This document shows, in pieces, positions 1 through 52,828 of a stretch of DNA of 52,828 nt. Source of the stretch: an uncultured Neglectibacter sp. Lineage in GTDB: Bacteria; Bacillota; Clostridia; Oscillospirales; Acutalibacteraceae. Numbering within the stretch: position 1 is the first letter of the stretch; each line of letters begins with the position of its first letter. The position numbers were made by a program, and so were the translations under genes. The notes beneath the pieces are model-generated. The model made no database searches. It saw only the letters and a list, made by a program, of their open reading frames with translations, and had not been told where the DNA came from. The DNA lies in assembly GCA_946554335.1 (NCBI GenBank), contig CAMNSA010000016.1:1-52828 (forward strand), written 5' to 3'.

Positions 1-805
1 AAATGGTTTTGCGCAGGGCCTCGGGCTGCTCGCAGATCTCCTTCATCATGAAATGCTCGTAGCCGCCCTTTTCCGCGGAGGAGATATCCCACTCGATATG
101 CTCGGTGGTTTTCTCCACCTTTTCCCCGTCGCTGTTATAAAACAGGATCTCATTTTCGGAGATCACGGCGGTCTCCTTGTCCTTCAGACGGTAAATATCC
201 CTGGTCTTGCTGAGAATGGCGGGCACATCCGAGGCGATGAAGTTCTCGCCCTGCCCCACGCCCACGATCAAGGGGCTATCCTTTCTTACTGCAAAGATCT
301 TTTCCGGGAAGTCGGCGCAGATGATTCCCAAGGCATAACTGCCCTCCACCCGGGCGATCACCTGACGGATGGCGGAGAGCACGTCGCCCTCATAATGGTA
401 TTCCAGCAGCTGGGCCACCACCTCGGTGTCCGTATCTGAGGCAAAGTCCACACCCTTGCGGATAAGCTGGCTTTTCAGCTCCAGATAGTTCTCAATGATG
501 CCGTTGTGCACCACGGCAAATTTGCCGCCGTGGCTTACCTGGGGATGGGAATTCACATCGGAGGGCGCCCCGTGGGTCGCCCAGCGGGTGTGTCCGATGC
601 CCACCGTGCCGGGCAGCTTTCTGCCACCCTCCAAAATTCCCTCCAGCACATTCAGACGCCCTTTGGACTTTACCACATGCAATCCGGAATCATTATAGAC
701 CGCGATCCCCGCGGAGTCGTAGCCCCGGTATTCCAGCTTTTGAAGACCATTGAGCAGGAAGGGAGCCGCTTCCTCTTGTCCGATATATCCAACGATGCCG
801 CACAT
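1..805 (-). CDS. glmS: Glutamine--fructose-6-phosphate aminotransferase, N-terminal part (cut by window edge)
   Basis: Makes glucosamine-6-phosphate from fructose-6-phosphate and glutamine, the first step of UDP-GlcNAc and peptidoglycan precursor synthesis in the cytoplasm. The reading frame starts MCGIVGYIG, so Cys2 becomes the N-terminal nucleophile of the class II glutamine amidotransferase domain once Met is removed. Further family motifs follow: LEYRGYDSAG, GHTRWATHG, HNGIIENY and SDTDTEV. About 268 residues are visible, covering the glutaminase domain; the two SIS sugar-isomerase domains lie beyond base 1. The ATG at 805 is preceded by AAGGAG about ten bases upstream. It lies 94 bases downstream of purA on the same strand and may share its transcript. 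The gap is too short for a glmS ribozyme and shows none. Confidence 0.97.
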   Translation of the reverse strand, partial: MCGIVGYIGQEEAAPFLLNGLQKLEYRGYDSAGIAVYNDSGLHVVKSKGRLNVLEGILEGGRKLPGTVGIGHTRWATHGAPSDVNSHPQVSHGGKFAVVHNGIIENYLELKSQLIRKGVDFASDTDTEVVAQLLEYHYEGDVLSAIRQVIARVEGSYALGIICADFPEKIFAVRKDSPLIVGVGQGENFIASDVPAILSKTRDIYRLKDKETAVISENEILFYNSDGEKVEKTTEHIEWDISSAEKGGYEHFMMKEICEQPEALRKTI

Positions 806-899
806 ATGCACTCATTCTCCTTTTTAATCGGGCAAAAGCAGAGGCACAAGGCTCCCGCCGACCCTTTATAGTGATTTTTCAAATCATTCTGTGACGGAC

Positions 900-2186
900 T
901 CAAGCCTTCCGGTAGATGATGTCCTCCCGGGAAGGTCCGTTTGAAACCATGGTCACGGGCACGCCGATGTGCTTTTCCGCGAACTCCACATACCTTCTGG
1001 CGTTTTCCGGCAGGTCCTCGTACTTTTTGATCCCGCCGATATCGCATTTCCAGCCGGGCAGCACCTCCAAAACTGGCTTGCAGTTTTTAAGCTGAGAGGT
1101 GGGCGGGAAAGTATCGATCCGCTTTCCGTTAAGCTCATAGGCCACGCACACCGGGATCTCGTCGAGGTATCCCAGGGCGTCCAGCACAGTGAAGGCAACA
1201 TCCGTCGCTCCCTGTACCATACAGCCGTATCGGGCCGCCACCAGATCCAGCCATCCCATTCTGCGGGGACGCCCTGTGGTGGCGCCGTACTCGCCTCCAT
1301 CTCCCCCGCGGCGGCGAAGCTCATCCGCCTCTTCACCGAAGATCTCGGAAACAAATTCGCCCGCGCCCACAGCGCTGGAATAGGCCTTGACGACCGTGAC
1401 GATCTGCCGGATCGCATAGGGCGGAATTCCGCCTGCGCCCACGGAGCCATATCCCGCCAAGGGAGAGGAAGAGGTCACCATGGGATAAATGCCCAAGTCC
1501 GGATCCTTCAGAGAACCCAGCTGGCCCTCCAGCAGAATCGTTTTCCCCTCCTTTACTGCGTTGTAAAGCAGCGTGGTGGTGTCTGCCACATACGGGGCAA
1601 GAGCCTCTTTGTATTCCATAAGCTTCGCGTAGATCTCGTTCCGGTCCAAAGGCTTCTGATGATAGAGCTCCGTGTACAGCACATTTTTCAGCTCCAGCAC
1701 ATGGTCGATCCGCTCATATAAAGCGTCCTTCTCGTCAAAGAGGTCGCTGATCTGGAAGCCGATCTTCGCGTATTTATCGGAGTAAAAGGGGGCGATCCCG
1801 GACTTGGTGGAGCCGAAGGATTTCGAGGCCAAACGCGCTTCCTCCATACCGTCCAGTTCCTTGTGATAGGGCATGACCACCTGGCAGCGGTCGGAGATCA
1901 GCAGATTGGGCTTTGGCACGCCCCTCTCAATGATCGAAGCCATTTCCTGCTGAAAATTTTCTACGGAGAGAGCCACGCCGTTTCCGATGACATTGGTGAT
2001 ATTCGAGCGGAACACACCGCTGGGAAGCTGATGCAGCGCGAACTTTCCGTACTGATTGATGATGGTGTGCCCGGCGTTGGAGCCGCCCTGAAAGCGCACC
2101 ACAATATCGGAATTCTCCGCCAATACATCTGTGATCTTGCCCTTGCCTTCGTCTCCCCAGCAAGCGCCTACGATTGCTTTTACCAT
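900..2186 (-). CDS. purA: Adenylosuccinate synthetase
   Basis: GTP-dependent ligase that joins IMP and aspartate to form adenylosuccinate, the first committed step from IMP to AMP. The 428-residue length is normal for the family. The N-terminus carries the P-loop-like GDEGKGK signature and QGGSNAGHT, followed by GNGVALS and, near the C-terminus, GATTGRPRRMGW. The start at 2186 has GGGAG immediately upstream. It belongs to a minus-strand group of AMP-branch genes (purC, purB, purA) that continues into glmS, although repeats separate purB from purA. The first ten codons and the leader are duplicated upstream (2280-2342), which creates a small upstream ORF that stops nine bases before this start. 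Confidence 0.97.
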   Translation of the reverse strand: MVKAIVGACWGDEGKGKITDVLAENSDIVVRFQGGSNAGHTIINQYGKFALHQLPSGVFRSNITNVIGNGVALSVENFQQEMASIIERGVPKPNLLISDRCQVVMPYHKELDGMEEARLASKSFGSTKSGIAPFYSDKYAKIGFQISDLFDEKDALYERIDHVLELKNVLYTELYHQKPLDRNEIYAKLMEYKEALAPYVADTTTLLYNAVKEGKTILLEGQLGSLKDPDLGIYPMVTSSSPLAGYGSVGAGGIPPYAIRQIVTVVKAYSSAVGAGEFVSEIFGEEADELRRRGGDGGEYGATTGRPRRMGWLDLVAARYGCMVQGATDVAFTVLDALGYLDEIPVCVAYELNGKRIDTFPPTSQLKNCKPVLEVLPGWKCDIGGIKKYEDLPENARRYVEFAEKHIGVPVTMVSNGPSREDIIYRKA

Positions 2187-2195
2187 AGTTCTCCC

Positions 2196-2312
2196 TCACG
2201 CCTTTCTGTTATTAGACAGCGCTCTGTCTCGCCTGCCGGCTCGGTCAGTCGCTACATGAGCGCCACCGGCGCTCAGCGACCCCCAGCAAGCGCCTACAAT
2301 AGCTTTTACCAT
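2196..2312 (-). CDS. Possible upstream ORF made from a duplicated purA start
   Basis: A 38-codon frame begins with the same ten residues as PurA (MVKAIVGACW). It then runs through the inserted repeat module, and its TGA at 2196-2198 lies nine bases before the true purA ATG. The stop directly abuts the purA Shine-Dalgarno GGGAG, so translation of this frame could couple to, or compete with, purA initiation. The residues after position 11 resemble no known protein and probably only reflect the repeat. Its own ribosome binding site is weak. Whether it is translated cannot be told from sequence. Confidence 0.35.
   Translation of the reverse strand: MVKAIVGACWGSLSAGGAHVATDRAGRRDRALSNNRKA
2224..2282. 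repeat. Dispersed repeat, module B (copy 1)
   Basis: Starts CTGTCTCGCCTGCCG, continues with CTCGGT, and then has a short palindrome (GAGCGCC...GGCGCTC) closed by GCGACC. The same order of elements, with a different palindrome in the middle, occurs at 46341-46397, where 21 of the first 22 bases match. It sits between the two copies of the purA start. Confidence 0.7.
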
Positions 2313-2342
2313 ATCTATCCCACAAACCTTTCCAGAACTATT
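2280..2342. repeat. Duplicated purA start and leader (second copy)
   Basis: Bases 2280-2342 repeat bases 2157-2213. The core, covering the first codons of purA, differs at only two positions over about 33 bases. The leader beyond the ATG is recognisably similar but more diverged (ending in ACTATTA versus GTTATTA). The two copies flank roughly 66 bases of repeat module. This looks like an old duplication associated with the repeat and not a recent assembly artefact, because the non-coding parts have drifted. Confidence 0.8.
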
Positions 2343-2383
2343 ATGTGACCAGCTTAATTTATCTTTTCCTTAGCTTTCCTTAT

Positions 2384-2429
2384 GTTCTTGTCTTTAGCCT
2401 CTTTGCGTAAATGGGCTAAAGACAAGAAC
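2384..2429. repeat. Perfect inverted repeat, 16-base arms
   Basis: Arms at 2384-2399 and 2414-2429 are perfect complements (GTTCTTGTCTTTAGCC and its complement), separated by a 14-base loop with TTTGCGTAAA. A related GCAAAGGGGCTAA string occurs beside the module A copy near 46190, so this hairpin seems to be part of the same composite repeat. It could fold in transcripts from either strand, but there is no U-tract typical of a terminator. Confidence 0.75.
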
Positions 2430-2430
2430 C

Positions 2431-2482
2431 GCCCTCTCAGTCACGGCAAAGCCGTGCCAGCTCTCCCAGAGGGAGAGCCAAG
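2431..2482. repeat. Dispersed repeat, module A (copy 1)
   Basis: A 52-base module containing two nested palindromes: CACGGCAAAGCCGTG and CTCTCCCAGAGGGAGAG. An almost identical module lies in opposite orientation at 46211-46262, with about four differences. A truncated third copy (GCCAGAGGGAGAGCCAAG) lies at 2543-2560. The remaining bases up to 2600 carry repeated TAACAACTAA-like strings and no gene. Confidence 0.8.
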
Positions 2483-2602
2483 GGAAAGGGCACTCCCTTT
2501 CCCTTGACCTTATCTAACAACTAATATCTAAAATCTAACAACTGCCAGAGGGAGAGCCAAGCCCTTTTCTAACAACTAACATCTAACAGCTAACAACTGC
2601 TG

Positions 2603-4036
2603 TCACACTTTGATCTCGGCTTTTTCCAAGCCTACCGATTCATACTTTTTCAAAAGCGGCTTTATGACCTGGGACAGGAACTCTTCCGTCTGCCGAGGCG
2701 CCCGGCCCACATATTTTTCCGGCTGAACGATCTCGGAAAGCTCTTCCAAAGTCACGCCGAAAATGGGGTCCGCCGCGATGCGGGAAAGCAGATCGTTTTC
2801 TCCGCCCTCCTCCTTGACCACCTTCGCCGCAGCCATGGAGTGGATCCGGATGCGCTCGTGCAGCTCCTGCCGATTTGCGCCCCGCTTGGCCGCGTCCATC
2901 ATGATGTTCTCCGTGGCCATAAAGGGAAGCTCTCTGAGCATATGCTGTCGGATAACCTTGGGGTACACCACCAGCCCGTCTGCCACATTGGCGTAAAGCT
3001 CCAGGATCCCATCTGTCGCCAGGAAAGCCTCCGCCACGCTGATGCGCTTGTTGGCGGAGTCGTCCAGAGTGCGCTCAAACCACTGGGTGGACTGGGTCAT
3101 GGCCGGATTCACCGCGTCGGCGATCACATATCTGGCAAGGGACGCGATGCGCTCACTGCGCATGGGATTGCGCTTATAGGCCATAGCGGAGGATCCAATC
3201 TGATTTTTCTCAAAGGGCTCCTCTACTTCCTTCAAATGCTGCAAAAGCCGGATATCATTGGAAAACTTGGCGGCGCTTTGGGCGATCCCGGACAAGATCG
3301 ACAGCATCTGGCTGTCAAGCTTGCGGGAATAGGTCTGACCAGAAACAGCGAAGCACTTCTCATAGCCCATCTTCCGGGCGATCTTTTCATCCAGTTGGCG
3401 GCATTTTTCGTGGTCGCCCTCAAACAGCTCCAGGAAGCTTGCCTGGGTCCCGGTAGTTCCCTTGCAGCCCAAAAGCTTCGCCTTGGAAAGCTGGTATTCC
3501 ACATCCTCCAGGTCCATGACGAGATCCTGAAGCCACAAGGCGGCGCGCTTTCCCACGGTAGTGGGCTGGGCCGGCTGGAAATGGGTAAAGGCCAGTGTGG
3601 GAAGCTCCCGATAGGTCTCGGCAAACCCCGCCAGCGCCCGGATCACCCGGATCAACTTGTCACGGATCAGCTTTAAAGCCTCGGTCATCACGATGACATC
3701 CGTATTATCTCCCACATAACAGGAAGTAGCCCCCAAATGGATAATTCCTGCTGCTTTCGGACACTGCTGCCCATAGGCGTACACATGGCTCATCACATCG
3801 TGGCGCACCAGCTTTTCCCGCTCTTCGGCCACCTCGTAATTGATATCCTCCTGATGCGCTTTCAGCTCTTCCACCTGTTCCTTTGTAACAGGCAGGCCCA
3901 ATTCCATTTCGGTTTCGGCCAGCGCGATCCACAGCTTCCTCCAGGTTTTGAATTTCATATCCGGAGAGAAGAGATATTTCATCTCACGGCTTGCATATCT
4001 TGCACTGAGGGGAGATTCGTAGCTGTCTTTTGCCAT
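2603..4036 (-). CDS. purB: Adenylosuccinate lyase
   Basis: Catalyses two beta-eliminations of fumarate: SAICAR to AICAR and adenylosuccinate to AMP. The predicted 477-residue protein begins MAKDSYESPLSARYAS and is of the longer class. It has the fumarase-superfamily signature in GSSAMAYKRNPMRSE, with the flexible catalytic-serine loop just before it, and the THFQPAQPTT segment with the conserved His. The frame is open 31 codons further upstream, but the ATG at 4036 follows AAGGAG at proper spacing and the upstream extension is not family-like. It lies downstream of purC, separated by a hairpin (4108-4139) that may attenuate transcription between them. Confidence 0.96.
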   Translation of the reverse strand: MAKDSYESPLSARYASREMKYLFSPDMKFKTWRKLWIALAETEMELGLPVTKEQVEELKAHQEDINYEVAEEREKLVRHDVMSHVYAYGQQCPKAAGIIHLGATSCYVGDNTDVIVMTEALKLIRDKLIRVIRALAGFAETYRELPTLAFTHFQPAQPTTVGKRAALWLQDLVMDLEDVEYQLSKAKLLGCKGTTGTQASFLELFEGDHEKCRQLDEKIARKMGYEKCFAVSGQTYSRKLDSQMLSILSGIAQSAAKFSNDIRLLQHLKEVEEPFEKNQIGSSAMAYKRNPMRSERIASLARYVIADAVNPAMTQSTQWFERTLDDSANKRISVAEAFLATDGILELYANVADGLVVYPKVIRQHMLRELPFMATENIMMDAAKRGANRQELHERIRIHSMAAAKVVKEEGGENDLLSRIAADPIFGVTLEELSEIVQPEKYVGRAPRQTEEFLSQVIKPLLKKYESVGLEKAEIKV

Positions 4037-4107
4037 TGTCGCAACTCCTTTTCGGTAATATTCAATTCTCCACACGGCTCCGGTACTTTCCAAAGCACCC
4101 GAAAATA

Positions 4108-4139
4108 GAATTCGGGCGTACCGCGGCACGCCCGAATTC
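4108..4139 (-). terminator. Hairpin between purC and purB
   Basis: A 12-base perfect stem (GAATTCGGGCGT and its complement) with an 8-base loop. Read on the minus strand it is followed by TATTTTC, a weak U-tract, so it may be a leaky terminator or attenuator after purC. On the plus strand it is followed by six T, but no plus-strand gene leads into it. Confidence 0.6.
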
Positions 4140-4173
4140 TTTTTTGTAAAAGAAAGCGGGCCGATTTTCCCGC

Positions 4174-4884
4174 TTATTTAAGGCCCAGCCTCTTCATCAT
4201 TTCCTCGTAGGCTTCCTCTACTCCGCCCATATCTCTGCGGAACCGGTCCTTGTCCAGCTTCTCATGGGTATCGGCGTCCCAGAAGCGGCAGGTATCCGGA
4301 GAGATCTCGTCTGCCAGGATGATCTGGCCGTCGGCGGTCTTGCCGAACTCCAGCTTAAAATCGATCAAGTCCACCTTCACACCCTTGAAGAATTCGATCA
4401 TCAGCTCGTTGATGCGCAGGCTCATGGAGGCGATCTGATCCAGCTCTTCTCTGGTGGCGAGGCCCATGGCGAGAATATGATAGTCGTTGACCATCGGATC
4501 GCCCAGCTCGTCGTTCTTATAGCTGAATTCCAAAACAGGAGCCTTCAAAGCCGTACCCTCCGGCAGGCCCAAGCGCTTGGAAAGGCTTCCGGCCGCCGTG
4601 TTGCGCACAATGACCTCCAGAGGAACGATCTTCACTCTTTTTACCGCTGTCTCCCGGTCGTTGAGCTCCTCCACAAAATGGGTGGGGATCCCCTTCTTTT
4701 CCAGCATCTGGAACATGAAGTTGGACATCCGGTTATTCACCACGCCCTTTCCCACGATGGTACCCTTCTTCAGGCCGTTAAAGGCAGTGGCATCATCTTT
4801 ATAGGAAACGATATAGACCTGCGGGTCCTCTGTCTGATAAACCTTTTTTGCTTTGCCCTCATAAAGCAGTTCTTTCTTTTGCAT
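4174..4884 (-). CDS. purC: Phosphoribosylaminoimidazole-succinocarboxamide (SAICAR) synthase, short form
   Basis: ATP-dependent ligase joining CAIR and aspartate to give SAICAR in de novo purine synthesis. The 236 residues match the usual bacterial short form. Motifs include [12 protein letters not shown] at the N-terminus, [25 protein letters not shown] and the [12 protein letters not shown] active-site signature. The start is set by GGAGGGATGAGGT directly before the ATG at 4884. A near-consensus sigma-A promoter lies upstream at 5008-5036. A second and longer PurC is encoded at 44245-45072, so this genome has two forms of the enzyme. Confidence 0.97.
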
Positions 4885-5007
4885 ACCTCATCCCTCCGCC
4901 CGATAAAGGCAGACATCCTTTCCCCCCGCCTTTTCAATGCCGCGGGGAAGCTGCTTCGGAAAACCCGGACCGCAAACGCGGCGGAAACCCACTTTTTTCC
5001 GTCTCTC

Positions 5008-5036
5008 ATTGTATTAGAAAGCGGGCTTCTTGTCAA
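5008..5036 (-). promoter_or_regulatory. Sigma-A promoter for purC
   Basis: Read on the minus strand: TTGACA (5036-5031), a 17-base spacer, then TACAAT (5013-5008). Both boxes and the spacing are close to consensus. The resulting leader to the purC start is about 115 bases. I see no recognisable purine riboswitch in it. Confidence 0.75.
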
Positions 5037-5143
5037 TCGTTTCACAAAAAAAGATTCGAGGAAACGCAGGAAGTTTTCACAAATAATATGAATTAATCCA
5101 TTCATTTCATTTCATTCCTGTGCAATTTTTTCGCAATATTTTC

Positions 5144-5172
5144 TTGTAAATATCGAGATAGTGTGTTAGAAT
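5144..5172 (+). promoter_or_regulatory. Sigma-A promoter for glutamate dehydrogenase
   Basis: TTGTAA at 5144-5149 and TAGAAT at 5167-5172, separated by 17 bases, lie in an AT-rich stretch 56 bases before the gdhA ATG. Confidence 0.7.
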
Positions 5173-5197
5173 AATTTCATATTTTGCAGGATTCTAA

Positions 5198-6559
<1,362 letters not shown>

Positions 6560-6590
6560 GCTTTCCGGGATATTTGAATTCATAACAGGG

Positions 6591-6621
6591 GGGCTGCTGC
6601 AAAGAAATTTTGCAGCAGCCC
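6591..6621 (+). terminator. Terminator hairpin after gdhA
   Basis: Perfect 13-base stem (GGGCTGCTGCAAA and its complement) with a 5-base loop, 31 bases after the gdhA stop. The tail after the stem is only weakly T-rich, so its strength is uncertain. Confidence 0.7.
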
Positions 6622-6632
6622 TTGAACTCTCC

Positions 6633-6756
6633 CTCTCAGCCAGCTTCGCTGACAGCGTTTCCACTTCCGGTTCGGTCTGGTCAGAACGGTCTCCACTGGA
6701 GACCTTCCCCGCCACTGGCAACCAGCGCCCCAAAAGGGGAGCCAAGTATTCTTTCT
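6633..6756. repeat. Dispersed repeat, module C (copy 1) with flanking fragments
   Basis: Contains CCCTCTCAGCCAGC followed by GGTCAGAACGGTCT, a CACTGGAGACC stretch and GGGGAGCCAAG. The GGTCAGAACGGTCT...CACTGGAGACCTTCCCC module recurs at 46411-46464 with few differences. The end resembles the GGGAGAGCCAAG end of module A. No gene lies in this gap between gdhA and the Hpt gene. Confidence 0.7.
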
Positions 6757-6781
6757 GACCCACCAGCGACTCTAAAACGCA

Positions 6782-6815
6782 AAAAAGCTGCCGCAAAAAT
6801 TTGTGGCAGCTTTTT
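6782..6815 (-). terminator. Bidirectional terminator after the Hpt gene
   Basis: A stem of about 15 base pairs formed by AAAAAGCTGCCGCAAA and TTTGTGGCAGCTTTTT, with A and T runs at both ends. It lies 31 bases beyond the stop of the minus-strand Hpt gene and would also stop plus-strand readthrough from gdhA. Confidence 0.8.
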
Positions 6816-6846
6816 CGTTTATCCAATTTGCAAAGCTTTAGGAAAT

Positions 6847-7203
6847 TCAGCCCTTCAGCTGAGAAATACAGTCAATCGACCGCTCATACTCAGCCTTCAG
6901 CTCTTCAAAGGGAGACTCGATATCATCTCCATATTCCGTTCTGTCCCGCAGCACATCGGAAAGCACAGCGGAAGCGTGATACAGGGCTGTCAGAGAAAGA
7001 TTCTGGCTGATCCCCTTCAGGGTGTGAGCAGCCCGGAACGCCTCCGGAATATTCTTCTCTTCCAAAGAGGTAAGCAGCAGCTCATAGCTTTTGTCGTCCA
7101 AAACCTTCAAAAGGAACTTCTGTACCCGCTCTTCACTTCTCAACCGGCCTATGACCTCGTCGTAGTCCGCCCCCATCGATCCATAGCACTCTTGTAATGT
7201 CAT
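6847..7203 (-). CDS. Histidine phosphotransfer (Hpt) domain protein
   Basis: A 118-residue single-domain Hpt protein. The phospho-accepting histidine is His60 in AAHTLKGISQNL, the classic Hpt signature. The remainder is predicted to be a four-helix bundle. Its ATG overlaps the stop of the upstream REC-HD-GYP-GGDEF gene by four bases (ATGA), which indicates translational coupling. With the hybrid kinase two genes upstream it completes a His-Asp-His-Asp relay, so it probably shuttles phosphate between the kinase receiver domains and the response regulator. It ends just before a strong terminator. Confidence 0.9.
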   Translation of the reverse strand: MTLQECYGSMGADYDEVIGRLRSEERVQKFLLKVLDDKSYELLLTSLEEKNIPEAFRAAHTLKGISQNLSLTALYHASAVLSDVLRDRTEYGDDIESPFEELKAEYERSIDCISQLKG

Positions 7204-9272
7204 TGTTTTTCTCCCTTCTGTGATCTGTCACCCTGTCCGTTATCCGCAGTGGAACCTTTCCCCTCTTCATAAAAACGGAAAGCACCTCTGCCGTTTCGCT
7301 TTACATCGTACATGGCCTCATCCGCCATTCGGAACAGGCTGTCATAATCTCGCTTCTCCGGCGTGGTACAGGCGGCGCCCATACTGGCGCGTATCTCAAA
7401 GCCCTGATAGATCCTGTGCAGCTTTTCAAAGATGCGGCTGACCTGAAGCTGTGCAGTGTTCTTGTGCTCCATAAAAATGATGTATTCATCCCCGCCCATC
7501 CTGGCCGCAATGTCGGCGCTTCGGATGCTGGAACGGATAATGTCCGCCACGCATTTTAATACCTCGTCGCCGAACAGATGGCCGTAGACATCGTTTGCGT
7601 CCTTGAATTTATCCAAGTCGAACATGATCAGTACAAACTGTTTTTCGGGCGACTCCTCAAGCACGGAGGAAATTTTTGCCTTTGCAGCCTTGTGGTTTAA
7701 AAGACCTGTAAGAGAATCATGCTCTGCCCGCATCTCCAGGTCCTTCACCTTCTCCATGTCCTCATGGATATCTACGATCTTCCCGATAGCCCCCTCATAC
7801 TCCGGGTCTTCCTTCTCCACCCACATGGCCCGGCAGATCACCCGGTTCCACCGCTGCTCGCCGTTGATATTGAGAAGATACTTCCCTTCGATGACCGGCG
7901 ACTTGGGAGTGGTGCTTTTCAGCCTCTCCAACAGGTACTCAAAGTCTTCCTGCTGAAACACACCGGCACCAAAAGCGCTTTCTCTGGGATTCACAATGGT
8001 CTCAGGCAGATTCAGATACCGTGCTCCCCATTCAGACAGCACCACGATCTCCGGGATCGCTGTATACTCAAACTGGACCACCTGGGCAAGCTCCGCAAAG
8101 AACTGGTACTTCATCCGCTCATGCTCCAGAAGGCGGAAGGTGCGCTCAGACACATCCGCATCTCCCTTTTCCAGCATGCGTTCCGCAGAGCTCATGACCT
8201 CCAGCTCAGAGGTTCTTCCGGAAGAGGAAACTCTCAACTCCCTCTTCAGCTGATCCTTGATATCCGTAAGACACTCCAGAAGCAATGGATTAAAGGTTCC
8301 ACATTCGCCGTTTAAAATCATCTCAACGGCCGTTTCGTGAGGAATGGCGTCCTTGTATACCCGCTTGCTGGTCAGGGCGTCGTACACATCAGCCAGCGAT
8401 ACCACCTGAGCGGCAATGGGGATCTCCTCCCCCTTGAGGCCATCCGGATAACCTTTTCCGTCATACCGCTCATGGTGCCAACGGCAGATCTGATATCCAT
8501 ACTGCACCAGGGGCTCATTGGCCCGCAGAGGGATTCCCTCCAGGATCTTGGCGCCCTCGGCGGAGTGGGTCTTCATGATCTCAAATTCTTCCTTAGTCAG
8601 CCTTCCCGGCTTATTGAGGATCTCGGAGGGCACGGCGATCTTTCCAATATCATGAAGAGAAGACGCGTTGCAGATCAGATGAATATCCTTTTTCAAAGAG
8701 GGATACCGATCGGTTTTTGACACCAGCTTTCTGAGAAGCAGTTCAGTCAAAGTGTAGATATGCAGCACATGAAGCCCGCTTTCGCCGTTGCGGAACTCCA
8801 CCAGATTAGAAAGGATCTCGATCATCAGCCGGTTGTCCTTTTCCTTTTCATAGATCTGATCCGCCACCATCTGGGAAAGCTCTTTCTGCCTCGCGGTCAG
8901 CATAATGGTGCTGGTGACACGCCGTTGGACAATCCTCTCGTCAAAGGGGCGGCTGATGTAATCCAGCACTCCCAGGTCATAGGCGCGCTCCACATAGGAG
9001 GGCACGGTTTCCGCCGAGATCATGACGACGGGAACGTCCTTGATCCAGTTGTTTTTGTTCATCAGTGCCAACAGCTCGAACCCATCCATGACAGGCATCA
9101 CAATATCCAGAAGCATCAGGCAGTATTCGCTGCTGTGATTATTCAGCAGAACCGACGCCTCCATGCCGTTTTCAGCCTCTATGATCTCAAACTCATTGGA
9201 AAGCATGTCGGAAAGGAGAGATCGGTTCATCTCAGAATCGTCCACGACCAGGATCTTCTTTTTTGCGCTCAT
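7200..9272 (-). CDS. Response regulator with HD-GYP and GGDEF domains (cyclic-di-GMP turnover)
   Basis: A 690-residue cytoplasmic protein. Residues 1-120 are a receiver domain (VVDDSEMNRS, phospho-acceptor Asp56 in LLDIVMP). Residues of about 150-340 form an HD-GYP phosphodiesterase domain, with the HD pair at 207-208 (SLHDIGKIAVP), HHERYDGKGYPDGL and SLADVYDALTS. A PAS-like segment at about 390-510 is suggested by its position and by an ending that resembles a PAC motif. A C-terminal GGDEF domain has GGDEY at 593-597 and FDLDKFKDANDVYGH. It may therefore both make and degrade cyclic-di-GMP under phosphorylation control. The fifth position Y instead of F is common in active cyclases. It is the middle gene of the operon. 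Confidence 0.93.
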   Translation of the reverse strand: MSAKKKILVVDDSEMNRSLLSDMLSNEFEIIEAENGMEASVLLNNHSSEYCLMLLDIVMPVMDGFELLALMNKNNWIKDVPVVMISAETVPSYVERAYDLGVLDYISRPFDERIVQRRVTSTIMLTARQKELSQMVADQIYEKEKDNRLMIEILSNLVEFRNGESGLHVLHIYTLTELLLRKLVSKTDRYPSLKKDIHLICNASSLHDIGKIAVPSEILNKPGRLTKEEFEIMKTHSAEGAKILEGIPLRANEPLVQYGYQICRWHHERYDGKGYPDGLKGEEIPIAAQVVSLADVYDALTSKRVYKDAIPHETAVEMILNGECGTFNPLLLECLTDIKDQLKRELRVSSSGRTSELEVMSSAERMLEKGDADVSERTFRLLEHERMKYQFFAELAQVVQFEYTAIPEIVVLSEWGARYLNLPETIVNPRESAFGAGVFQQEDFEYLLERLKSTTPKSPVIEGKYLLNINGEQRWNRVICRAMWVEKEDPEYEGAIGKIVDIHEDMEKVKDLEMRAEHDSLTGLLNHKAAKAKISSVLEESPEKQFVLIMFDLDKFKDANDVYGHLFGDEVLKCVADIIRSSIRSADIAARMGGDEYIIFMEHKNTAQLQVSRIFEKLHRIYQGFEIRASMGAACTTPEKRDYDSLFRMADEAMYDVKRNGRGAFRFYEEGKGSTADNGQGDRSQKGEKQ

Positions 9273-9323
9273 TGCCTTCTTTCCTCTCTGCGGAAATCCA
9301 CTTTTCTCTAGGGCTTATCCTAC

Positions 9324-11867
9324 TTATTTCAGGTGTTTTTCCAAAAGCTGCGTGAGACGGTCGATATCAATGGGCTTGGCCACATGCTCATTCATTCCGC
9401 AGGCAAGGCAGCGCTGCACATCATCGGAAAACGCGTCCGCCGTCATGGCGATAATGGGAAGGTCCGCATCGGCGCGCTTCAAGGCTCGAATGGCCTTGGC
9501 CGCCTCATAGCCGTTTAATACAGGCATACGGATATCCATTAGGATCACATCGTAGAAGCCAATTTCGGAGCCGATAAACTTATCCACGCAGATCTGGCCG
9601 TTTTCCGCCCTTTCCAGGGTAAATCCTGCCTCTGAAAGAATATCTTCGGCAATTTCCCAGTTAAGATCGTTATCCTCCGCGAGCAGGATCCGCTTCCCCG
9701 CAAATTCCTGGGACTTTTTGGTGCTTGCCGCGCCTGTCTGTTCTTCTTCGTTTTCTCCGTCAAAGTAGCGTTTGAGGCCCAAATACAGGTTGGATTTGAA
9801 AAGCGGCTTGGAAATGAAGCCCTGTACGCCGACCTTCTTTGCCTCATCCTCGATATCGCTCCAATCGTAGGCGGAGATGATCAGGATCGGCACCTCGTCT
9901 CCCAAATGCTTTCGCATCTCTCTGGCAGTATGCAGGCCGTCCATTCCGGGCATCTTCCAATCCAGCAGCACGATCTCATAACCGCTGCCGGAATCGTGGC
10001 GCTTCTTTACCATTTCTACTGCTGTCGCGCCGTCGGTCGCCCATTCGGCGTCAATTCCGATCTCCTTCAGGGAATCCACCGCACTCAGGCAGAGATCCTG
10101 ATTGTTGTCCACCACCAACATTCTCCAGGGGGGAAGAATCATGTCAGCTTCCTTGATCCTGGCCCTTTCAAAATCCAGCGTAATGTGGAACTCACTGCCC
10201 TGTCCGGGAGCGCTTTTCAGATCTATCGTACCCTGCATGGTATCCACGATCGCCTTTGTGATAGCCATGCCCAGGCCGGTGCCCTCCGTCTTATTTACCT
10301 GTTCGCTGCTCTCCCTGGTAAAGGTGTCAAAAATCTTCTTCTGGAACTCAGGAGTCATGCCGATGCCGGTATCCCGCACCCGGAAATGGCACCTGACATA
10401 TTCTTCTCCCCTGGGAGACTCCTCCTGCTCCAGGTAAACATTGATGGTTCCTCCTTCCGGAGTGAACTTCACTGCATTGGAAAGCAGATTGACCAACACT
10501 TGGTTGAGCCGAATACTGTCACAGTATACCTCTTCTGCCAGGATCTTCTGAATGAAGATATCAAAATGCTGCGCTTTAGACTTGATCTGAGGCTGCACGA
10601 TATTGACGATGCTGTCCATGGTGTCCCTGAGAGAGATCTGGCTGATATTCAAGGTCAGCTTGCCGCTTTCGATCTTGCTCATATCCAGCACATCGTTGAT
10701 CAGGCCCAGCAGGTGCTTACCCGACAGATTGATCTTCCTCAGGCAATCCTTGACGCGGGCAGAATCCTCGATATTGGTCATGGCAATGGCCGTCATGCCC
10801 ATAATACCGTTCATAGGCGTTCTGATATCATGGCTCATGCTGGACAGGAACTCGCTTTTCGCCTTATTGGCCTTCGTAGCCTCCCGCTCTGCTTTGGCCA
10901 ACTCCTCCATCTGTCTGCGGGATATCTGAGAGTAGATCAGGAATACCATCAACACTGCCAGGAGAACCAGTACTGATGCGACCAGCATAATCATCAGCCG
11001 CTGGGCATCTAAGCTCTCCAGTATTCCATCCAGGGCGCTGAAAGGCATCACAGAGACCAAATACCATGCTGAGTCCGGCATATGCGTGCACAAAAGGCAT
11101 CGAGTCTCTCCATCCACAGAAATAATAGTGGAATAGTCCTTGTTTTCATTGACTGCAACCTGCATCTGCTGCACATACTGCCGCGGCGTGATCCCGTTAA
11201 AAGCAGCAACGCTTTCCTCCATAAAAGTATAATAATCGCCTTCGCTGCGGTCTCTCACCACATAAGTGCCATCATTGCGGATAATAAAAGAAGACATCAG
11301 ATTGCTTTCTTCATCCAGCGCCAAAACCTCTTCCAGATAAGACATAGGAAGCGCCGCCACCATGGCAGAACTGGTCTTCCCGTCCTTCATGGGATAAGCC
11401 GCGTCTAAAAGCAGGCATAGCATTTTTTCTCCGGAGGAGTCCGCTCCGGAAAACACCCGCAGACTACTGTCTTTCAGTACATTGCGGAAGGTGGTTTCAT
11501 CATGGTACTGCACATCGGTGCCGTAAACCGTCTCGCTTTCTCCATCCTCGGTATAAAGTCCCAGATAGGAAAAGCTGCGCACCTGAGCGCTGAAGGCCAA
11601 CTCTTCCAGCATCTCTTCTCCGTATTCCACCGTCTGAGGCGGAGTGCGCTCTACGATGCCCTCCATCTCAGAAAGCCGCAGACTTACCACCGTGTCAAAC
11701 TTCTGGTGCATTTGCCTTGCCATGGCGGACATATAGATCTCGCCGATCCCACTGATAGCCGTGCTGCTTCTTTCAAAAATCAGCATTGAGGCTGAAATGA
11801 TCACTGCCGTACAGAAAACAGCCAGAGAGGTAAAACTGATCCACAAAAATTTCTTCGTGTTCTTCAT
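9324..11867 (-). CDS. Membrane hybrid sensor histidine kinase with two receiver domains
   Basis: An 847-residue protein. A transmembrane helix at about 8-30 and a second at about 288-312 enclose an extracytoplasmic sensor domain of about 250 residues, probably Cache-like. No clear HAMP domain follows. The HisKA domain carries His346 in SMSHDIRTPMNG, followed by a HATPase_c domain with NLLSNAVKFTPEGG, DTGIGM and GTGLGM. Two receiver domains follow, with phospho-acceptors Asp636 (LLDWKMPGMDG) and Asp778 (LMDIRMPVLNG). The ligand is unknown. It heads the operon that continues with the HD-GYP/GGDEF regulator and Hpt. The ATG at 11867 follows GGAGAAAGAG. Confidence 0.94.
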   Translation of the reverse strand: MKNTKKFLWISFTSLAVFCTAVIISASMLIFERSSTAISGIGEIYMSAMARQMHQKFDTVVSLRLSEMEGIVERTPPQTVEYGEEMLEELAFSAQVRSFSYLGLYTEDGESETVYGTDVQYHDETTFRNVLKDSSLRVFSGADSSGEKMLCLLLDAAYPMKDGKTSSAMVAALPMSYLEEVLALDEESNLMSSFIIRNDGTYVVRDRSEGDYYTFMEESVAAFNGITPRQYVQQMQVAVNENKDYSTIISVDGETRCLLCTHMPDSAWYLVSVMPFSALDGILESLDAQRLMIMLVASVLVLLAVLMVFLIYSQISRRQMEELAKAEREATKANKAKSEFLSSMSHDIRTPMNGIMGMTAIAMTNIEDSARVKDCLRKINLSGKHLLGLINDVLDMSKIESGKLTLNISQISLRDTMDSIVNIVQPQIKSKAQHFDIFIQKILAEEVYCDSIRLNQVLVNLLSNAVKFTPEGGTINVYLEQEESPRGEEYVRCHFRVRDTGIGMTPEFQKKIFDTFTRESSEQVNKTEGTGLGMAITKAIVDTMQGTIDLKSAPGQGSEFHITLDFERARIKEADMILPPWRMLVVDNNQDLCLSAVDSLKEIGIDAEWATDGATAVEMVKKRHDSGSGYEIVLLDWKMPGMDGLHTAREMRKHLGDEVPILIISAYDWSDIEDEAKKVGVQGFISKPLFKSNLYLGLKRYFDGENEEEQTGAASTKKSQEFAGKRILLAEDNDLNWEIAEDILSEAGFTLERAENGQICVDKFIGSEIGFYDVILMDIRMPVLNGYEAAKAIRALKRADADLPIIAMTADAFSDDVQRCLACGMNEHVAKPIDIDRLTQLLEKHLK

Positions 11868-12060
11868 ATCTTCTCTTTCTCCTCATGATGTGAGATGGCC
11901 TGGCTGTTTTCTCCGCCGAAACACAGCGGAAAAAGCCTTAGCCCCTTTTTCAGATACTCGCGCCGCAAAATGCTTTCCCACACGCTCTGCGTCCGCTTTC
12001 ACATTTTAAATTTCAAAAAACTTTTCCGTTGCGTGGAAGATATAGGGCACTCTTTTCCAC

Positions 12061-12087
12061 TATGATAATCTATGATAATCATTATAT
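12061..12087. promoter_or_regulatory. Palindrome and direct repeat over the kinase promoter (possible Fur-type operator)
   Basis: TATGATAATC occurs twice in tandem (12061-12080). The second copy forms TGATAAT-C-ATTATAT at 12073-12087, which matches 12 of 14 arm positions of the 7-1-7 Fur-family box TGATAAT-N-ATTATCA. It covers the -10 box and the predicted start point, so a bound repressor would block transcription. It could also be coincidental AT-rich symmetry. Confidence 0.4.
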
Positions 12088-12109
12088 AGAGGATTTGAGA
12101 AAAGGTCAA
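12081..12109 (-). promoter_or_regulatory. Sigma-A promoter for the kinase operon
   Basis: On the minus strand: TTGACC (12109-12104), a 17-base spacer, TATAAT (12086-12081). This predicts a transcript with a leader of about 205 bases before the kinase ATG. The leader has several short stems but matches no riboswitch I recognise, including the cyclic-di-GMP-I class. No gene is supported in 11868-12366. Confidence 0.75.
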
Positions 12110-12218
12110 TAGCAGAAAACGCTTTTCCCTGTCTGTTCGGCAGTAATTTCCCCTACGGTGAACGCACCCAAAAACACTCTGATAAAACAATTTTTTTGCC
12201 GTCATGTATCTGTTTGTG

Positions 12219-12247
12219 TTGTGAAGTGTCTTACTGTGTGATAGAAT
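12219..12247 (+). promoter_or_regulatory. Sigma-A promoter for the 12367 gene
   Basis: TTGTGA at 12219-12224, a 17-base spacer and TAGAAT at 12242-12247, 120 bases before the ATG and divergent from the kinase promoter. Confidence 0.6.
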
Positions 12248-12366
12248 AAATTTAATTTCTCTCCGGATCACGATCTTCACCGTTGCCGTTTTGGAGGATC
12301 GCTGCGTCAAAATTCGGGAAGACTGCGGAAAAATCCTTCCATTTTTACAAGCCTGGAGGCGGTTTT

Positions 12367-13830
12367 ATGAAAAAGTTCTTTTCTCTATTCTTTTTTGCTG
12401 CGCTGATGCTTTCCCTGCCTCTTTGCGCCAGGGCTCAAACCGCCGAGGTAATTCTTCCTGACCTGGAGCTCACCTTCCAGATCCCGGACGACTATCTTGT
12501 TGTGACAGAAGAAGATATCAAGCTGGAACACTCTCTTGATTTCGGCGCTGTATCCGATGATTTTTCCCACCAGATCCTTGTGCGAATCGTTTATCCCACT
12601 ACTCCCTTTGATTACGATTCCATCAGTGACGAGGCGCTCATTTCCGCGCTGCGTGAGGAAATGGCCGAGACCCACGAGGAGATTACGGATCTCACTGTCA
12701 GTCACCGTCCCCACCCTAAATTCAGATTAATTGAGGCGCGGCTGGCTGCCTCCGACATGACCGTGCTTCATTGCTATGTGATCCTGAAAGACCGTATGGC
12801 CGACCTGGGGATCTTTTCCGAGCTTGTAGAGGATGCGGAAGAATACCGTGAGGAGCTCATGGACGGGATCCTCGACACGCTGAAGATCGAGGGCGCCGCG
12901 GCAGAAGGCTCCGCCTATTCTTCCGGGCAAAACCTGGAAAGCGGGAAACAGGGCCCCTTTGAGTACCAGGAGGAAGAAACATGGCTTACCTTTACCGTCT
13001 CCTCAGGCTGGGAAAGTATCGATCTGCCGGAAACCACGCTTCCCTTACGGGCGGCCATTTCCTGCACGGCAGACCCTTCCAAAAAGCTTTACTTTGGAGT
13101 GGATACCAGCATATTCAGAAGTCACTTCAAAAATGGGGAGGAAAGCTCTGACTCGTCCGTCACCGAACTGTTCATGCCCTATGATCCTGCGGAAATTTCC
13201 GCACACTTTCCGGAGCTTGAGGCAGATTTCCGAAAAGTGACCATTGGTGAGGAAACCTATTTTACGGGCGTATCCAAGGCCTCCGAACTGGGCTTTTCCA
13301 CTCCGGCTGTGGCCTGGGTACATGTGGACCTGGGCTGCTGGTATCTGTTTCTCTATTCCGGGACAGAAAACGACCCCCATTACGCCGAGGTCTATTCCAT
13401 CATAAAATCAACGGAATACCCCAGCCTGACACAGCTTATTTTGGGAGACCACGCCTCTGATTTTGAGGGCGACGCTTCCCGGGCGCCGGAGCCAACGCCT
13501 CTTCCGCCTATCTCCTCCAAGCCTGAGGAGGAGGCCGAACCAAGCCCGGAACCGCAGGTGCAAAGCGAGCGGGAAAGGACGCCTCTTCCAGTCATTTTTA
13601 TCGTCTGTGTTCTTTTCCTGCTTCTGGCTATAGGGCTGTTGTGCCTTGTTCTTTTCAAGCTTTTGAAGAAAAACAAAAAGCCGGCGTTCCCGCCGATGGC
13701 CCCGCCAATCTTTATCCCTCAAAAGCCGGGGAACATGCCGCCCCCAGGCCCCATCCCACCGCCTCCCGGCTCAATTCCTCCGCCTTCGGGACCGCAGAAT
13801 AGACAGCCGCCGGACACAAGAGAGAGATAG
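12367..13830 (+). CDS. Secreted/anchored protein of unknown function with a C-terminal membrane segment and proline-rich tail
   Basis: A 487-residue protein of unrecognised family. It begins with a signal peptide (MKKFFSLFFFAALMLSLPL, cleavage near ARAQT). Two exported segments of similar character follow (about 25-190 and 215-365), each resembling an alpha/beta domain, so a duplicated domain is possible. Next come a Pro/Glu-rich linker, a single membrane helix (LPVIFIVCVLFLLLAIGLL), a basic stop-transfer stretch (KLLKKNKK) and a cytoplasmic tail of about 50 residues dominated by proline with PPPGPIPPPPGSIPPP. The start at 12367 follows GGAGGCGG; the frame is open further upstream without a binding site. 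It has its own promoter and terminator. Confidence 0.8.
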   Translation: MKKFFSLFFFAALMLSLPLCARAQTAEVILPDLELTFQIPDDYLVVTEEDIKLEHSLDFGAVSDDFSHQILVRIVYPTTPFDYDSISDEALISALREEMAETHEEITDLTVSHRPHPKFRLIEARLAASDMTVLHCYVILKDRMADLGIFSELVEDAEEYREELMDGILDTLKIEGAAAEGSAYSSGQNLESGKQGPFEYQEEETWLTFTVSSGWESIDLPETTLPLRAAISCTADPSKKLYFGVDTSIFRSHFKNGEESSDSSVTELFMPYDPAEISAHFPELEADFRKVTIGEETYFTGVSKASELGFSTPAVAWVHVDLGCWYLFLYSGTENDPHYAEVYSIIKSTEYPSLTQLILGDHASDFEGDASRAPEPTPLPPISSKPEEEAEPSPEPQVQSERERTPLPVIFIVCVLFLLLAIGLLCLVLFKLLKKNKKPAFPPMAPPIFIPQKPGNMPPPGPIPPPPGSIPPPSGPQNRQPPDTRER

Positions 13831-13836
13831 CTTTCG

Positions 13837-13869
13837 CTCCCGCTCACAGCTGTGAGCGGGAGTTCTTTT
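13837..13869 (+). terminator. Terminator after the 12367 gene
   Basis: Perfect 13-base palindrome arms (CTCCCGCTCACAG and its complement) with essentially no loop, followed by TTCTTTT, six bases after the stop. Confidence 0.85.
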
Positions 13870-14020
13870 CAACATGACATATCAAAGAAGCTATGATCCT
13901 TCATTTCCCGGCCTCGCTCTTTTTACTCTGCTTTTAAAGTCTGTTCCCCGATTGCCCGGAGCAGTTTTTCTTTCTTAAAAATTTCATCTTCCTTACCGCC
14001 GGGTTTTGTGATAAAATAAT

Positions 14021-14050
14021 CGCAGAGTGATCATAAATGACCACTCTGCG
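14021..14050 (+). other. Hairpin in the leader of nfnA
   Basis: CGCAGAGTG at 14021-14029 pairs with CACTCTGCG at 14042-14050 around a 12-base loop. TAAAAT at 14012-14017 just before it could be a -10 box, but I find no good -35 box. The rest of the 13870-14177 gap holds no gene I can support. The hairpin lacks a U-tract and may be a leader structure. Confidence 0.4.
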
Positions 14051-14177
14051 GTCATTCAAAGAATCCCTGGGCCCGGATTGTGAAGCAGTTCTCTTTTGTC
14101 TCACAAAAGCGCCGGGCTTCAGGCAAAACAACCGCGCAGCAAATTTCCTTTCTCAGCAAATGAAGGAGCGAAACAAG

Positions 14178-15035
14178 ATGTACCAAATCATGAAAAAGCG
14201 GGAGCTCAATCCCACCGTTACCCTGATGGAGATCCAGGCCCCCTTAGTGGCTGCAAAAGCTCAGCCCGGACAGTTTATCATTCTCCGGGTGGATGAGCGT
14301 GGAGAGCGGATCCCTCTGACCATAGCCGGCTATGACCGGAAAAAGGGCACTGTGACCATCATCTTCCAGATCGTAGGCGCCACCACCCAGCTGCTCAACC
14401 ACAAGCGGGAGGGCGAATTCCTTCAGGATTTCGCCGGCCCCCTGGGAGTGGCCACCAAAACCGAGAATCTAAAAAATGTGTGTATCGTAGGCGGCGGAGT
14501 GGGCTGCGCCATCGCCCTGCCTATTGCCCAAAAGCTTCACAACGAAGGGTGCGAGGTGACCTCCATCATCGGCTTCCGCTCCCGGAACCTTCTGATTCTG
14601 GAAGAGGAGTTCCAGGCGGCCAGCCAGCGGCTTTTTGTCATGACGGACGACGGGAGCTGCGGAAGGAAGGGAAATGTATGCGTTCCCCTTCAGGAGCTGC
14701 TGGACGGCGGCGAGACCTTTGACGAGATCATCACCATTGGGCCGCTGGTCATGATGAAGTTTGTGGTGGAGACCGCAAGGCCCACCGGCATCCCCTGCAC
14801 CGTTTCCATGAATCCCATTATGATTGACGGCACCGGCATGTGCGGAGGCTGCCGGTTAAGCCTTTTACAGGACGGAAAACGGGTGACGAAATTCGCCTGT
14901 GTGGACGGGCCGGACTTCAACGGCTATGAGGTGGATTTTGACGAGGCCATGTCCCGCGCCGCCATGTATCGTGATTTTGAGCGACACGCCTTTGAAGAGA
15001 CCTGCAACTTGCTCAAACAAGGCGAACAGAAATAA
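14178..15035 (+). CDS. nfnA: NfnA: FAD/[2Fe-2S] subunit of NADH-dependent ferredoxin:NADP+ oxidoreductase
   Basis: Small subunit of the flavin-based electron-bifurcating transhydrogenase. It couples NADPH oxidation to reduction of NAD+ and ferredoxin, or the reverse. The 285-residue protein has an N-terminal ferredoxin-reductase FAD domain (QPGQFIILRV, ERIPLTI), an NAD-binding domain (VGGGVGCAIALPIA) and a C-terminal Cys cluster for [2Fe-2S] (MCGGCRLS with a later FACVDGPDF). It is homologous to the PyrK-type dihydroorotate dehydrogenase electron-transfer subunit, but the adjacent NfnB identifies the pair. The ATG at 14178 follows GAAGGAG; the open frame 47 codons upstream lacks family similarity. 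Confidence 0.9.
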   Translation: MYQIMKKRELNPTVTLMEIQAPLVAAKAQPGQFIILRVDERGERIPLTIAGYDRKKGTVTIIFQIVGATTQLLNHKREGEFLQDFAGPLGVATKTENLKNVCIVGGGVGCAIALPIAQKLHNEGCEVTSIIGFRSRNLLILEEEFQAASQRLFVMTDDGSCGRKGNVCVPLQELLDGGETFDEIITIGPLVMMKFVVETARPTGIPCTVSMNPIMIDGTGMCGGCRLSLLQDGKRVTKFACVDGPDFNGYEVDFDEAMSRAAMYRDFERHAFEETCNLLKQGEQK

Positions 15036-15064
15036 GAACCCTCCTATGAAAGGATTGACCCTAT

Positions 15065-16483
15065 ATGCCAGCTGATATGAATCCCAAAAAGACGCCCATG
15101 CCCACCCAGGCCCCTGAGGTGCGCGCTCACAACTTCAACGAGGTGGCCTGCGGCTACGCGGAGGAGGACGCTCTGGGGGAAGCTCTTCGGTGCTTAAACT
15201 GTAAGAATATGCCCTGTGTCAGCGGATGTCCCGTGAATATCCATATTCCGGAATTTATCGCCAAGATCAGAGAGGGCGATTTTGAAGGCGCCTATCAGGT
15301 GATTCTGAAATCCTCCAGCCTGCCGGCCATCTGCGGGCGGGTGTGCCCTCAGGAAAACCAGTGCGAAGCAAAATGCGTGCGCGGCATCAAGGGCGAGCCC
15401 GTGGGCATCGGCCGCCTGGAACGCTTTGTGGCGGACTGGCACAACGCCCATGTGACGCAAAAGCCAGAACCCGTCCCCTCTAACGGTCACAAGGTGGCTG
15501 TGATCGGCTCCGGCCCCTCGGGTCTCACCTGCGCCGGGGAGCTTGCCAAAAAGGGCTATCAGGTCACCATCTTTGAAGCTCTGCACACCGCCGGAGGGGT
15601 ACTTGTCTACGGGATCCCGGAGTTTCGTCTGCCCAAGGCCATCGTGCAGAAGGAGGTTGACAACCTCATCGCCCTGGGCGTAAAGATCGAAACCAATATC
15701 ATTATCGGAAAGACCCTCACTATCGACGAGCTTTTTGAGCAGGGCTTCGAAGCTGTTTTTATCGGCTCCGGCGCAGGCCTGCCCAATTTTATGAATATCC
15801 CCGGAGAAGCGCTCAAGGGCGTTTACTCCGCCAATGAATTTCTCACCCGCAGCAATCTGATGAAGGCCTATGAGAAAAGCCCCGTCACCCCTATCATGAA
15901 GGGTGGAAAGGTCGCCGTGGTAGGCGGAGGCAATGTGGCCATGGACGCTGCCCGCACCGCCCTGCGTCTGGGGGCGGAGCATGTGTATATCGTCTACCGC
16001 CGCTCCATGGAAGAGCTGCCCGCCCGGAAAGAAGAGGTGGAGCACGCCATTGAGGAAGGCATCGACTTCAGGCTCCTGAATAATCCGGTGGAGATTCTGG
16101 GCTATGAGAATCGTGAGGACAAGCGTGACCCCAAAAACGGTTTTGTCACCGGAATGCGCTGTATTAAAATGGAGCTGGGGGAACCGGACGAAAGAGGACG
16201 CCGCCGTCCTGTGCCCGTTCCCGGCAGCGAGTTCACTTTAGATGTGGACACCGTGATCATGGCTATCGGCACCAGCCCCAACCCCCTGATCAAATCCACC
16301 ACCCAAGGCCTTGAGACCCAGAAGTGGGGCGGGATCATCATTAACGAGGACACCGGCCTTACCAGCCGCAAGGGCGTTTATGCCGGCGGCGACGCCGTCA
16401 CCGGGGCCGCCACTGTCATCTCCGCCATGGGCGCCGGGAAGCTGGCGGGCAAAGCTATCGACGAATATCTGTCCTCGAACTGA
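15065..16483 (+). CDS. nfnB: NfnB: NADPH-binding, FAD/4Fe-4S subunit (glutamate-synthase small-subunit family)
   Basis: Large subunit of NfnAB, holding the bifurcating FAD and two [4Fe-4S] clusters. The N-terminal cluster domain shows CLNCKNMPCVSGCP and CGRVCPQENQCEAKC. The FAD domain has VIGSGPSGLTCAGELAKKG, and the NADPH domain has VVGGGNVAMDAARTALRLG and YRRSMEELPARKEE. The C-terminal FAD segment has GVYAGGDAVTGAATV. At 472 residues it has the usual length. Homologous proteins are often labelled GltA or glutamate synthase small subunit, but no large GOGAT subunit is present and the gene follows nfnA by 29 bases. With glutamate dehydrogenase nearby, it may help supply NADPH. Confidence 0.9.
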   Translation: MPADMNPKKTPMPTQAPEVRAHNFNEVACGYAEEDALGEALRCLNCKNMPCVSGCPVNIHIPEFIAKIREGDFEGAYQVILKSSSLPAICGRVCPQENQCEAKCVRGIKGEPVGIGRLERFVADWHNAHVTQKPEPVPSNGHKVAVIGSGPSGLTCAGELAKKGYQVTIFEALHTAGGVLVYGIPEFRLPKAIVQKEVDNLIALGVKIETNIIIGKTLTIDELFEQGFEAVFIGSGAGLPNFMNIPGEALKGVYSANEFLTRSNLMKAYEKSPVTPIMKGGKVAVVGGGNVAMDAARTALRLGAEHVYIVYRRSMEELPARKEEVEHAIEEGIDFRLLNNPVEILGYENREDKRDPKNGFVTGMRCIKMELGEPDERGRRRPVPVPGSEFTLDVDTVIMAIGTSPNPLIKSTTQGLETQKWGGIIINEDTGLTSRKGVYAGGDAVTGAATVISAMGAGKLAGKAIDEYLSSN

Positions 16484-16525
16484 GTTCTTGCAAGGACCGA
16501 TCAGCTCATTCGAAAGGAGGCTGCT

Positions 16526-17227
16526 ATGGACCAAAAGACCTATTCCTTGCTGGAAGCTTACATGCTTCGCTGCATGGAAGACGCCGCCCACGACAGAGAA
16601 CATGTCTACCGCGTGCTGTATTACGCGCTGGAGATCGCAAAAGCGGAAGAGAATGTGGACTATGACGTTCTGATCGCGGCCTGCCTATTACACGACATCG
16701 GCAGAAAAGAGCAATTTGAGAATCCTGCTTTATGCCACGCAGCGGTAGGGGGCGAAAAAGCCTGCCAATTTCTTTTGTCTCACGGCTTTGAACCGACTTA
16801 TGCACTCAAGGTAAAAGAGTGCATCAAAACACACCGCTATCGAAAAAACGAACCGCCCCAAAGCCCGGAAGCGAAGATCCTGTTTGACGCGGACAAGCTG
16901 GATGCGGCGGGGGCCACCGGGATCGCCCGGACCCTGCTTTATAAGGGTGTCGTCTCCGAACCCCTCTATTCCCTGCTGCCAAACGGAAGCGTCTCCTCCG
17001 GAGAGGGAGACAAAGCTCCTTCCTTTTTCCAGGAATACAAGTACAAGCTGGAAGGGCTTTACTCTCACTTTTACACCGAAAGAGGAAGAGGGTTGGCCGA
17101 AAAGCGGCGGCAGGCGGCGGTGGCTTTTTACAGCAGCCTCTATGGGGAGCTGAGCTCCTCATACGAAAACGGAAGAGCGGAGCTCGACCGTCTTTTCTCC
17201 TCCCCCGCCTCCAAAGAACCGGAATAA
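16526..17227 (+). CDS. HD-domain phosphohydrolase
   Basis: A 233-residue member of the HD superfamily of metal-dependent phosphohydrolases; the substrate is unknown. Metal-ligand candidates are His26 (DREHVYRV), the HD pair His56-Asp57 (LLHDIGRKE) and a later Asp in LFDADKLDAAGATG. This arrangement is like the YpgQ/YedJ group, whose members hydrolyse nucleoside triphosphates or similar phosphoesters. The start at 16526 follows AAAGGAGG. It lies 42 bases after nfnB and is probably on the same transcript, although no functional link is evident. It converges on the Nudix gene, with a terminator between them. Confidence 0.88.
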   Translation: MDQKTYSLLEAYMLRCMEDAAHDREHVYRVLYYALEIAKAEENVDYDVLIAACLLHDIGRKEQFENPALCHAAVGGEKACQFLLSHGFEPTYALKVKECIKTHRYRKNEPPQSPEAKILFDADKLDAAGATGIARTLLYKGVVSEPLYSLLPNGSVSSGEGDKAPSFFQEYKYKLEGLYSHFYTERGRGLAEKRRQAAVAFYSSLYGELSSSYENGRAELDRLFSSPASKEPE

Positions 17228-17244
17228 GCCAAACGAAAAAGGAT

Positions 17245-17283
17245 AAAGCCAGACAGCGAATGTGCTGCCTGGCTTTTGTTTTG
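17245..17283 (+). terminator. Terminator between the HD gene and the Nudix gene
   Basis: AAAGCCAGACAGC and GCTGCCTGGCTTT pair with one mismatch around a six-base loop, followed by TTGTTTT. It serves the plus-strand HD-domain gene. Confidence 0.75.
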
Positions 17284-17301
17284 GAATTCTTCCCCGGCTT
17301 T

Positions 17302-17754
17302 TCAGATCGCCGAAGATTCGCTCTGTTTTTCTTTCTCTTGCAGATACTGAAAGAATTTTTTGAGGATCGCTTTGTCATTTTCAAAGGTGACGGTTTCCAA
17401 AGCCTTGTCGCAGGACTCCCAGCGGATCTCCATGACCTCCTCCGGCTGGGCCTTCATCTCCCCTTTTTTCCGGCAGGCGGCAAAATAGATCACATCCTTT
17501 TCCACCCCCGGCTTGGGAGAATAGCTAACCACCTCCCGGAACCCGGTGTCCAGCTTTACTTTTAAGCCGGTCTCCTCCCGGATCTCCCTTAGGGCAGTCT
17601 CTTCTTCCGTTTCCTTTTTTTCCACATGACCCTTGGGGAAAGCCCAGTGTCCGCCGTTTTTATGCTTGATGAGAAGCACTTCCACCCTGTCGTCCTCCTC
17701 CCGGAAGATGATCGCGCCGCAGGACTTTTCCTTTTTCAGCTCCCCTTTTCCCAT
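17302..17754 (-). CDS. Nudix hydrolase (diadenosine-polyphosphate type)
   Basis: A 150-residue Nudix protein. The Nudix box G-x5-E-x7-R-E-x2-E-E-x-G is complete (from GHVEKKE to REIREETGL), with the preceding KNGGHWAFPKGH typical of Ap4A hydrolases (MutT/YvcI-like). It probably cleaves dinucleoside polyphosphates or other nucleoside diphosphates linked to X. An in-frame ATG lies at 17841 but without a binding site. The ATG at 17754 has AAGGA at good spacing and begins MGKGELKKEKSCGAI, where family similarity starts. It lies downstream of the aldose epimerase. Confidence 0.88.
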   Translation of the reverse strand: MGKGELKKEKSCGAIIFREEDDRVEVLLIKHKNGGHWAFPKGHVEKKETEEETALREIREETGLKVKLDTGFREVVSYSPKPGVEKDVIYFAACRKKGEMKAQPEEVMEIRWESCDKALETVTFENDKAILKKFFQYLQEKEKQSESSAI

Positions 17755-17855
17755 GTGACCGCTTCCTTTTCCACGCGCTCCGAAAGCCTTCGGAGAACGC
17801 TGTTTTTTAAGCAGGAACTTTCTGACAAAAGCTTCTGTCATAAGAGAGGCGTTTC

Positions 17856-18905
17856 TTATCCTCTTACGGAAAAACGATAGACCGTCTTAGAGCGGAAGGT
17901 CTCTCCCGGCTTCAAAAAAGAGAAGGGGAATTCCGGATGGTTGGGAGAATCCGGATAGAACTGGGTCTCCAGGCAGAAGGCGGTGTGGGGCTTAATAAGC
18001 TCGCCGTCCTTGCCCTTGGAGCGTCCGGCATGATTGCTTGTGAACAGCTGCACGCCGGGCATATCGGAAAACACTTCCATCACGCGGCCGCTTTCCGGCT
18101 CATAGGCTTCGGCGATCTTCCGGAAGCCCTCGCCGTCCAGGCAGAAATTGTGGTCATAGCCGCCGCATAGCTTGATGAGATGATCCTCGGAAAAAATGTC
18201 CTTTCCGATCTTCTTGCCCTTGGTGAAGTCCAGAGGCCCGCCCGCCACGGGCAGCAGCTCTCCGGTGGGGATCAGGTCGTCCGTGACCGCGGTTACCTTG
18301 CCGGCGTTCAGGGTGAGCTCGGTGTCATAGATTTCCTTCTGGAAATCCCCGGACAGGTTAAAGAAGGAATGGTTGGTGGGGTTAAAGGGCGTCTCCTGAT
18401 CGGTCACCGCCTCATATTCCATGCTCAAAGCGTTGTCCGCCGTCAAAACATAGGTGACAGTCATGGAAAGGGTGCCGGGGAAGTTTTCGTCCCCGTCGGG
18501 GCTCACATGAGAAAACACGATCTTCGGCTCATCCCCGTCCACAGTCTCTTTCACCTGCCACAGCACCTGATGATAGCCCTTGGGGCCGCCGTGCAGGGAG
18601 TTTTCTCCGTTATTCTTAGAGAGCTCGTAGGTCTTGCCGTTCAAGGTAAATTTTGCTCCCTTGATGCGGTTTGCGTAACGCCCCACAAAGGTGCCGTGGA
18701 AGCTTCCTCTCGCATACTCCTCCAAAGTGCTGTGTCCCAGCACCATATCCCCCAGCTTTCCGTTTTTATCCTTGGCCATCAGGGTCAGGATCCGGCAGCC
18801 GAAGGGAGTGACGCACACGCTCATCCCGTTTTTGTTTTCCAGCGTGTAGGTGTCTACCGCTCTGCCGTCCGGCAAGGTCCCAAAGTTTCCTTTCACAATG
18901 GACAT
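17856..18905 (-). CDS. galM: Aldose 1-epimerase (mutarotase)
   Basis: Interconverts alpha and beta anomers of aldoses such as glucose and galactose. The 349-residue protein shows FVGRYANRIKGAKF, the NGENSLHGGPKGYHQ motif with a catalytic His, FNPTNHSFFNLSG with the second His, GGYDHNFCLDG, and a C-terminal LETQFYPDSPNHPEFP containing the catalytic Glu. The start at 18905 follows AGGAGG by eight bases; a TTG six bases upstream lies too close to it. It is downstream of the glucokinase gene, with a terminator between them, so together they serve hexose entry into glycolysis. Confidence 0.95.
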   Translation of the reverse strand: MSIVKGNFGTLPDGRAVDTYTLENKNGMSVCVTPFGCRILTLMAKDKNGKLGDMVLGHSTLEEYARGSFHGTFVGRYANRIKGAKFTLNGKTYELSKNNGENSLHGGPKGYHQVLWQVKETVDGDEPKIVFSHVSPDGDENFPGTLSMTVTYVLTADNALSMEYEAVTDQETPFNPTNHSFFNLSGDFQKEIYDTELTLNAGKVTAVTDDLIPTGELLPVAGGPLDFTKGKKIGKDIFSEDHLIKLCGGYDHNFCLDGEGFRKIAEAYEPESGRVMEVFSDMPGVQLFTSNHAGRSKGKDGELIKPHTAFCLETQFYPDSPNHPEFPFSFLKPGETFRSKTVYRFSVRG

Positions 18906-19004
18906 TTTCAATACCTCCTGGAATAATAAATGAAACCTCTGATTTCAAGAAAGCCGTCCTTCGCGAAAGCAAAAGGAAACGGTTTCACAGCTTCAGGGCT
19001 TCTT

Positions 19005-19029
19005 ATAACAACAGCCTTGCTGTTGTTAT
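19005..19029. terminator. Hairpin between glucokinase and epimerase genes
   Basis: Perfect ten-base arms ATAACAACAG and CTGTTGTTAT around a five-base loop, followed on the plus strand by TTTTCC. It may be a second element after the glucokinase terminator or part of the galM leader. Confidence 0.5.
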
Positions 19030-19037
19030 TTTCCTTT

Positions 19038-19072
19038 TGAAAAAGACAGCCGCAAAGCTTCTGTTTCGCGGC
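19038..19072 (-). terminator. Terminator after glucokinase
   Basis: On the minus strand GCCGCGAA pairs with TTTGCGGC and is followed by TGTCTTTTTC, 23 bases after the glucokinase stop. Confidence 0.65.
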
Positions 19073-19094
19073 CATCTTTTTTCCCCATTTGATC

Positions 19095-20054
19095 TCAGCT
19101 ATCCATCTTGCCCAGCAGCGCGGCGCCGATGATCCCGGCGTCGTTGCCCAGCTCCGCCCGGCAGACCACCGTCTTCTTGGCGGAGTTCATTGCGTACTGC
19201 TCTTTTTTCACAAATTCCCGCACAGGAGCCAGCAGCGTCTCGCCCTCGTTGCAGATCCCGCCGCCGATGCAGAAAATGTCCGGCTGGAAGATGTTGATCA
19301 TGTTGACTACGCCCACGCTCAGGTCCTTGATATACTCGTCCACGATCTCCTGGCCGATGGGGTCGCCCTGGCGCATGGCGTCAAACGCGGTGCGTCCGCT
19401 GACCCGGTTGATGTCCCCTTCCACCAGCTTCCACAGAGGGGAATCCTTAGGCGCCTTCTCCATGTGGATCTTCGTGGTCTTGATCAGTCCGGTAGCGGAG
19501 GCGTAGGTTTCCCAGCAGCCTAAACGGCCGCAGGTGCAGGGGCGCCCATCCACCACGATCACAGTGTGTCCCAGCTCACCGCCGGCAAAATTGCTGCCGG
19601 AGTAAACCTTTTTGTCAATGATGATCCCGCCGCCCAGGCCCGTACCCAGGGTGATGGCGATGCCGTTATTCGCGCCCTTCAAAGCGCCTGCCATAAACTC
19701 GCCCACCGCCGCAGCGTTGGCGTCGTTCTCCAGATAGACCTTCTTTCCCTCCAGGCGGTCGGAGACCATCTGGCGCAAAGGAGTGTTCCTGAAGGGCAGA
19801 TTGTTCGCATACTCGATCACACCGGTATCCCGATTGGCGGACCCGGGAGAGCCAATGCCCGCCCATTCAATGTCCTTGAGGGTAAGCCCGGCGTTTTTCA
19901 GAGCGTCATAGGAGGTCTGCGCCATGCCGTCAGCCACTTGCTCAGCCGTTTCCACTCTGGTCTTGTTGGAGGCCTTGGCGACGATCTTGTTGTTGTCGTC
20001 CACAACGCCTACGGCAATATTGGTGCCGCCCAGGTCGATTCCCAAATAATACAT
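19095..20054 (-). CDS. glcK: ROK-family glucokinase
   Basis: ATP-dependent phosphorylation of glucose to glucose-6-phosphate. The 319-residue protein starts with the phosphate-binding LGIDLGGTNIAVGVVDD. It has LENDANAAAVGEF with the catalytic Asp, ITLGTGLGGGI, the sugar-binding GELGHTVIV and the ROK zinc motif CTCGRLGCWE. The start follows AAAGGAGC. A promoter is visible upstream on the minus strand. Other ROK kinases (allose, mannose, N-acetylglucosamine) cannot be fully excluded by sequence alone, but the whole protein reads as the Gram-positive glucokinase class. Confidence 0.93.
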   Translation of the reverse strand: MYYLGIDLGGTNIAVGVVDDNNKIVAKASNKTRVETAEQVADGMAQTSYDALKNAGLTLKDIEWAGIGSPGSANRDTGVIEYANNLPFRNTPLRQMVSDRLEGKKVYLENDANAAAVGEFMAGALKGANNGIAITLGTGLGGGIIIDKKVYSGSNFAGGELGHTVIVVDGRPCTCGRLGCWETYASATGLIKTTKIHMEKAPKDSPLWKLVEGDINRVSGRTAFDAMRQGDPIGQEIVDEYIKDLSVGVVNMINIFQPDIFCIGGGICNEGETLLAPVREFVKKEQYAMNSAKKTVVCRAELGNDAGIIGAALLGKMDS

Positions 20055-20105
20055 AACTGATAGCTCCTTTGTAAAGATATTGGCAAGGATGTCCCATATG
20101 AATTC

Positions 20106-20134
20106 AGTATACTATATCCGGCGCGCAAAAGCAA
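20106..20134 (-). promoter_or_regulatory. Promoter for glucokinase
   Basis: On the minus strand TTGCTT (20134-20129), a 17-base spacer and TATACT (20111-20106), 52 bases before the ATG. Confidence 0.6.
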
Positions 20135-20177
20135 AGGAAAAGGGAAAATTTTTCCCCTTTTTTTCCGAACGGAAATC

Positions 20178-20206
20178 TTGATTTTTCCGTCCCGGTATGG
20201 TAGGAT
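20178..20206 (+). promoter_or_regulatory. Promoter for tRNA-Leu
   Basis: TTGATT at 20178-20183, a 17-base spacer and TAGGAT at 20201-20206. The predicted start lies a few bases before the mature tRNA. Confidence 0.65.
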
Positions 20207-20219
20207 GAAAAAGTTATAG

Positions 20220-20306
20220 GCCGCTATGGCGGAACTGGCAGACGCAAGGGACTTAAAATCCCTCGGTGGAAACACTGTACCGGTTCGATTCCGGTTAGCG
20301 GCACCA
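20220..20306 (+). tRNA. tRNA-Leu (anticodon UAA)
   Basis: An 87-base class II tRNA including an encoded CCA end. The acceptor stem is GCCGCTA/TAGCGGC with discriminator A. The anticodon loop CTTAAAA gives anticodon UAA, which reads UUA/UUG codons. The long variable arm (CCTCGGTGGAAACACTG region) and the T-arm GGTTCGATTCC are as expected for leucine. It has its own promoter and a strong terminator. Confidence 0.97.
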
Positions 20307-20344
20307 TGAAAAAGCCTTTCTGCTTTTGCAGAAAGGCTTTTTCA
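20307..20344 (+). terminator. Terminator after tRNA-Leu
   Basis: A 17-base perfect stem (TGAAAAAGCCTTTCTGC and its complement) with a TTTT loop. The right arm ends in a T-run, and the stem starts directly after the CCA end. Confidence 0.9.
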
Positions 20345-20390
20345 ATGATATCCGTTCCCTGCGGTCACGGATGATAACTCTTCGAGATGA

Positions 20391-20573
20391 TATCCACCTG
20401 CAATGAGCATGACGCGAGCCGCAGGTCTCTTCTATATTTTCACCGTGCGGCCCGCATCGGAAACTGAGCTTTACCTTATCTGGAAAAAATCTCAGGTTTT
20501 TTCCAGGGCCTCCAAGGAGTTTCTGCAGGAGATCGAAAAGGAATGGAAGGAAACCGGAACAGAGTATTTTTAA
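20391..20573 (+). pseudogene. Remnant of a LysR-family regulator (C-terminal end only)
   Basis: A 60-codon frame on the plus strand ends in TAA at 20571 and has the C-terminal character of LysR-type substrate-binding domains: AAGLFYIFTVRPASETE followed by LYLIWKKSQVFSRASKEFL. A TGA lies directly upstream in frame, and no helix-turn-helix or start can be found before the tRNA terminator at 20344. At least four fifths of the gene is missing. The fragment just after a tRNA gene suggests deletion or replacement next to this site. The assignment rests on motif resemblance only. Confidence 0.55.
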
Positions 20574-20590
20574 ACCCGGGGCATAAAAAG

Positions 20591-20620
20591 CAGGCGGAAT
20601 GTATTCCGCCTGTTTTCTTT
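20591..20620. terminator. Bidirectional terminator at 20600
   Basis: CAGGCGGAAT and its complement flank a two-base loop, followed by TTTTCTTT on the plus strand and preceded by AAAAAG. It serves the minus-strand gene at 20621 and the vanished plus-strand regulator. Confidence 0.8.
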
Positions 20621-21505
20621 TCAGGTTTTGGAAACCTTTGCCTTCCACCTCTGATAAAACAACAGCTTTTCCATGGTGACCCTCGGTCGAGACCAATCCC
20701 GCGCTTGCCTGGCTTCTTCCGGATAGGGCGTACTCCACTTCCAGCAGATTTCAAAGCCGCCATCCTCCATCTGCTGCCTGTCCAGCGAAGCGAGCTCCTC
20801 CTCAATCAGTCCAAGCAGAGTTTCCGGCAGAAAATCACTGTCAAAATAGGAGGGCGCCGGAACATATTCCACTCCGTATTTAGAGCTGTCTGTGCAGACG
20901 AGCTCTTCCACTTTTTTCTCCAGAGAGCGCCGTACCGAATTCAAATCAATCACATCCTTGATTCCGGACTGCTTCAACAGACGGTAAGCCAGAATATAGC
21001 AATTCAGGCCATCTCCCTTCTGCTCTTTTTCCAGGACCTTAAAAGCGCTTTGCACTACCTCTCGATATTCTCTCTCACCCATACATACTAAAAATGCCGC
21101 CAGAGATACCGTAGGATTCCAGAAAGAAAGTCCCTCCCTCACTTCCCACCAGATGGCGTGAGGATGCTCTTTGTTGCTGTCGATCACAGCGGGCCAGTAC
21201 CCACCTTTCGGATTCACGGACGCTTTGAGCCAGTGAACCAACCCTGTCGTCATCTCCTTTGCATCTTCCAGGGCCCCGGTGCGAAAAAGGATCTCCAAGG
21301 CCATATTGGCGGCAATGGGATGAGAGGCCGGGTTCCAGTTATCCGGCTCCAGTCCGTGTCCAAATCCGCCGTCCGGATTCTGATAGTAGCTCAAGGCTTC
21401 TATCACCGCCTGCCTGGATCCGTTTTGAAAATAGTACCCAAATTCTGCCCGCTCAATGGGGCGTGCGTTTTTTAAAACAAATTGCTGCGCTTTTTGAATA
21501 TCCAT
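20621..21505 (-). CDS. Alpha/alpha-toroid (prenyltransferase/squalene-cyclase-like repeat) protein of unknown function
   Basis: A 294-residue soluble protein. It contains repeated helical segments with NPDGGFGHGLEPD, NPKGGYWPA and MEDGGFEICWKWST, resembling the QW-type repeats of terpenoid cyclase/prenyltransferase alpha/alpha-toroid folds. Catalytic DxDD or zinc-site motifs of true cyclases or prenyltransferases are not evident, so I assign a fold and no reaction. The ATG at 21505 follows AAGGAG and lies only six bases after the stop of the TfoX-N gene, so the two are probably co-transcribed. Aromatic-rich segments suggest a hydrophobic or carbohydrate ligand. Confidence 0.7.
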   Translation of the reverse strand: MDIQKAQQFVLKNARPIERAEFGYYFQNGSRQAVIEALSYYQNPDGGFGHGLEPDNWNPASHPIAANMALEILFRTGALEDAKEMTTGLVHWLKASVNPKGGYWPAVIDSNKEHPHAIWWEVREGLSFWNPTVSLAAFLVCMGEREYREVVQSAFKVLEKEQKGDGLNCYILAYRLLKQSGIKDVIDLNSVRRSLEKKVEELVCTDSSKYGVEYVPAPSYFDSDFLPETLLGLIEEELASLDRQQMEDGGFEICWKWSTPYPEEARQARDWSRPRVTMEKLLFYQRWKAKVSKT

Positions 21506-21511
21506 TCAAAA

Positions 21512-21841
21512 TTACTCCTTTCCTTTTTTCAGCTTCTTCACCTTCCGCTCCGGAAGCTGGGAGAACATTTCCTGCACCATGGCGCACAGGGCCTCCGCGT
21601 CCTCTAAAATCGTCACCGGCAGCATCTCCTTCGCACCCTGATAGGGCGGCCTGGGTATGCTGTACGGCATGGCCTTTCGGGCGGCCGGCACATTCTTTAC
21701 CAGAAAATCTCCCCCATAGATGCCACCGAAGATCCGCTCCCGGTAATAAAAGATCGTCCCTCCCATCATGGGGATGCTTCGTACCTGTTCCAAAGCGCTC
21801 AGCTGCTCCAGCACATATTGTGTAAGCTCTCGGTTTCCCAT
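21512..21841 (-). CDS. TfoX N-terminal-domain protein
   Basis: A 109-residue protein with the TfoX/Sxy N-terminal fold: LEQVRSIPMMGGTIFYYRER, IFGGIYGGDFLVKN and a C-terminal helix. In gammaproteobacteria Sxy regulates competence with CRP, but stand-alone TfoX-N proteins in Firmicutes have no established role, so no function is claimed. The ATG at 21841 follows GGAGGAGG; the frame is open 19 codons upstream without similarity. The lysine-rich C-terminus (KVKKLKKGKE) may bind nucleic acid. It precedes the toroid gene in the same transcript. Confidence 0.75.
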   Translation of the reverse strand: MGNRELTQYVLEQLSALEQVRSIPMMGGTIFYYRERIFGGIYGGDFLVKNVPAARKAMPYSIPRPPYQGAKEMLPVTILEDAEALCAMVQEMFSQLPERKVKKLKKGKE

Positions 21842-21875
21842 TTGACCTCCTCCTTTTTCTCTCAGGATAAAACAA

Positions 21876-21903
21876 GGAACATGACGGCAGTCTGTCATGT
21901 TCC
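21876..21903 (-). terminator. Terminator after the D-amino-acid operon
   Basis: Ten-base perfect arms GGAACATGAC and GTCATGTTCC around an eight-base loop. It is followed on the plus strand by CTGTTTTTT and on the minus strand by TTGTTTTATCC. It lies 30 bases after the RidA stop. Confidence 0.8.
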
Positions 21904-21933
21904 CTGTTTTTTATTCGCGATCTGTGTTTTTTC

Positions 21934-22398
21934 TCAGCGCAGCTCGAAAAGGGCCTCTGTCTCCACCGGGATATTTCCGGGCAGGACGCACTGGCCGATG
22001 GCGGAACGGGTAGGCGCGCCCGCCTCTTCCCCGAACAGGTCCATCAAAAGCTGGGTGCCGCCGTTGGCTACCTGGGGCTGGCGATAGAAATCGGGGGTGC
22101 TCGCCACGAAGCAGGTAACCTTGACGGCGCTTTTCACCAGGTCCAGGTCGCCGATCTCCCGCTTGAGCACAGCCAGCACATTCAACATACAATTTCTCGC
22201 GTACTCATACCCCTGCTCTTCCGAAACCTCCGCCCCCAGCTTACCCTCGATGGAGGCGCCATCCAAAACAGGGCCGCAGCCGGAAATATAAACCAGCTTC
22301 TCCCCAAAGCGCTTAGCAGGGGAATACAGGCCTCCCTTTGCGGGGGGCTGGGGCAGAGAAAGCCCTAATTCCTTCAGTTTTTCTTCGACTTTACTCAT
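21934..22398 (-). CDS. RidA/YjgF-family enamine/imine deaminase (separately startable)
   Basis: The 154-residue C-terminal part has its own ATG at 22398, with AAAAAAAGGAG about nine bases upstream, so it can be made alone. It matches the longer YjgF_endoribonuc class: LKELGLSLPQPPAKGG, LVYISGCGPV, EQGYEYARNCMLNVLA, and APTRSAIG with the substrate-binding Arg, ending in VETEALFEL. RidA proteins hydrolyse reactive 2-aminoacrylate or 2-aminocrotonate released by PLP-dependent serine/threonine dehydratases. The PLP enzyme two genes upstream (24006-25148) is of a family that does this chemistry on D-serine or D-threonine, so the operon is chemically coherent. Confidence 0.85.
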   Translation of the reverse strand: MSKVEEKLKELGLSLPQPPAKGGLYSPAKRFGEKLVYISGCGPVLDGASIEGKLGAEVSEEQGYEYARNCMLNVLAVLKREIGDLDLVKSAVKVTCFVASTPDFYRQPQVANGGTQLLMDLFGEEAGAPTRSAIGQCVLPGNIPVETEALFELR

Positions 22399-24009
22399 GA
22401 TTGATTTCTCCTTTTTTTGTTTTATTTCAAAAATCGTCATTTTTTTTAAAACTTTCCCCTGTCTTTCACAGGCTGGCGCTCCGTTTACCAGCACCAGCTC
22501 AAGGCCCTCTGAAAGCCGCTTGGGCTCCTGCCAGGTGGCTCTGTCCGCAAACTTGGCAGGATCAAACAGCAAAAGATCCCCATAGTTTCCAGGGCGAAGC
22601 GTTCCCCGATCCTTTAGTCCCAGCCGGGCGGCGGGAAGTCCGGTCATTTTATGAACCGCCTCCCCCAGAGTCAACAGCTTTTTTTCTCTTACATATTCCC
22701 GCAAGAATTTAGGAAACGCTCCATAGAGCCTGGGATGGGGACTCTCTCCCCCTCCATACAGCGCATCTGAGATCAGCGAGACCCAGGGAAGGCACAGCAC
22801 CCGGTCCACGTCGGCCTGGGCCATGCTCATCACGATGACGCCCGCCTTCCCGCCGCTGGCGGAAACCAATCGGCAGAAAAGCTCTTCTTCCGCTATATTC
22901 AGAGAACCGGCGGCAGCGGAGAAATCCAGACCTGCCAAAGACTCATATTCCCGATTTGCCGCAGAGCTGATTACGACCCGCTCCCAGCCGATGGAGGACA
23001 CCATATTGTCCCAATCTGAAAATTCCTTTTTGATCTCCTTCGCAAAGATCTCCCGGCCCTCTTTGGTGCTCAGATACGCCGAAAGAGACCCTTTTGCCTC
23101 CTCCAGCACCGTGGGCGGGACCAGAGACAGGATCGTGGTGGAGCCGCCCGTATAGGGATAGGCGTCCGCAGTGGCGTCCTGCCCCGAAGCCCTCGCCCGC
23201 TCCAATAAAGTGATGGCACGCTCGATCCCCCTTCCGTGGTTTTTCAGCCCTGTCACCTTGAAGTGGCTGACATTCACCGGGATCTGAGCCCTCCTGCCGA
23301 TCTCCAGCACCTCTTCCACGGACTGAGAGAGGGAAGCGCCCTCTCCCCGGATATGGCTGGTAAGATATCCCCCGTACTCTCTGCAAAGCTTTGCGAGAAA
23401 CACGAAGTCTTCCAGAGTGCTCCAACACTCCGGCGTGTACATGATACCGCAGGACAGGCCCAAAGCGCCGGCCTCCATGGCGTCTCTCACATACCCTTCC
23501 GCCGCCTTCCGGCTTTCCTTGTCAAAGGGGATATTGCCGAAACCCTTCGCCGCCGTGGTGATTGCTCCGGTAGCCCCCAGCACACCCAGATTGATCGGGT
23601 GCTTCCGGGATTCCAAAGCAGAAAAGAACTGTGACACCCTTGGGAAAAAGCTGCTGCCGGGGGCCGTCCCCAGACAGGGCTCCAGGAAGCTATACAGCTC
23701 TTCCCTGTTTTCAGGCGTACAGGGCGCGGGAGCCAGCCCACAGTTGCCCATCACCGCCGTGGTGATGCCCTGAGAGAGCTCAATTTCCCCGAAATGCTCG
23801 TCGTAGAGCGCGGCCAGGTCACAGTGGCGGTGGGCGTCGATAAAGCCGGGGGCTGCGATCATTCCCGCCCCGTCGATCACCTGGGCGTCCACCTCCCCCA
23901 GAGGGACGGGGGAAACCGCCTCAATCTTTTCTCCCTTGAGCAGAAGCTCACCGGGATAGGGCTCTTTCCCGGTGCCGTCGCAGATCAGCGCGTTTTTAAT
24001 GTGTATCAT
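21934..24009 (-). CDS. N-acyl-D-amino-acid deacylase fused in frame to a RidA domain
   Basis: As written, one 691-residue frame. Residues 1-520 are an amidohydrolase of the D-aminoacylase family, which removes the acyl group from N-acyl-D-amino acids. The metal motif H-x-H is His60/His62 (PGFIDAHRHCD), followed by VMGNCGLAPAP and NVSHFKVTG. From Met538 onward the frame is a complete RidA-type protein. The join is a low-complexity linker that reads like an untranslated spacer, and it follows an A8 tract. One A fewer would give a TGA at codon 524, the normal length for this enzyme. So the fusion may be a slippage product, a phase-variable switch or a base-calling error. The start overlaps the upstream stop (ATGA at 24009). 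Confidence 0.85.
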   Translation of the reverse strand: MIHIKNALICDGTGKEPYPGELLLKGEKIEAVSPVPLGEVDAQVIDGAGMIAAPGFIDAHRHCDLAALYDEHFGEIELSQGITTAVMGNCGLAPAPCTPENREELYSFLEPCLGTAPGSSFFPRVSQFFSALESRKHPINLGVLGATGAITTAAKGFGNIPFDKESRKAAEGYVRDAMEAGALGLSCGIMYTPECWSTLEDFVFLAKLCREYGGYLTSHIRGEGASLSQSVEEVLEIGRRAQIPVNVSHFKVTGLKNHGRGIERAITLLERARASGQDATADAYPYTGGSTTILSLVPPTVLEEAKGSLSAYLSTKEGREIFAKEIKKEFSDWDNMVSSIGWERVVISSAANREYESLAGLDFSAAAGSLNIAEEELFCRLVSASGGKAGVIVMSMAQADVDRVLCLPWVSLISDALYGGGESPHPRLYGAFPKFLREYVREKKLLTLGEAVHKMTGLPAARLGLKDRGTLRPGNYGDLLLFDPAKFADRATWQEPKRLSEGLELVLVNGAPACERQGKVLKKMTIFEIKQKKEKSIMSKVEEKLKELGLSLPQPPAKGGLYSPAKRFGEKLVYISGCGPVLDGASIEGKLGAEVSEEQGYEYARNCMLNVLAVLKREIGDLDLVKSAVKVTCFVASTPDFYRQPQVANGGTQLLMDLFGEEAGAPTRSAIGQCVLPGNIPVETEALFELR
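22440..22447 (-). other. A8 homopolymer controlling the deacylase stop codon
   Basis: On the coding (minus) strand eight A residues sit in GTTTT-A8-TGACG. With eight, the frame reads VLKKM and continues into RidA; with seven it reads VLKK-stop (TGA). Runs of this length are known slippage sites for RNA and DNA polymerases. The same linker has a second run of seven A residues in the RidA ribosome binding site (22412-22418). Confidence 0.8.
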
Positions 24010-25148
24010 ACCAGCATCCCCCTGGCCGCTACAGGCATTCTCCGCAAAGCGCCGTTTTCCCAGAGAAATACAGAGTTTTGCAGGTTGACGGCAGTACACA
24101 CATGAATGGGAATAAGCTCTAAAAGCTGTCCTACCCGCAGGCCGGTGATACCGTTTTCCGTGGTGAGAATCCCATGCTCCTCGTTCATGCGTCTGAGATG
24201 TAAGTTCCCATTGGGCAGTCCAGTGGCGGGATCGATGGGGATGGCGTAGCCGGGATAGTCCTCCAGAGAAATGTCCATGGGAAAGGTCTTGGTGCCCCCG
24301 TCGATGACAGCATAGTCCGGAGCCGGTGTGCTGACCACCGTGGCGTACAGCCGCACAGCGATTTGCTCAAATGTGGCGCATCGTTCCTTCGTCAGCATCC
24401 AGTCCCCAAAAATATAGGTGCCGGGACGCACCTCGGTGACCAACCCTGTTCTCGCCGCCTGAAGCCCTGTGGGGGTAGAGCCGGCGCTCACTTCCCGAAT
24501 GTCCACGCCGTTCTCCCGCAGGGCCTTGGCCATTTCATTCATCAGCTCCGCTTCTTCCCGGGCGGCAGCCTCGTTATCCTCTGTAGGCTTCCCGTTTAAA
24601 ATCAGGCTTTTAAAGGTGTAAATGCCTGTCAGATTCAGATGAGAAAGAACGGAAATCTGTTTGCCAAGCTCCAGATAATGCTCCCGCAAAACGCCGGTCC
24701 GTTTGGCGCCGGTGTCGATCTCTAAACGCACCTCGCACACAAGCCCCTCTTTTTCCGCCGCGACATTCAGAGCGAGGGCTCCTTCTATGCTGTCCACCGC
24801 CAGGATCAGCCTGCGAATCTGCTTTTGAAGGGCTAACGCCCGGCGGATCCGGAACTCTCCCACCATGGGATAGGCGATAAAAATATCCTGTGCGCCGCCT
24901 TTTGCCATCACTTCGGCCTCGCTTATCTTGGCACAGGTGACGCCGTCTGCACCGGCATCCAGCTGCAAGCCGGCAAAATAGGGCATCTTGTGAGTTTTGA
25001 TATGTGGGCGCAGCTTACAGCCCGAGGCGCTTACCTCGCGCTGCACTCGTTCAATATTCTGTTTCGCGATCTCCCCGTCTATGAGGATCGCAGGCGTCTC
25101 CGGCAGGGAGACCGCTTCTTTTCGCACCAGCTCAAAAACCGTTGCCAT
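24006..25148 (-). CDS. D-threonine aldolase / D-serine dehydratase-like PLP enzyme (DSD1 family)
   Basis: A 380-residue fold-type III PLP enzyme. The N-terminal alanine-racemase-like barrel has RPHIKTHK, where Lys51 is the likely PLP lysine. The C-terminal domain ends with the metal-ligand pattern His-x-Cys in IPIHVCTAVNL, typical of the D-serine dehydratase/D-threonine aldolase group. It would act on D-serine or D-threonine, or D-3-hydroxyamino acids, giving pyruvate/2-oxobutyrate with ammonia or glycine plus an aldehyde. The start at 25148 follows GGAGGAG; an upstream in-frame start lacks similarity. Its stop overlaps the deacylase start, which implies coupled expression in an N-acyl-D-amino-acid degradation operon. 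Confidence 0.87.
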   Translation of the reverse strand: MATVFELVRKEAVSLPETPAILIDGEIAKQNIERVQREVSASGCKLRPHIKTHKMPYFAGLQLDAGADGVTCAKISEAEVMAKGGAQDIFIAYPMVGEFRIRRALALQKQIRRLILAVDSIEGALALNVAAEKEGLVCEVRLEIDTGAKRTGVLREHYLELGKQISVLSHLNLTGIYTFKSLILNGKPTEDNEAAAREEAELMNEMAKALRENGVDIREVSAGSTPTGLQAARTGLVTEVRPGTYIFGDWMLTKERCATFEQIAVRLYATVVSTPAPDYAVIDGGTKTFPMDISLEDYPGYAIPIDPATGLPNGNLHLRRMNEEHGILTTENGITGLRVGQLLELIPIHVCTAVNLQNSVFLWENGALRRMPVAARGMLV

Positions 25149-25321
25149 GTGTTCTCCTCCTCCATGATTCCTACCGCTATCATAGCACAGCGGGAAGAAA
25201 GGATAAAGTGTTTTTTCCCATATAGATCCACAGAGAATTTTCAAAAAGCTTTCTCACAGCTTGGAAATATGTTAAAATAGAGGCGTTATTCTTCGGAAAC
25301 TGTGAAAAAGGAGCGGAAAAG

Positions 25322-26530
25322 ATGGATCTTACTAAGATGAAGCGCAAATACGCCTACACCCTGGCCCGGGTAGGGCTCAATGTGCAGAAGGGGCAAACCG
25401 TTCTGGTAGAGGCCGCCATTGAAGGCTGGCAGTTTGTCAGCACATTCGCGGAGGAATGTTATAAGCTGGGAGCCGGGAATGTGGTGGTGCATTATCTCGA
25501 CCTGCCCAATATGAAGGTGGCCGCCCAATACCGCAGCGACGAGGACATGCGCCGGGTGGAAGACTGGGAATACGCCATGCACCAGGGGTATTTGGATGAA
25601 GGAGCCTGTTATGTACGGCTGGAGGGTGTAAACCCCAAGCTGATGGAGGAGGTTTCAGAAAAGAACTCCAACGCAATCTTCGCCCATGTGGACACGGTGC
25701 GTAATATCATGCGCAAGGCCAGCCGGGAAAAGCACTGTCAGTGGCTCATCGCCATGATCCCCACCGTGGAGTGGGCGGAATATATTCTGGACAAAACCGG
25801 AAAGGAAGCGGAGGAGGAGCTTTGGAAGCTGCTCTTCAAGCTCTGCTATATTGACGAAGACAACGATGTGATCAAAACCTGGGAGGAAAAAGACCGGAAA
25901 ACCGCCCGGCGCGGCCAGTCAGTGGACGACCTGAAGCTTACAAAGCTTCACTATACCGCCTCAAACGGCACCGATCTCACAGTGGGGCTTACCCCCTGGT
26001 CAAAATTCGGCAGAGATGTGGCCGCTCCTGAGGAAAGCTCTGTTGTTTTCCATGCCAATATCCCCACGGAGGAAATCTGCACCACGCCCAGCAAATTTGA
26101 GACCAACGGCGTCGTCTATGCCTCCCGCCCTCTGGTGCTGGGCGGAAAAAAGATTGACAAATTCGGCTTCCGCTTTGAAAAGGGCAAGGTAGTAGAGGTC
26201 ATCGCCGAAGAGGGAAAAGAAATGCTGGAGGCCTTGATCGCCACCGATGAAAACGCCGGATATCTGGGAGAAGTGGCTTTGGTAGAGTACCACTCCCCCA
26301 TCAGCATGAGCGGGCTTACCTACTACACCACGCTGATTGATGAAAATGCCAGCTGTCATCTGGCCCTGGGCCGTGGCCTGAACGCCGCCTCCGAAGAACA
26401 AAAGGCAGTATTTAACGATTCCACCATCCATGTGGATTTCATGATCGGCACTGCTGACATGAATATCACCGGAACGACAGAGGACGGGAAAGAAGTGGAA
26501 ATCTTCCGAAATGGGGATTTCGCCATCTGA
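25322..26530 (+). CDS. M29-family metalloaminopeptidase (AmpS/PepS type)
   Basis: Cytoplasmic aminopeptidase of the thermophilic aminopeptidase family M29, 402 residues, which is the usual length. Metal-ligand motifs are present in order: FHANIPTEEICTTP (Glu), GEVALVEYHSP (Glu, His), NASCHLALG (His) and STIHVDFMIGT (His, Asp). It begins MDLTKMKRKYAYTLARVGL and the ATG follows AAAAAGGAGCGG. It is transcribed divergently from the D-amino-acid operon, about 170 bases apart, and converges on the XRE regulator. Such enzymes complete intracellular peptide degradation. Confidence 0.95.
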   Translation: MDLTKMKRKYAYTLARVGLNVQKGQTVLVEAAIEGWQFVSTFAEECYKLGAGNVVVHYLDLPNMKVAAQYRSDEDMRRVEDWEYAMHQGYLDEGACYVRLEGVNPKLMEEVSEKNSNAIFAHVDTVRNIMRKASREKHCQWLIAMIPTVEWAEYILDKTGKEAEEELWKLLFKLCYIDEDNDVIKTWEEKDRKTARRGQSVDDLKLTKLHYTASNGTDLTVGLTPWSKFGRDVAAPEESSVVFHANIPTEEICTTPSKFETNGVVYASRPLVLGGKKIDKFGFRFEKGKVVEVIAEEGKEMLEALIATDENAGYLGEVALVEYHSPISMSGLTYYTTLIDENASCHLALGRGLNAASEEQKAVFNDSTIHVDFMIGTADMNITGTTEDGKEVEIFRNGDFAI

Positions 26531-26541
26531 AAAACGGCTTT

Positions 26542-26826
26542 TCAGGAATGAGGCAAGGAAGCTTTGGAAAATAACTCCTGAAAGCTGATCCCCAAAACGT
26601 CGATCAAAGCCACTACTTCTATATCCGTCACAAACCTTTGCCCGGATTCGATCCGCTGGACGGCGTTCTTGTCCAGGGACAGCCCGCAAAGCTGCAGCCG
26701 GTCTGCCAGCTCCCTCTGGGAGAGCCCGAGCTGCTTGCGCACCGCCGCCACATTTCGGCCGCAAAGATTGTTCCTTCCGTCTGCCGCTTTATTGATAAAC
26801 AAATATTTCTCCACCTTTTTTGACAT
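26542..26826 (-). CDS. XRE-family transcriptional regulator
   Basis: A 94-residue DNA-binding protein with a helix-turn-helix of the Cro/CI type at about 26-85 (VRKQLGLSQRELADRLQL, then DKNAVQRIESGQRFV). It has no effector domain. The 5' end lies 143 bases from the divergent ABC-2 exporter genes, with two inverted repeats between them, so it probably controls itself and the exporter. A TATAAT box lies on the minus strand at about 26850-26855. The Shine-Dalgarno is weak and overlaps an inverted repeat. Confidence 0.88.
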   Translation of the reverse strand: MSKKVEKYLFINKAADGRNNLCGRNVAAVRKQLGLSQRELADRLQLCGLSLDKNAVQRIESGQRFVTDIEVVALIDVLGISFQELFSKASLPHS

Positions 26827-26843
26827 TTGGTGCTTGTCACCAA
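26827..26843. promoter_or_regulatory. Inverted repeat at the XRE start (candidate operator)
   Basis: TTGGTG-N5-CACCAA directly adjoins the regulator's ATG. It could be an autoregulatory operator, or an RNA hairpin that hides the binding site GGTGA. Confidence 0.45.
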
Positions 26844-26873
26844 GTGGATTATATGTTATTCTATTTTCCGTTA

Positions 26874-26892
26874 TGACATTCAGTAAATGTCA
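26874..26892. promoter_or_regulatory. Inverted repeat TGACATT-N5-AATGTCA (candidate operator)
   Basis: Perfect seven-base arms in the divergent spacer, just upstream of the TATAAT box of the XRE gene and 78 bases before the exporter's first start. The symmetry and size suit a small dimeric helix-turn-helix repressor such as the adjacent XRE protein. Confidence 0.5.
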
Positions 26893-26969
26893 TCCAAGAA
26901 GTTCCGTACAAAATAATTAAGCGGCGGCCTGTTCCAAACCGGCTATCTTATCTCTGAGGAGAGGTGCAG

Positions 26970-27758
26970 ATGAAAAAATACTGGATCGTATTTAAAAAAT
27001 CCCTGAAGTCCGAGCTCATTTACCGCTGGGCGGCACTGTGGAGAATTCTGGGCGCAGTGCTGGAATTCCTCATCCAGATATTCCTCTGGCGGGCGCTGCT
27101 GGGTACAGAGGCCCACAACGGCGTAAGCTTTTCCGATATGCTTTTGTATGTGCTGATCAACTCCTTCATGATGCAGCTGACTCACACCAATGTGGCGGGA
27201 ATGATCGAGAACGCCATGATAGACGGCACTGTTTCCATGGAGCTTTTGCGCCCCATTTCCTACAAGGGCTACCTGCTGTCCCAAATGCTGGGGAAAAACA
27301 TCTACGGCTCTCTGACTGCTACAGTGCCGGTTCTGCTTTTGAGCCTCTTTTTCCTTTCCGGGGCTGTTTTGCCGGACTTCGTACATATCCTGCTGTTTTT
27401 TCTGTCTGCGATTTTGGGCATTGCCTTGCTCTTTGAAGTCACCTACCTTTTTGGCCTCACGGCCTTTTGGCTCCAGCGCTGCTGGTTTATCCGTTTTTAC
27501 CTGTACGGATTTCAGAACATTTTCGGCGGCACACTGGTGCCCATCTGGTTCTATCCGGAGCTTTTGAAGACATTGAGCTATTGGCTTCCCTTTCGCTACA
27601 TGACCTTCGAGCCCATCAATCTCTTTCTCATGAAAACTCAGCTAGAACAGGCGTGGATACCCATACTGGCAGCATTCTTGTGGCTGGTTGGCCTAAGTAT
27701 AGCGGATAATCTGATATGGCGGGCGGCGGCAAGAAAGCTCACCGTCAACGGCGGATGA
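26970..27758 (+). CDS. ABC-2 type exporter permease, subunit 1
   Basis: A 262-residue integral membrane protein with about six predicted helices (for example VLLLSLFFLSGAVLP and ILAAFLWLVGLSIADNLIW). It matches the uncharacterised permease pair found with a dedicated ATPase (COG4587/COG3694 with COG4586). It contains MIENAMIDGTVSMELLRPIS, the cytoplasmic GxxxxxLLxP loop of this group. The ATG at 26970 follows GAGGAGAGG; a GTG six bases earlier lies inside the binding site. The substrate is unknown. It is the first gene of a three-gene exporter operon. Confidence 0.88.
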   Translation: MKKYWIVFKKSLKSELIYRWAALWRILGAVLEFLIQIFLWRALLGTEAHNGVSFSDMLLYVLINSFMMQLTHTNVAGMIENAMIDGTVSMELLRPISYKGYLLSQMLGKNIYGSLTATVPVLLLSLFFLSGAVLPDFVHILLFFLSAILGIALLFEVTYLFGLTAFWLQRCWFIRFYLYGFQNIFGGTLVPIWFYPELLKTLSYWLPFRYMTFEPINLFLMKTQLEQAWIPILAAFLWLVGLSIADNLIWRAAARKLTVNGG

Positions 27759-27774
27759 AAGGAGTGTGGACGAT

Positions 27775-28584
27775 ATGAAAGATTTCTGGCGGCTGTTCAC
27801 CAGCTTTTTCAAGGTGGCCCTGCGCCGGGAGATGGCTTACCGGGGCACCTTTCTGGCAGGGATCATCGGACAGTGGATCAGCTACGGCGCCGCCTTTTTA
27901 GGCCTCTACATCACGGTTTCCAGCTTCCAAGTTCTGGGCGGCTGGAGCGGCCCGGAAGTGCTGATCCTCTACGGACTTTCCCTGATGTCCTACGCTGTGG
28001 GCGCATCCTTTTTCTTCAATTTTTCCAACGGGCTGATAGGGCGCATCCGCTCCGGTGAATTCGACGCCTCGCTGACAAAGCCCATCCACCCGTTTCTCCA
28101 CGAGGTATTTTCAGCGGGGTATAATGTGGGCTATATCAGCCATTTTACAGTCTCGCTTGCGATCATGGTACTCGCTTTTGCTAGCCTCTCCTACACGCCC
28201 ACTGTACAGAGCATCCTGTTTTTGATTTCCGCACTGCTGGGAGCGTCGCTCATTCAGGCGGCAGGGCTGATCGCTTCCTCCACCATGAGCTTCTTTTCGG
28301 TGGGAAACAACCCCATCGCAGACTTTCTGCTCTATGACATGAAAGAGTTTACCAACTACCCCATCACCATCTTTCCCAGGGGAATACAGTTTGTGCTCAC
28401 CTTTCTTCTGCCCTTCGCGTTTATGAACTTTTACCCAGCCGCTGCCCTGCTCGGCAAGCCCATTCCGGAGGGCTATCCCGCGTTTTTGCCCTATCTCAGT
28501 CCGCTGGCAGGCGCGCTGGTGTTCACGCTGAGCATTTTGCTGTGGAACTGGGGACTCAAGCATTATAAGAGCACCGGCTCGTAA
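27775..28584 (+). CDS. ABC-2 type exporter permease, subunit 2
   Basis: A 269-residue membrane protein of the same superfamily as the preceding gene, with about six helices and the related loop LIGRIRSGEFDASLTKPIHP. It would form the heterodimeric channel with the previous permease. The ATG at 27775 has GGAG ten bases upstream; the GTG at 27766 is too close to that site. There are 16 bases between the two permease genes and 14 bases to the ATPase gene, consistent with one transcript. Confidence 0.88.
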   Translation: MKDFWRLFTSFFKVALRREMAYRGTFLAGIIGQWISYGAAFLGLYITVSSFQVLGGWSGPEVLILYGLSLMSYAVGASFFFNFSNGLIGRIRSGEFDASLTKPIHPFLHEVFSAGYNVGYISHFTVSLAIMVLAFASLSYTPTVQSILFLISALLGASLIQAAGLIASSTMSFFSVGNNPIADFLLYDMKEFTNYPITIFPRGIQFVLTFLLPFAFMNFYPAAALLGKPIPEGYPAFLPYLSPLAGALVFTLSILLWNWGLKHYKSTGS

Positions 28585-28598
28585 AGAGGAGGAGCGAC

Positions 28599-29597
28599 AT
28601 GAGTTTTATTGAAGTAAAGGATCTTTGTAAGGAATATCGGATCGCCAAATCCGAAAAGGGGATCGCGGGAGCCGTCAAATCTCTGTTTCACCGGGAGTAC
28701 ACGGTAAAGGAAGCGGTCAAAAACATATCCTTTTCTCTGGAAAAGGGTGAGATGGTGGGCTATATTGGCCCCAACGGAGCGGGAAAATCCACCACCATCA
28801 AAATGCTTTCCGGTGTGCTGCTGCCTACCAGCGGCACAGCGAAAGTCGGAGATATTATCCCCTACGAGAACAGAAAGGAAAACGCCAAGCGGATCGGCGT
28901 GGTGTTCGGCCAGCGCTCTCAGCTCTATTGGGACCTGCCCATTTCAGACACCTTCGACCTGTACGAAAGCCTTTACTCCGTTCCAAAAGAGCGCTTCCGC
29001 AAGAACTGCGATTATTTCACCGAACTGCTGGACATGAAGGACTTTCTCCATCAGCCGGTGAGGCAGCTGAGCCTGGGACAGAAGATGAAAGCCAATATCG
29101 CCATTGCCCTGCTCCACGACCCGGAGGTGCTGTATCTGGACGAGCCTACCATCGGTCTGGACGTCACCAGCAAAAAGGTGCTGCGCGACGCGCTGAAAAG
29201 CATCAACGAGGAAAAGAAAACCACCATCATCCTCACCACTCACGATATGGACGATATCGAGGCGGTATGCAAGCGGCTGATCATGATCGACCGGGGGCAA
29301 AAGCTGTTTGACGGGACCCTCAGGGACTTCCGGGAAACCTACAACGACGGCTTCACCATCAAGCTGGAATTTGACGGAGCGCTTCCTCCCTGGCAGGAAA
29401 GCAGCAGCTACGAGCTTCTGGAAGAGGCCGAGCATCATTGGCTTATCAAATCCGGGGCAGAAACAACCGCCAAGGCCGCCATGATTGAGCTGATCGAACG
29501 GTACAACCCTGTCAACCTCTATGTGCAGGAGGAGAGGATCGAGGATATCGTGCGCAGGGCCTATGCCCTAGACCGGGAGGCCCCGGAAGACGCCTGA
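28599..29597 (+). CDS. ABC transporter ATP-binding protein
   Basis: A 332-residue ATPase driving the two permeases just upstream. Walker A is GPNGAGKST, the Q-loop is VVFGQRSQLYWDLP, the signature is LSLGQKMKANIAIALL, Walker B is VLYLDEPTIGLD and the H-loop His is in TTHDMDDIE. The GQRSQLYWDLP Q-loop is characteristic of the COG4586 class. An accessory C-terminal region of about 90 residues follows the core. The start follows AGAGGAGGAG. A terminator closes the operon. Confidence 0.95.
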   Translation: MSFIEVKDLCKEYRIAKSEKGIAGAVKSLFHREYTVKEAVKNISFSLEKGEMVGYIGPNGAGKSTTIKMLSGVLLPTSGTAKVGDIIPYENRKENAKRIGVVFGQRSQLYWDLPISDTFDLYESLYSVPKERFRKNCDYFTELLDMKDFLHQPVRQLSLGQKMKANIAIALLHDPEVLYLDEPTIGLDVTSKKVLRDALKSINEEKKTTIILTTHDMDDIEAVCKRLIMIDRGQKLFDGTLRDFRETYNDGFTIKLEFDGALPPWQESSSYELLEEAEHHWLIKSGAETTAKAAMIELIERYNPVNLYVQEERIEDIVRRAYALDREAPEDA

Positions 29598-29614
29598 TCA
29601 CACATTCCAAAAGA

Positions 29615-29654
29615 GGCTCCACCGAGAATTGTTACCGCTTCTCGGTGGAGCCTT
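29615..29654 (+). terminator. Terminator after the ABC-2 operon
   Basis: Fourteen-base perfect arms (GGCTCCACCGAGAA and its complement) around a ten-base loop, 17 bases after the stop and followed by TTGTT. Confidence 0.8.
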
Positions 29655-29669
29655 GTTCGTATACCTGTT

Positions 29670-31043
29670 TTATTCCCCGGCGGGATAGCTCTCCTTTTCC
29701 CGCTGAGAGCACTCCCACAGCTGGGACGCGGTAGGAGACCAATGCTCTGCGTAGGCCTTGCACTTCTCACAGAGATGCTCCGCCGTCTCCGGGGATTGCA
29801 GGTCCGTGGAGTGTGCTCCGGTACGCTCCACCATTTCCCGCAGCTTATCCGGATTCTCCAGCATGGGACAGGGCATCAGATGGTTGTCGTTAAAGGGCTG
29901 TCCGTCGTGGTAAGCCATAAAGATCGGAGAACGCAGCACATCCAGCAAGCTCATCTCTCGAATATTGGCATTGGAATAATGGATGAACACACAGGGATCG
30001 CAGTCTCCGTTGGCATTGATATGAAAATACCGTCTTCCCCCTGCAATACAGCCCTGCACAAACTCTCCGTCATTTTGGAAATCCATGGCGAAAATGGGCT
30101 TGTTACGCCGTGCCTCCCGGATCTTATGATACATAAACTCCCGCTGCTTCGGCGTAGGCAGCAGCTCGGGCACAGCGTCATTGCCGATGGGCATATAATG
30201 GAAATACCACACAAAGGACGCGCCCCACTCTACCATCTGGTCGAAATATTCATCACTGCTGATGGAGGCAAAATTCTGGCTGGTATAGCAGCAGCTGATT
30301 CCAAAGGGCAGGTGTTTTTCCTTGAGCAAAGACATGGCCTCCACCACCCTGCGGTAGGTGCCTGACCCGCGCCGCTCGTCCGTAGCGGCCTCGAACCCCT
30401 CTACGCTGATAGCGGGCATAAAGTTCTTGACGCTGAGCATCTCCTGCGCAAATTCCTCGTCGATCAATGTGGCGTTGGTAAAGCAGAGAAACTGACAATC
30501 GCTGTGCTTTCTGCACAGCGCGATAAGATCACGCTTTCGCACCAGAGGCTCTCCGCCGGTATAAATATAGATGTACACTCCCAATTCCTTGCCCTGCATG
30601 ATAATGGAATCGATCTCGTCAAAGCTCAGATTCAACCGGTTTCCGTACTCCGCCGCCCAGCAGCCGGTGCAATGCAGGTTGCAGGCAGAGGTGGGGTCCA
30701 GCAGGATAGCCCAGGGGATATTGCAGCCGTACCTTTCCCTTAATTCCTCCTGGCGGGGCCAGCCTACCAGATTGCCGTTGATGATGAAATTCTCAAAGAC
30801 TGCCTTGAGCACCTCTTTATCCGTTTGGGTAAAAATACGGATCATCAGGCGGTGCATGGCACAGTCTCTGTCTTCGATCACCTTTCGAAAGGCCGCTCGC
30901 TGGACAGGGAAGCCCTCATCCCCTTTAGGCGCAAACCGGTCTACCCAGTCCATAAGCTTGGGTAGATTCTCCTCCGGGTCGCGTTCGATATACTCAAACG
31001 CTTTCTTCAGTCCGAATCGTACCATTCTGTTTGACGTATCCAT
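29670..31043 (-). CDS. Radical SAM protein with C-terminal Cys-rich (SPASM-like) domain
   Basis: A 457-residue enzyme. An N-terminal helical region of about 100 residues precedes the radical SAM core, with DPTSACNLHCTGCWAAEYG giving CxxxCxxC for the SAM [4Fe-4S] cluster and IYIYTGGEPLVRKRD. The C-terminus has further cysteines (FVQGCIAGG, CDPCVFIHYS, MPCPM, CEKC) suggesting one or two auxiliary clusters. The class is widespread in Clostridia as an uncharacterised radical SAM/SPASM group. No peptide substrate gene was seen beside it. The ATG at 31043 follows GGAGG; an upstream in-frame start has no similarity. Confidence 0.88.
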   Translation of the reverse strand: MDTSNRMVRFGLKKAFEYIERDPEENLPKLMDWVDRFAPKGDEGFPVQRAAFRKVIEDRDCAMHRLMIRIFTQTDKEVLKAVFENFIINGNLVGWPRQEELRERYGCNIPWAILLDPTSACNLHCTGCWAAEYGNRLNLSFDEIDSIIMQGKELGVYIYIYTGGEPLVRKRDLIALCRKHSDCQFLCFTNATLIDEEFAQEMLSVKNFMPAISVEGFEAATDERRGSGTYRRVVEAMSLLKEKHLPFGISCCYTSQNFASISSDEYFDQMVEWGASFVWYFHYMPIGNDAVPELLPTPKQREFMYHKIREARRNKPIFAMDFQNDGEFVQGCIAGGRRYFHINANGDCDPCVFIHYSNANIREMSLLDVLRSPIFMAYHDGQPFNDNHLMPCPMLENPDKLREMVERTGAHSTDLQSPETAEHLCEKCKAYAEHWSPTASQLWECSQREKESYPAGE

Positions 31044-31108
31044 GAGATAACCTCCTTGCAGTTTTTTCTGCTGCCAGTATATCCCATGAAAACCTTCGAC
31101 ATCAATCG

Positions 31109-31153
31109 ACAAAATCCGCCCTTGTCTGAATTTAAGACAAGAACGGATTTTGT
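31109..31153 (-). terminator. Terminator after the TetR gene
   Basis: A long imperfect stem: ACAAAATCCG and CGGATTTTGT enclose CTTGTCT and AGACAAG with a small internal bulge. It lies ten bases after the stop of the TetR gene and upstream of the radical SAM gene. Confidence 0.7.
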
Positions 31154-31162
31154 ATAAATACT

Positions 31163-31720
31163 TTATTTCAGAAATTTCTCCAAAGCGTTTTCCATGCTGC
31201 CGTCCATGATCACAAAATAGTCCTCCAGCTTGACATGGCGTTCATCCGGCATGCCCGCCTCTACCCACTCCAAAAACAGCGCGGTGATCCCCCGGGCGTA
31301 TATCATACAGATAAACTCCCGCTTGTCCTCCGGGACTCGCTGCGCCTGGGGATACAGCTCTATGATCTCCCCCACCGTTTCCGCAGCCCGCTTCACCATG
31401 ATCCGTTCGTATTGGATCCGGTTGGTGGAATCATAGGCGTGCAGGATCACAGGCTTGTGCAGGTAAAAATAGTGAAACAGCAGTCTGATTTTTTCCTGCC
31501 AGTCCGTCTCCTTTTCAAAATGCAGATCGATGTAGCTTTCGATCTCCCGAACCAGCGTCCATTCGATCAGGTCGTAAATATCGTGAAAATGATAGTAAAA
31601 GGTCTGCCGGTTCACTCCGCACTGGGCCGCGATATCCTTCACGGAGATCTTTTCAATGCTCCGCTTCAAAAGCAGCGTTTCCAGCGCTTGCGCCAGCGCC
31701 TCCTTGGTGGTCTGCCGCAT
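31163..31720 (-). CDS. TetR-family transcriptional regulator
   Basis: A 185-residue regulator. The N-terminal helix-turn-helix shows RSIEKISVKDIAAQCGVNRQTFYYHFHDIYDLI. The C-terminal ligand domain resembles the TetR_C_8 type found in dihydroxyacetone-kinase-linked and related Firmicutes regulators. The ligand is unknown. It lies between the large ABC transporter and the radical SAM gene, all on the minus strand, and may regulate either one. About 176 bases separate it from the transporter stop, and I see no gene in that gap. Confidence 0.9.
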   Translation of the reverse strand: MRQTTKEALAQALETLLLKRSIEKISVKDIAAQCGVNRQTFYYHFHDIYDLIEWTLVREIESYIDLHFEKETDWQEKIRLLFHYFYLHKPVILHAYDSTNRIQYERIMVKRAAETVGEIIELYPQAQRVPEDKREFICMIYARGITALFLEWVEAGMPDERHVKLEDYFVIMDGSMENALEKFLK

Positions 31721-31896
31721 ATAAAAACCCTTTCCCTTTAGTTATGAAAACTATTATATGCCGGAAAGAGGCAGATTTCAAGCGTTTTTCTCCTGATAAG
31801 GCGGGGAAACTCCGGCCGGTCTGCGACAGCGGAAAAAGATTACGCTAATGGGGCGCTGGTGACGAACTCAGCTGTGCGGCAGCTCCGGGCCAGCAA

Positions 31897-34800
31897 TCAC
31901 TCCGTACGAAGCGCCACCACAGGGTCCTTCTTCGCCGCGCTGCGGGAGGGGATGATGCCGGAAATCAAGGTCAGCAGGATACTGATCAGCACCAAAGCGA
32001 CAGCCACCGGCACAGGCAAAAAGGCATTGAGCCCGGCGATACCGGTAAAGTGATACATCAACCGATTGATGGGAATACAGAGCAGGTAGGTGACCAGAAC
32101 TCCCAGCAATCCGGAAATAAACCCGATAATGATGGTCTCCGCATTGAACATGCTGGACACATTGCGCTTGGAGGCTCCGATAGCTCTCAAAATGCCGATC
32201 TCCTTTGTACGCTCCTGCACGGAAATCAAAGTGATGACGCCGATCATGATGGAGGAAACGATCAGCGACACCGCCACAAAGGCGATCAGCACATAGGTGA
32301 TGGCGTCGATGATAGAGGTCACAGAGGACATCATCAGCCCTACATAATCTGTGTATTCGATCTTCTTCAGATCCTCCACCGTGTCGTTGTAGGCGGTGAT
32401 CGACTCTTCGATAATACCCTTGCTGCCGAAGGTGGCGGCGTACAGGTTGATGGAGGCGGGGCTTTCCGGGTCCACATATCCCAGGGTGAGAAGGTTCGCG
32501 TCGTAATCTGACTCGGAGAATTCCAGCACCTCGTCATAATATCTTGCGCACTGGGCGTCGGTGTATTCCGGTAGCTCCTGGGCTAAAGCCCCTGCCAGCT
32601 GCTGGGTAGTAAGCGCCGCCATCTGCTCCCGCACTCCGGCGGAATACCGGGCGTAATACTGCTCTTCCCACATCTGGGTGAACAGCTCCTCCAGGTCCTC
32701 GTCGCTCATGGAGGCAAGGTATTCCTTGATATTCTCCTCGTTCATGCCGGCCTGCTGGGTAATGCCCGTGAGCAAAGTTTCTTCCATGTCGGCGCGGGTC
32801 ATGGAGCCCAGCTGCTCCTTTTTCGCCTCTTCCACCTGCTCTTCGTCGGGCAGACTCTTGATAGTGAGGTAGGCGTCCGCTTTTCCCTGCTCGTCCAGGG
32901 CGTCGATATGAGATATGAAATCCGCCGCCTTGCTTGCCTCATCCGCAGTCTCCGCGGCGTCCCGGAAAGGAAGGCCGGTAAAGATATCCGTATCCGGAGA
33001 ATCCTGCTGGGCCTTGACCGTTTCGGAATCCTTCGCCTTTTCCATCAGGTATTCCGTAAGCTCATGAGTATAGCCGATAGACCCTGACAGCATGGAGGAG
33101 GCGGCCTCCTCGTTGGGACGAATGATGCCGGAAACCTTCAGGGAGAGGCCGTTGTCGTAGAGATACCGAAGCCCCGCCTTGGTGTCTCTCAAATCGGTAT
33201 AACAGCCGGTGGTCTCATCCAGGGCATAGCAGTCAGAGCTCAGAATGGTGCGAAACTCCATGCCGCAGATCTCTTCATAGCTCCAATTTTCCTCTTTCTT
33301 TTCCGCCTTTGTCTTATCCCTCACCGCCTGCATCAGGGCGTCGATATCCTCCTCGGGTTTAAGCCCCAAAGCGTAAAGGGTGATGTCGTCGATCTCGTTG
33401 TTATCGTCCACCACCAGCACGATCTCGTTGTACTCCCTGGGCCAGCTGCCGCAGATCAGATCGTACTGCTTTGTAAGCAGTGGATTGACGGGTCCGCCGT
33501 CCATGGCGGGCAGCAGCTCTTCCCACAGGATCATAGAGCTCCCCATGGGCATGAAGGCGTTCATGGTCTCCATACCCATTCCGTACTCCTCGCTCATGCC
33601 CAGCATGGAGGACATATCCATTCCAAAATATTCCAACAACAGCTCCTGCATCAGGGCCTGAGGGTCGCAGCGCAGGATCTGATCATCCACACTTTCCGTA
33701 TAGACCAGCAGATCGGCGTCATAGGTGTACTGCACACCGCTGACCGCCTGGGCAAGCTCGCTTTTCTCCCCTTCTTCATCGGTCTTTTCAAGCTCCTCCT
33801 CCAGATACTTCTTGAAGGAGGCAAGGTCATTCTTCGTTTCGGTGGAGGAATTCAATGCGTTGACCATGTCATAGACCATGGATTTTTCATAGACTTTGTC
33901 CCTGGGATGCTCCTTCCCGGCATGGGCGGCTCCGATAAAGGAGGTCATCAGGCTTCCCAGATCCATGGTCTGAGCCTCTAAGGTAATGGGATAGGAGGAA
34001 AGGGTGTCCTCCTGCAGGGCGTTAATATAGGAGGTCATCCCCTGGGACACCGCGAAGATCAGGGAAATGCCGATGATGCCGATGCTTCCCGCGAAGGCGG
34101 TGAGGGCGGTGCGTCCCTTTTTCGTAAAGAGGTTTTTTAAGGACAGACCGAAGGCGGTGGCGAAAGACATGGAGGGCTTTTTTGCCGCTTTTCCCCGAGG
34201 GGCGGCAGGGACCTCCGCCTCCTCCTTCAGTTCTTCCTCTGTCAGGGGGGCTGAGTCCTCCGTAATAAGGCCGTCCAGCATCCGCACAGTGCGGGTGGCG
34301 TATTTTTCCGCCAGCTCCGGATTATGGGTCACCATAATGACCAGCCGTTTTTGGGCGATACGCTTTAAAATATCCATCACCTGCACACTGGTTTCCGTAT
34401 CCAGCGCGCCGGTAGGCTCATCTGCCAGTACGATCTCCGGGTCGTTGACAATGGCTCTGGCGATGGCTACCCGCTGCATCTGCCCGCCGGACATCTGGCT
34501 GGGCTTTTTCCGCAGCTGGTTCCCCAGCCCCACCTCCTCCAAAGCTTGTTTTGCCCTCGCTCTGCGCTCCCTTTTGGACACGCCGGAAAGGGTCAATGCC
34601 AACTCCACATTCTGCAGCACTGTCTGATGAGGAATCAGGTTATAGCTTTGAAAGACAAAGCCGATGGAGTGATTGCGGTAGGCGTCCCAATCTCTGGCCC
34701 TGAAGCCCTTGGTGGAACGGCCGCCTATGAGCAGCTCGCCGGAATTATAGCCGTCCAATCCGCCGATGATATTGAGCATGGTAGTCTTTCCGCAGCCGGA

Positions 34801-34917
34801 GGGGCCCAGCACGGCCACAAACTCGCTTTTCCGAAAGCACAAGCTGATCCCTTTCAACGCGTGGATGGCCTCCCCGCCCATATGGTATTCCTTCTGGATG
34901 TTTTTCAGCTCAAGCAT
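31897..34917 (-). CDS. MacB-like ABC transporter: ATPase fused to FtsX-type permease with a large extracytoplasmic domain
   Basis: A 1006-residue fusion. Residues 1-235 are the ATPase: Walker A GPSGCGKT at 38-45, signature MSGGQMQRVAIARAI, Walker B IVLADEPTGALD. A linker leads to a first helix (SIGIIGISLIFAVSQGM) near residue 290. An extracytoplasmic domain of about 500 residues, rich in Glu and Asp, comes next. Three C-terminal helices with the FtsX fold follow (VLIAFVAVSLIVSSIMIGV, then ERTKEIGILRAIGASKRNV in the loop). The large outside domain is unlike short MacB and recalls lantibiotic or bacitracin resistance transporters. The ATG at 34917 follows AAAGGAG. Lipoprotein, peptide or antibiotic substrates are all possible. 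Confidence 0.9.
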   Translation of the reverse strand: MLELKNIQKEYHMGGEAIHALKGISLCFRKSEFVAVLGPSGCGKTTMLNIIGGLDGYNSGELLIGGRSTKGFRARDWDAYRNHSIGFVFQSYNLIPHQTVLQNVELALTLSGVSKRERRARAKQALEEVGLGNQLRKKPSQMSGGQMQRVAIARAIVNDPEIVLADEPTGALDTETSVQVMDILKRIAQKRLVIMVTHNPELAEKYATRTVRMLDGLITEDSAPLTEEELKEEAEVPAAPRGKAAKKPSMSFATAFGLSLKNLFTKKGRTALTAFAGSIGIIGISLIFAVSQGMTSYINALQEDTLSSYPITLEAQTMDLGSLMTSFIGAAHAGKEHPRDKVYEKSMVYDMVNALNSSTETKNDLASFKKYLEEELEKTDEEGEKSELAQAVSGVQYTYDADLLVYTESVDDQILRCDPQALMQELLLEYFGMDMSSMLGMSEEYGMGMETMNAFMPMGSSMILWEELLPAMDGGPVNPLLTKQYDLICGSWPREYNEIVLVVDDNNEIDDITLYALGLKPEEDIDALMQAVRDKTKAEKKEENWSYEEICGMEFRTILSSDCYALDETTGCYTDLRDTKAGLRYLYDNGLSLKVSGIIRPNEEAASSMLSGSIGYTHELTEYLMEKAKDSETVKAQQDSPDTDIFTGLPFRDAAETADEASKAADFISHIDALDEQGKADAYLTIKSLPDEEQVEEAKKEQLGSMTRADMEETLLTGITQQAGMNEENIKEYLASMSDEDLEELFTQMWEEQYYARYSAGVREQMAALTTQQLAGALAQELPEYTDAQCARYYDEVLEFSESDYDANLLTLGYVDPESPASINLYAATFGSKGIIEESITAYNDTVEDLKKIEYTDYVGLMMSSVTSIIDAITYVLIAFVAVSLIVSSIMIGVITLISVQERTKEIGILRAIGASKRNVSSMFNAETIIIGFISGLLGVLVTYLLCIPINRLMYHFTGIAGLNAFLPVPVAVALVLISILLTLISGIIPSRSAAKKDPVVALRTE

Positions 34918-35100
34918 GCTGAGACTCCTTTCATAACAACCGGCTTCTGAAAGGGCTTTCCGCGCCGTAAAGCCCGGATCGGACCTTCGCATTTCAGAAA
35001 ATTATCATACTCTTCTTTTCTCCGCTGTGTCAATGCGGGAGTAAAATTGTTTACAGTTCTTTTACAGAGCTGTCATTTCCCCTCCTTCCAAACACGAAAA

Positions 35101-35137
35101 GGGAAGGAACGCTTTCCCCAACAAAGCGTTCCTTCCC
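35101..35137 (-). terminator. Terminator after the fucI-GH172-GH116 operon
   Basis: Fourteen-base perfect arms (GGGAAGGAACGCTT and its complement) around a nine-base loop. Read on the minus strand it is followed by TTTTCGTGTTT, 20 bases after the GH116 stop. Confidence 0.85.
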
Positions 35138-35157
35138 TCCTGGAGCAGGCTGTTTTT

Positions 35158-37614
35158 TCAGTTCTTCAGCTCTACCTTTTCCACCTCGATGGAGCCGGAG
35201 ACCACCCGGTAATAGGGCTTTCCATCCTTTCTGCCCACCAGGCCGTAGCCGGTGTCGGTGCAGAGGAAGGTTTCAAAGTCCCCGTCGATTTTGGGATCCA
35301 GATACAGGGTTTTCCGGTAGGCGTCGTAGCGCACGCCCGTCATGCCTTCCAGCAGAGCGTAAGACGCTAAAGCTCTGGCGTACCAGTGGCCGCACTCGTA
35401 CTCGTCAAAGGGATTTCGCACATCCCCCTGATACCGGCTGCGGCAGGCCCGCACGATATCCAGACCCTTTTCCACCTCTCCCATGAACATCAGATGGGAC
35501 GCCACCTGGTACTCGATGCCGGTCCACACCTCGTCGCTGTAAACAAAGGGCAGTGCGGGCTTCTCCCCGTGAGGCCAGGAGCAGAGCAGCAGCCCTGCCT
35601 CGTCACCCAGGCAGTAGCCGGGGCGCTGAGGGTTTGCGTGCTCCAAAAGGCTATCCATCAGATTGTAGCGGTGTACACAGTTTAAATGGCTCTTGATCTT
35701 TTCCCGATCCACCGCCTCATCCATGCCGCTCAGCTTCCCCAGCCAGAAGCCCAGCACGCCGTCGGAGATACAACCCTTTCCGTACTGATATTTCGGGCCT
35801 TCCTCATGGATCAGCGCCTGTGCCTCCGGCGAGATCCGGTCGTTGATGGCCGCCTGGCCCGGCTTGGAGTGCAGAGTTTTCCACTCTACCTCCTGATAAA
35901 AATACTCCCCGTTATAAAGCCGCTCTTCCAAATAGCGAACGCCCCTGTTCAGAAGCGTTTCATACTCTGACCCATCCTCTCCCAGCACCGCGGCCATCTC
36001 CGTCATGGCCTGCAAAGCGGAGAGATAGAAGGAAGAGCACATGGCGTCAGCGCCCCAGAATTCAATGTCATAGGTGTTGTGGTGCGGCTCCTTCAAAACG
36101 CCCTCCCGTTCTCTGTCCCACAGGTTGACGCAGTAATTCATGGAGGCCTTTACCCGGGGCCACAGCTTTTGAAGCCACTTGACATCCCCGCAGATCAGGA
36201 AATCCCGGTACACCTTGACGATACCGCCCAGCTGCCCGTCTGCGGCGGCGTGGAAATCGTGGTTGGGCTCTCCGATAGGCAGCGCGGACCGGAAATTCTG
36301 GTGGCCCTCCTCGTTCTGAGAATCGAAAAACTCCGTCTGCCTCAGACTGCGCTCCATGGCGGGAAACAGGTGGCAGATGGCCTGTGCGTAATTCCACACA
36401 TGGGTGCAGGAGCCGGAACAGGAGCCCACGCTGTCGCAGCAGCCCTCCCAGCACCACAGCCTGCCGTCCGTCTGGCGCAGCACCGTGGGAGATTTCAAGA
36501 TGCTCAGGTTGGCGCCCACCGCCTCCAGCACGATGTCCGGTAAGGTGGAGGCATAGAAGGTGTCGGTGAACAGCGCGGTCTCGTCCCGCAGCCGCTCGTA
36601 CTGAGAGGCCGCGCACCGCGCAACCTCCTCCACGCTGTGGAACTTGGTGGTATACCAAGGGCGATACCGCTCCAGCTCCAGGAGCTGCGCGTCGGTATAG
36701 GGCTCCTTCTCCCCCTTCTGCCCGGTCCTGAGCCTGGAATCCGGCACATACCAGCAGCACTGGACCACAACAGTCTTCGCCTCTCCGGGCTCCAGATGGA
36801 AGGGCAGAGAGAGGCTTCCGCCGGGATTGGGATGGGAGGCGTCGTTCTCCCGGATCCTCTCTTCCGCTTTCCCGGCCTGGATATCGTTCCAGAGCATGGT
36901 GAGGGAATCGTACCACCCGCCGCGAAACAGCGCCGTATTCACCTTTACCGCCGGATCATGGATCGAGACGGCATAATACCCCTCGTCCCAAGGCGTCTGA
37001 GGCGTCCCCTTCTGGGCCAGGACAAAACCGTTTTCCGTGGGATAGACCGAGCGCTCCCCGCTGCCCTGGGCCATAAAATTCATGGAACTGTAGTAATACA
37101 CCGCATCAATGGCGGACTTCTGCCTGTTTTCAAACCGGTATTCGAGATACGCCATGGGATAGCTGGACTCATCCGCATCCGGCGGCGTAAAGGGGCTCCA
37201 CGCCTTCAAAGAGACCTCCAGCGGGATTTTCGGATCCTCCAGGCGAACCTTCGCAAAGGGAAACCGGAAGGAAAACTCAGCGTTCTGAAATCTGGGCAGC
37301 CCGTAGCTTTTCCCGTAGGAACCGGTGCCCTTGGCAAAGGTCTCAGCATAGAGCGCCGAGGATGTGGTGGCCGTGGCCGCGCCGTAAATTTTATATTTCG
37401 GCACCTGGCCCTCCAGCACCCGGCTGACATTCTTTTCCCCCTTGACGGTGACGGCGGAAAACAGACAGGGCTCCAGGTTCACATTGGGCGCGTTTCTCAG
37501 GGAAAAGGCGGAAAAGGCTCCCGTGCCCTCCACAGTAAACATGCCTGCGCCCATGCCCCCCAGCGGGAACCCAATATAATCCAGCTGCTTTCCTGTATAG
37601 GTTTTCACTTTCAT
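35158..37614 (-). CDS. GH116 (DUF608) glycoside hydrolase
   Basis: An 818-residue retaining glycosidase of the GBA2-related family. The N-terminal domain begins with IGFPLGGMGAGMF, the family hallmark, and the C-terminal domain is an (alpha/alpha)6 barrel. The likely nucleophile is Glu518 in HNTYDIEFWG. The likely acid/base is Asp618 in GCISDGVLGFWLG, matching the DQ-x2-G-x-W position of GBA2. Known activities in GH116 include beta-glucosidase, beta-xylosidase, glucosylceramidase and exo-beta-D-arabinofuranosidase. No signal peptide is seen, so it acts in the cytoplasm on imported sugars. It is the last gene of an operon with GH172 and fucI, which makes an arabinofuranosidase role worth testing. 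Confidence 0.88.
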   Translation of the reverse strand: MKVKTYTGKQLDYIGFPLGGMGAGMFTVEGTGAFSAFSLRNAPNVNLEPCLFSAVTVKGEKNVSRVLEGQVPKYKIYGAATATTSSALYAETFAKGTGSYGKSYGLPRFQNAEFSFRFPFAKVRLEDPKIPLEVSLKAWSPFTPPDADESSYPMAYLEYRFENRQKSAIDAVYYYSSMNFMAQGSGERSVYPTENGFVLAQKGTPQTPWDEGYYAVSIHDPAVKVNTALFRGGWYDSLTMLWNDIQAGKAEERIRENDASHPNPGGSLSLPFHLEPGEAKTVVVQCCWYVPDSRLRTGQKGEKEPYTDAQLLELERYRPWYTTKFHSVEEVARCAASQYERLRDETALFTDTFYASTLPDIVLEAVGANLSILKSPTVLRQTDGRLWCWEGCCDSVGSCSGSCTHVWNYAQAICHLFPAMERSLRQTEFFDSQNEEGHQNFRSALPIGEPNHDFHAAADGQLGGIVKVYRDFLICGDVKWLQKLWPRVKASMNYCVNLWDREREGVLKEPHHNTYDIEFWGADAMCSSFYLSALQAMTEMAAVLGEDGSEYETLLNRGVRYLEERLYNGEYFYQEVEWKTLHSKPGQAAINDRISPEAQALIHEEGPKYQYGKGCISDGVLGFWLGKLSGMDEAVDREKIKSHLNCVHRYNLMDSLLEHANPQRPGYCLGDEAGLLLCSWPHGEKPALPFVYSDEVWTGIEYQVASHLMFMGEVEKGLDIVRACRSRYQGDVRNPFDEYECGHWYARALASYALLEGMTGVRYDAYRKTLYLDPKIDGDFETFLCTDTGYGLVGRKDGKPYYRVVSGSIEVEKVELKN

Positions 37615-37636
37615 TTTAAGATCTCCTCTCCATGGT

Positions 37637-38719
37637 TCAGATAACCTCTAAAGCGTCTCTGTCACCCAGCTTCGGATAGGGCTGGGTCTCACCGGTCTGA
37701 TACCAGAAGGCCGCCGAGGCGATATCGTCCTGCAGGGGCAGATACCTCCCCCCCTCTCGCCATCCGAGGGCCTGGATCGTCACTTTCAGGTCACTTTCAA
37801 AGCGGATCGGGTCCATGATATGCCACCGGTATAAGCTGAAGCGCTGCTGGCTCTGATAGAGGCCGTCTGGCTTGGAAACATAGGAAAGGCCCGAATAGGG
37901 CGTTGTGAAGGTTTCGTACTGATGGATCTTCTGGTTTTCAAAATTGTAGGCCCCGCAGAAATAGTCCTCCGTGCCGGTGCCGCAGATCGTGGGATACTCT
38001 CCGTCGCCATCCAGGAAGAACTTGATCTCTCCCTCTCCCCACCAGCCGCTGTTGTTCACGCCCCAGGCAAGATATGTGCCCACATACTGGCCCTTTCCCT
38101 TTACGCCGTCCAGAATGATATAGTCCTCCTTATAGGGAAGCGGATTCACCCGGCGAAACTGAGCGTGGAAGTACGCGGCGTCCTCCGGAAGATTAGTCAG
38201 GGTATAGTCGATCTGATAATAAATGGTCATGGGCTCTTCACCGCGGTTTTCCATGGTGATGAGGCAGTGCTTCCGAAATGGCATGGGCCAGTAGCAGTTA
38301 AAGGCCTTGCCCGGATTCACGCACACCGCCAGAGAGGAAAGGGGTGCGTATTCTTCCCAGCCGCTGGCAAAGAAATCTCCCAACGGACACTCTACGGCAG
38401 GCCTTTCTTCCCCATCCCAGTACATGCGCAGGATCGTGCTGCGCCACTTTCCGGTGGGGGTCATCCAGATATGCTGGATGCAGCCGGGGCCGTCCACATC
38501 CGCCAGGGTGATGGTCTTGCCGGGGGCGATGACCAGATAGGGGTTTACCTTCCAGCCCTTGCCCAGATCCCGTGCGGCTCGGCGGGCGCTGCCGTTTTCC
38601 AGCTCACACATTCCGCCTTTTCCCTTTTCTCCGGTCACATTTTCCGGAGAGAGGGAACGAGTCTTCCCGTCGGAGACCCGGAACAGGTTCCCGAGGTTCA
38701 TCTGTAGTCCGTCAAACAT
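37637..38719 (-). CDS. GH172 (DUF2961) glycoside hydrolase
   Basis: A 360-residue double-jelly-roll protein of the DUF2961 family, now GH172. Characterised members are alpha-D-fructofuranosidases/difructose-anhydride enzymes and exo-alpha-D-arabinofuranosidases. Family features are GPGCIQHIWMTP, LGDFFASGW, GWWGEGEIKFF and GTGTEDYFCGAYNF. Glu251 in the last motif and Glu229 or Glu231 in the previous one are candidates for the catalytic pair. There is no signal peptide. It sits 30 bases after fucI and 22 before GH116, and its start follows AAGGAAG. Pentofuranose or fructofuranose oligomers are the expected substrates. Confidence 0.87.
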   Translation of the reverse strand: MFDGLQMNLGNLFRVSDGKTRSLSPENVTGEKGKGGMCELENGSARRAARDLGKGWKVNPYLVIAPGKTITLADVDGPGCIQHIWMTPTGKWRSTILRMYWDGEERPAVECPLGDFFASGWEEYAPLSSLAVCVNPGKAFNCYWPMPFRKHCLITMENRGEEPMTIYYQIDYTLTNLPEDAAYFHAQFRRVNPLPYKEDYIILDGVKGKGQYVGTYLAWGVNNSGWWGEGEIKFFLDGDGEYPTICGTGTEDYFCGAYNFENQKIHQYETFTTPYSGLSYVSKPDGLYQSQQRFSLYRWHIMDPIRFESDLKVTIQALGWREGGRYLPLQDDIASAAFWYQTGETQPYPKLGDRDALEVI

Positions 38720-38749
38720 CGCTGCTGCTTCCTTTCGTATGAATAAAGG

Positions 38750-40546
38750 TTATTTATAGAGGGGTCCGTAAGCCTGGCAGGCACGGTAATCCTGGCCCTC
38801 CTTATCCATTCCAAAGGAATTCCAGGCCGCGGGGCGGAAGATCTTCTCCTGAGGCACATTGTGCATACACACCGGGATGCGCAGCACAGAGCAAAGGGTG
38901 ATCAGATCCGCTCCGATATGCCCGTAGCTGATGGCTCCGTGGTTCGCCCCCCAGTTGTTCATCACATCATAGGCGCTGGCGAAAGCGCCTTGTCCTGTCA
39001 CTCTGGGGGCGAACCAGGTACAGGGCCAGGTATAATCCGTGCGCTTCCAAAGCTTGTCCGTGACCTCCTCCGGCAGATGGACGGTCCAGCCCTCCGCCAG
39101 CTGCATCACGGGGCCTAAGCCCTTAACAAGATTCAGGCGCATCATGGTGACGGGCATTTCCGCCCTGGTGCAGAACCGGGAAGAGAATCCGCCGCCCCGG
39201 AAATAGCCCAGGTCAGAGGTACACCACTGGGTGGCCTTCAGGCAGGCCTGCTGATCGGCTTCACTCATTTCCCAGAATGGCTTGATGACCGCGTTTCCCG
39301 CCTGATCCTTCACTTCCCCACAGGCGTCGATACAGGCAGCGCCGGAGTTGATGAGATGCAAAAAGCCTCCCGCCTCCTTCGCCCTGCCCTCCAGCTCGTA
39401 CCCGTCCGCCGCTCTGCGGACGGCGTCGGCGCTCCAGTGAGAACGCACATCGGCAAAGATCTGGGCCCGGTTTGTGAGGAGTTTCCCGAACAGCATGGCC
39501 GCCGCGTTGAGGGTATCGTTTTCCGTGGCCAAAACAAAGGGCTCTCTGGCTCCCTCCCAGTCAAAGGAGGAGTTGAGCATGGCCTCGGCAAAATCTCCGT
39601 TGGGATAAAAGTCGGTCCACTGGCGCTGGCCCTGGAATCCAGCGGCGATGGCGTTGTGGCCGATGCGCTCTTCCTTCCAGCGTTCCGGCAGCTTTTCGTT
39701 GCCGCGGCACAGGTCCTTGATGATGCACATCATCTTGACGGAGAACTCCCAGTCGTCCTCTTTCTGCTCGGGGGTGCGCTGAAGCTCCTTGGGGTTCTTG
39801 TCGAAGCCCTCCGGGCAGTTTTTCTTCGTCCAGGCAAGGGCCTTCTGATACTCTTTCTCATCGTAGATGTTCTGGGACATCCGGCGGATCAGCTCTACCT
39901 CGTCCACCGATTCCACCCGTATTCCCAGATACTCCTCGAAAAAGGCGGGGTCGATAATGGAGCCCGCGATGCCCATACAGGCCGAGCCGATCTGGAGATA
40001 GGATTTTCCGCGCATGGTGGCTGCGGCCACCGCAGCTCTGCCGAAGCGCAGCAGCTTCTCCTGCACATCCTCCGGGATCCGGGTGTCGTCCGCCTCCTGC
40101 ACATCCCGGCCGTAGATCCCAAAGGCGGGCAGGCCCTTCTGGGCATGGGCGGCCAATACGGAAGCCAGATACACCGCGCCGGGGCGTTCTGTGCCGTTGA
40201 ACCCCCACACGCCCTTGATGGTTTTGGGGTCCATATCCATGGTCTCCGCGCCATAGCACCAGCAGGGCGTTACCGTCAGGGTGATGTCCACACCCGCCCT
40301 GCGAAATTCGTCTGCACAAATAGCCGCTTCTCCTACCCTGCCGATGGAAACGCTGGAGATCACCGTTTTCACAGGCTCTCCATTGGTGTAGCGCAGATTC
40401 TCCTCAAACAGCCTGGCGGCAGCTTTCGCCATGGCCATGGTCTGTCCCTCCAGAGATTCCCTCACCTTCAGGGCTCCTGTACGGGCGTCGATCACCCGGC
40501 GGATGCCGATCACAGGATATGCTCCGCGATAACGATTTTCTGCCAT
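38750..40546 (-). CDS. fucI: L-fucose isomerase (also D-arabinose isomerase)
   Basis: Converts L-fucose to L-fuculose, and in characterised enzymes also D-arabinose to D-ribulose, using Mn2+. The 598 residues are collinear with the E. coli enzyme: [48 protein letters not shown] and [14 protein letters not shown]. The metal ligands lie in [10 protein letters not shown] (Glu), [10 protein letters not shown] (Asp) and [15 protein letters not shown] (His). It is the first gene of an operon with two pentofuranosidase-type hydrolases and no fucosidase. No fuculokinase or fuculose-phosphate aldolase is in the window, so the locus fits D-arabinose at least as well as fucose. Confidence 0.95.
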
Positions 40547-40590
40547 AACTCATTTTCTCTCCCTTCCTGCTGAGAAAGTTCATTTTTTTC

Positions 40591-40596
40591 ATTATA
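40591..40596 (-). promoter_or_regulatory. -10 box of the fucI operon without a recognisable -35 box
   Basis: TATAAT on the minus strand, 45 bases before the fucI ATG. The sequence at the -35 position is purine-rich (AAGAGAAAGAG) with no TTGACA-like hexamer. This is typical of activator-dependent promoters and agrees with the divergent AraC-type gene. Confidence 0.5.
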
Positions 40597-40669
40597 TCCC
40601 TGTATTTTCTCTTTCTCTTGTGTTATCATGGCAAAAAGTAGGATAATATTCACTTTCGGAGGAATCACT

Positions 40670-41557
40670 ATGCAGGGCCATGCGTATAATGAGCTGCTTC
40701 CCAGAGGCGAACCCGATTTTCCCCTGGAGCTCTATCACATTTCAGAGGGACATCCCCGCTTCATCATGCCTCACCACTGGCACATGGAATATGAGCTGGT
40801 CAGGATGGTCACCGGGCATTTGACCGTCTGGCTGGACGGCGTGGAATACCGTCTGGAGCCGGGAGACCTGCTTTGGATCGCGGGGGGAGTGCTCCACAGC
40901 GGACAGCCGGAGCCGGGAGCGGTTTACCAGTGCATCGTCTTCGATCTGGACCTGCTCAAAAGCTCCTGCGGGCAGTGGTCCCGGCATTTGCGGGAGCTTT
41001 CGGCGGGCCGCCTCTTTCTTCTGCCAAAGCCTCCCAGGGTGGACTCCACCCTCTCCCTTCTGGCAGAGCTGCTCTTCACCCACGGGACCGGGAAGGAAAA
41101 AGGCGAGCGTCTTGCGGCCTTTGGAGCCCTCTGCGGTCTGTTCGGCCAGATGATCGAGCGGGGCTGGTACACTTCATACCTTCCGGAAAACGAAAGCAGG
41201 CGGAAAAATATCCGCCTGCTCAAAAAGCTGTTCTCTTTTATCGAGACCCACTATGCCGAGCCTCTCACGCTGGAGGCCCTTGCCCGGGAAGCGGGCATGT
41301 CTCCCAAGTATTTCTGCCGCTTTTTCCGGGAGATGACCCAGCACACTCCCATGCAGTACCTGAACCTGCGCAGAATCAGCCACGCCTGCGAGCTCTTGAG
41401 CGAGGGAAGCTGCTCCGTAACGGAAGCCGCCTTCGCTTGCGGCTTTAACGACCTGAGCTATTTTATCCGCGCCTTTCATCGCAGCAAGGGGCTGACGCCC
41501 AAGCAGTACGCCCTGCGCCAGGCGGCGAAGCAGCGTCAGGAGCTATCCGCCTCCTGA
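40670..41557 (+). CDS. AraC-family transcriptional activator
   Basis: A 295-residue regulator. An N-terminal cupin domain (HHWHMEYELVRMVTGHL, LEPGDLLWIAGGVLHSG) probably binds a sugar. The C-terminal double helix-turn-helix includes LTLEALAREAGMSPKYFCRF and VTEAAFACGFNDLSYFIRAF, then RSKGLTPKQYAL. The ATG at 40670 follows CGGAGG; the frame is open 14 codons upstream without a binding site. It is transcribed divergently from fucI, 123 bases apart, so it very likely controls the fucI-GH172-GH116 operon. Confidence 0.93.
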   Translation: MQGHAYNELLPRGEPDFPLELYHISEGHPRFIMPHHWHMEYELVRMVTGHLTVWLDGVEYRLEPGDLLWIAGGVLHSGQPEPGAVYQCIVFDLDLLKSSCGQWSRHLRELSAGRLFLLPKPPRVDSTLSLLAELLFTHGTGKEKGERLAAFGALCGLFGQMIERGWYTSYLPENESRRKNIRLLKKLFSFIETHYAEPLTLEALAREAGMSPKYFCRFFREMTQHTPMQYLNLRRISHACELLSEGSCSVTEAAFACGFNDLSYFIRAFHRSKGLTPKQYALRQAAKQRQELSAS

Positions 41558-41588
41558 AAAGGCGTGAGAAGCTCTTCCGGAAGTTTCC

Positions 41589-43469
41589 TTACTCCACCTG
41601 GAGCCGGTAATATTCCCAGAAGCTCATCTTTCTCAGGTCCTCTTCATACTGTGCGGGAAGTTCTTCAAAGAGATTTCCGCTCTCGTCGATCCCCGTACCC
41701 TTATGGTACACCGGCAGTCTGCGGCGCAGGTCGTTCAAATAGGAGAAGAAGCTGCTTGAATCCCGCCGTCCGGTGAGCTCCAGCACCGCAGCCCCCAGGT
41801 AATTGGCGTTGATCACGCCGTTTTCCGGCAGCTCCAGGGCCTGCTTGGCGGAAGAGAAATCCAAGAGCTTTTCCGCCGCGTCGTTCACCCACAGCACAAA
41901 GGGCGTCTCGAAGGTAGCGAGGGTGGTGTCAGCGTCCTTTCCCTCTCCCAGGGAGATCCCCAGCTGGCGATAAGCGTAGTAGCTGTCCCCCATATTGGGC
42001 AGATGGTCGCCGAAGAATACCAACAGTACCGGCTCCTCCCGGCCACTATAATACTCTGTGAGGTTCTGGAGCATCTGATCCGCGTCCCGCACACCCTTCG
42101 AGTAAACGGAAAGCATACTCTGCGCTTTTTCCTCCACCTTCACGGAAAGGGGCGCCTGTTGGATGGGCAGATCGCCGTACTTCGCCTCCGAATAGCTCAT
42201 GTGGTTCTGGATCGTCACCGTGTAGTTGAAATAGGGCTTACCCTCTGAAACGGCGGCCTCAAACTCCTCTTTCATGATCTCCAGCACCGCTTCGTCCGAC
42301 ACCCAGTTTCCCAGCCGTTCAGGGGAATCCATATCGTCGATGAACATCAGCTTTTCCGCGCCGAAGTACCGGTACACATTCTGACGGTTATAAAACCAGG
42401 CCTGTCCCGGATGAATGAAGCTGGTCTGGTAGCCCTCCTCGGAAAAGACACGGAAAATGCTGTCCACATCCTTATTGAGCACCCGGAAGGCGGAGGCGTT
42501 GCTGCCGCCGATGAGGTTCGTCTGCATTCCGGTGATCACATCGAACTCCGTGTTCGCCGTGCCCGCGCCGAAGTTGGGCGCCACGATGTGCCCCGCCAAA
42601 GCGTTTTCCTCGTTTTTCAGAGAGTTGAAAAACCGAAGGGGCTCCTCCCCCTCGGGGTAATCAAAGGCCGGGTGGTTGGTAAGGTCCGAGAAGGCCTCGT
42701 TCATCACGATCACCACATTGACGGGAAGGCCCTCTTCCTCCTGCTCTGGGTGCTCGGAGGCGTAGGAGGCAGCCTCTGAGGCGGAGAAGCCCTGAGGCTT
42801 CTCCACCAGGTACTGGTTAAAATTATAGCAGAAGCAGTAGGGAAAGCCCAGCTGTTCAAATACACCGGCAATATAGTATTTCGCCCGCACTGGGAAAGAG
42901 TTGTACAGCTCCTTGGAGGCGTACACCGTGTGGACACAGCCGATAAAAACCCCCACACAGGCCGCGGCTCCTCCCAGGGCAAGACACAGGTTTTTCCAAA
43001 CCTTTCCAAAGGGGCGTTTCCCCCGGAAGAAAAATCCCAGCAGCAGCATGAGGACAAGAAAACCGAAGATCGCCAGCAGTGACGGGATGTGCAGACTCAG
43101 GTCATAGCTCTGCACGGCGTTTCCCGCCTCCTTGATCAGGCGGAAATCCTTGGGCGTCAGCGGCTCGTCCCGCTTTTCCACCATGGTGCGGTTGACAAGG
43201 GACAAAATGCCGCCCAAGGTCCCCACCAGCGCCGCTCCGTAAAAGGAGTTGGAAAACAGGAAGCCCGCGGCGAGGGTCAGAAGCCAGAAGGGCAGGAAGT
43301 TTAAAAGCAGCAGGTTAAGATGGGAGAGAAAATACCGGCAGATCGTTCCTATAGCCCCCGGCTGGATATACAGAGCAAGTCCGGTCTCCAAAAGCGCCAG
43401 CGGGACCGTCAGCACAAGCTGCCAGACAAGCCCCAGCTGCCGCCGGGGCAGGGAAAATTTTCCGTTCAT
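41589..43469 (-). CDS. Lipoteichoic-acid-synthase-like membrane phosphoglycerol transferase
   Basis: A 626-residue protein. Five membrane helices at the N-terminus precede an extracellular sulfatase-fold domain starting near residue 245 (VNVVIVMNEAFSDL). The nucleophile threonine is in NFGAGTANTEFDVITG. Other metal-site residues lie in VFFGDHLPNMGDSYYAY. It would move glycerol-phosphate from phosphatidylglycerol to a glycolipid or another surface acceptor, as LtaS does. The frame could begin with TTG three bases earlier; neither start has a clear binding site. It has a consensus-like promoter at 43531-43559. It converges on the AraC gene with a 31-base gap. Confidence 0.9.
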   Translation of the reverse strand: MNGKFSLPRRQLGLVWQLVLTVPLALLETGLALYIQPGAIGTICRYFLSHLNLLLLNFLPFWLLTLAAGFLFSNSFYGAALVGTLGGILSLVNRTMVEKRDEPLTPKDFRLIKEAGNAVQSYDLSLHIPSLLAIFGFLVLMLLLGFFFRGKRPFGKVWKNLCLALGGAAACVGVFIGCVHTVYASKELYNSFPVRAKYYIAGVFEQLGFPYCFCYNFNQYLVEKPQGFSASEAASYASEHPEQEEEGLPVNVVIVMNEAFSDLTNHPAFDYPEGEEPLRFFNSLKNEENALAGHIVAPNFGAGTANTEFDVITGMQTNLIGGSNASAFRVLNKDVDSIFRVFSEEGYQTSFIHPGQAWFYNRQNVYRYFGAEKLMFIDDMDSPERLGNWVSDEAVLEIMKEEFEAAVSEGKPYFNYTVTIQNHMSYSEAKYGDLPIQQAPLSVKVEEKAQSMLSVYSKGVRDADQMLQNLTEYYSGREEPVLLVFFGDHLPNMGDSYYAYRQLGISLGEGKDADTTLATFETPFVLWVNDAAEKLLDFSSAKQALELPENGVINANYLGAAVLELTGRRDSSSFFSYLNDLRRRLPVYHKGTGIDESGNLFEELPAQYEEDLRKMSFWEYYRLQVE

Positions 43470-43530
43470 CAAAAAAGGTCACATCGCTTCTAAAAAAATA
43501 ACGGCAGATTTCTCTTCATCCACCGGGGTA

Positions 43531-43559
43531 AGTATAGCATTTTCCATGGGTAAAGTCAA
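43531..43559 (-). promoter_or_regulatory. Promoter for the LTA-synthase-like gene
   Basis: On the minus strand TTGACT (43559-43554), a 17-base spacer and TATACT (43536-43531), 62 bases before the start. Confidence 0.75.
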
Positions 43560-43706
43560 TTTTCCCACCCTACCGGGGCGGGTTTTCCTCTCAGTGCTCT
43601 CTTTAGAAGAATAGGAGCTTTGAGGAAAGCATATACTACAGAATCAGAAACGAGCTCCTCCCGGGCGGATTTCCTGCCCGGCTTTACGCCCTTTGGAGGT
43701 GTTTCC

Positions 43707-44168
43707 TTGAAAATCCAGTGGAAAAAACTGATCCTGTGCGTGGCGATCCCTCTGGGCGTAGGAGGGCTGGCCGCTCTGCTGACCGGGGAGAGCATGAAAA
43801 GCTTTGAAACACTGAATAAGCCGCCCCTCTCTCCCCCGGGATGGCTGTTTCCCATCGTCTGGACCATTCTGTATCTGCTGATGGGAGTTTCCTCCTACCT
43901 GGTACTGGTGTCTGCGAAACCGGGAAATCTGGCTTTAAAGACCTACGCGGCACAGCTCGCGGTGAATTTTTTCTGGCCCATCTTCTTTTTTAAGCTTCAG
44001 TGGTATCTCTTCTCCTTTTTCTGGCTGCTCCTTTTGTGGTGTCTCATTCTCCTCACAGCTCTCCTGTTCCGCCGCTTCTCAAAAACGGCCGCTTTCCTGT
44101 TGATCCCCTATCTGATTTGGGTCGCCTTCGCGGGATATTTGAATCTTTCCATCTATCTGCTCAACTGA
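43707..44168 (+). CDS. TspO/MBR-family membrane protein
   Basis: A 153-residue protein with five predicted helices. Hallmarks are LNKPPLSPPGWLFPIVWTIL, the AAQLAVNFFWPIFFF segment and the late KTAAFLLIPYLIWVAFAGYLN, which include the porphyrin/cholesterol-recognition region of TspO proteins. Roles in bacteria involve tetrapyrrole binding or stress; none is proven for Clostridia. I place the start at the TTG at 43707 because GGAGGT lies six bases before it and the family similarity begins there; the frame is open to another TTG at 43620. It is followed by a strong terminator. Confidence 0.9.
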   Translation: MKIQWKKLILCVAIPLGVGGLAALLTGESMKSFETLNKPPLSPPGWLFPIVWTILYLLMGVSSYLVLVSAKPGNLALKTYAAQLAVNFFWPIFFFKLQWYLFSFFWLLLLWCLILLTALLFRRFSKTAAFLLIPYLIWVAFAGYLNLSIYLLN

Positions 44169-44180
44169 CGAAACAACCGA

Positions 44181-44210
44181 AAACGGACGGGAAATCCCGT
44201 CCGTTTTTTT
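44181..44210 (+). terminator. Terminator after tspO
   Basis: AAACGGACGGGA and its complement around a two-base loop, followed by TTTT, 12 bases after the TspO stop. Confidence 0.85.
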
Positions 44211-44244
44211 GACAGGAAAATGAAAAGGCCCGTTTCCCCGCCGG

Positions 44245-45072
44245 TCAATATTCTTTCCTGCCGGTCAGTCTTTGAAAACACTCCTTGTAAATGGCCTGTG
44301 TTTTCCTAATGACTTCCTCCGGCAGTTCCGGCCCCGGCTCCACGCCGTCCAATTCACGCTCCGTCAGCCAGTCCCGCACAAACTGCTTATCAAAAGATTG
44401 GGGTGAAATGCCAACTCGATATTCTTCAGCCGCCCAAAACCGGCTGGAGTCCGGTGTAAAGATCTCATCCCCCAGGGTGAGCACGCCCTTTTCATCATAA
44501 CCGAACTCAAACTTCGTGTCCGCAATGACGACGCCCTTTTTCAGAGCGTGCGCCGCGCAGGTTTCATAAAGCCGCAGGCAGATCCGACAGATCCTCTCCG
44601 CCTCCTCGACCCCCAATTCCCGCCGCAGGCGTTCCATGGAAATATTCTCATCGTGCCCTGCGCTGTTCTTTGCTGCGGGCGTCAGAACAGGCTCCGGCAG
44701 TTTTTCTGCCAGTTGATACATATTCCCATGATAATTTCCAGCCGCCTGGTACTCTTTCCACAAGCTGCCAAACATGTATCCCCGCACGATGAATTCATAA
44801 GGCAGCATTTTCAGCTTTTTGACCAGGACAGTGCGCTTTTCATATTCTTCAGGCAGCCCCGCGGGGGCAGCTGAAAGGATATGATTGGGCACGATGTTAC
44901 GGGTAAAGTCGAACCAAAAATTGGATATCTGTGTAAGCGCGATCCCTTTGTCCTTTACGACAGAGCCCAAAATCACATCAAATGCGGAGATCCTGTCCGT
45001 AGCCACGATAGCCAACTGGTTTTCGCTTACTTCATAGACTTCTCTTACTTTTCCGGAAATAAGTTTTCTCAT
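44245..45072 (-). CDS. purC: SAICAR synthase, long form (second PurC)
   Basis: A 275-residue SAICAR synthetase of the longer class, related to the N-terminal part of eukaryotic Ade1-type enzymes. It begins MRKLISGKVREVYEVSENQL and has ATDRISAFDVILG, LPYEFIVRGYMFGSLW, DTKFEFGYD and LGDEIFTPDSSRFWA. It performs the same reaction as the short PurC at 4174-4884, with clearly different length and local motifs. The ATG at 45072 follows AAAGGA; an earlier in-frame codon is spurious. It lies 22 bases downstream of the HTH-methyltransferase gene and is probably co-transcribed with it, away from the other purine genes. Confidence 0.94.
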   Translation of the reverse strand: MRKLISGKVREVYEVSENQLAIVATDRISAFDVILGSVVKDKGIALTQISNFWFDFTRNIVPNHILSAAPAGLPEEYEKRTVLVKKLKMLPYEFIVRGYMFGSLWKEYQAAGNYHGNMYQLAEKLPEPVLTPAAKNSAGHDENISMERLRRELGVEEAERICRICLRLYETCAAHALKKGVVIADTKFEFGYDEKGVLTLGDEIFTPDSSRFWAAEEYRVGISPQSFDKQFVRDWLTERELDGVEPGPELPEEVIRKTQAIYKECFQRLTGRKEY

Positions 45073-45094
45073 ATTCTGTTCCTTTCTCAAAACA

Positions 45095-45925
45095 TCAAAC
45101 AGGCGCGGTCTGCTTCACGGCATACAGGGTATCCATGCAGTGCCGGTGAGGCGAACCGCCGCTCATGCAGTCAAAGATCTTCTCCTCGCAGTGGACGATA
45201 AGCCAGTCGGCATAGTAAGAAAAGAGTTCTCCGGAGATCCATTTATAGCGTCCTTCCCGCTTGTCAGACTCCGTAACCAGAAAGGGCTTTCGCACAAAGA
45301 CATTCAGGGCGTGAAGGCCGGAATCTGCCGTATGCTCCTGGTAATTTTCCAGAATCTCTCTGCGCAGCTTTTCCGGGATATAGTGGAGAGAACCGGAGCA
45401 GAACACGATATCGAATTCGCTGTCCAAGCGGAAATCTCTCAAATCAGCCTGAAAAAAATTCACATCTGCCCGGGATTTTTCCGCAAGCCGCTTCGCCTTA
45501 TCAAGCCCTACCCTCGCCGCGTCAAACGCTGTGACGCGATAGCCGTTTCGGGCGAAAAACACGGCGTTTTTTCCCTCCCCACAGGCCACATCCAGCAGGC
45601 GCAGAGGTGTTTGAGGCGGACGGAGCTTCATCACCTCATAACACATATGGGACGGCTGCACGCCCCAATAATACCCTTCCTCCTGATAGCGCTCCTCATA
45701 ATCCGTAATGCGTTTCTGCTCGGCCGCGTATCCCATCAGCTGATCAATGCTGCAATGCAGGGCGTTGGCAAGCAGCGGAAGCATGGAAACATCCGGCAGC
45801 GAATTGCCGTTTTCCCATTTTGACACGGCCTGAAAAGACACCTGCAAAAGCTCCGCCAGCTCCTCCTGGGTCAGTCTCTGCTCCTTACGCAGCGCATGGA
45901 TCCTTTCTCCGATTCGGTTATTCAT
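45095..45925 (-). CDS. HTH (XRE) domain fused to a class I SAM-dependent methyltransferase (TehB-like)
   Basis: A 276-residue two-domain protein. Residues 1-65 form a Cro/CI helix-turn-helix (ERIHALRKEQRLTQEELAEL, SFQAVSKWENGNSLPDVSML). Residues of about 85-276 form a Rossmann methyltransferase with motif I LLDVACGEGKNAVFFA and the acidic FDAARVGLDKAKRLA, then FCSGSLHYIPE. The methyltransferase part resembles TehB-type enzymes that act on small thiophilic or metalloid compounds. The DNA-binding domain suggests a regulator whose activity depends on SAM or the substrate. The ATG at 45925 follows GGGGGGAG; a longer open frame upstream is not family-like. Confidence 0.85.
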   Translation of the reverse strand: MNNRIGERIHALRKEQRLTQEELAELLQVSFQAVSKWENGNSLPDVSMLPLLANALHCSIDQLMGYAAEQKRITDYEERYQEEGYYWGVQPSHMCYEVMKLRPPQTPLRLLDVACGEGKNAVFFARNGYRVTAFDAARVGLDKAKRLAEKSRADVNFFQADLRDFRLDSEFDIVFCSGSLHYIPEKLRREILENYQEHTADSGLHALNVFVRKPFLVTESDKREGRYKWISGELFSYYADWLIVHCEEKIFDCMSGGSPHRHCMDTLYAVKQTAPV

Positions 45926-46049
45926 GGCGCTCCCCCCTTTACGGTCAGTATAACACAAAGTAAGCAGAAGAAACATCATCTGCTTTTTGAGTTCCGGGAT
46001 AGATTCAACCGGAAGTAGAAAGTTTTCCCGCCGCTTTTCAAGAGACAGA

Positions 46050-46090
46050 AAGAAGCCGTCCTCTTTCTTTTCAGAAGAGGACGGCTTCTT
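46050..46090 (-). terminator. Hairpin upstream of the HTH-methyltransferase gene
   Basis: Sixteen-base perfect arms (AAGAAGCCGTCCTCTT and its complement) around a nine-base loop. On the minus strand it is followed by TCTGTCTCTTG. It probably ends transcripts from the DtxR-family gene after they cross the repeat region. Confidence 0.75.
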
Positions 46091-46174
46091 TCCGGTCATT
46101 ATTCTTTTCTTTCGCTGAAAGATTCTCAGCTGTCGTTTCGGTCAGTTCGCAGCTTGTGTCCCGTTGGGACATGC

Positions 46175-46464
46175 TCACCCCCTTTTACGCAAAGGGGCTA
46201 AGGCCAAGGGCTTGGCTCTCCCTCTGGGAGAGCTGGCACGGCAAAGCCGTGACTGGGAGGGCGTTATGGCTCATCAAAAACACTGGCTTTTCCAAAACGG
46301 ACAGCTTTGATGCCCTCTCAGCCTCGCTCACGCTCGACAGCTGTCTCGCCTGCCGACTCGGTTGCTATGCCCCAGTGGGGCATGCCCAGCAACGACCGGA
46401 GCGGAAGCGTAGACCGGGTCAGAACGGTCTACACTGGAGACCTTCCCCTCCACCGGAGGCAAGG
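46175..46464. repeat. Composite dispersed repeat: modules A, B and C together
   Basis: Holds module A in reverse (46211-46262: CTCTCCCTCTGGGAGAG then CACGGCAAAGCCGTG), module B (46341-46397: CTGTCTCGCCTGCCG, CTCGGT, a GCCCCAGTGGGGC palindrome, then AACGACC) and module C (46411-46464: GGGTCAGAACGGTCT, CACTGGAGACC, TTCCCC). Copies of A and B also occur beside purA, and C occurs after gdhA. No gene is supported in 46100-46464. The modules appear to be shuffled units of a palindromic repeat family, and module C nearly touches the stop codon of the DtxR-family gene. Confidence 0.75.
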
Positions 46465-46845
46465 TCAAGTGGGCTCTTCCCGGTTTTTGAGGGTCATCTC
46501 CCGGATGCGCTCATAGCTTTCCTCGCTCAGGTCGTGCTCGATCTTGCAGGCGTCCAGCGCGGCAGCTTCCTGAGAGACGCCCAGCTGGGTGAGAAATTCC
46601 GTCAAGAGCTGATGGCGGGAGTAAATGCGCCGGGCGATCTCTTCCCCAGGGGGAAGCAGGTTGATAAAGCCATCCTTATCCATTTGAAGATACCCGTTCT
46701 CCCTCAGGTGCTTCATGGCCACGCTCACGCTGGGCTTGGACAGGCCCAGCTCCCGGACGATATCGATGGAGCGCACCTCGCCCTTTCTCTCGTGAAGCAT
46801 TAGAATACACTCCAGATAATCTTCTGCGGACTCGTAGATATTCAC
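46465..46845 (-). CDS. DtxR/MntR-family metal-dependent regulator
   Basis: A 126-residue regulator with an N-terminal winged helix (YESAEDYLECILML, GLSKPSVSVAMKHLRENGYL) and a dimerisation/metal domain. The latter has the metal-ligand pattern Cys-x2-Glu-His in ACKIEHDLSEE, as in DtxR. It lacks the SH3-like C-terminal domain of long DtxR proteins. I choose a GTG start at 46845, because GGGAGG lies eight bases before it and residues begin VNIYESAEDY as in the family; the frame is open to 46929. It is divergent from feoA-feoA-feoB and has a TTAG-N6-CTAA site in its own leader, so it probably senses Fe2+ and represses both sides. Confidence 0.9.
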   Translation of the reverse strand: MNIYESAEDYLECILMLHERKGEVRSIDIVRELGLSKPSVSVAMKHLRENGYLQMDKDGFINLLPPGEEIARRIYSRHQLLTEFLTQLGVSQEAAALDACKIEHDLSEESYERIREMTLKNREEPT

Positions 46846-46879
46846 AAAAGTCCCTCCCGAAAATACTGTTTCGCCTAGA

Positions 46880-46893
46880 TTAGCATATTCTAA
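46880..46893. promoter_or_regulatory. Candidate DtxR-type operator in the regulator's promoter
   Basis: TTAG-CATATT-CTAA, 35 bases upstream of the GTG start. It matches the pattern of the other two sites in this locus and the inner TTAG...CTAA symmetry of the known DtxR box. It overlaps a TAGAAT/TATGCT stretch that could serve as the -10 box on the minus strand. Confidence 0.6.
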
Positions 46894-46922
46894 CCGAAAA
46901 ATCAAATTTTCCAAAAAAGCGC

Positions 46923-46951
46923 TTGACAAGTCGAGTTAGTGGCAGTAAACT
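46923..46951 (+). promoter_or_regulatory. Sigma-A promoter for the feo operon
   Basis: Consensus TTGACA at 46923-46928, a 17-base spacer and TAAACT at 46946-46951. A degenerate copy of the operator pattern (TTAG-N6-TAAA) overlaps the spacer and -10 box. Confidence 0.8.
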
Positions 46952-46965
46952 GGTATCGATTTTTA

Positions 46966-46983
46966 AGTTAGTTGTCACTAACT
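46966..46983. promoter_or_regulatory. Candidate DtxR-type operator in the feo leader
   Basis: AGTTAGT-TGTC-ACTAACT, perfect seven-base arms, containing TTAG-N6-CTAA at 46968-46981. It lies just after the predicted transcription start and 23 bases before the first feoA ATG. Confidence 0.7.
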
Positions 46984-47005
46984 AAATACAAGGAGGCGAA
47001 ACAAA

Positions 47006-47215
47006 ATGCCGCTGACAATGGCAAAGCCCGGGGAGACTGTGACCATCCGCAGGATCACCGGCAGAGATGACATGCGCCGGCACCTGGCCCAGCTGGGCTT
47101 TGTGGTGGACAGCGATGTGACGGTGGTAAGCGAGATCGCGGGGAACCTGATCGTCCAGGTGAAGGACAGCCGGATCGCGCTGGACAAAACCATGGCAAAT
47201 CGTATTATGATCTAA
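47006..47215 (+). CDS. feoA: FeoA-family ferrous iron transport accessory protein 1
   Basis: A 69-residue SH3-like cytoplasmic protein (LTMAKPGETVTIRRI, LAQLGFVVDSDVTVVS, GNLIVQVKDSRIALDK). FeoA proteins associate with FeoB and modulate Fe2+ uptake. The ATG follows AAGGAGG. It is the first gene of the operon, transcribed from the promoter at 46923-46951. It differs clearly from the next gene, so the pair is not a recent duplication. Confidence 0.92.
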   Translation: MPLTMAKPGETVTIRRITGRDDMRRHLAQLGFVVDSDVTVVSEIAGNLIVQVKDSRIALDKTMANRIMI

Positions 47216-47238
47216 GAAAACAAAAGGGAGGAGTGCAA

Positions 47239-47460
47239 ATGAAAACACTGAAAGATGTTAAAGTGGGCGAGACAGTGACTGTGGCACGGCTCCACGGAGA
47301 AGGCCCTGTGAAGCGCCGGATCATGGATATGGGCATCACCAAGGGCGTGGAGATCTTCGTGCGCAAGGTGGCTCCCTTGGGCGACCCTATGGAGCTGAAT
47401 GTCCGGGGCTATGAGCTGTCTGTCCGCAAGGGCGACGCGGAGATGATCGAAGTCCAGTAA
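47239..47460 (+). CDS. feoA: FeoA-family ferrous iron transport accessory protein 2
   Basis: A 73-residue SH3-like protein (LKDVKVGETVTVARL, RRIMDMGITKGVEIFVRKVA, VRGYELSVRKGDAEMI). This is the more canonical FeoA, with the MDMGIT-KG-x-EI motif and the ELSVRK loop. The ATG at 47239 follows GGGAGGAG; a GTG six bases earlier overlaps that site. Two successive FeoA proteins before FeoB are common in Clostridia and may act together on one FeoB. Confidence 0.94.
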   Translation: MKTLKDVKVGETVTVARLHGEGPVKRRIMDMGITKGVEIFVRKVAPLGDPMELNVRGYELSVRKGDAEMIEVQ

Positions 47461-47498
47461 ACGAGCGCGGCGGAAGGCCGCTGTTATTTACGCCATAA

Positions 47499-47514
47499 GT
47501 TAGCCATAGCTAAC
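47499..47514. promoter_or_regulatory. Candidate DtxR-type operator directly before feoB
   Basis: GTTAGC-CATA-GCTAAC, perfect six-base arms, containing TTAG-N6-CTAA at 47500-47513. It lies 20 bases before the feoB ATG and just before its Shine-Dalgarno, inside the operon. It may allow a separate block of feoB transcription, or mark a former promoter. Confidence 0.65.
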
Positions 47515-47534
47515 ATTTGAAAGGAGAGAACCAC

Positions 47535-49745
47535 ATGGACATCAAAATTGCCCTGGCGGGCAATCCGAACTGCGGCAAGACCACACTGTTCAACGCCCTC
47601 ACCGGCTCCAGCCAGTATGTGGGCAACTGGCCGGGGGTCACCGTGGAGAAAAAAGAGGGCAAGCTGAAAGGACACAAGGATGTGGTCATCCAGGACCTGC
47701 CCGGCATCTATTCCCTGTCCCCCTACACGCTGGAGGAAGTGGTGGCCCGCAGCTATCTGGTGAACGAAAAGCCGGACGCCATCCTCAACATCGTGGACGG
47801 CACCAACGTCGAGCGCAACCTCTACCTCACCACCCAGCTCATCGAGCTGGGCCTGCCCGTGGTGGTGGCGGTGAACATGATTGATTTGGTGCGGAAAAAC
47901 GGCGATACCATTGACCTTGCCAAGTTGGGCAGCGCCCTGGGCTGCGAGGTAGTAGAGATGAGCGCCCTCAAGGGTGAGGGCGGCATGGAGGCCGCGGAGA
48001 AGGCCGTGGCATTGGCCCAGCGCCATCAGGCTAGGGAATTGCCCCATGTGTTCACCGGCAGCGTGGAACACGCCCTGGCCCACATTGAGGAATCTATCCA
48101 GGGCAAGGTGGCGGACGGGTATCTCCGCTGGTACGCCATCAAGATTTTCGAGCGGGATCAAAAGGTCATGGAGGAACTGAGCCTCTCCGCCGACCTGAAA
48201 GCCCATCTGGAGCAGCATATTTCCGACTGCGAGAAGGAACTGGACGATGACGCCGAAAGCATCATCACCAATCAGCGGTATGCCTACATCAACTCTGTTG
48301 TGACCAAGGCCGTGAAGAAGAAAGCGGCGAGAGGAAGTCTGTCCGTCTCCGATAAGATCGACCAGATCGTCACCAACCGCATCCTGGCCCTGCCCATCTT
48401 CGCGGCGGTCATGTTCCTAATCTACTCCATCGCCATGGGCGCCTCTATTGCGGACGGAGGCTTTGCAATCGGCACCTTCGGCACCGATTGGGCCAATGAT
48501 GTGCTCTTTGGCGAACTGGTCCCCAGCTGGTTTGGCAATGCCCTTACCGCCCTGGGTGTGACCGAGGGCACCTGGCTCTATGGACTCATCATTGACGGCA
48601 TTGTGGGCGGCGTAGGCGCCGTGCTGGGCTTCGTGCCCCAGATGCTGGTGCTGTTCCTGCTGCTGGCCATTCTGGAGGACGTGGGTTACATGACCCGGAT
48701 TGCCTTCATCATGGACCGCATTTTCCGCCGCTTCGGCCTTTCCGGCAAGAGCTTTATCCCCATGCTGGTGGCCACCGGCTGCGGCGTTCCCGGCATCATG
48801 GCCTCCCGCACCATCGAACAGGACCGGGACCGGAAAATGACCATTATGACCACCGGCTTCATCCCCTGCGGGGCGAAAATGCCCATCATCGGCCTGTTTG
48901 CCGGGGCGGTGTTCGGTGGCTCTCCCTGGGTAGCTACCTCCGCTTTCTTCATCGGAATTGCCGCCGTGGTAATTTCCGGCATCATGCTCAAGAAATTCAA
49001 GGCGTTCGCCGGGGAACCCGCTCCCTTCGTCATGGAGCTGCCCGCCTACCACGCTCCTTCGGCCTCCAACGTCCTGCGGGCCACTTGGGAGCGGGGTTGG
49101 AGTTTTATCAGTCGGGCCGGGACGGTAATCCTGCTGTCCACCATCGTCCTGTGGTTCCTCCAGGGTTACGGCTTTACTGACGGCGTGTTTGGCCCGGTAG
49201 AGGACAACAATTCCTCCCTGCTGGCCGCTATCGGCAATGCCATCGCTTGGATTTTCTATCCCCTGGGCTGGACGGGCGACATGGCCTGGAAAGCAACTGT
49301 GGCCTCCTTCACCGGCCTCATTGCCAAGGAGAACGTGGTGGGGACCTTCGGCACCCTCTATCACTTTGCCGGGGAGCTCAGCGAGAACGGCGATGAAATT
49401 TGGGCTTTGGTCGGAGCTGACTTTGGCGCCATCACCGCTTACAGCTTCATGATCTTCAATCTCCTCTGCGCTCCCTGCTTCGCCGCCATGGGCGCAATCA
49501 AGCGGGAGATGAGCAACGGCAAATGGACCGCCTTCGCCATCAGCTATATGTGCGTGTTCGCCTATGTGATCGCCCTGATCGTCTACCAGCTCGGCGGACT
49601 GTTCACCGGAACTGCAGGCTTCAATTTCTGGACAGCTATTGCGATAGCGCTGCTGGCCGGGCTGATCTGCATGCTGTTTCGCAAGGGCTATCAGGGAGAA
49701 GCTTCCGCCCGCCGCTTGAGCTCGGTGGAAGCGGCGGCGAAATAA
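47535..49745 (+). CDS. feoB: FeoB ferrous iron transporter
   Basis: A 736-residue inner-membrane Fe2+ transporter. The N-terminal G-protein domain has G1 GNPNCGKTT (9-17), a switch region with YVGNWPGVTVEKKEG, G3 DLPG and G4 NMID, followed by a helical GDI domain. The membrane part contains the two Gate motifs, with conserved cysteines in VATGCGVPGIMASRT and FNLLCAPCFAAMG, and GFIPCGAKMPI. The ATG at 47535 follows AAAGGAGAG. It is preceded by two feoA genes and followed 24 bases later by a small Cys-rich protein. No feoC is present. Expression is probably iron-repressed by the adjacent DtxR-type regulator. Confidence 0.97.
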   Translation: MDIKIALAGNPNCGKTTLFNALTGSSQYVGNWPGVTVEKKEGKLKGHKDVVIQDLPGIYSLSPYTLEEVVARSYLVNEKPDAILNIVDGTNVERNLYLTTQLIELGLPVVVAVNMIDLVRKNGDTIDLAKLGSALGCEVVEMSALKGEGGMEAAEKAVALAQRHQARELPHVFTGSVEHALAHIEESIQGKVADGYLRWYAIKIFERDQKVMEELSLSADLKAHLEQHISDCEKELDDDAESIITNQRYAYINSVVTKAVKKKAARGSLSVSDKIDQIVTNRILALPIFAAVMFLIYSIAMGASIADGGFAIGTFGTDWANDVLFGELVPSWFGNALTALGVTEGTWLYGLIIDGIVGGVGAVLGFVPQMLVLFLLLAILEDVGYMTRIAFIMDRIFRRFGLSGKSFIPMLVATGCGVPGIMASRTIEQDRDRKMTIMTTGFIPCGAKMPIIGLFAGAVFGGSPWVATSAFFIGIAAVVISGIMLKKFKAFAGEPAPFVMELPAYHAPSASNVLRATWERGWSFISRAGTVILLSTIVLWFLQGYGFTDGVFGPVEDNNSSLLAAIGNAIAWIFYPLGWTGDMAWKATVASFTGLIAKENVVGTFGTLYHFAGELSENGDEIWALVGADFGAITAYSFMIFNLLCAPCFAAMGAIKREMSNGKWTAFAISYMCVFAYVIALIVYQLGGLFTGTAGFNFWTAIAIALLAGLICMLFRKGYQGEASARRLSSVEAAAK

Positions 49746-49769
49746 ACGGCACGGAAAGGAGTGCTTGTA

Positions 49770-49928
49770 ATGCCCGGTATTTTGGGTACTGTGGCCGTTC
49801 TTACGGCATTGGCCGCGATCGCAGCGCTGGCCGCTCGTTCTCTGTGGAAAAGTCATAAAGCCGGCGGCAGATGCACCGGCAACTGCGCTGCCTGCGGTGG
49901 ATGCTGTCACAAAGCACAGAAAAAGTAA
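49770..49928 (+). CDS. FeoB-associated Cys-rich membrane protein
   Basis: A 52-residue protein. An N-terminal hydrophobic helix (ILGTVAVLTALAAIAALAA) is followed by a short Cys-rich tail, CTGNCAACGGCCHKAQKK, with cysteines spaced C-x3-C-x2-C-x2-CC. Small proteins of this layout are regularly found after feoB in Firmicutes and may hand over or bind Fe2+, but the role is unproven. AAAGGAG precedes the ATG. It is the last gene of the operon, before a strong terminator. Confidence 0.88.
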   Translation: MPGILGTVAVLTALAAIAALAARSLWKSHKAGGRCTGNCAACGGCCHKAQKK

Positions 49929-49940
49929 AGGCCGCACTTT

Positions 49941-49970
49941 AAAAAAGGACGGCAAGCGCCGTCCTTTTTT
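49941..49970 (+). terminator. Terminator of the feo operon
   Basis: AAAAAAGGACGGC and its complement around a four-base loop, ending in six T, 12 bases after the last stop. Confidence 0.9.
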
Positions 49971-50044
49971 GTAACAGAAAAAGCCAATATAGTCTTTTCA
50001 TTTTTCCATGCCCTCTGCGCATAGCGAGTATTTACCATAGGCAG

Positions 50045-50074
50045 TTTACAAACCGTCTGCTATTTTGCTATACT
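50045..50074 (+). promoter_or_regulatory. Promoter for the aldo/keto reductase gene
   Basis: TTTACA at 50045-50050, an 18-base spacer and TATACT at 50069-50074, 78 bases before the ATG. Confidence 0.65.
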
Positions 50075-50151
50075 AAAGTCAGAATGGGATCAGGCTTCTT
50101 TCAGGAGATCACGGTTAAAAAATCTCCGTTTTTCCAAAGGAGGAAAACGCT

Positions 50152-51183
50152 ATGGAATACGCGAAACTGGGCAATTCAGATCTGCTGGTCTCCCGCATCT
50201 GCATGGGCTGCATGGGCTTTGGAGACTCGGAGAACGGCCAGCACAGTTGGACCATCGACGAGGAACATTCCCGTGAGATCATCAAGCGGGGGCTGGAGCT
50301 TGGGATCAATTTCTTCGACACCGCCATCGGCTACCAGAACGGCACCAGCGAACAGTATGTGGGCCGGGCTCTGAGAGACTTCGCCAAGCGGGAGGATGTG
50401 GTGGTCGCCACGAAATTTGTCCCCCGCAGCGCGGAGGAGATCGAGGCGGGTATAACCGGGCAGCAGCATATTCAAAAGCTGCTGGACGCCAGCTTGCAGC
50501 ATCTGGGCATGGACTATATCGACCTTTACATTTACCATATGTGGGACTACGCCACACCGGTTTTTGACATCATGGAAGGTCTCAACAACGCGGTAAAAGC
50601 GGGCAAGGTGCGCTACATCGGCATCTCCAACGCCTATGCCTACCAGTTGGCCAGAGCCAACGATCTCGCCGGGCAGAACGGTTTTGCCAAATTTGTGTCC
50701 GTGCAGGGCCACTACAACCTGATCTTCCGGGAGGAGGAACGGGAGATGGCAAAGCTCTGCCGCGAGGACAACATTGCCATGACGCCCTACAGCGCTCTGG
50801 CGGGGGGAAGGCTCAGCAGACGCCCGGGCGAGACCTCCAGGCGTCTGGAGGAAGACAGCTACGCCAAGGGAAAGTACGACGCCACCGCCGGGCAGGACGG
50901 CAAGATCATCGCCAGGGTGGCGGAGCTTGCGGACCTGCACAAAGTGACCATGACGGAAGTTTCCCTTGCCTGGCTGCTGACAAAGGTCACGGCCCCGGTG
51001 GTGGGGGCAACCAAGCTGAACCATATTGAAGGAGCGGCCAGGGCGGTAGACCTGAAGCTCACCGAAGAGGAGCTCAGCTTCCTGGAAGAGCCCTATGTCC
51101 CCCATGCCCTGGTGGGTGTTATGGCCCAGAACACACCCACGGCGGCAGGAAAAAAGCAGGTCTGGTCATTGGGAAAGAAATAA
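50152..51183 (+). CDS. Aldo/keto reductase
   Basis: A 343-residue NAD(P)H-dependent oxidoreductase with the (beta/alpha)8 fold. The catalytic tetrad is present: Asp and Tyr in NFFDTAIGYQNGTSE, Lys in VVVATKFVPR and His in DLYIYHMWD. The cofactor region includes VVGATKLNHIEGA near the C-terminus. The CMGCMGFGDSENGQHSW loop near the N-terminus is typical of the general-stress/YhdN-like class. The substrate is unknown, probably a small carbonyl. The ATG follows AAAGGAGG. The gene has its own promoter. Confidence 0.95.
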   Translation: MEYAKLGNSDLLVSRICMGCMGFGDSENGQHSWTIDEEHSREIIKRGLELGINFFDTAIGYQNGTSEQYVGRALRDFAKREDVVVATKFVPRSAEEIEAGITGQQHIQKLLDASLQHLGMDYIDLYIYHMWDYATPVFDIMEGLNNAVKAGKVRYIGISNAYAYQLARANDLAGQNGFAKFVSVQGHYNLIFREEEREMAKLCREDNIAMTPYSALAGGRLSRRPGETSRRLEEDSYAKGKYDATAGQDGKIIARVAELADLHKVTMTEVSLAWLLTKVTAPVVGATKLNHIEGAARAVDLKLTEEELSFLEEPYVPHALVGVMAQNTPTAAGKKQVWSLGKK

Positions 51184-51294
51184 TCTTGAAAATATTCTCA
51201 AAAGCCTCCGGCAAGCACTAAGTTTCCAGTTTCATAACAGAGATAAGCTGCAATCACAATATCAATTCAGACGCAGGAAAAGGACAAAAAGAAG

Positions 51295-52026
51295 ATGGAA
51301 GATTTGAAAAATCCGGATCCCTTAACAGCGCTTGTTAGCTTCTTAGAAGATAGAACAGATTCCAAGGGGATCGTGAGTACTTTGCAGAAAATAGAAGCAA
51401 AGCTGATCAACGAATTTGTGCTCCAGGTGGGGGCTGTCGCCATCGAACCATTGCTTGTTGAAGCATATTATTATAATTGTGATAAGGCGCACGCATTTTT
51501 AGATGAGAACTGTCACAGGCATCCGGAACAAAAGGGTCTGGAACACTTTAAAAGGCTGTACTTTCACAAAAAGGGTTATGGCGGCGTTGACTTGTGTCTG
51601 TCAAGAGGAGAGTATTATCTCTCCTTTCTGCTCAAATGCTGCCGTACAGCAGATCAGGCAATTTGCCGGCAGACCGCCCTCCGGGATCTGCTGTTCCGTC
51701 AAACGGGCGAAGTGCGCCTGATCCCAAAAGCTTGTGAAGATCGCGGTCAAATCGTTTATCTTCCGCGCAAGGGGCTCAAAAAAGAGACCTATCAACCGGC
51801 GCCGTTGGCGGCGCTTTCCATACAGGCAATCGTTCACGGGCCTGTAGCGCTGTCCCTTGCAAAAGGCAAGCAATGGACGCTTGCGAAATACGCTATAGAA
51901 AACGGAAAGAAAGATAGGGAATCAGCAAGCGCTTTTCTGAAAGAGCGCGGACTCTATAACTCCAAATTGGAAAACAGGTATTTTGAAGAAGCTTTCAGGT
52001 CTCGGTCTCCAGGCCATACAGGCTGA
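51295..52026 (+). CDS. Unrecognised protein, probably with an altered C-terminus
   Basis: A 243-residue protein of no family I can name with confidence. The middle shows ILMS-rich helices, then LLVEAYYYNCDKAHAFLDEN and YFHKKGYGGVDLCLSRGEYY. The E-A-Y...D-x-A-H arrangement and the later beta-rich part faintly recall the methylpurine-DNA-glycosylase fold, which I mention as a resemblance only. It is more AT-rich than its neighbours. The last 11 codons and the stop lie inside a reverse-strand prophage tail-gene fragment, so the native end has probably been lost or replaced. The binding site before the ATG is weak. Confidence 0.6.
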   Translation: MEDLKNPDPLTALVSFLEDRTDSKGIVSTLQKIEAKLINEFVLQVGAVAIEPLLVEAYYYNCDKAHAFLDENCHRHPEQKGLEHFKRLYFHKKGYGGVDLCLSRGEYYLSFLLKCCRTADQAICRQTALRDLLFRQTGEVRLIPKACEDRGQIVYLPRKGLKKETYQPAPLAALSIQAIVHGPVALSLAKGKQWTLAKYAIENGKKDRESASAFLKERGLYNSKLENRYFEEAFRSRSPGHTG

Positions 52027-52371
52027 GGTAATCCGATTTGAAACCGTAATCATCTTCGCTGACCAGCATTTCTTTCCTGTTCTTGTCCAAATATCGGTCG
52101 TCTGTACGGTTCCTTTGAAGTACGCATCGCCGCTTTCTATGCTCACATAGAAGGCGGCATTGCTTTTGTTAAAGGTAAACCCGCCGGTTTTCTCATCTTT
52201 GGTATAAACAGGTTCGTTGTCAATGGCAATGCCGATATCTGGATTCATGGCAATTTGCTGCCCGTGAGAGAAAATCTTGAACTCCGCGTCGTGAAGCTTT
52301 GCCCCGGTTTCGTCCACCTGGAATACCGCTGCTTCGCCATCGGCTGATTTCCCTTTCACCAACAGTGACAC
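51995..52371 (-). pseudogene. Fragment of a phage tail / minor structural protein, frameshifted
   Basis: The minus-strand frame from 52371 reads like the C-terminal third of a siphovirus tail protein: VKGKSADGEAAVFQVDETG, LHDAEFKIFSHGQQIAMNPD, FTFNKSNAAFYVSIESGDA and YFKGTVQTTDI. After that the original sense continues in another frame (DKNRKEMLVSEDDYGF, KSDYLSLYGLETET, stop TGA at 51995), so one base has been lost or two gained near 52080. A stop codon directly precedes the first readable codon, and the N-terminal part is missing. No other phage genes are seen. It overlaps the end of the plus-strand gene at 51295. Confidence 0.75.
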
Positions 52372-52828
52372 TTATGAGGATGATCCCCAAGTTATAAACC
52401 GGCTCTTCTATTTTGTACCTGACCTTTCTGGTACAACGCCGCGCTGCTTTTTCTTCTTTGAGGAAAATGTATTCTCTAAGGACGAGCTTGGCGATCTAAT
52501 TCCCCAGAAGTCCTCTTTCCACACTTTTGATTCCTGATATTTTATCTTCTTGGGCAGTTCCCTTTGGACGACCACCCTTCCCTTCTGCACTCTTTTTACC
52601 ACGGCTCTCTCACAGCGCGCCACAGTTCTGCCTCTGTACACCTGCGGCTCTTGCCCTGGTATTTACAGGCAGAACAAATAAGCGTCCGCCCCCAGATGAA
52701 ATTGAGCGGGATATAAATTCACTTTCCTGCAAAAAACACTCCTTTTCGGCATAGTCATGACCACCCCTAAGAGTGAAAAAGTCAATAGATAGTAGACAGA
52801 AAAAGCCACAAAATCTTATCCAAAGCTC
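52372..52828. other. Right-end stretch without a supported gene
   Basis: About 457 bases to the window edge. A plus-strand frame ending at 52537 (TGA) reads with some protein-like character (DDPQVINRLFYFVPDLSG, FFFFEENVFSKDELGDLIPQ), and a basic minus-strand frame lies opposite it. Neither has a start, a binding site or a recognised family. The stretch is probably more decayed mobile DNA continuing from the prophage fragment. Confidence 0.5.

Follow-up and report, generated by a model that had tools for sequence, protein, structure and literature searches.

A regulated fucI-GH172-GH116 operon as a predicted intracellular module for scavenging D-arabinofuranosides

D-arabinofuranose (D-Araf) is known mostly from the cell walls of mycobacteria and corynebacteria. 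Reports of enzymes that release it date from 2021-2023 and concern actinobacteria, Bacteroidota and a bacterial parasite. The D-arabinan locus of Microbacterium arabinogalactanolyticum encodes EndoMA1/2, the GH172 enzyme ExoMA1 and the GH116 enzyme ExoMA2, along with an ABC importer, a putative isomerase and a kinase (PMC10509167). PUL42 of Dysgonomonas gadei holds GH172a/b/c, of which DgGH172a belongs by the published account to the ExoMA1 clade, as well as DUF4185/GH183, an abundant fucose isomerase and a putative GH116 (PMC10115798, PMC10509167). Escherichia coli catabolizes D-arabinose through the fuc enzymes and AraB; FucI acts on D-arabinose, and AraB acts on D-ribulose (PMC6452873, citing Lee 2001). 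Here we analyze a stretch of 52,828 nucleotides (the window) from an uncultured Neglectibacter sp., where exo-acting enzymes for alpha- and beta-linked D-Araf and a D-arabinose isomerase come together in one operon, as judged by family, clade and residues. The operon is probably a regulated module for scavenging D-arabinofuranosides inside the cell, and not a complete D-arabinan locus.

The ORF coordinates place three genes in the order fucI-GH172-GH116 on the minus strand. The first encodes FucI, an L-fucose/D-arabinose isomerase of 598 residues with the Fucose_iso N1/N2/C domains (38750..40546). The GH172 protein (360 residues, DUF2961; 37637..38719) and the GH116 protein (818 residues, DUF608 and Glyco_hydr_116N; 35158..37614) follow after gaps of exactly 30 and 22 bases. 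The operon closes with an intrinsic terminator at 35097-35137 (minus strand), a perfect 15-bp stem followed by TTTT, whose folding energy is -34.3 kcal/mol against -20.7 ± 3.3 in 200 shuffles (z -4.2). The operon with its strong terminator thus stands as given in the preliminary description. No signal peptide was seen by eye in the sequence of either hydrolase, as had been claimed, and both are predicted to be cytoplasmic.

The divergent gene on the plus strand was correctly called an AraC-family regulator, with AraC_binding and HTH_18 domains. The ORF coordinates 40628-41557 (309 residues) were also right, except for the start. Translation most likely begins at ATG 40670, behind GGAGG (295 residues; 40670..41557), because the stretch upstream of this codon varies in length between species. 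On the minus strand, fucI is preceded by a perfect TATAAT at 40596-40591. A recognizable -35 box is absent, as first described, and in keeping with this a sigma-70 scan of 33000-43500 listed no promoter for fucI. A block at 40617..40656, located where the -35 box would lie, is near-identical across the four species that share the divergent AraC and FucI-GH172 arrangement, and is a candidate AraC operator. A regulon search with its 31-base core, allowing up to three mismatches, returned this single site in the genome.

The closest solved relative of the GH172 protein by sequence is ExoMA1 (8ic8; E 2.1e-121), with 182 of 345 aligned residues identical; the E-value for alphaFFase1 is 5.8e-44. The tree was built from the best match of 12 of the 22 GH172-positive loci plus the second GH172 of locus L102; 14 of a set of 17 loci gave a row (L035, L036 and L037 omitted), and L019, L020 and L070 were added. 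The protein groups with ExoMA1 in a clade supported at 100/99 that takes in 26 of the 35 rows, while alphaFFase1, BACUNI_00161 and DgGH172c fall outside; the enzyme thus does not group with the fructofuranosidase alphaFFase1. Within the DUF2961 domain, E229 and E251 are the catalytic glutamates by homology. N259 corresponds to Asn253 of ExoMA1, where asparagine blocks fructofuranose (PMC10509167) and alphaFFase1 has Gly299. Among the 26 clade rows, 16 have N and 7 have D at this position; the exceptions are G, C and A. The protein is predicted to act as an exo-alpha-D-arabinofuranosidase.

For the GH116 protein, ExoMA2, of GH116 subfamily 4, is the closest solved relative by sequence search (E 9.5e-110, next 7.9e-14) and by profile comparison (2.5e-186 vs 5.4e-41), so that it lies far nearer ExoMA2 than the solved subfamily-1 beta-glucosidases. 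Its residues E390, H405, R442 and D516 match Glu431, His446, Arg483 and Asp557 of ExoMA2, which comprise the catalytic pair and two sugar-recognizing residues (PMC10509167). It carries the His/Arg pair of ExoMA2 and not the Asp/His found in the beta-glucosidase TxGH116 (PMC10509167). Equivalents of the four residues do not vary across two alignments, one of 10 and one of 25 sequences, and a second, more distant GH116 clade keeps them too. Identity to ExoMA2 is 31.8%, and in the tree ExoMA2 sits on a long branch apart from the clade of the operon's GH116, which has 36 rows and no characterized member among them. This clade is large (at least 584 relatives); of its 80 named loci, 30 entered the tree and 24 the alignment of 25 sequences. 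Its closeness to ExoMA2 and these residues predict an exo-beta-D-arabinofuranosidase.

Gene linkage was counted over all 80 named loci of the GH116 clade, whose flank lengths vary. A GH172 gene lies nearby in 22 (15 of these at 55% identity or more) and is missing from the available flanks of the other 58; FucI is nearby in eight and ribulokinase in four. FucI occurs together with any GH172 at five loci and with an ExoMA1-type GH172 at two, and a GH116-GH172 pair is seen in only one of the four long class loci. Control genes were found at none (RhaA, AraD, ClpB), one (GlpK, HisF) or two (GH29) of the 80 loci. The linkage of this GH116 clade to GH172 and to FucI recurs in other phyla, above the level of six control genes. 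The preliminary description suggested searching relatives for these genes accompanied by a transporter and a kinase, and such sets exist. In two genomes of the window's genus (G018 and G024), GH116 adjoins GH183, an ABC importer, DUF6259 and PfkB/SIS, a fusion protein resembling ribokinase and arabinose-5-phosphate isomerase; GH172 joins this group in G018 only. Pedobacter panaciterrae combines GH172, FucI, an FGGY kinase, an MFS transporter and GH116. In one rumen member of the Bacteroidales, a ribokinase-family enzyme and a KdsD/GutQ-like isomerase are encoded by two neighboring genes.

The extracellular part of a D-arabinan system was searched for and not found here. GH183 (DUF4185), the endo-D-arabinanase family, was not detected in the operon's genome, which is 99.4% complete. 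Among 60 relatives, the same search passed the cut-off in four; its strong matches in G018 and G024 serve as positive control, and it matched none of 14 control genomes. A single-query tblastn, which is a weak test, gave no GH183 in the 80 named GH116 loci; a profile search of 14 genomes with such loci gave five matches, three over the cut-off and one strong (Pedobacter). No linked oligosaccharide importer is present among the genes at 29670-43472, and the binding protein of the G018/G024 importer has no orthologue in the operon's genome (best E 3.2e-4), where no dedicated D-ribulokinase was seen either. With neither GH183 nor a linked importer found, a complete D-arabinan locus is rejected. 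Since GH183, a dedicated kinase and an orthologous binding protein were not found, use of the D-arabinan polymer is unsupported; the preliminary proposal, as far as it concerns D-arabinofuranosides or their oligomers, is supported by the placement of GH172, by the closeness of GH116 to ExoMA2, by the residues of both and by linkage. Both sequence tests named there as able to overturn the proposal pointed the opposite way.

Could the operon serve L-fucose instead, FucI isomerizing the L-fucose set free by GH29 fucosidases while GH172 and GH116 cut adjoining residues of fucosylated glycans? FucI itself exceeds both NCBIfam cut-offs for L-fucose isomerase, and its scores against the D-arabinose isomerase 3a9r (840 bits) and against L-fucose isomerases (798-812 bits) differ too little to separate preference. 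Among its relatives of at least 70% identity is the FucI of G030, at 78%, which lies in a FucK/FucA-like operon next to a FucK-like kinase and an aldolase-like protein of class II, so sequence type does not tell users of D-arabinose from users of L-fucose; in G006, moreover, GH172 follows FucI and a kinase like those encoded in FucI operons. The genome also has three GH29 fucosidase genes elsewhere. The earlier statement that no fuculose pathway gene accompanies FucI, however, extends for kinase and aldolase to the whole genome: the four FGGY kinases over the cut-off of the FGGY_N search are GlpK, a RhaB-type enzyme, AraB and XylB, none of them a fuculokinase, and the two Aldolase_II matches are AraD and RhaD, neither a fuculose-phosphate aldolase (AraB, XylB, AraD and RhaABD are all encoded). 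A side activity of RhaB/RhaD is possible. The genome-wide lack of FucK and FucA nevertheless argues against a classical L-fucose operon, as does the presence of GH29 at just two of the 80 GH116 loci, and we regard a role in L-fucose use as quite unlikely.

A broad role in the use of fructofuranosides (difructose anhydrides, caramel sugars) or beta-glucosides is suggested by the membership of alphaFFase1 in GH172 and by the fact that most characterized GH116 enzymes are beta-glucosidases. We consider it highly improbable, as clade membership, Asn259 of GH172 and the His/Arg pair of GH116 all favor arabinofuranose, and FucI-family isomerases are not known to take a clear part in the breakdown of fructose or glucose. 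The specificity of GH116 is a finer question, as GH172 and FucI alone may act on D-arabinose while GH116 takes another beta-pentofuranoside or an uncharacterized beta-linked sugar. The separation of its clade from ExoMA2, the size of that clade and the 58 loci devoid of GH172 point this way, as do the relatives G007 and G028, which have AraC divergent from FucI-GH172 with no adjoining GH116 (in G028 GH116 sits on a different contig; in G007 it is only 34% identical). Against this stand the conserved active-site residues, tempered by their retention in the second clade, the adjacency of GH172 and GH116 in the window, in G340 and apparently in G013, and the position of GH116 beside GH183 in G018 and G024. 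We judge such a division of roles unlikely.

For D-arabinofuranoside scavenging, we envisage that short D-Araf glycans would be imported, that terminal alpha-D-Araf would be cleaved by GH172 and terminal beta-D-Araf by GH116, both with retention, and that FucI would convert the released D-arabinose to D-ribulose. A kinase encoded elsewhere, with AraB and XylB as candidates, may then yield D-ribulose-5-phosphate, which would enter the pentose phosphate pathway. When the sugar, its presumed inducer, is present, the AraC-family protein would probably act from the conserved block to switch on fucI, whose promoter has no -35 box. On a broader and more tentative view, which we hold at slightly less than even confidence, GH172-GH116 is a portable D-arabinofuranoside unit of several phyla, joined to either of two D-arabinose routes that end in D-ribulose-5-phosphate. 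The isomerase-first route would use FucI, either together with an FGGY kinase or on its own, the latter being the case in this operon; the kinase-first route would use a ribokinase-family enzyme and a KdsD/GutQ-like arabinose-5-phosphate isomerase. Few of the searched genomes have a strong GH183 gene, and short D-Araf decorations, not mycobacterial arabinan, may accordingly be what the unit usually acts on. Two alternating routes beside the same glycosidase pair would be indirect evidence for the sugar that the pair releases, and draw attention to the PfkB/SIS fusion, DUF6786 and DUF6259. Arabinose-5-phosphate isomerase is known mainly from the synthesis of lipopolysaccharide sugars; the kinase-first route, if true, would be a catabolic use of it.

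A compact regulated operon in another lineage, together with GH183 loci in two genomes of the same genus, suggests a supply of D-Araf glycans there and offers a small, testable enzyme set. Like the M. arabinogalactanolyticum system, the operon has the pair of exo-enzymes free of signal sequences, with GH172 in the ExoMA1 clade, and an isomerase step. Unlike it, the operon lacks GH183, an ABC importer and a kinase, its genome has no detected GH183, an AraC regulator is present, and GH116, 32% identical to ExoMA2, belongs to a separate clade. The combination of FucI, ExoMA1-clade GH172 and GH116 is shared with PUL42 of D. gadei, a Bacteroidota locus with GH183 endo-enzymes, whereas the window has none of this extracellular half. 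As in E. coli, FucI would act on D-arabinose and AraB could phosphorylate D-ribulose; there, the pathway serves free D-arabinose after a regulatory mutation (PMC6452873), while here FucI lies within an operon of predicted D-arabinofuranosidases. The operon is most likely a compact version of a D-arabinose system so far known from actinobacteria and Bacteroidota.

Comparison of the two glycosidases of the fucI-GH172-GH116 operon with solved enzymes points to D-arabinofuranoside as the substrate of the pair. The closest solved relative of the window GH172 protein is ExoMA1, the exo-alpha-D-arabinofuranosidase of Microbacterium arabinogalactanolyticum (8ic8, E 2.1e-121; 182 of 345 aligned residues identical), compared with 5.8e-44 for the fructofuranosidase alphaFFase1, 2e-39 for BACUNI_00161 (4kq7) and 1.9e-37 for DgGH172c (8ah3). 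A 35-row tree places the window protein with ExoMA1 in one starred clade of 26 rows (100/99), and the three other solved enzymes all fall outside it. Asn253 of ExoMA1 blocks fructofuranose, its equivalent in alphaFFase1 being Gly299 (PMC10509167). The window protein has N259 at this position, a residue that by alignment supports the D-arabinofuranosidase reading and that is not invariant in the clade (N in 16 rows, D in seven, and G, C and A in one each). The lone alanine belongs to a GH172 paralogue of the same host genome (G000; contig C8, L070:9312-10385; approximately 44-48% identical), which has a GH29 fucosidase gene approximately 1.2 kb away and an HPr kinase gene nearby.

The window GH116 protein likewise has an arabinofuranosidase as its closest solved relative, the exo-beta-acting ExoMA2 (9.5e-110; runner-up 7.9e-14), and a profile of 10 GH116 sequences scores ExoMA2 at 2.5e-186 versus 5.4e-41 for glucosylceramidase/beta-glucosidase. 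His446 and Arg483 of ExoMA2 are named as the key difference from beta-glucosidase (PMC10509167; the PDB chain index is the paper number plus 4). Their equivalents in the window protein are H405 and R442, the nucleophile and acid-base are E390 and D516, and none of the four varies in alignments of 10 and of 25 members. Identity to ExoMA2 is only 31.8%, and the 36-row clade (100/100) of the window protein does not include ExoMA2. The same four residues are kept in a second, more distant GH116 clade (L062-L065); they are thus a mark of the subfamily and alone are no proof of substrate. Two further forms were noted: a longer GH116-like protein of approximately 1030 residues on a separate long branch, encoded with FucI in Bacteroidota (L102:12562-15666, L104:15732-18827, L128:4670-7789), and a same-clade GH116 gene with one in-frame TAG, perhaps decaying (L229:8770-11199, genome G169).

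Linkage across phyla was assessed by a contig scan with six GH116 sequences, which returned at least 584 relatives spread over many phyla; the top 80 were retained as loci, with about 1.17 Mb of flanking DNA. Among these best 80 of at least 584, GH172 occurs in 22 loci (15 at ≥55% identity), DUF6786 in 18, a FucP-type transporter in 11, FucI in eight and an AraB-like kinase in four, and control genes from the host genome occur in none (RhaA, AraD, ClpB), one (GlpK; HisF) or two (GH29). FucI accompanies any GH172 in five of the same best 80 and an ExoMA1-type GH172 in only two (L102 and L109). The L109 locus, from Pedobacter panaciterrae, reads LacI, GH172, DUF6786, FucI, FucP, ribulokinase and GH116 consecutively, and GH183 gives a strong match elsewhere in the search of that genome. 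DUF6786, found beside GH116 for example at L109:3692-4921, L132:3081-4304 and L115:3694-4998, is a candidate new enzyme for D-arabinofuranoside use; a text search of the open-licence literature found no paper for the family name.

Two kinds of catabolic gene set accompany the glycosidases. One is FucI with an FGGY ribulokinase (L102, L109, L115, L128), the L109 kinase scoring above a ribulokinase cut-off. The other, present in only one of the 80 named loci (best 80 of at least 584), pairs a ribokinase-family PfkB enzyme with a single-domain SIS protein, as separate neighboring genes in rumen Bacteroidales (L132:7835-9435) and fused in G024 (L061:76-1674) and G018 (contig C7, L024:6672-8324). 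Against TIGR02152, the L132 PfkB scores 302.8 bits, above the cut-off, and the fusion 281.8, below it. The SIS protein resembles KdsD/GutQ; its top-scoring families, KpsF/GutQ and arabinose-5-phosphate isomerase, have cut-offs that expect longer proteins, and none of these is reached. We infer for PfkB/SIS a candidate kinase-first route. As both routes would lead from D-arabinose to D-ribulose-5-phosphate, the catabolic genes beside the pair are indirect evidence that the sugar it releases is D-arabinose.

The host genome (2.53 Mb, 99.4% complete; the window is its contig C16) was surveyed for the steps after FucI. Four FGGY kinases score above cut-off: GlpK, AraB, XylB and a rhamnulokinase-type enzyme that adjoins RhaA and RhaD and lies slightly below its own NCBIfam cut-off. 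The two class II aldolase-family proteins are AraD and RhaD. L-fucose may be metabolised here via side activities, and the genome has three GH29 genes; however, the genome-wide survey of both families gave no sign of FucK or FucA, so L-fucose could not take its usual route. For D-arabinose, AraB could phosphorylate D-ribulose: PMC6452873 cites a similar kcat on D-ribulose for the E. coli enzyme and shows that it contributes to growth on D-arabinose.

The operon lies on the minus strand as fucI (40546-38750), GH172/DUF2961 (38719-37637) and GH116/DUF608 (37614-35158). Its genes are 30 and 22 bases apart, and a terminator 3' of GH116 (35137-35097, minus strand) closes it. Downstream are an ABC ATPase fused to an FtsX permease (31897-34992), a TetR regulator (31163-31720) and a radical-SAM/SPASM protein (29670-31112). 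The other flank holds a sulfatase-fold protein with weak likeness to LTA synthase, far below that family's cut-off. None of these flanking genes is an obvious sugar gene.

Upstream, an AraC-family gene diverges on the plus strand. Its first ATG is at 40628; a second, at 40670, is preceded by GGAGG and is probably the true start. The araC-fucI intergenic region contains a 40-base block, nearly identical across four species, that extends to the -35 position of fucI, which has no -35 box. The core of the block occurs once in the host genome, and its intact form, CATGGCAAAAA, is absent between the genes of other divergent AraC/FucI pairs (G030, G054, G057, G052). This arrangement would fit activation of fucI by the neighboring AraC protein through the block.

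In a survey of 60 related genomes, host included, GH172 matches occur in 28 and GH116 matches in 13, six of these at ≥53% identity. The divergent AraC with FucI-GH172 recurs in three genomes. In G013 one contig carries the GH172 tail followed by GH116 and another ends in the GH172 head, the operon apparently being split by assembly; in G028 GH116 is on a different contig, and G007 has a distant GH116 only. Elsewhere in the genus, L026:3388-7729 (G006) joins GH172 to a fucose-type set, with a rhamnulokinase-like kinase of the kind known from FucI operons, FucI (57%) and GH172 consecutive. A class-wide draw found GH116 at ≥51% in seven of 391 genomes, host included. Four of the six other carriers have it on loci of ≥15 kb, and in one of these (G340) GH172 directly adjoins GH116, with an MFS_2 sugar transporter near.

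A fuller gene set is seen in G018, where approximately 14 kb encode GH172, LacI, the PfkB/SIS fusion, DUF6259, a binding protein, two permeases, DUF4185/GH183 and GH116. A 13-kb contig of G024 has this set minus LacI and GH172, and GH172 was not found in that genome (60% complete). Pfam calls were made mostly on the G024 copies and carried over to G018 by 81-95% identity. The DUF6259 protein (approximately 740 residues; L061:1732-3978, L024:4391-6583) is a possible further glycosidase. As read from sequence, the G024 GH183 and binding protein begin with lipoprotein-type signals and GH116 has none, a pattern consistent with extracellular digestion, uptake and intracellular trimming. A genome search of the host turned up neither a GH183 nor an orthologue of the binding protein seen in G018 and G024 (best E 3.2e-4). 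As GH183 is one of the features that define a full D-arabinan PUL, the operon is not classed as one.

Titles and opening abstract lines of the listed open-licence papers on GH172, D-arabinan and D-arabinofuranose revealed no D-arabinofuranoside-type locus in Clostridia or other Bacillota; one GH172 mention relates to a fructan PUL of B. uniformis (PMC9905522), and a Blautia paper only cites a bifidobacterial GH172 enzyme (PMC11538131). One close parallel is Dysgonomonas gadei, in which a fucose isomerase abundant on D-arabinan is encoded in the PUL that also supplies the D-arabinose-releasing GH172 enzymes (PMC10115798) and the D-arabinan cluster includes a putative GH116 (PMC10509167). L102, from Tannerellaceae, resembles that locus in its extra GH172, which groups with DgGH172c; GH183 was not found in its genome. 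The window operon probably functions in the manner of the inner half of a D-arabinan PUL: the cytoplasmic part of such a system, found by itself with an AraC regulator.
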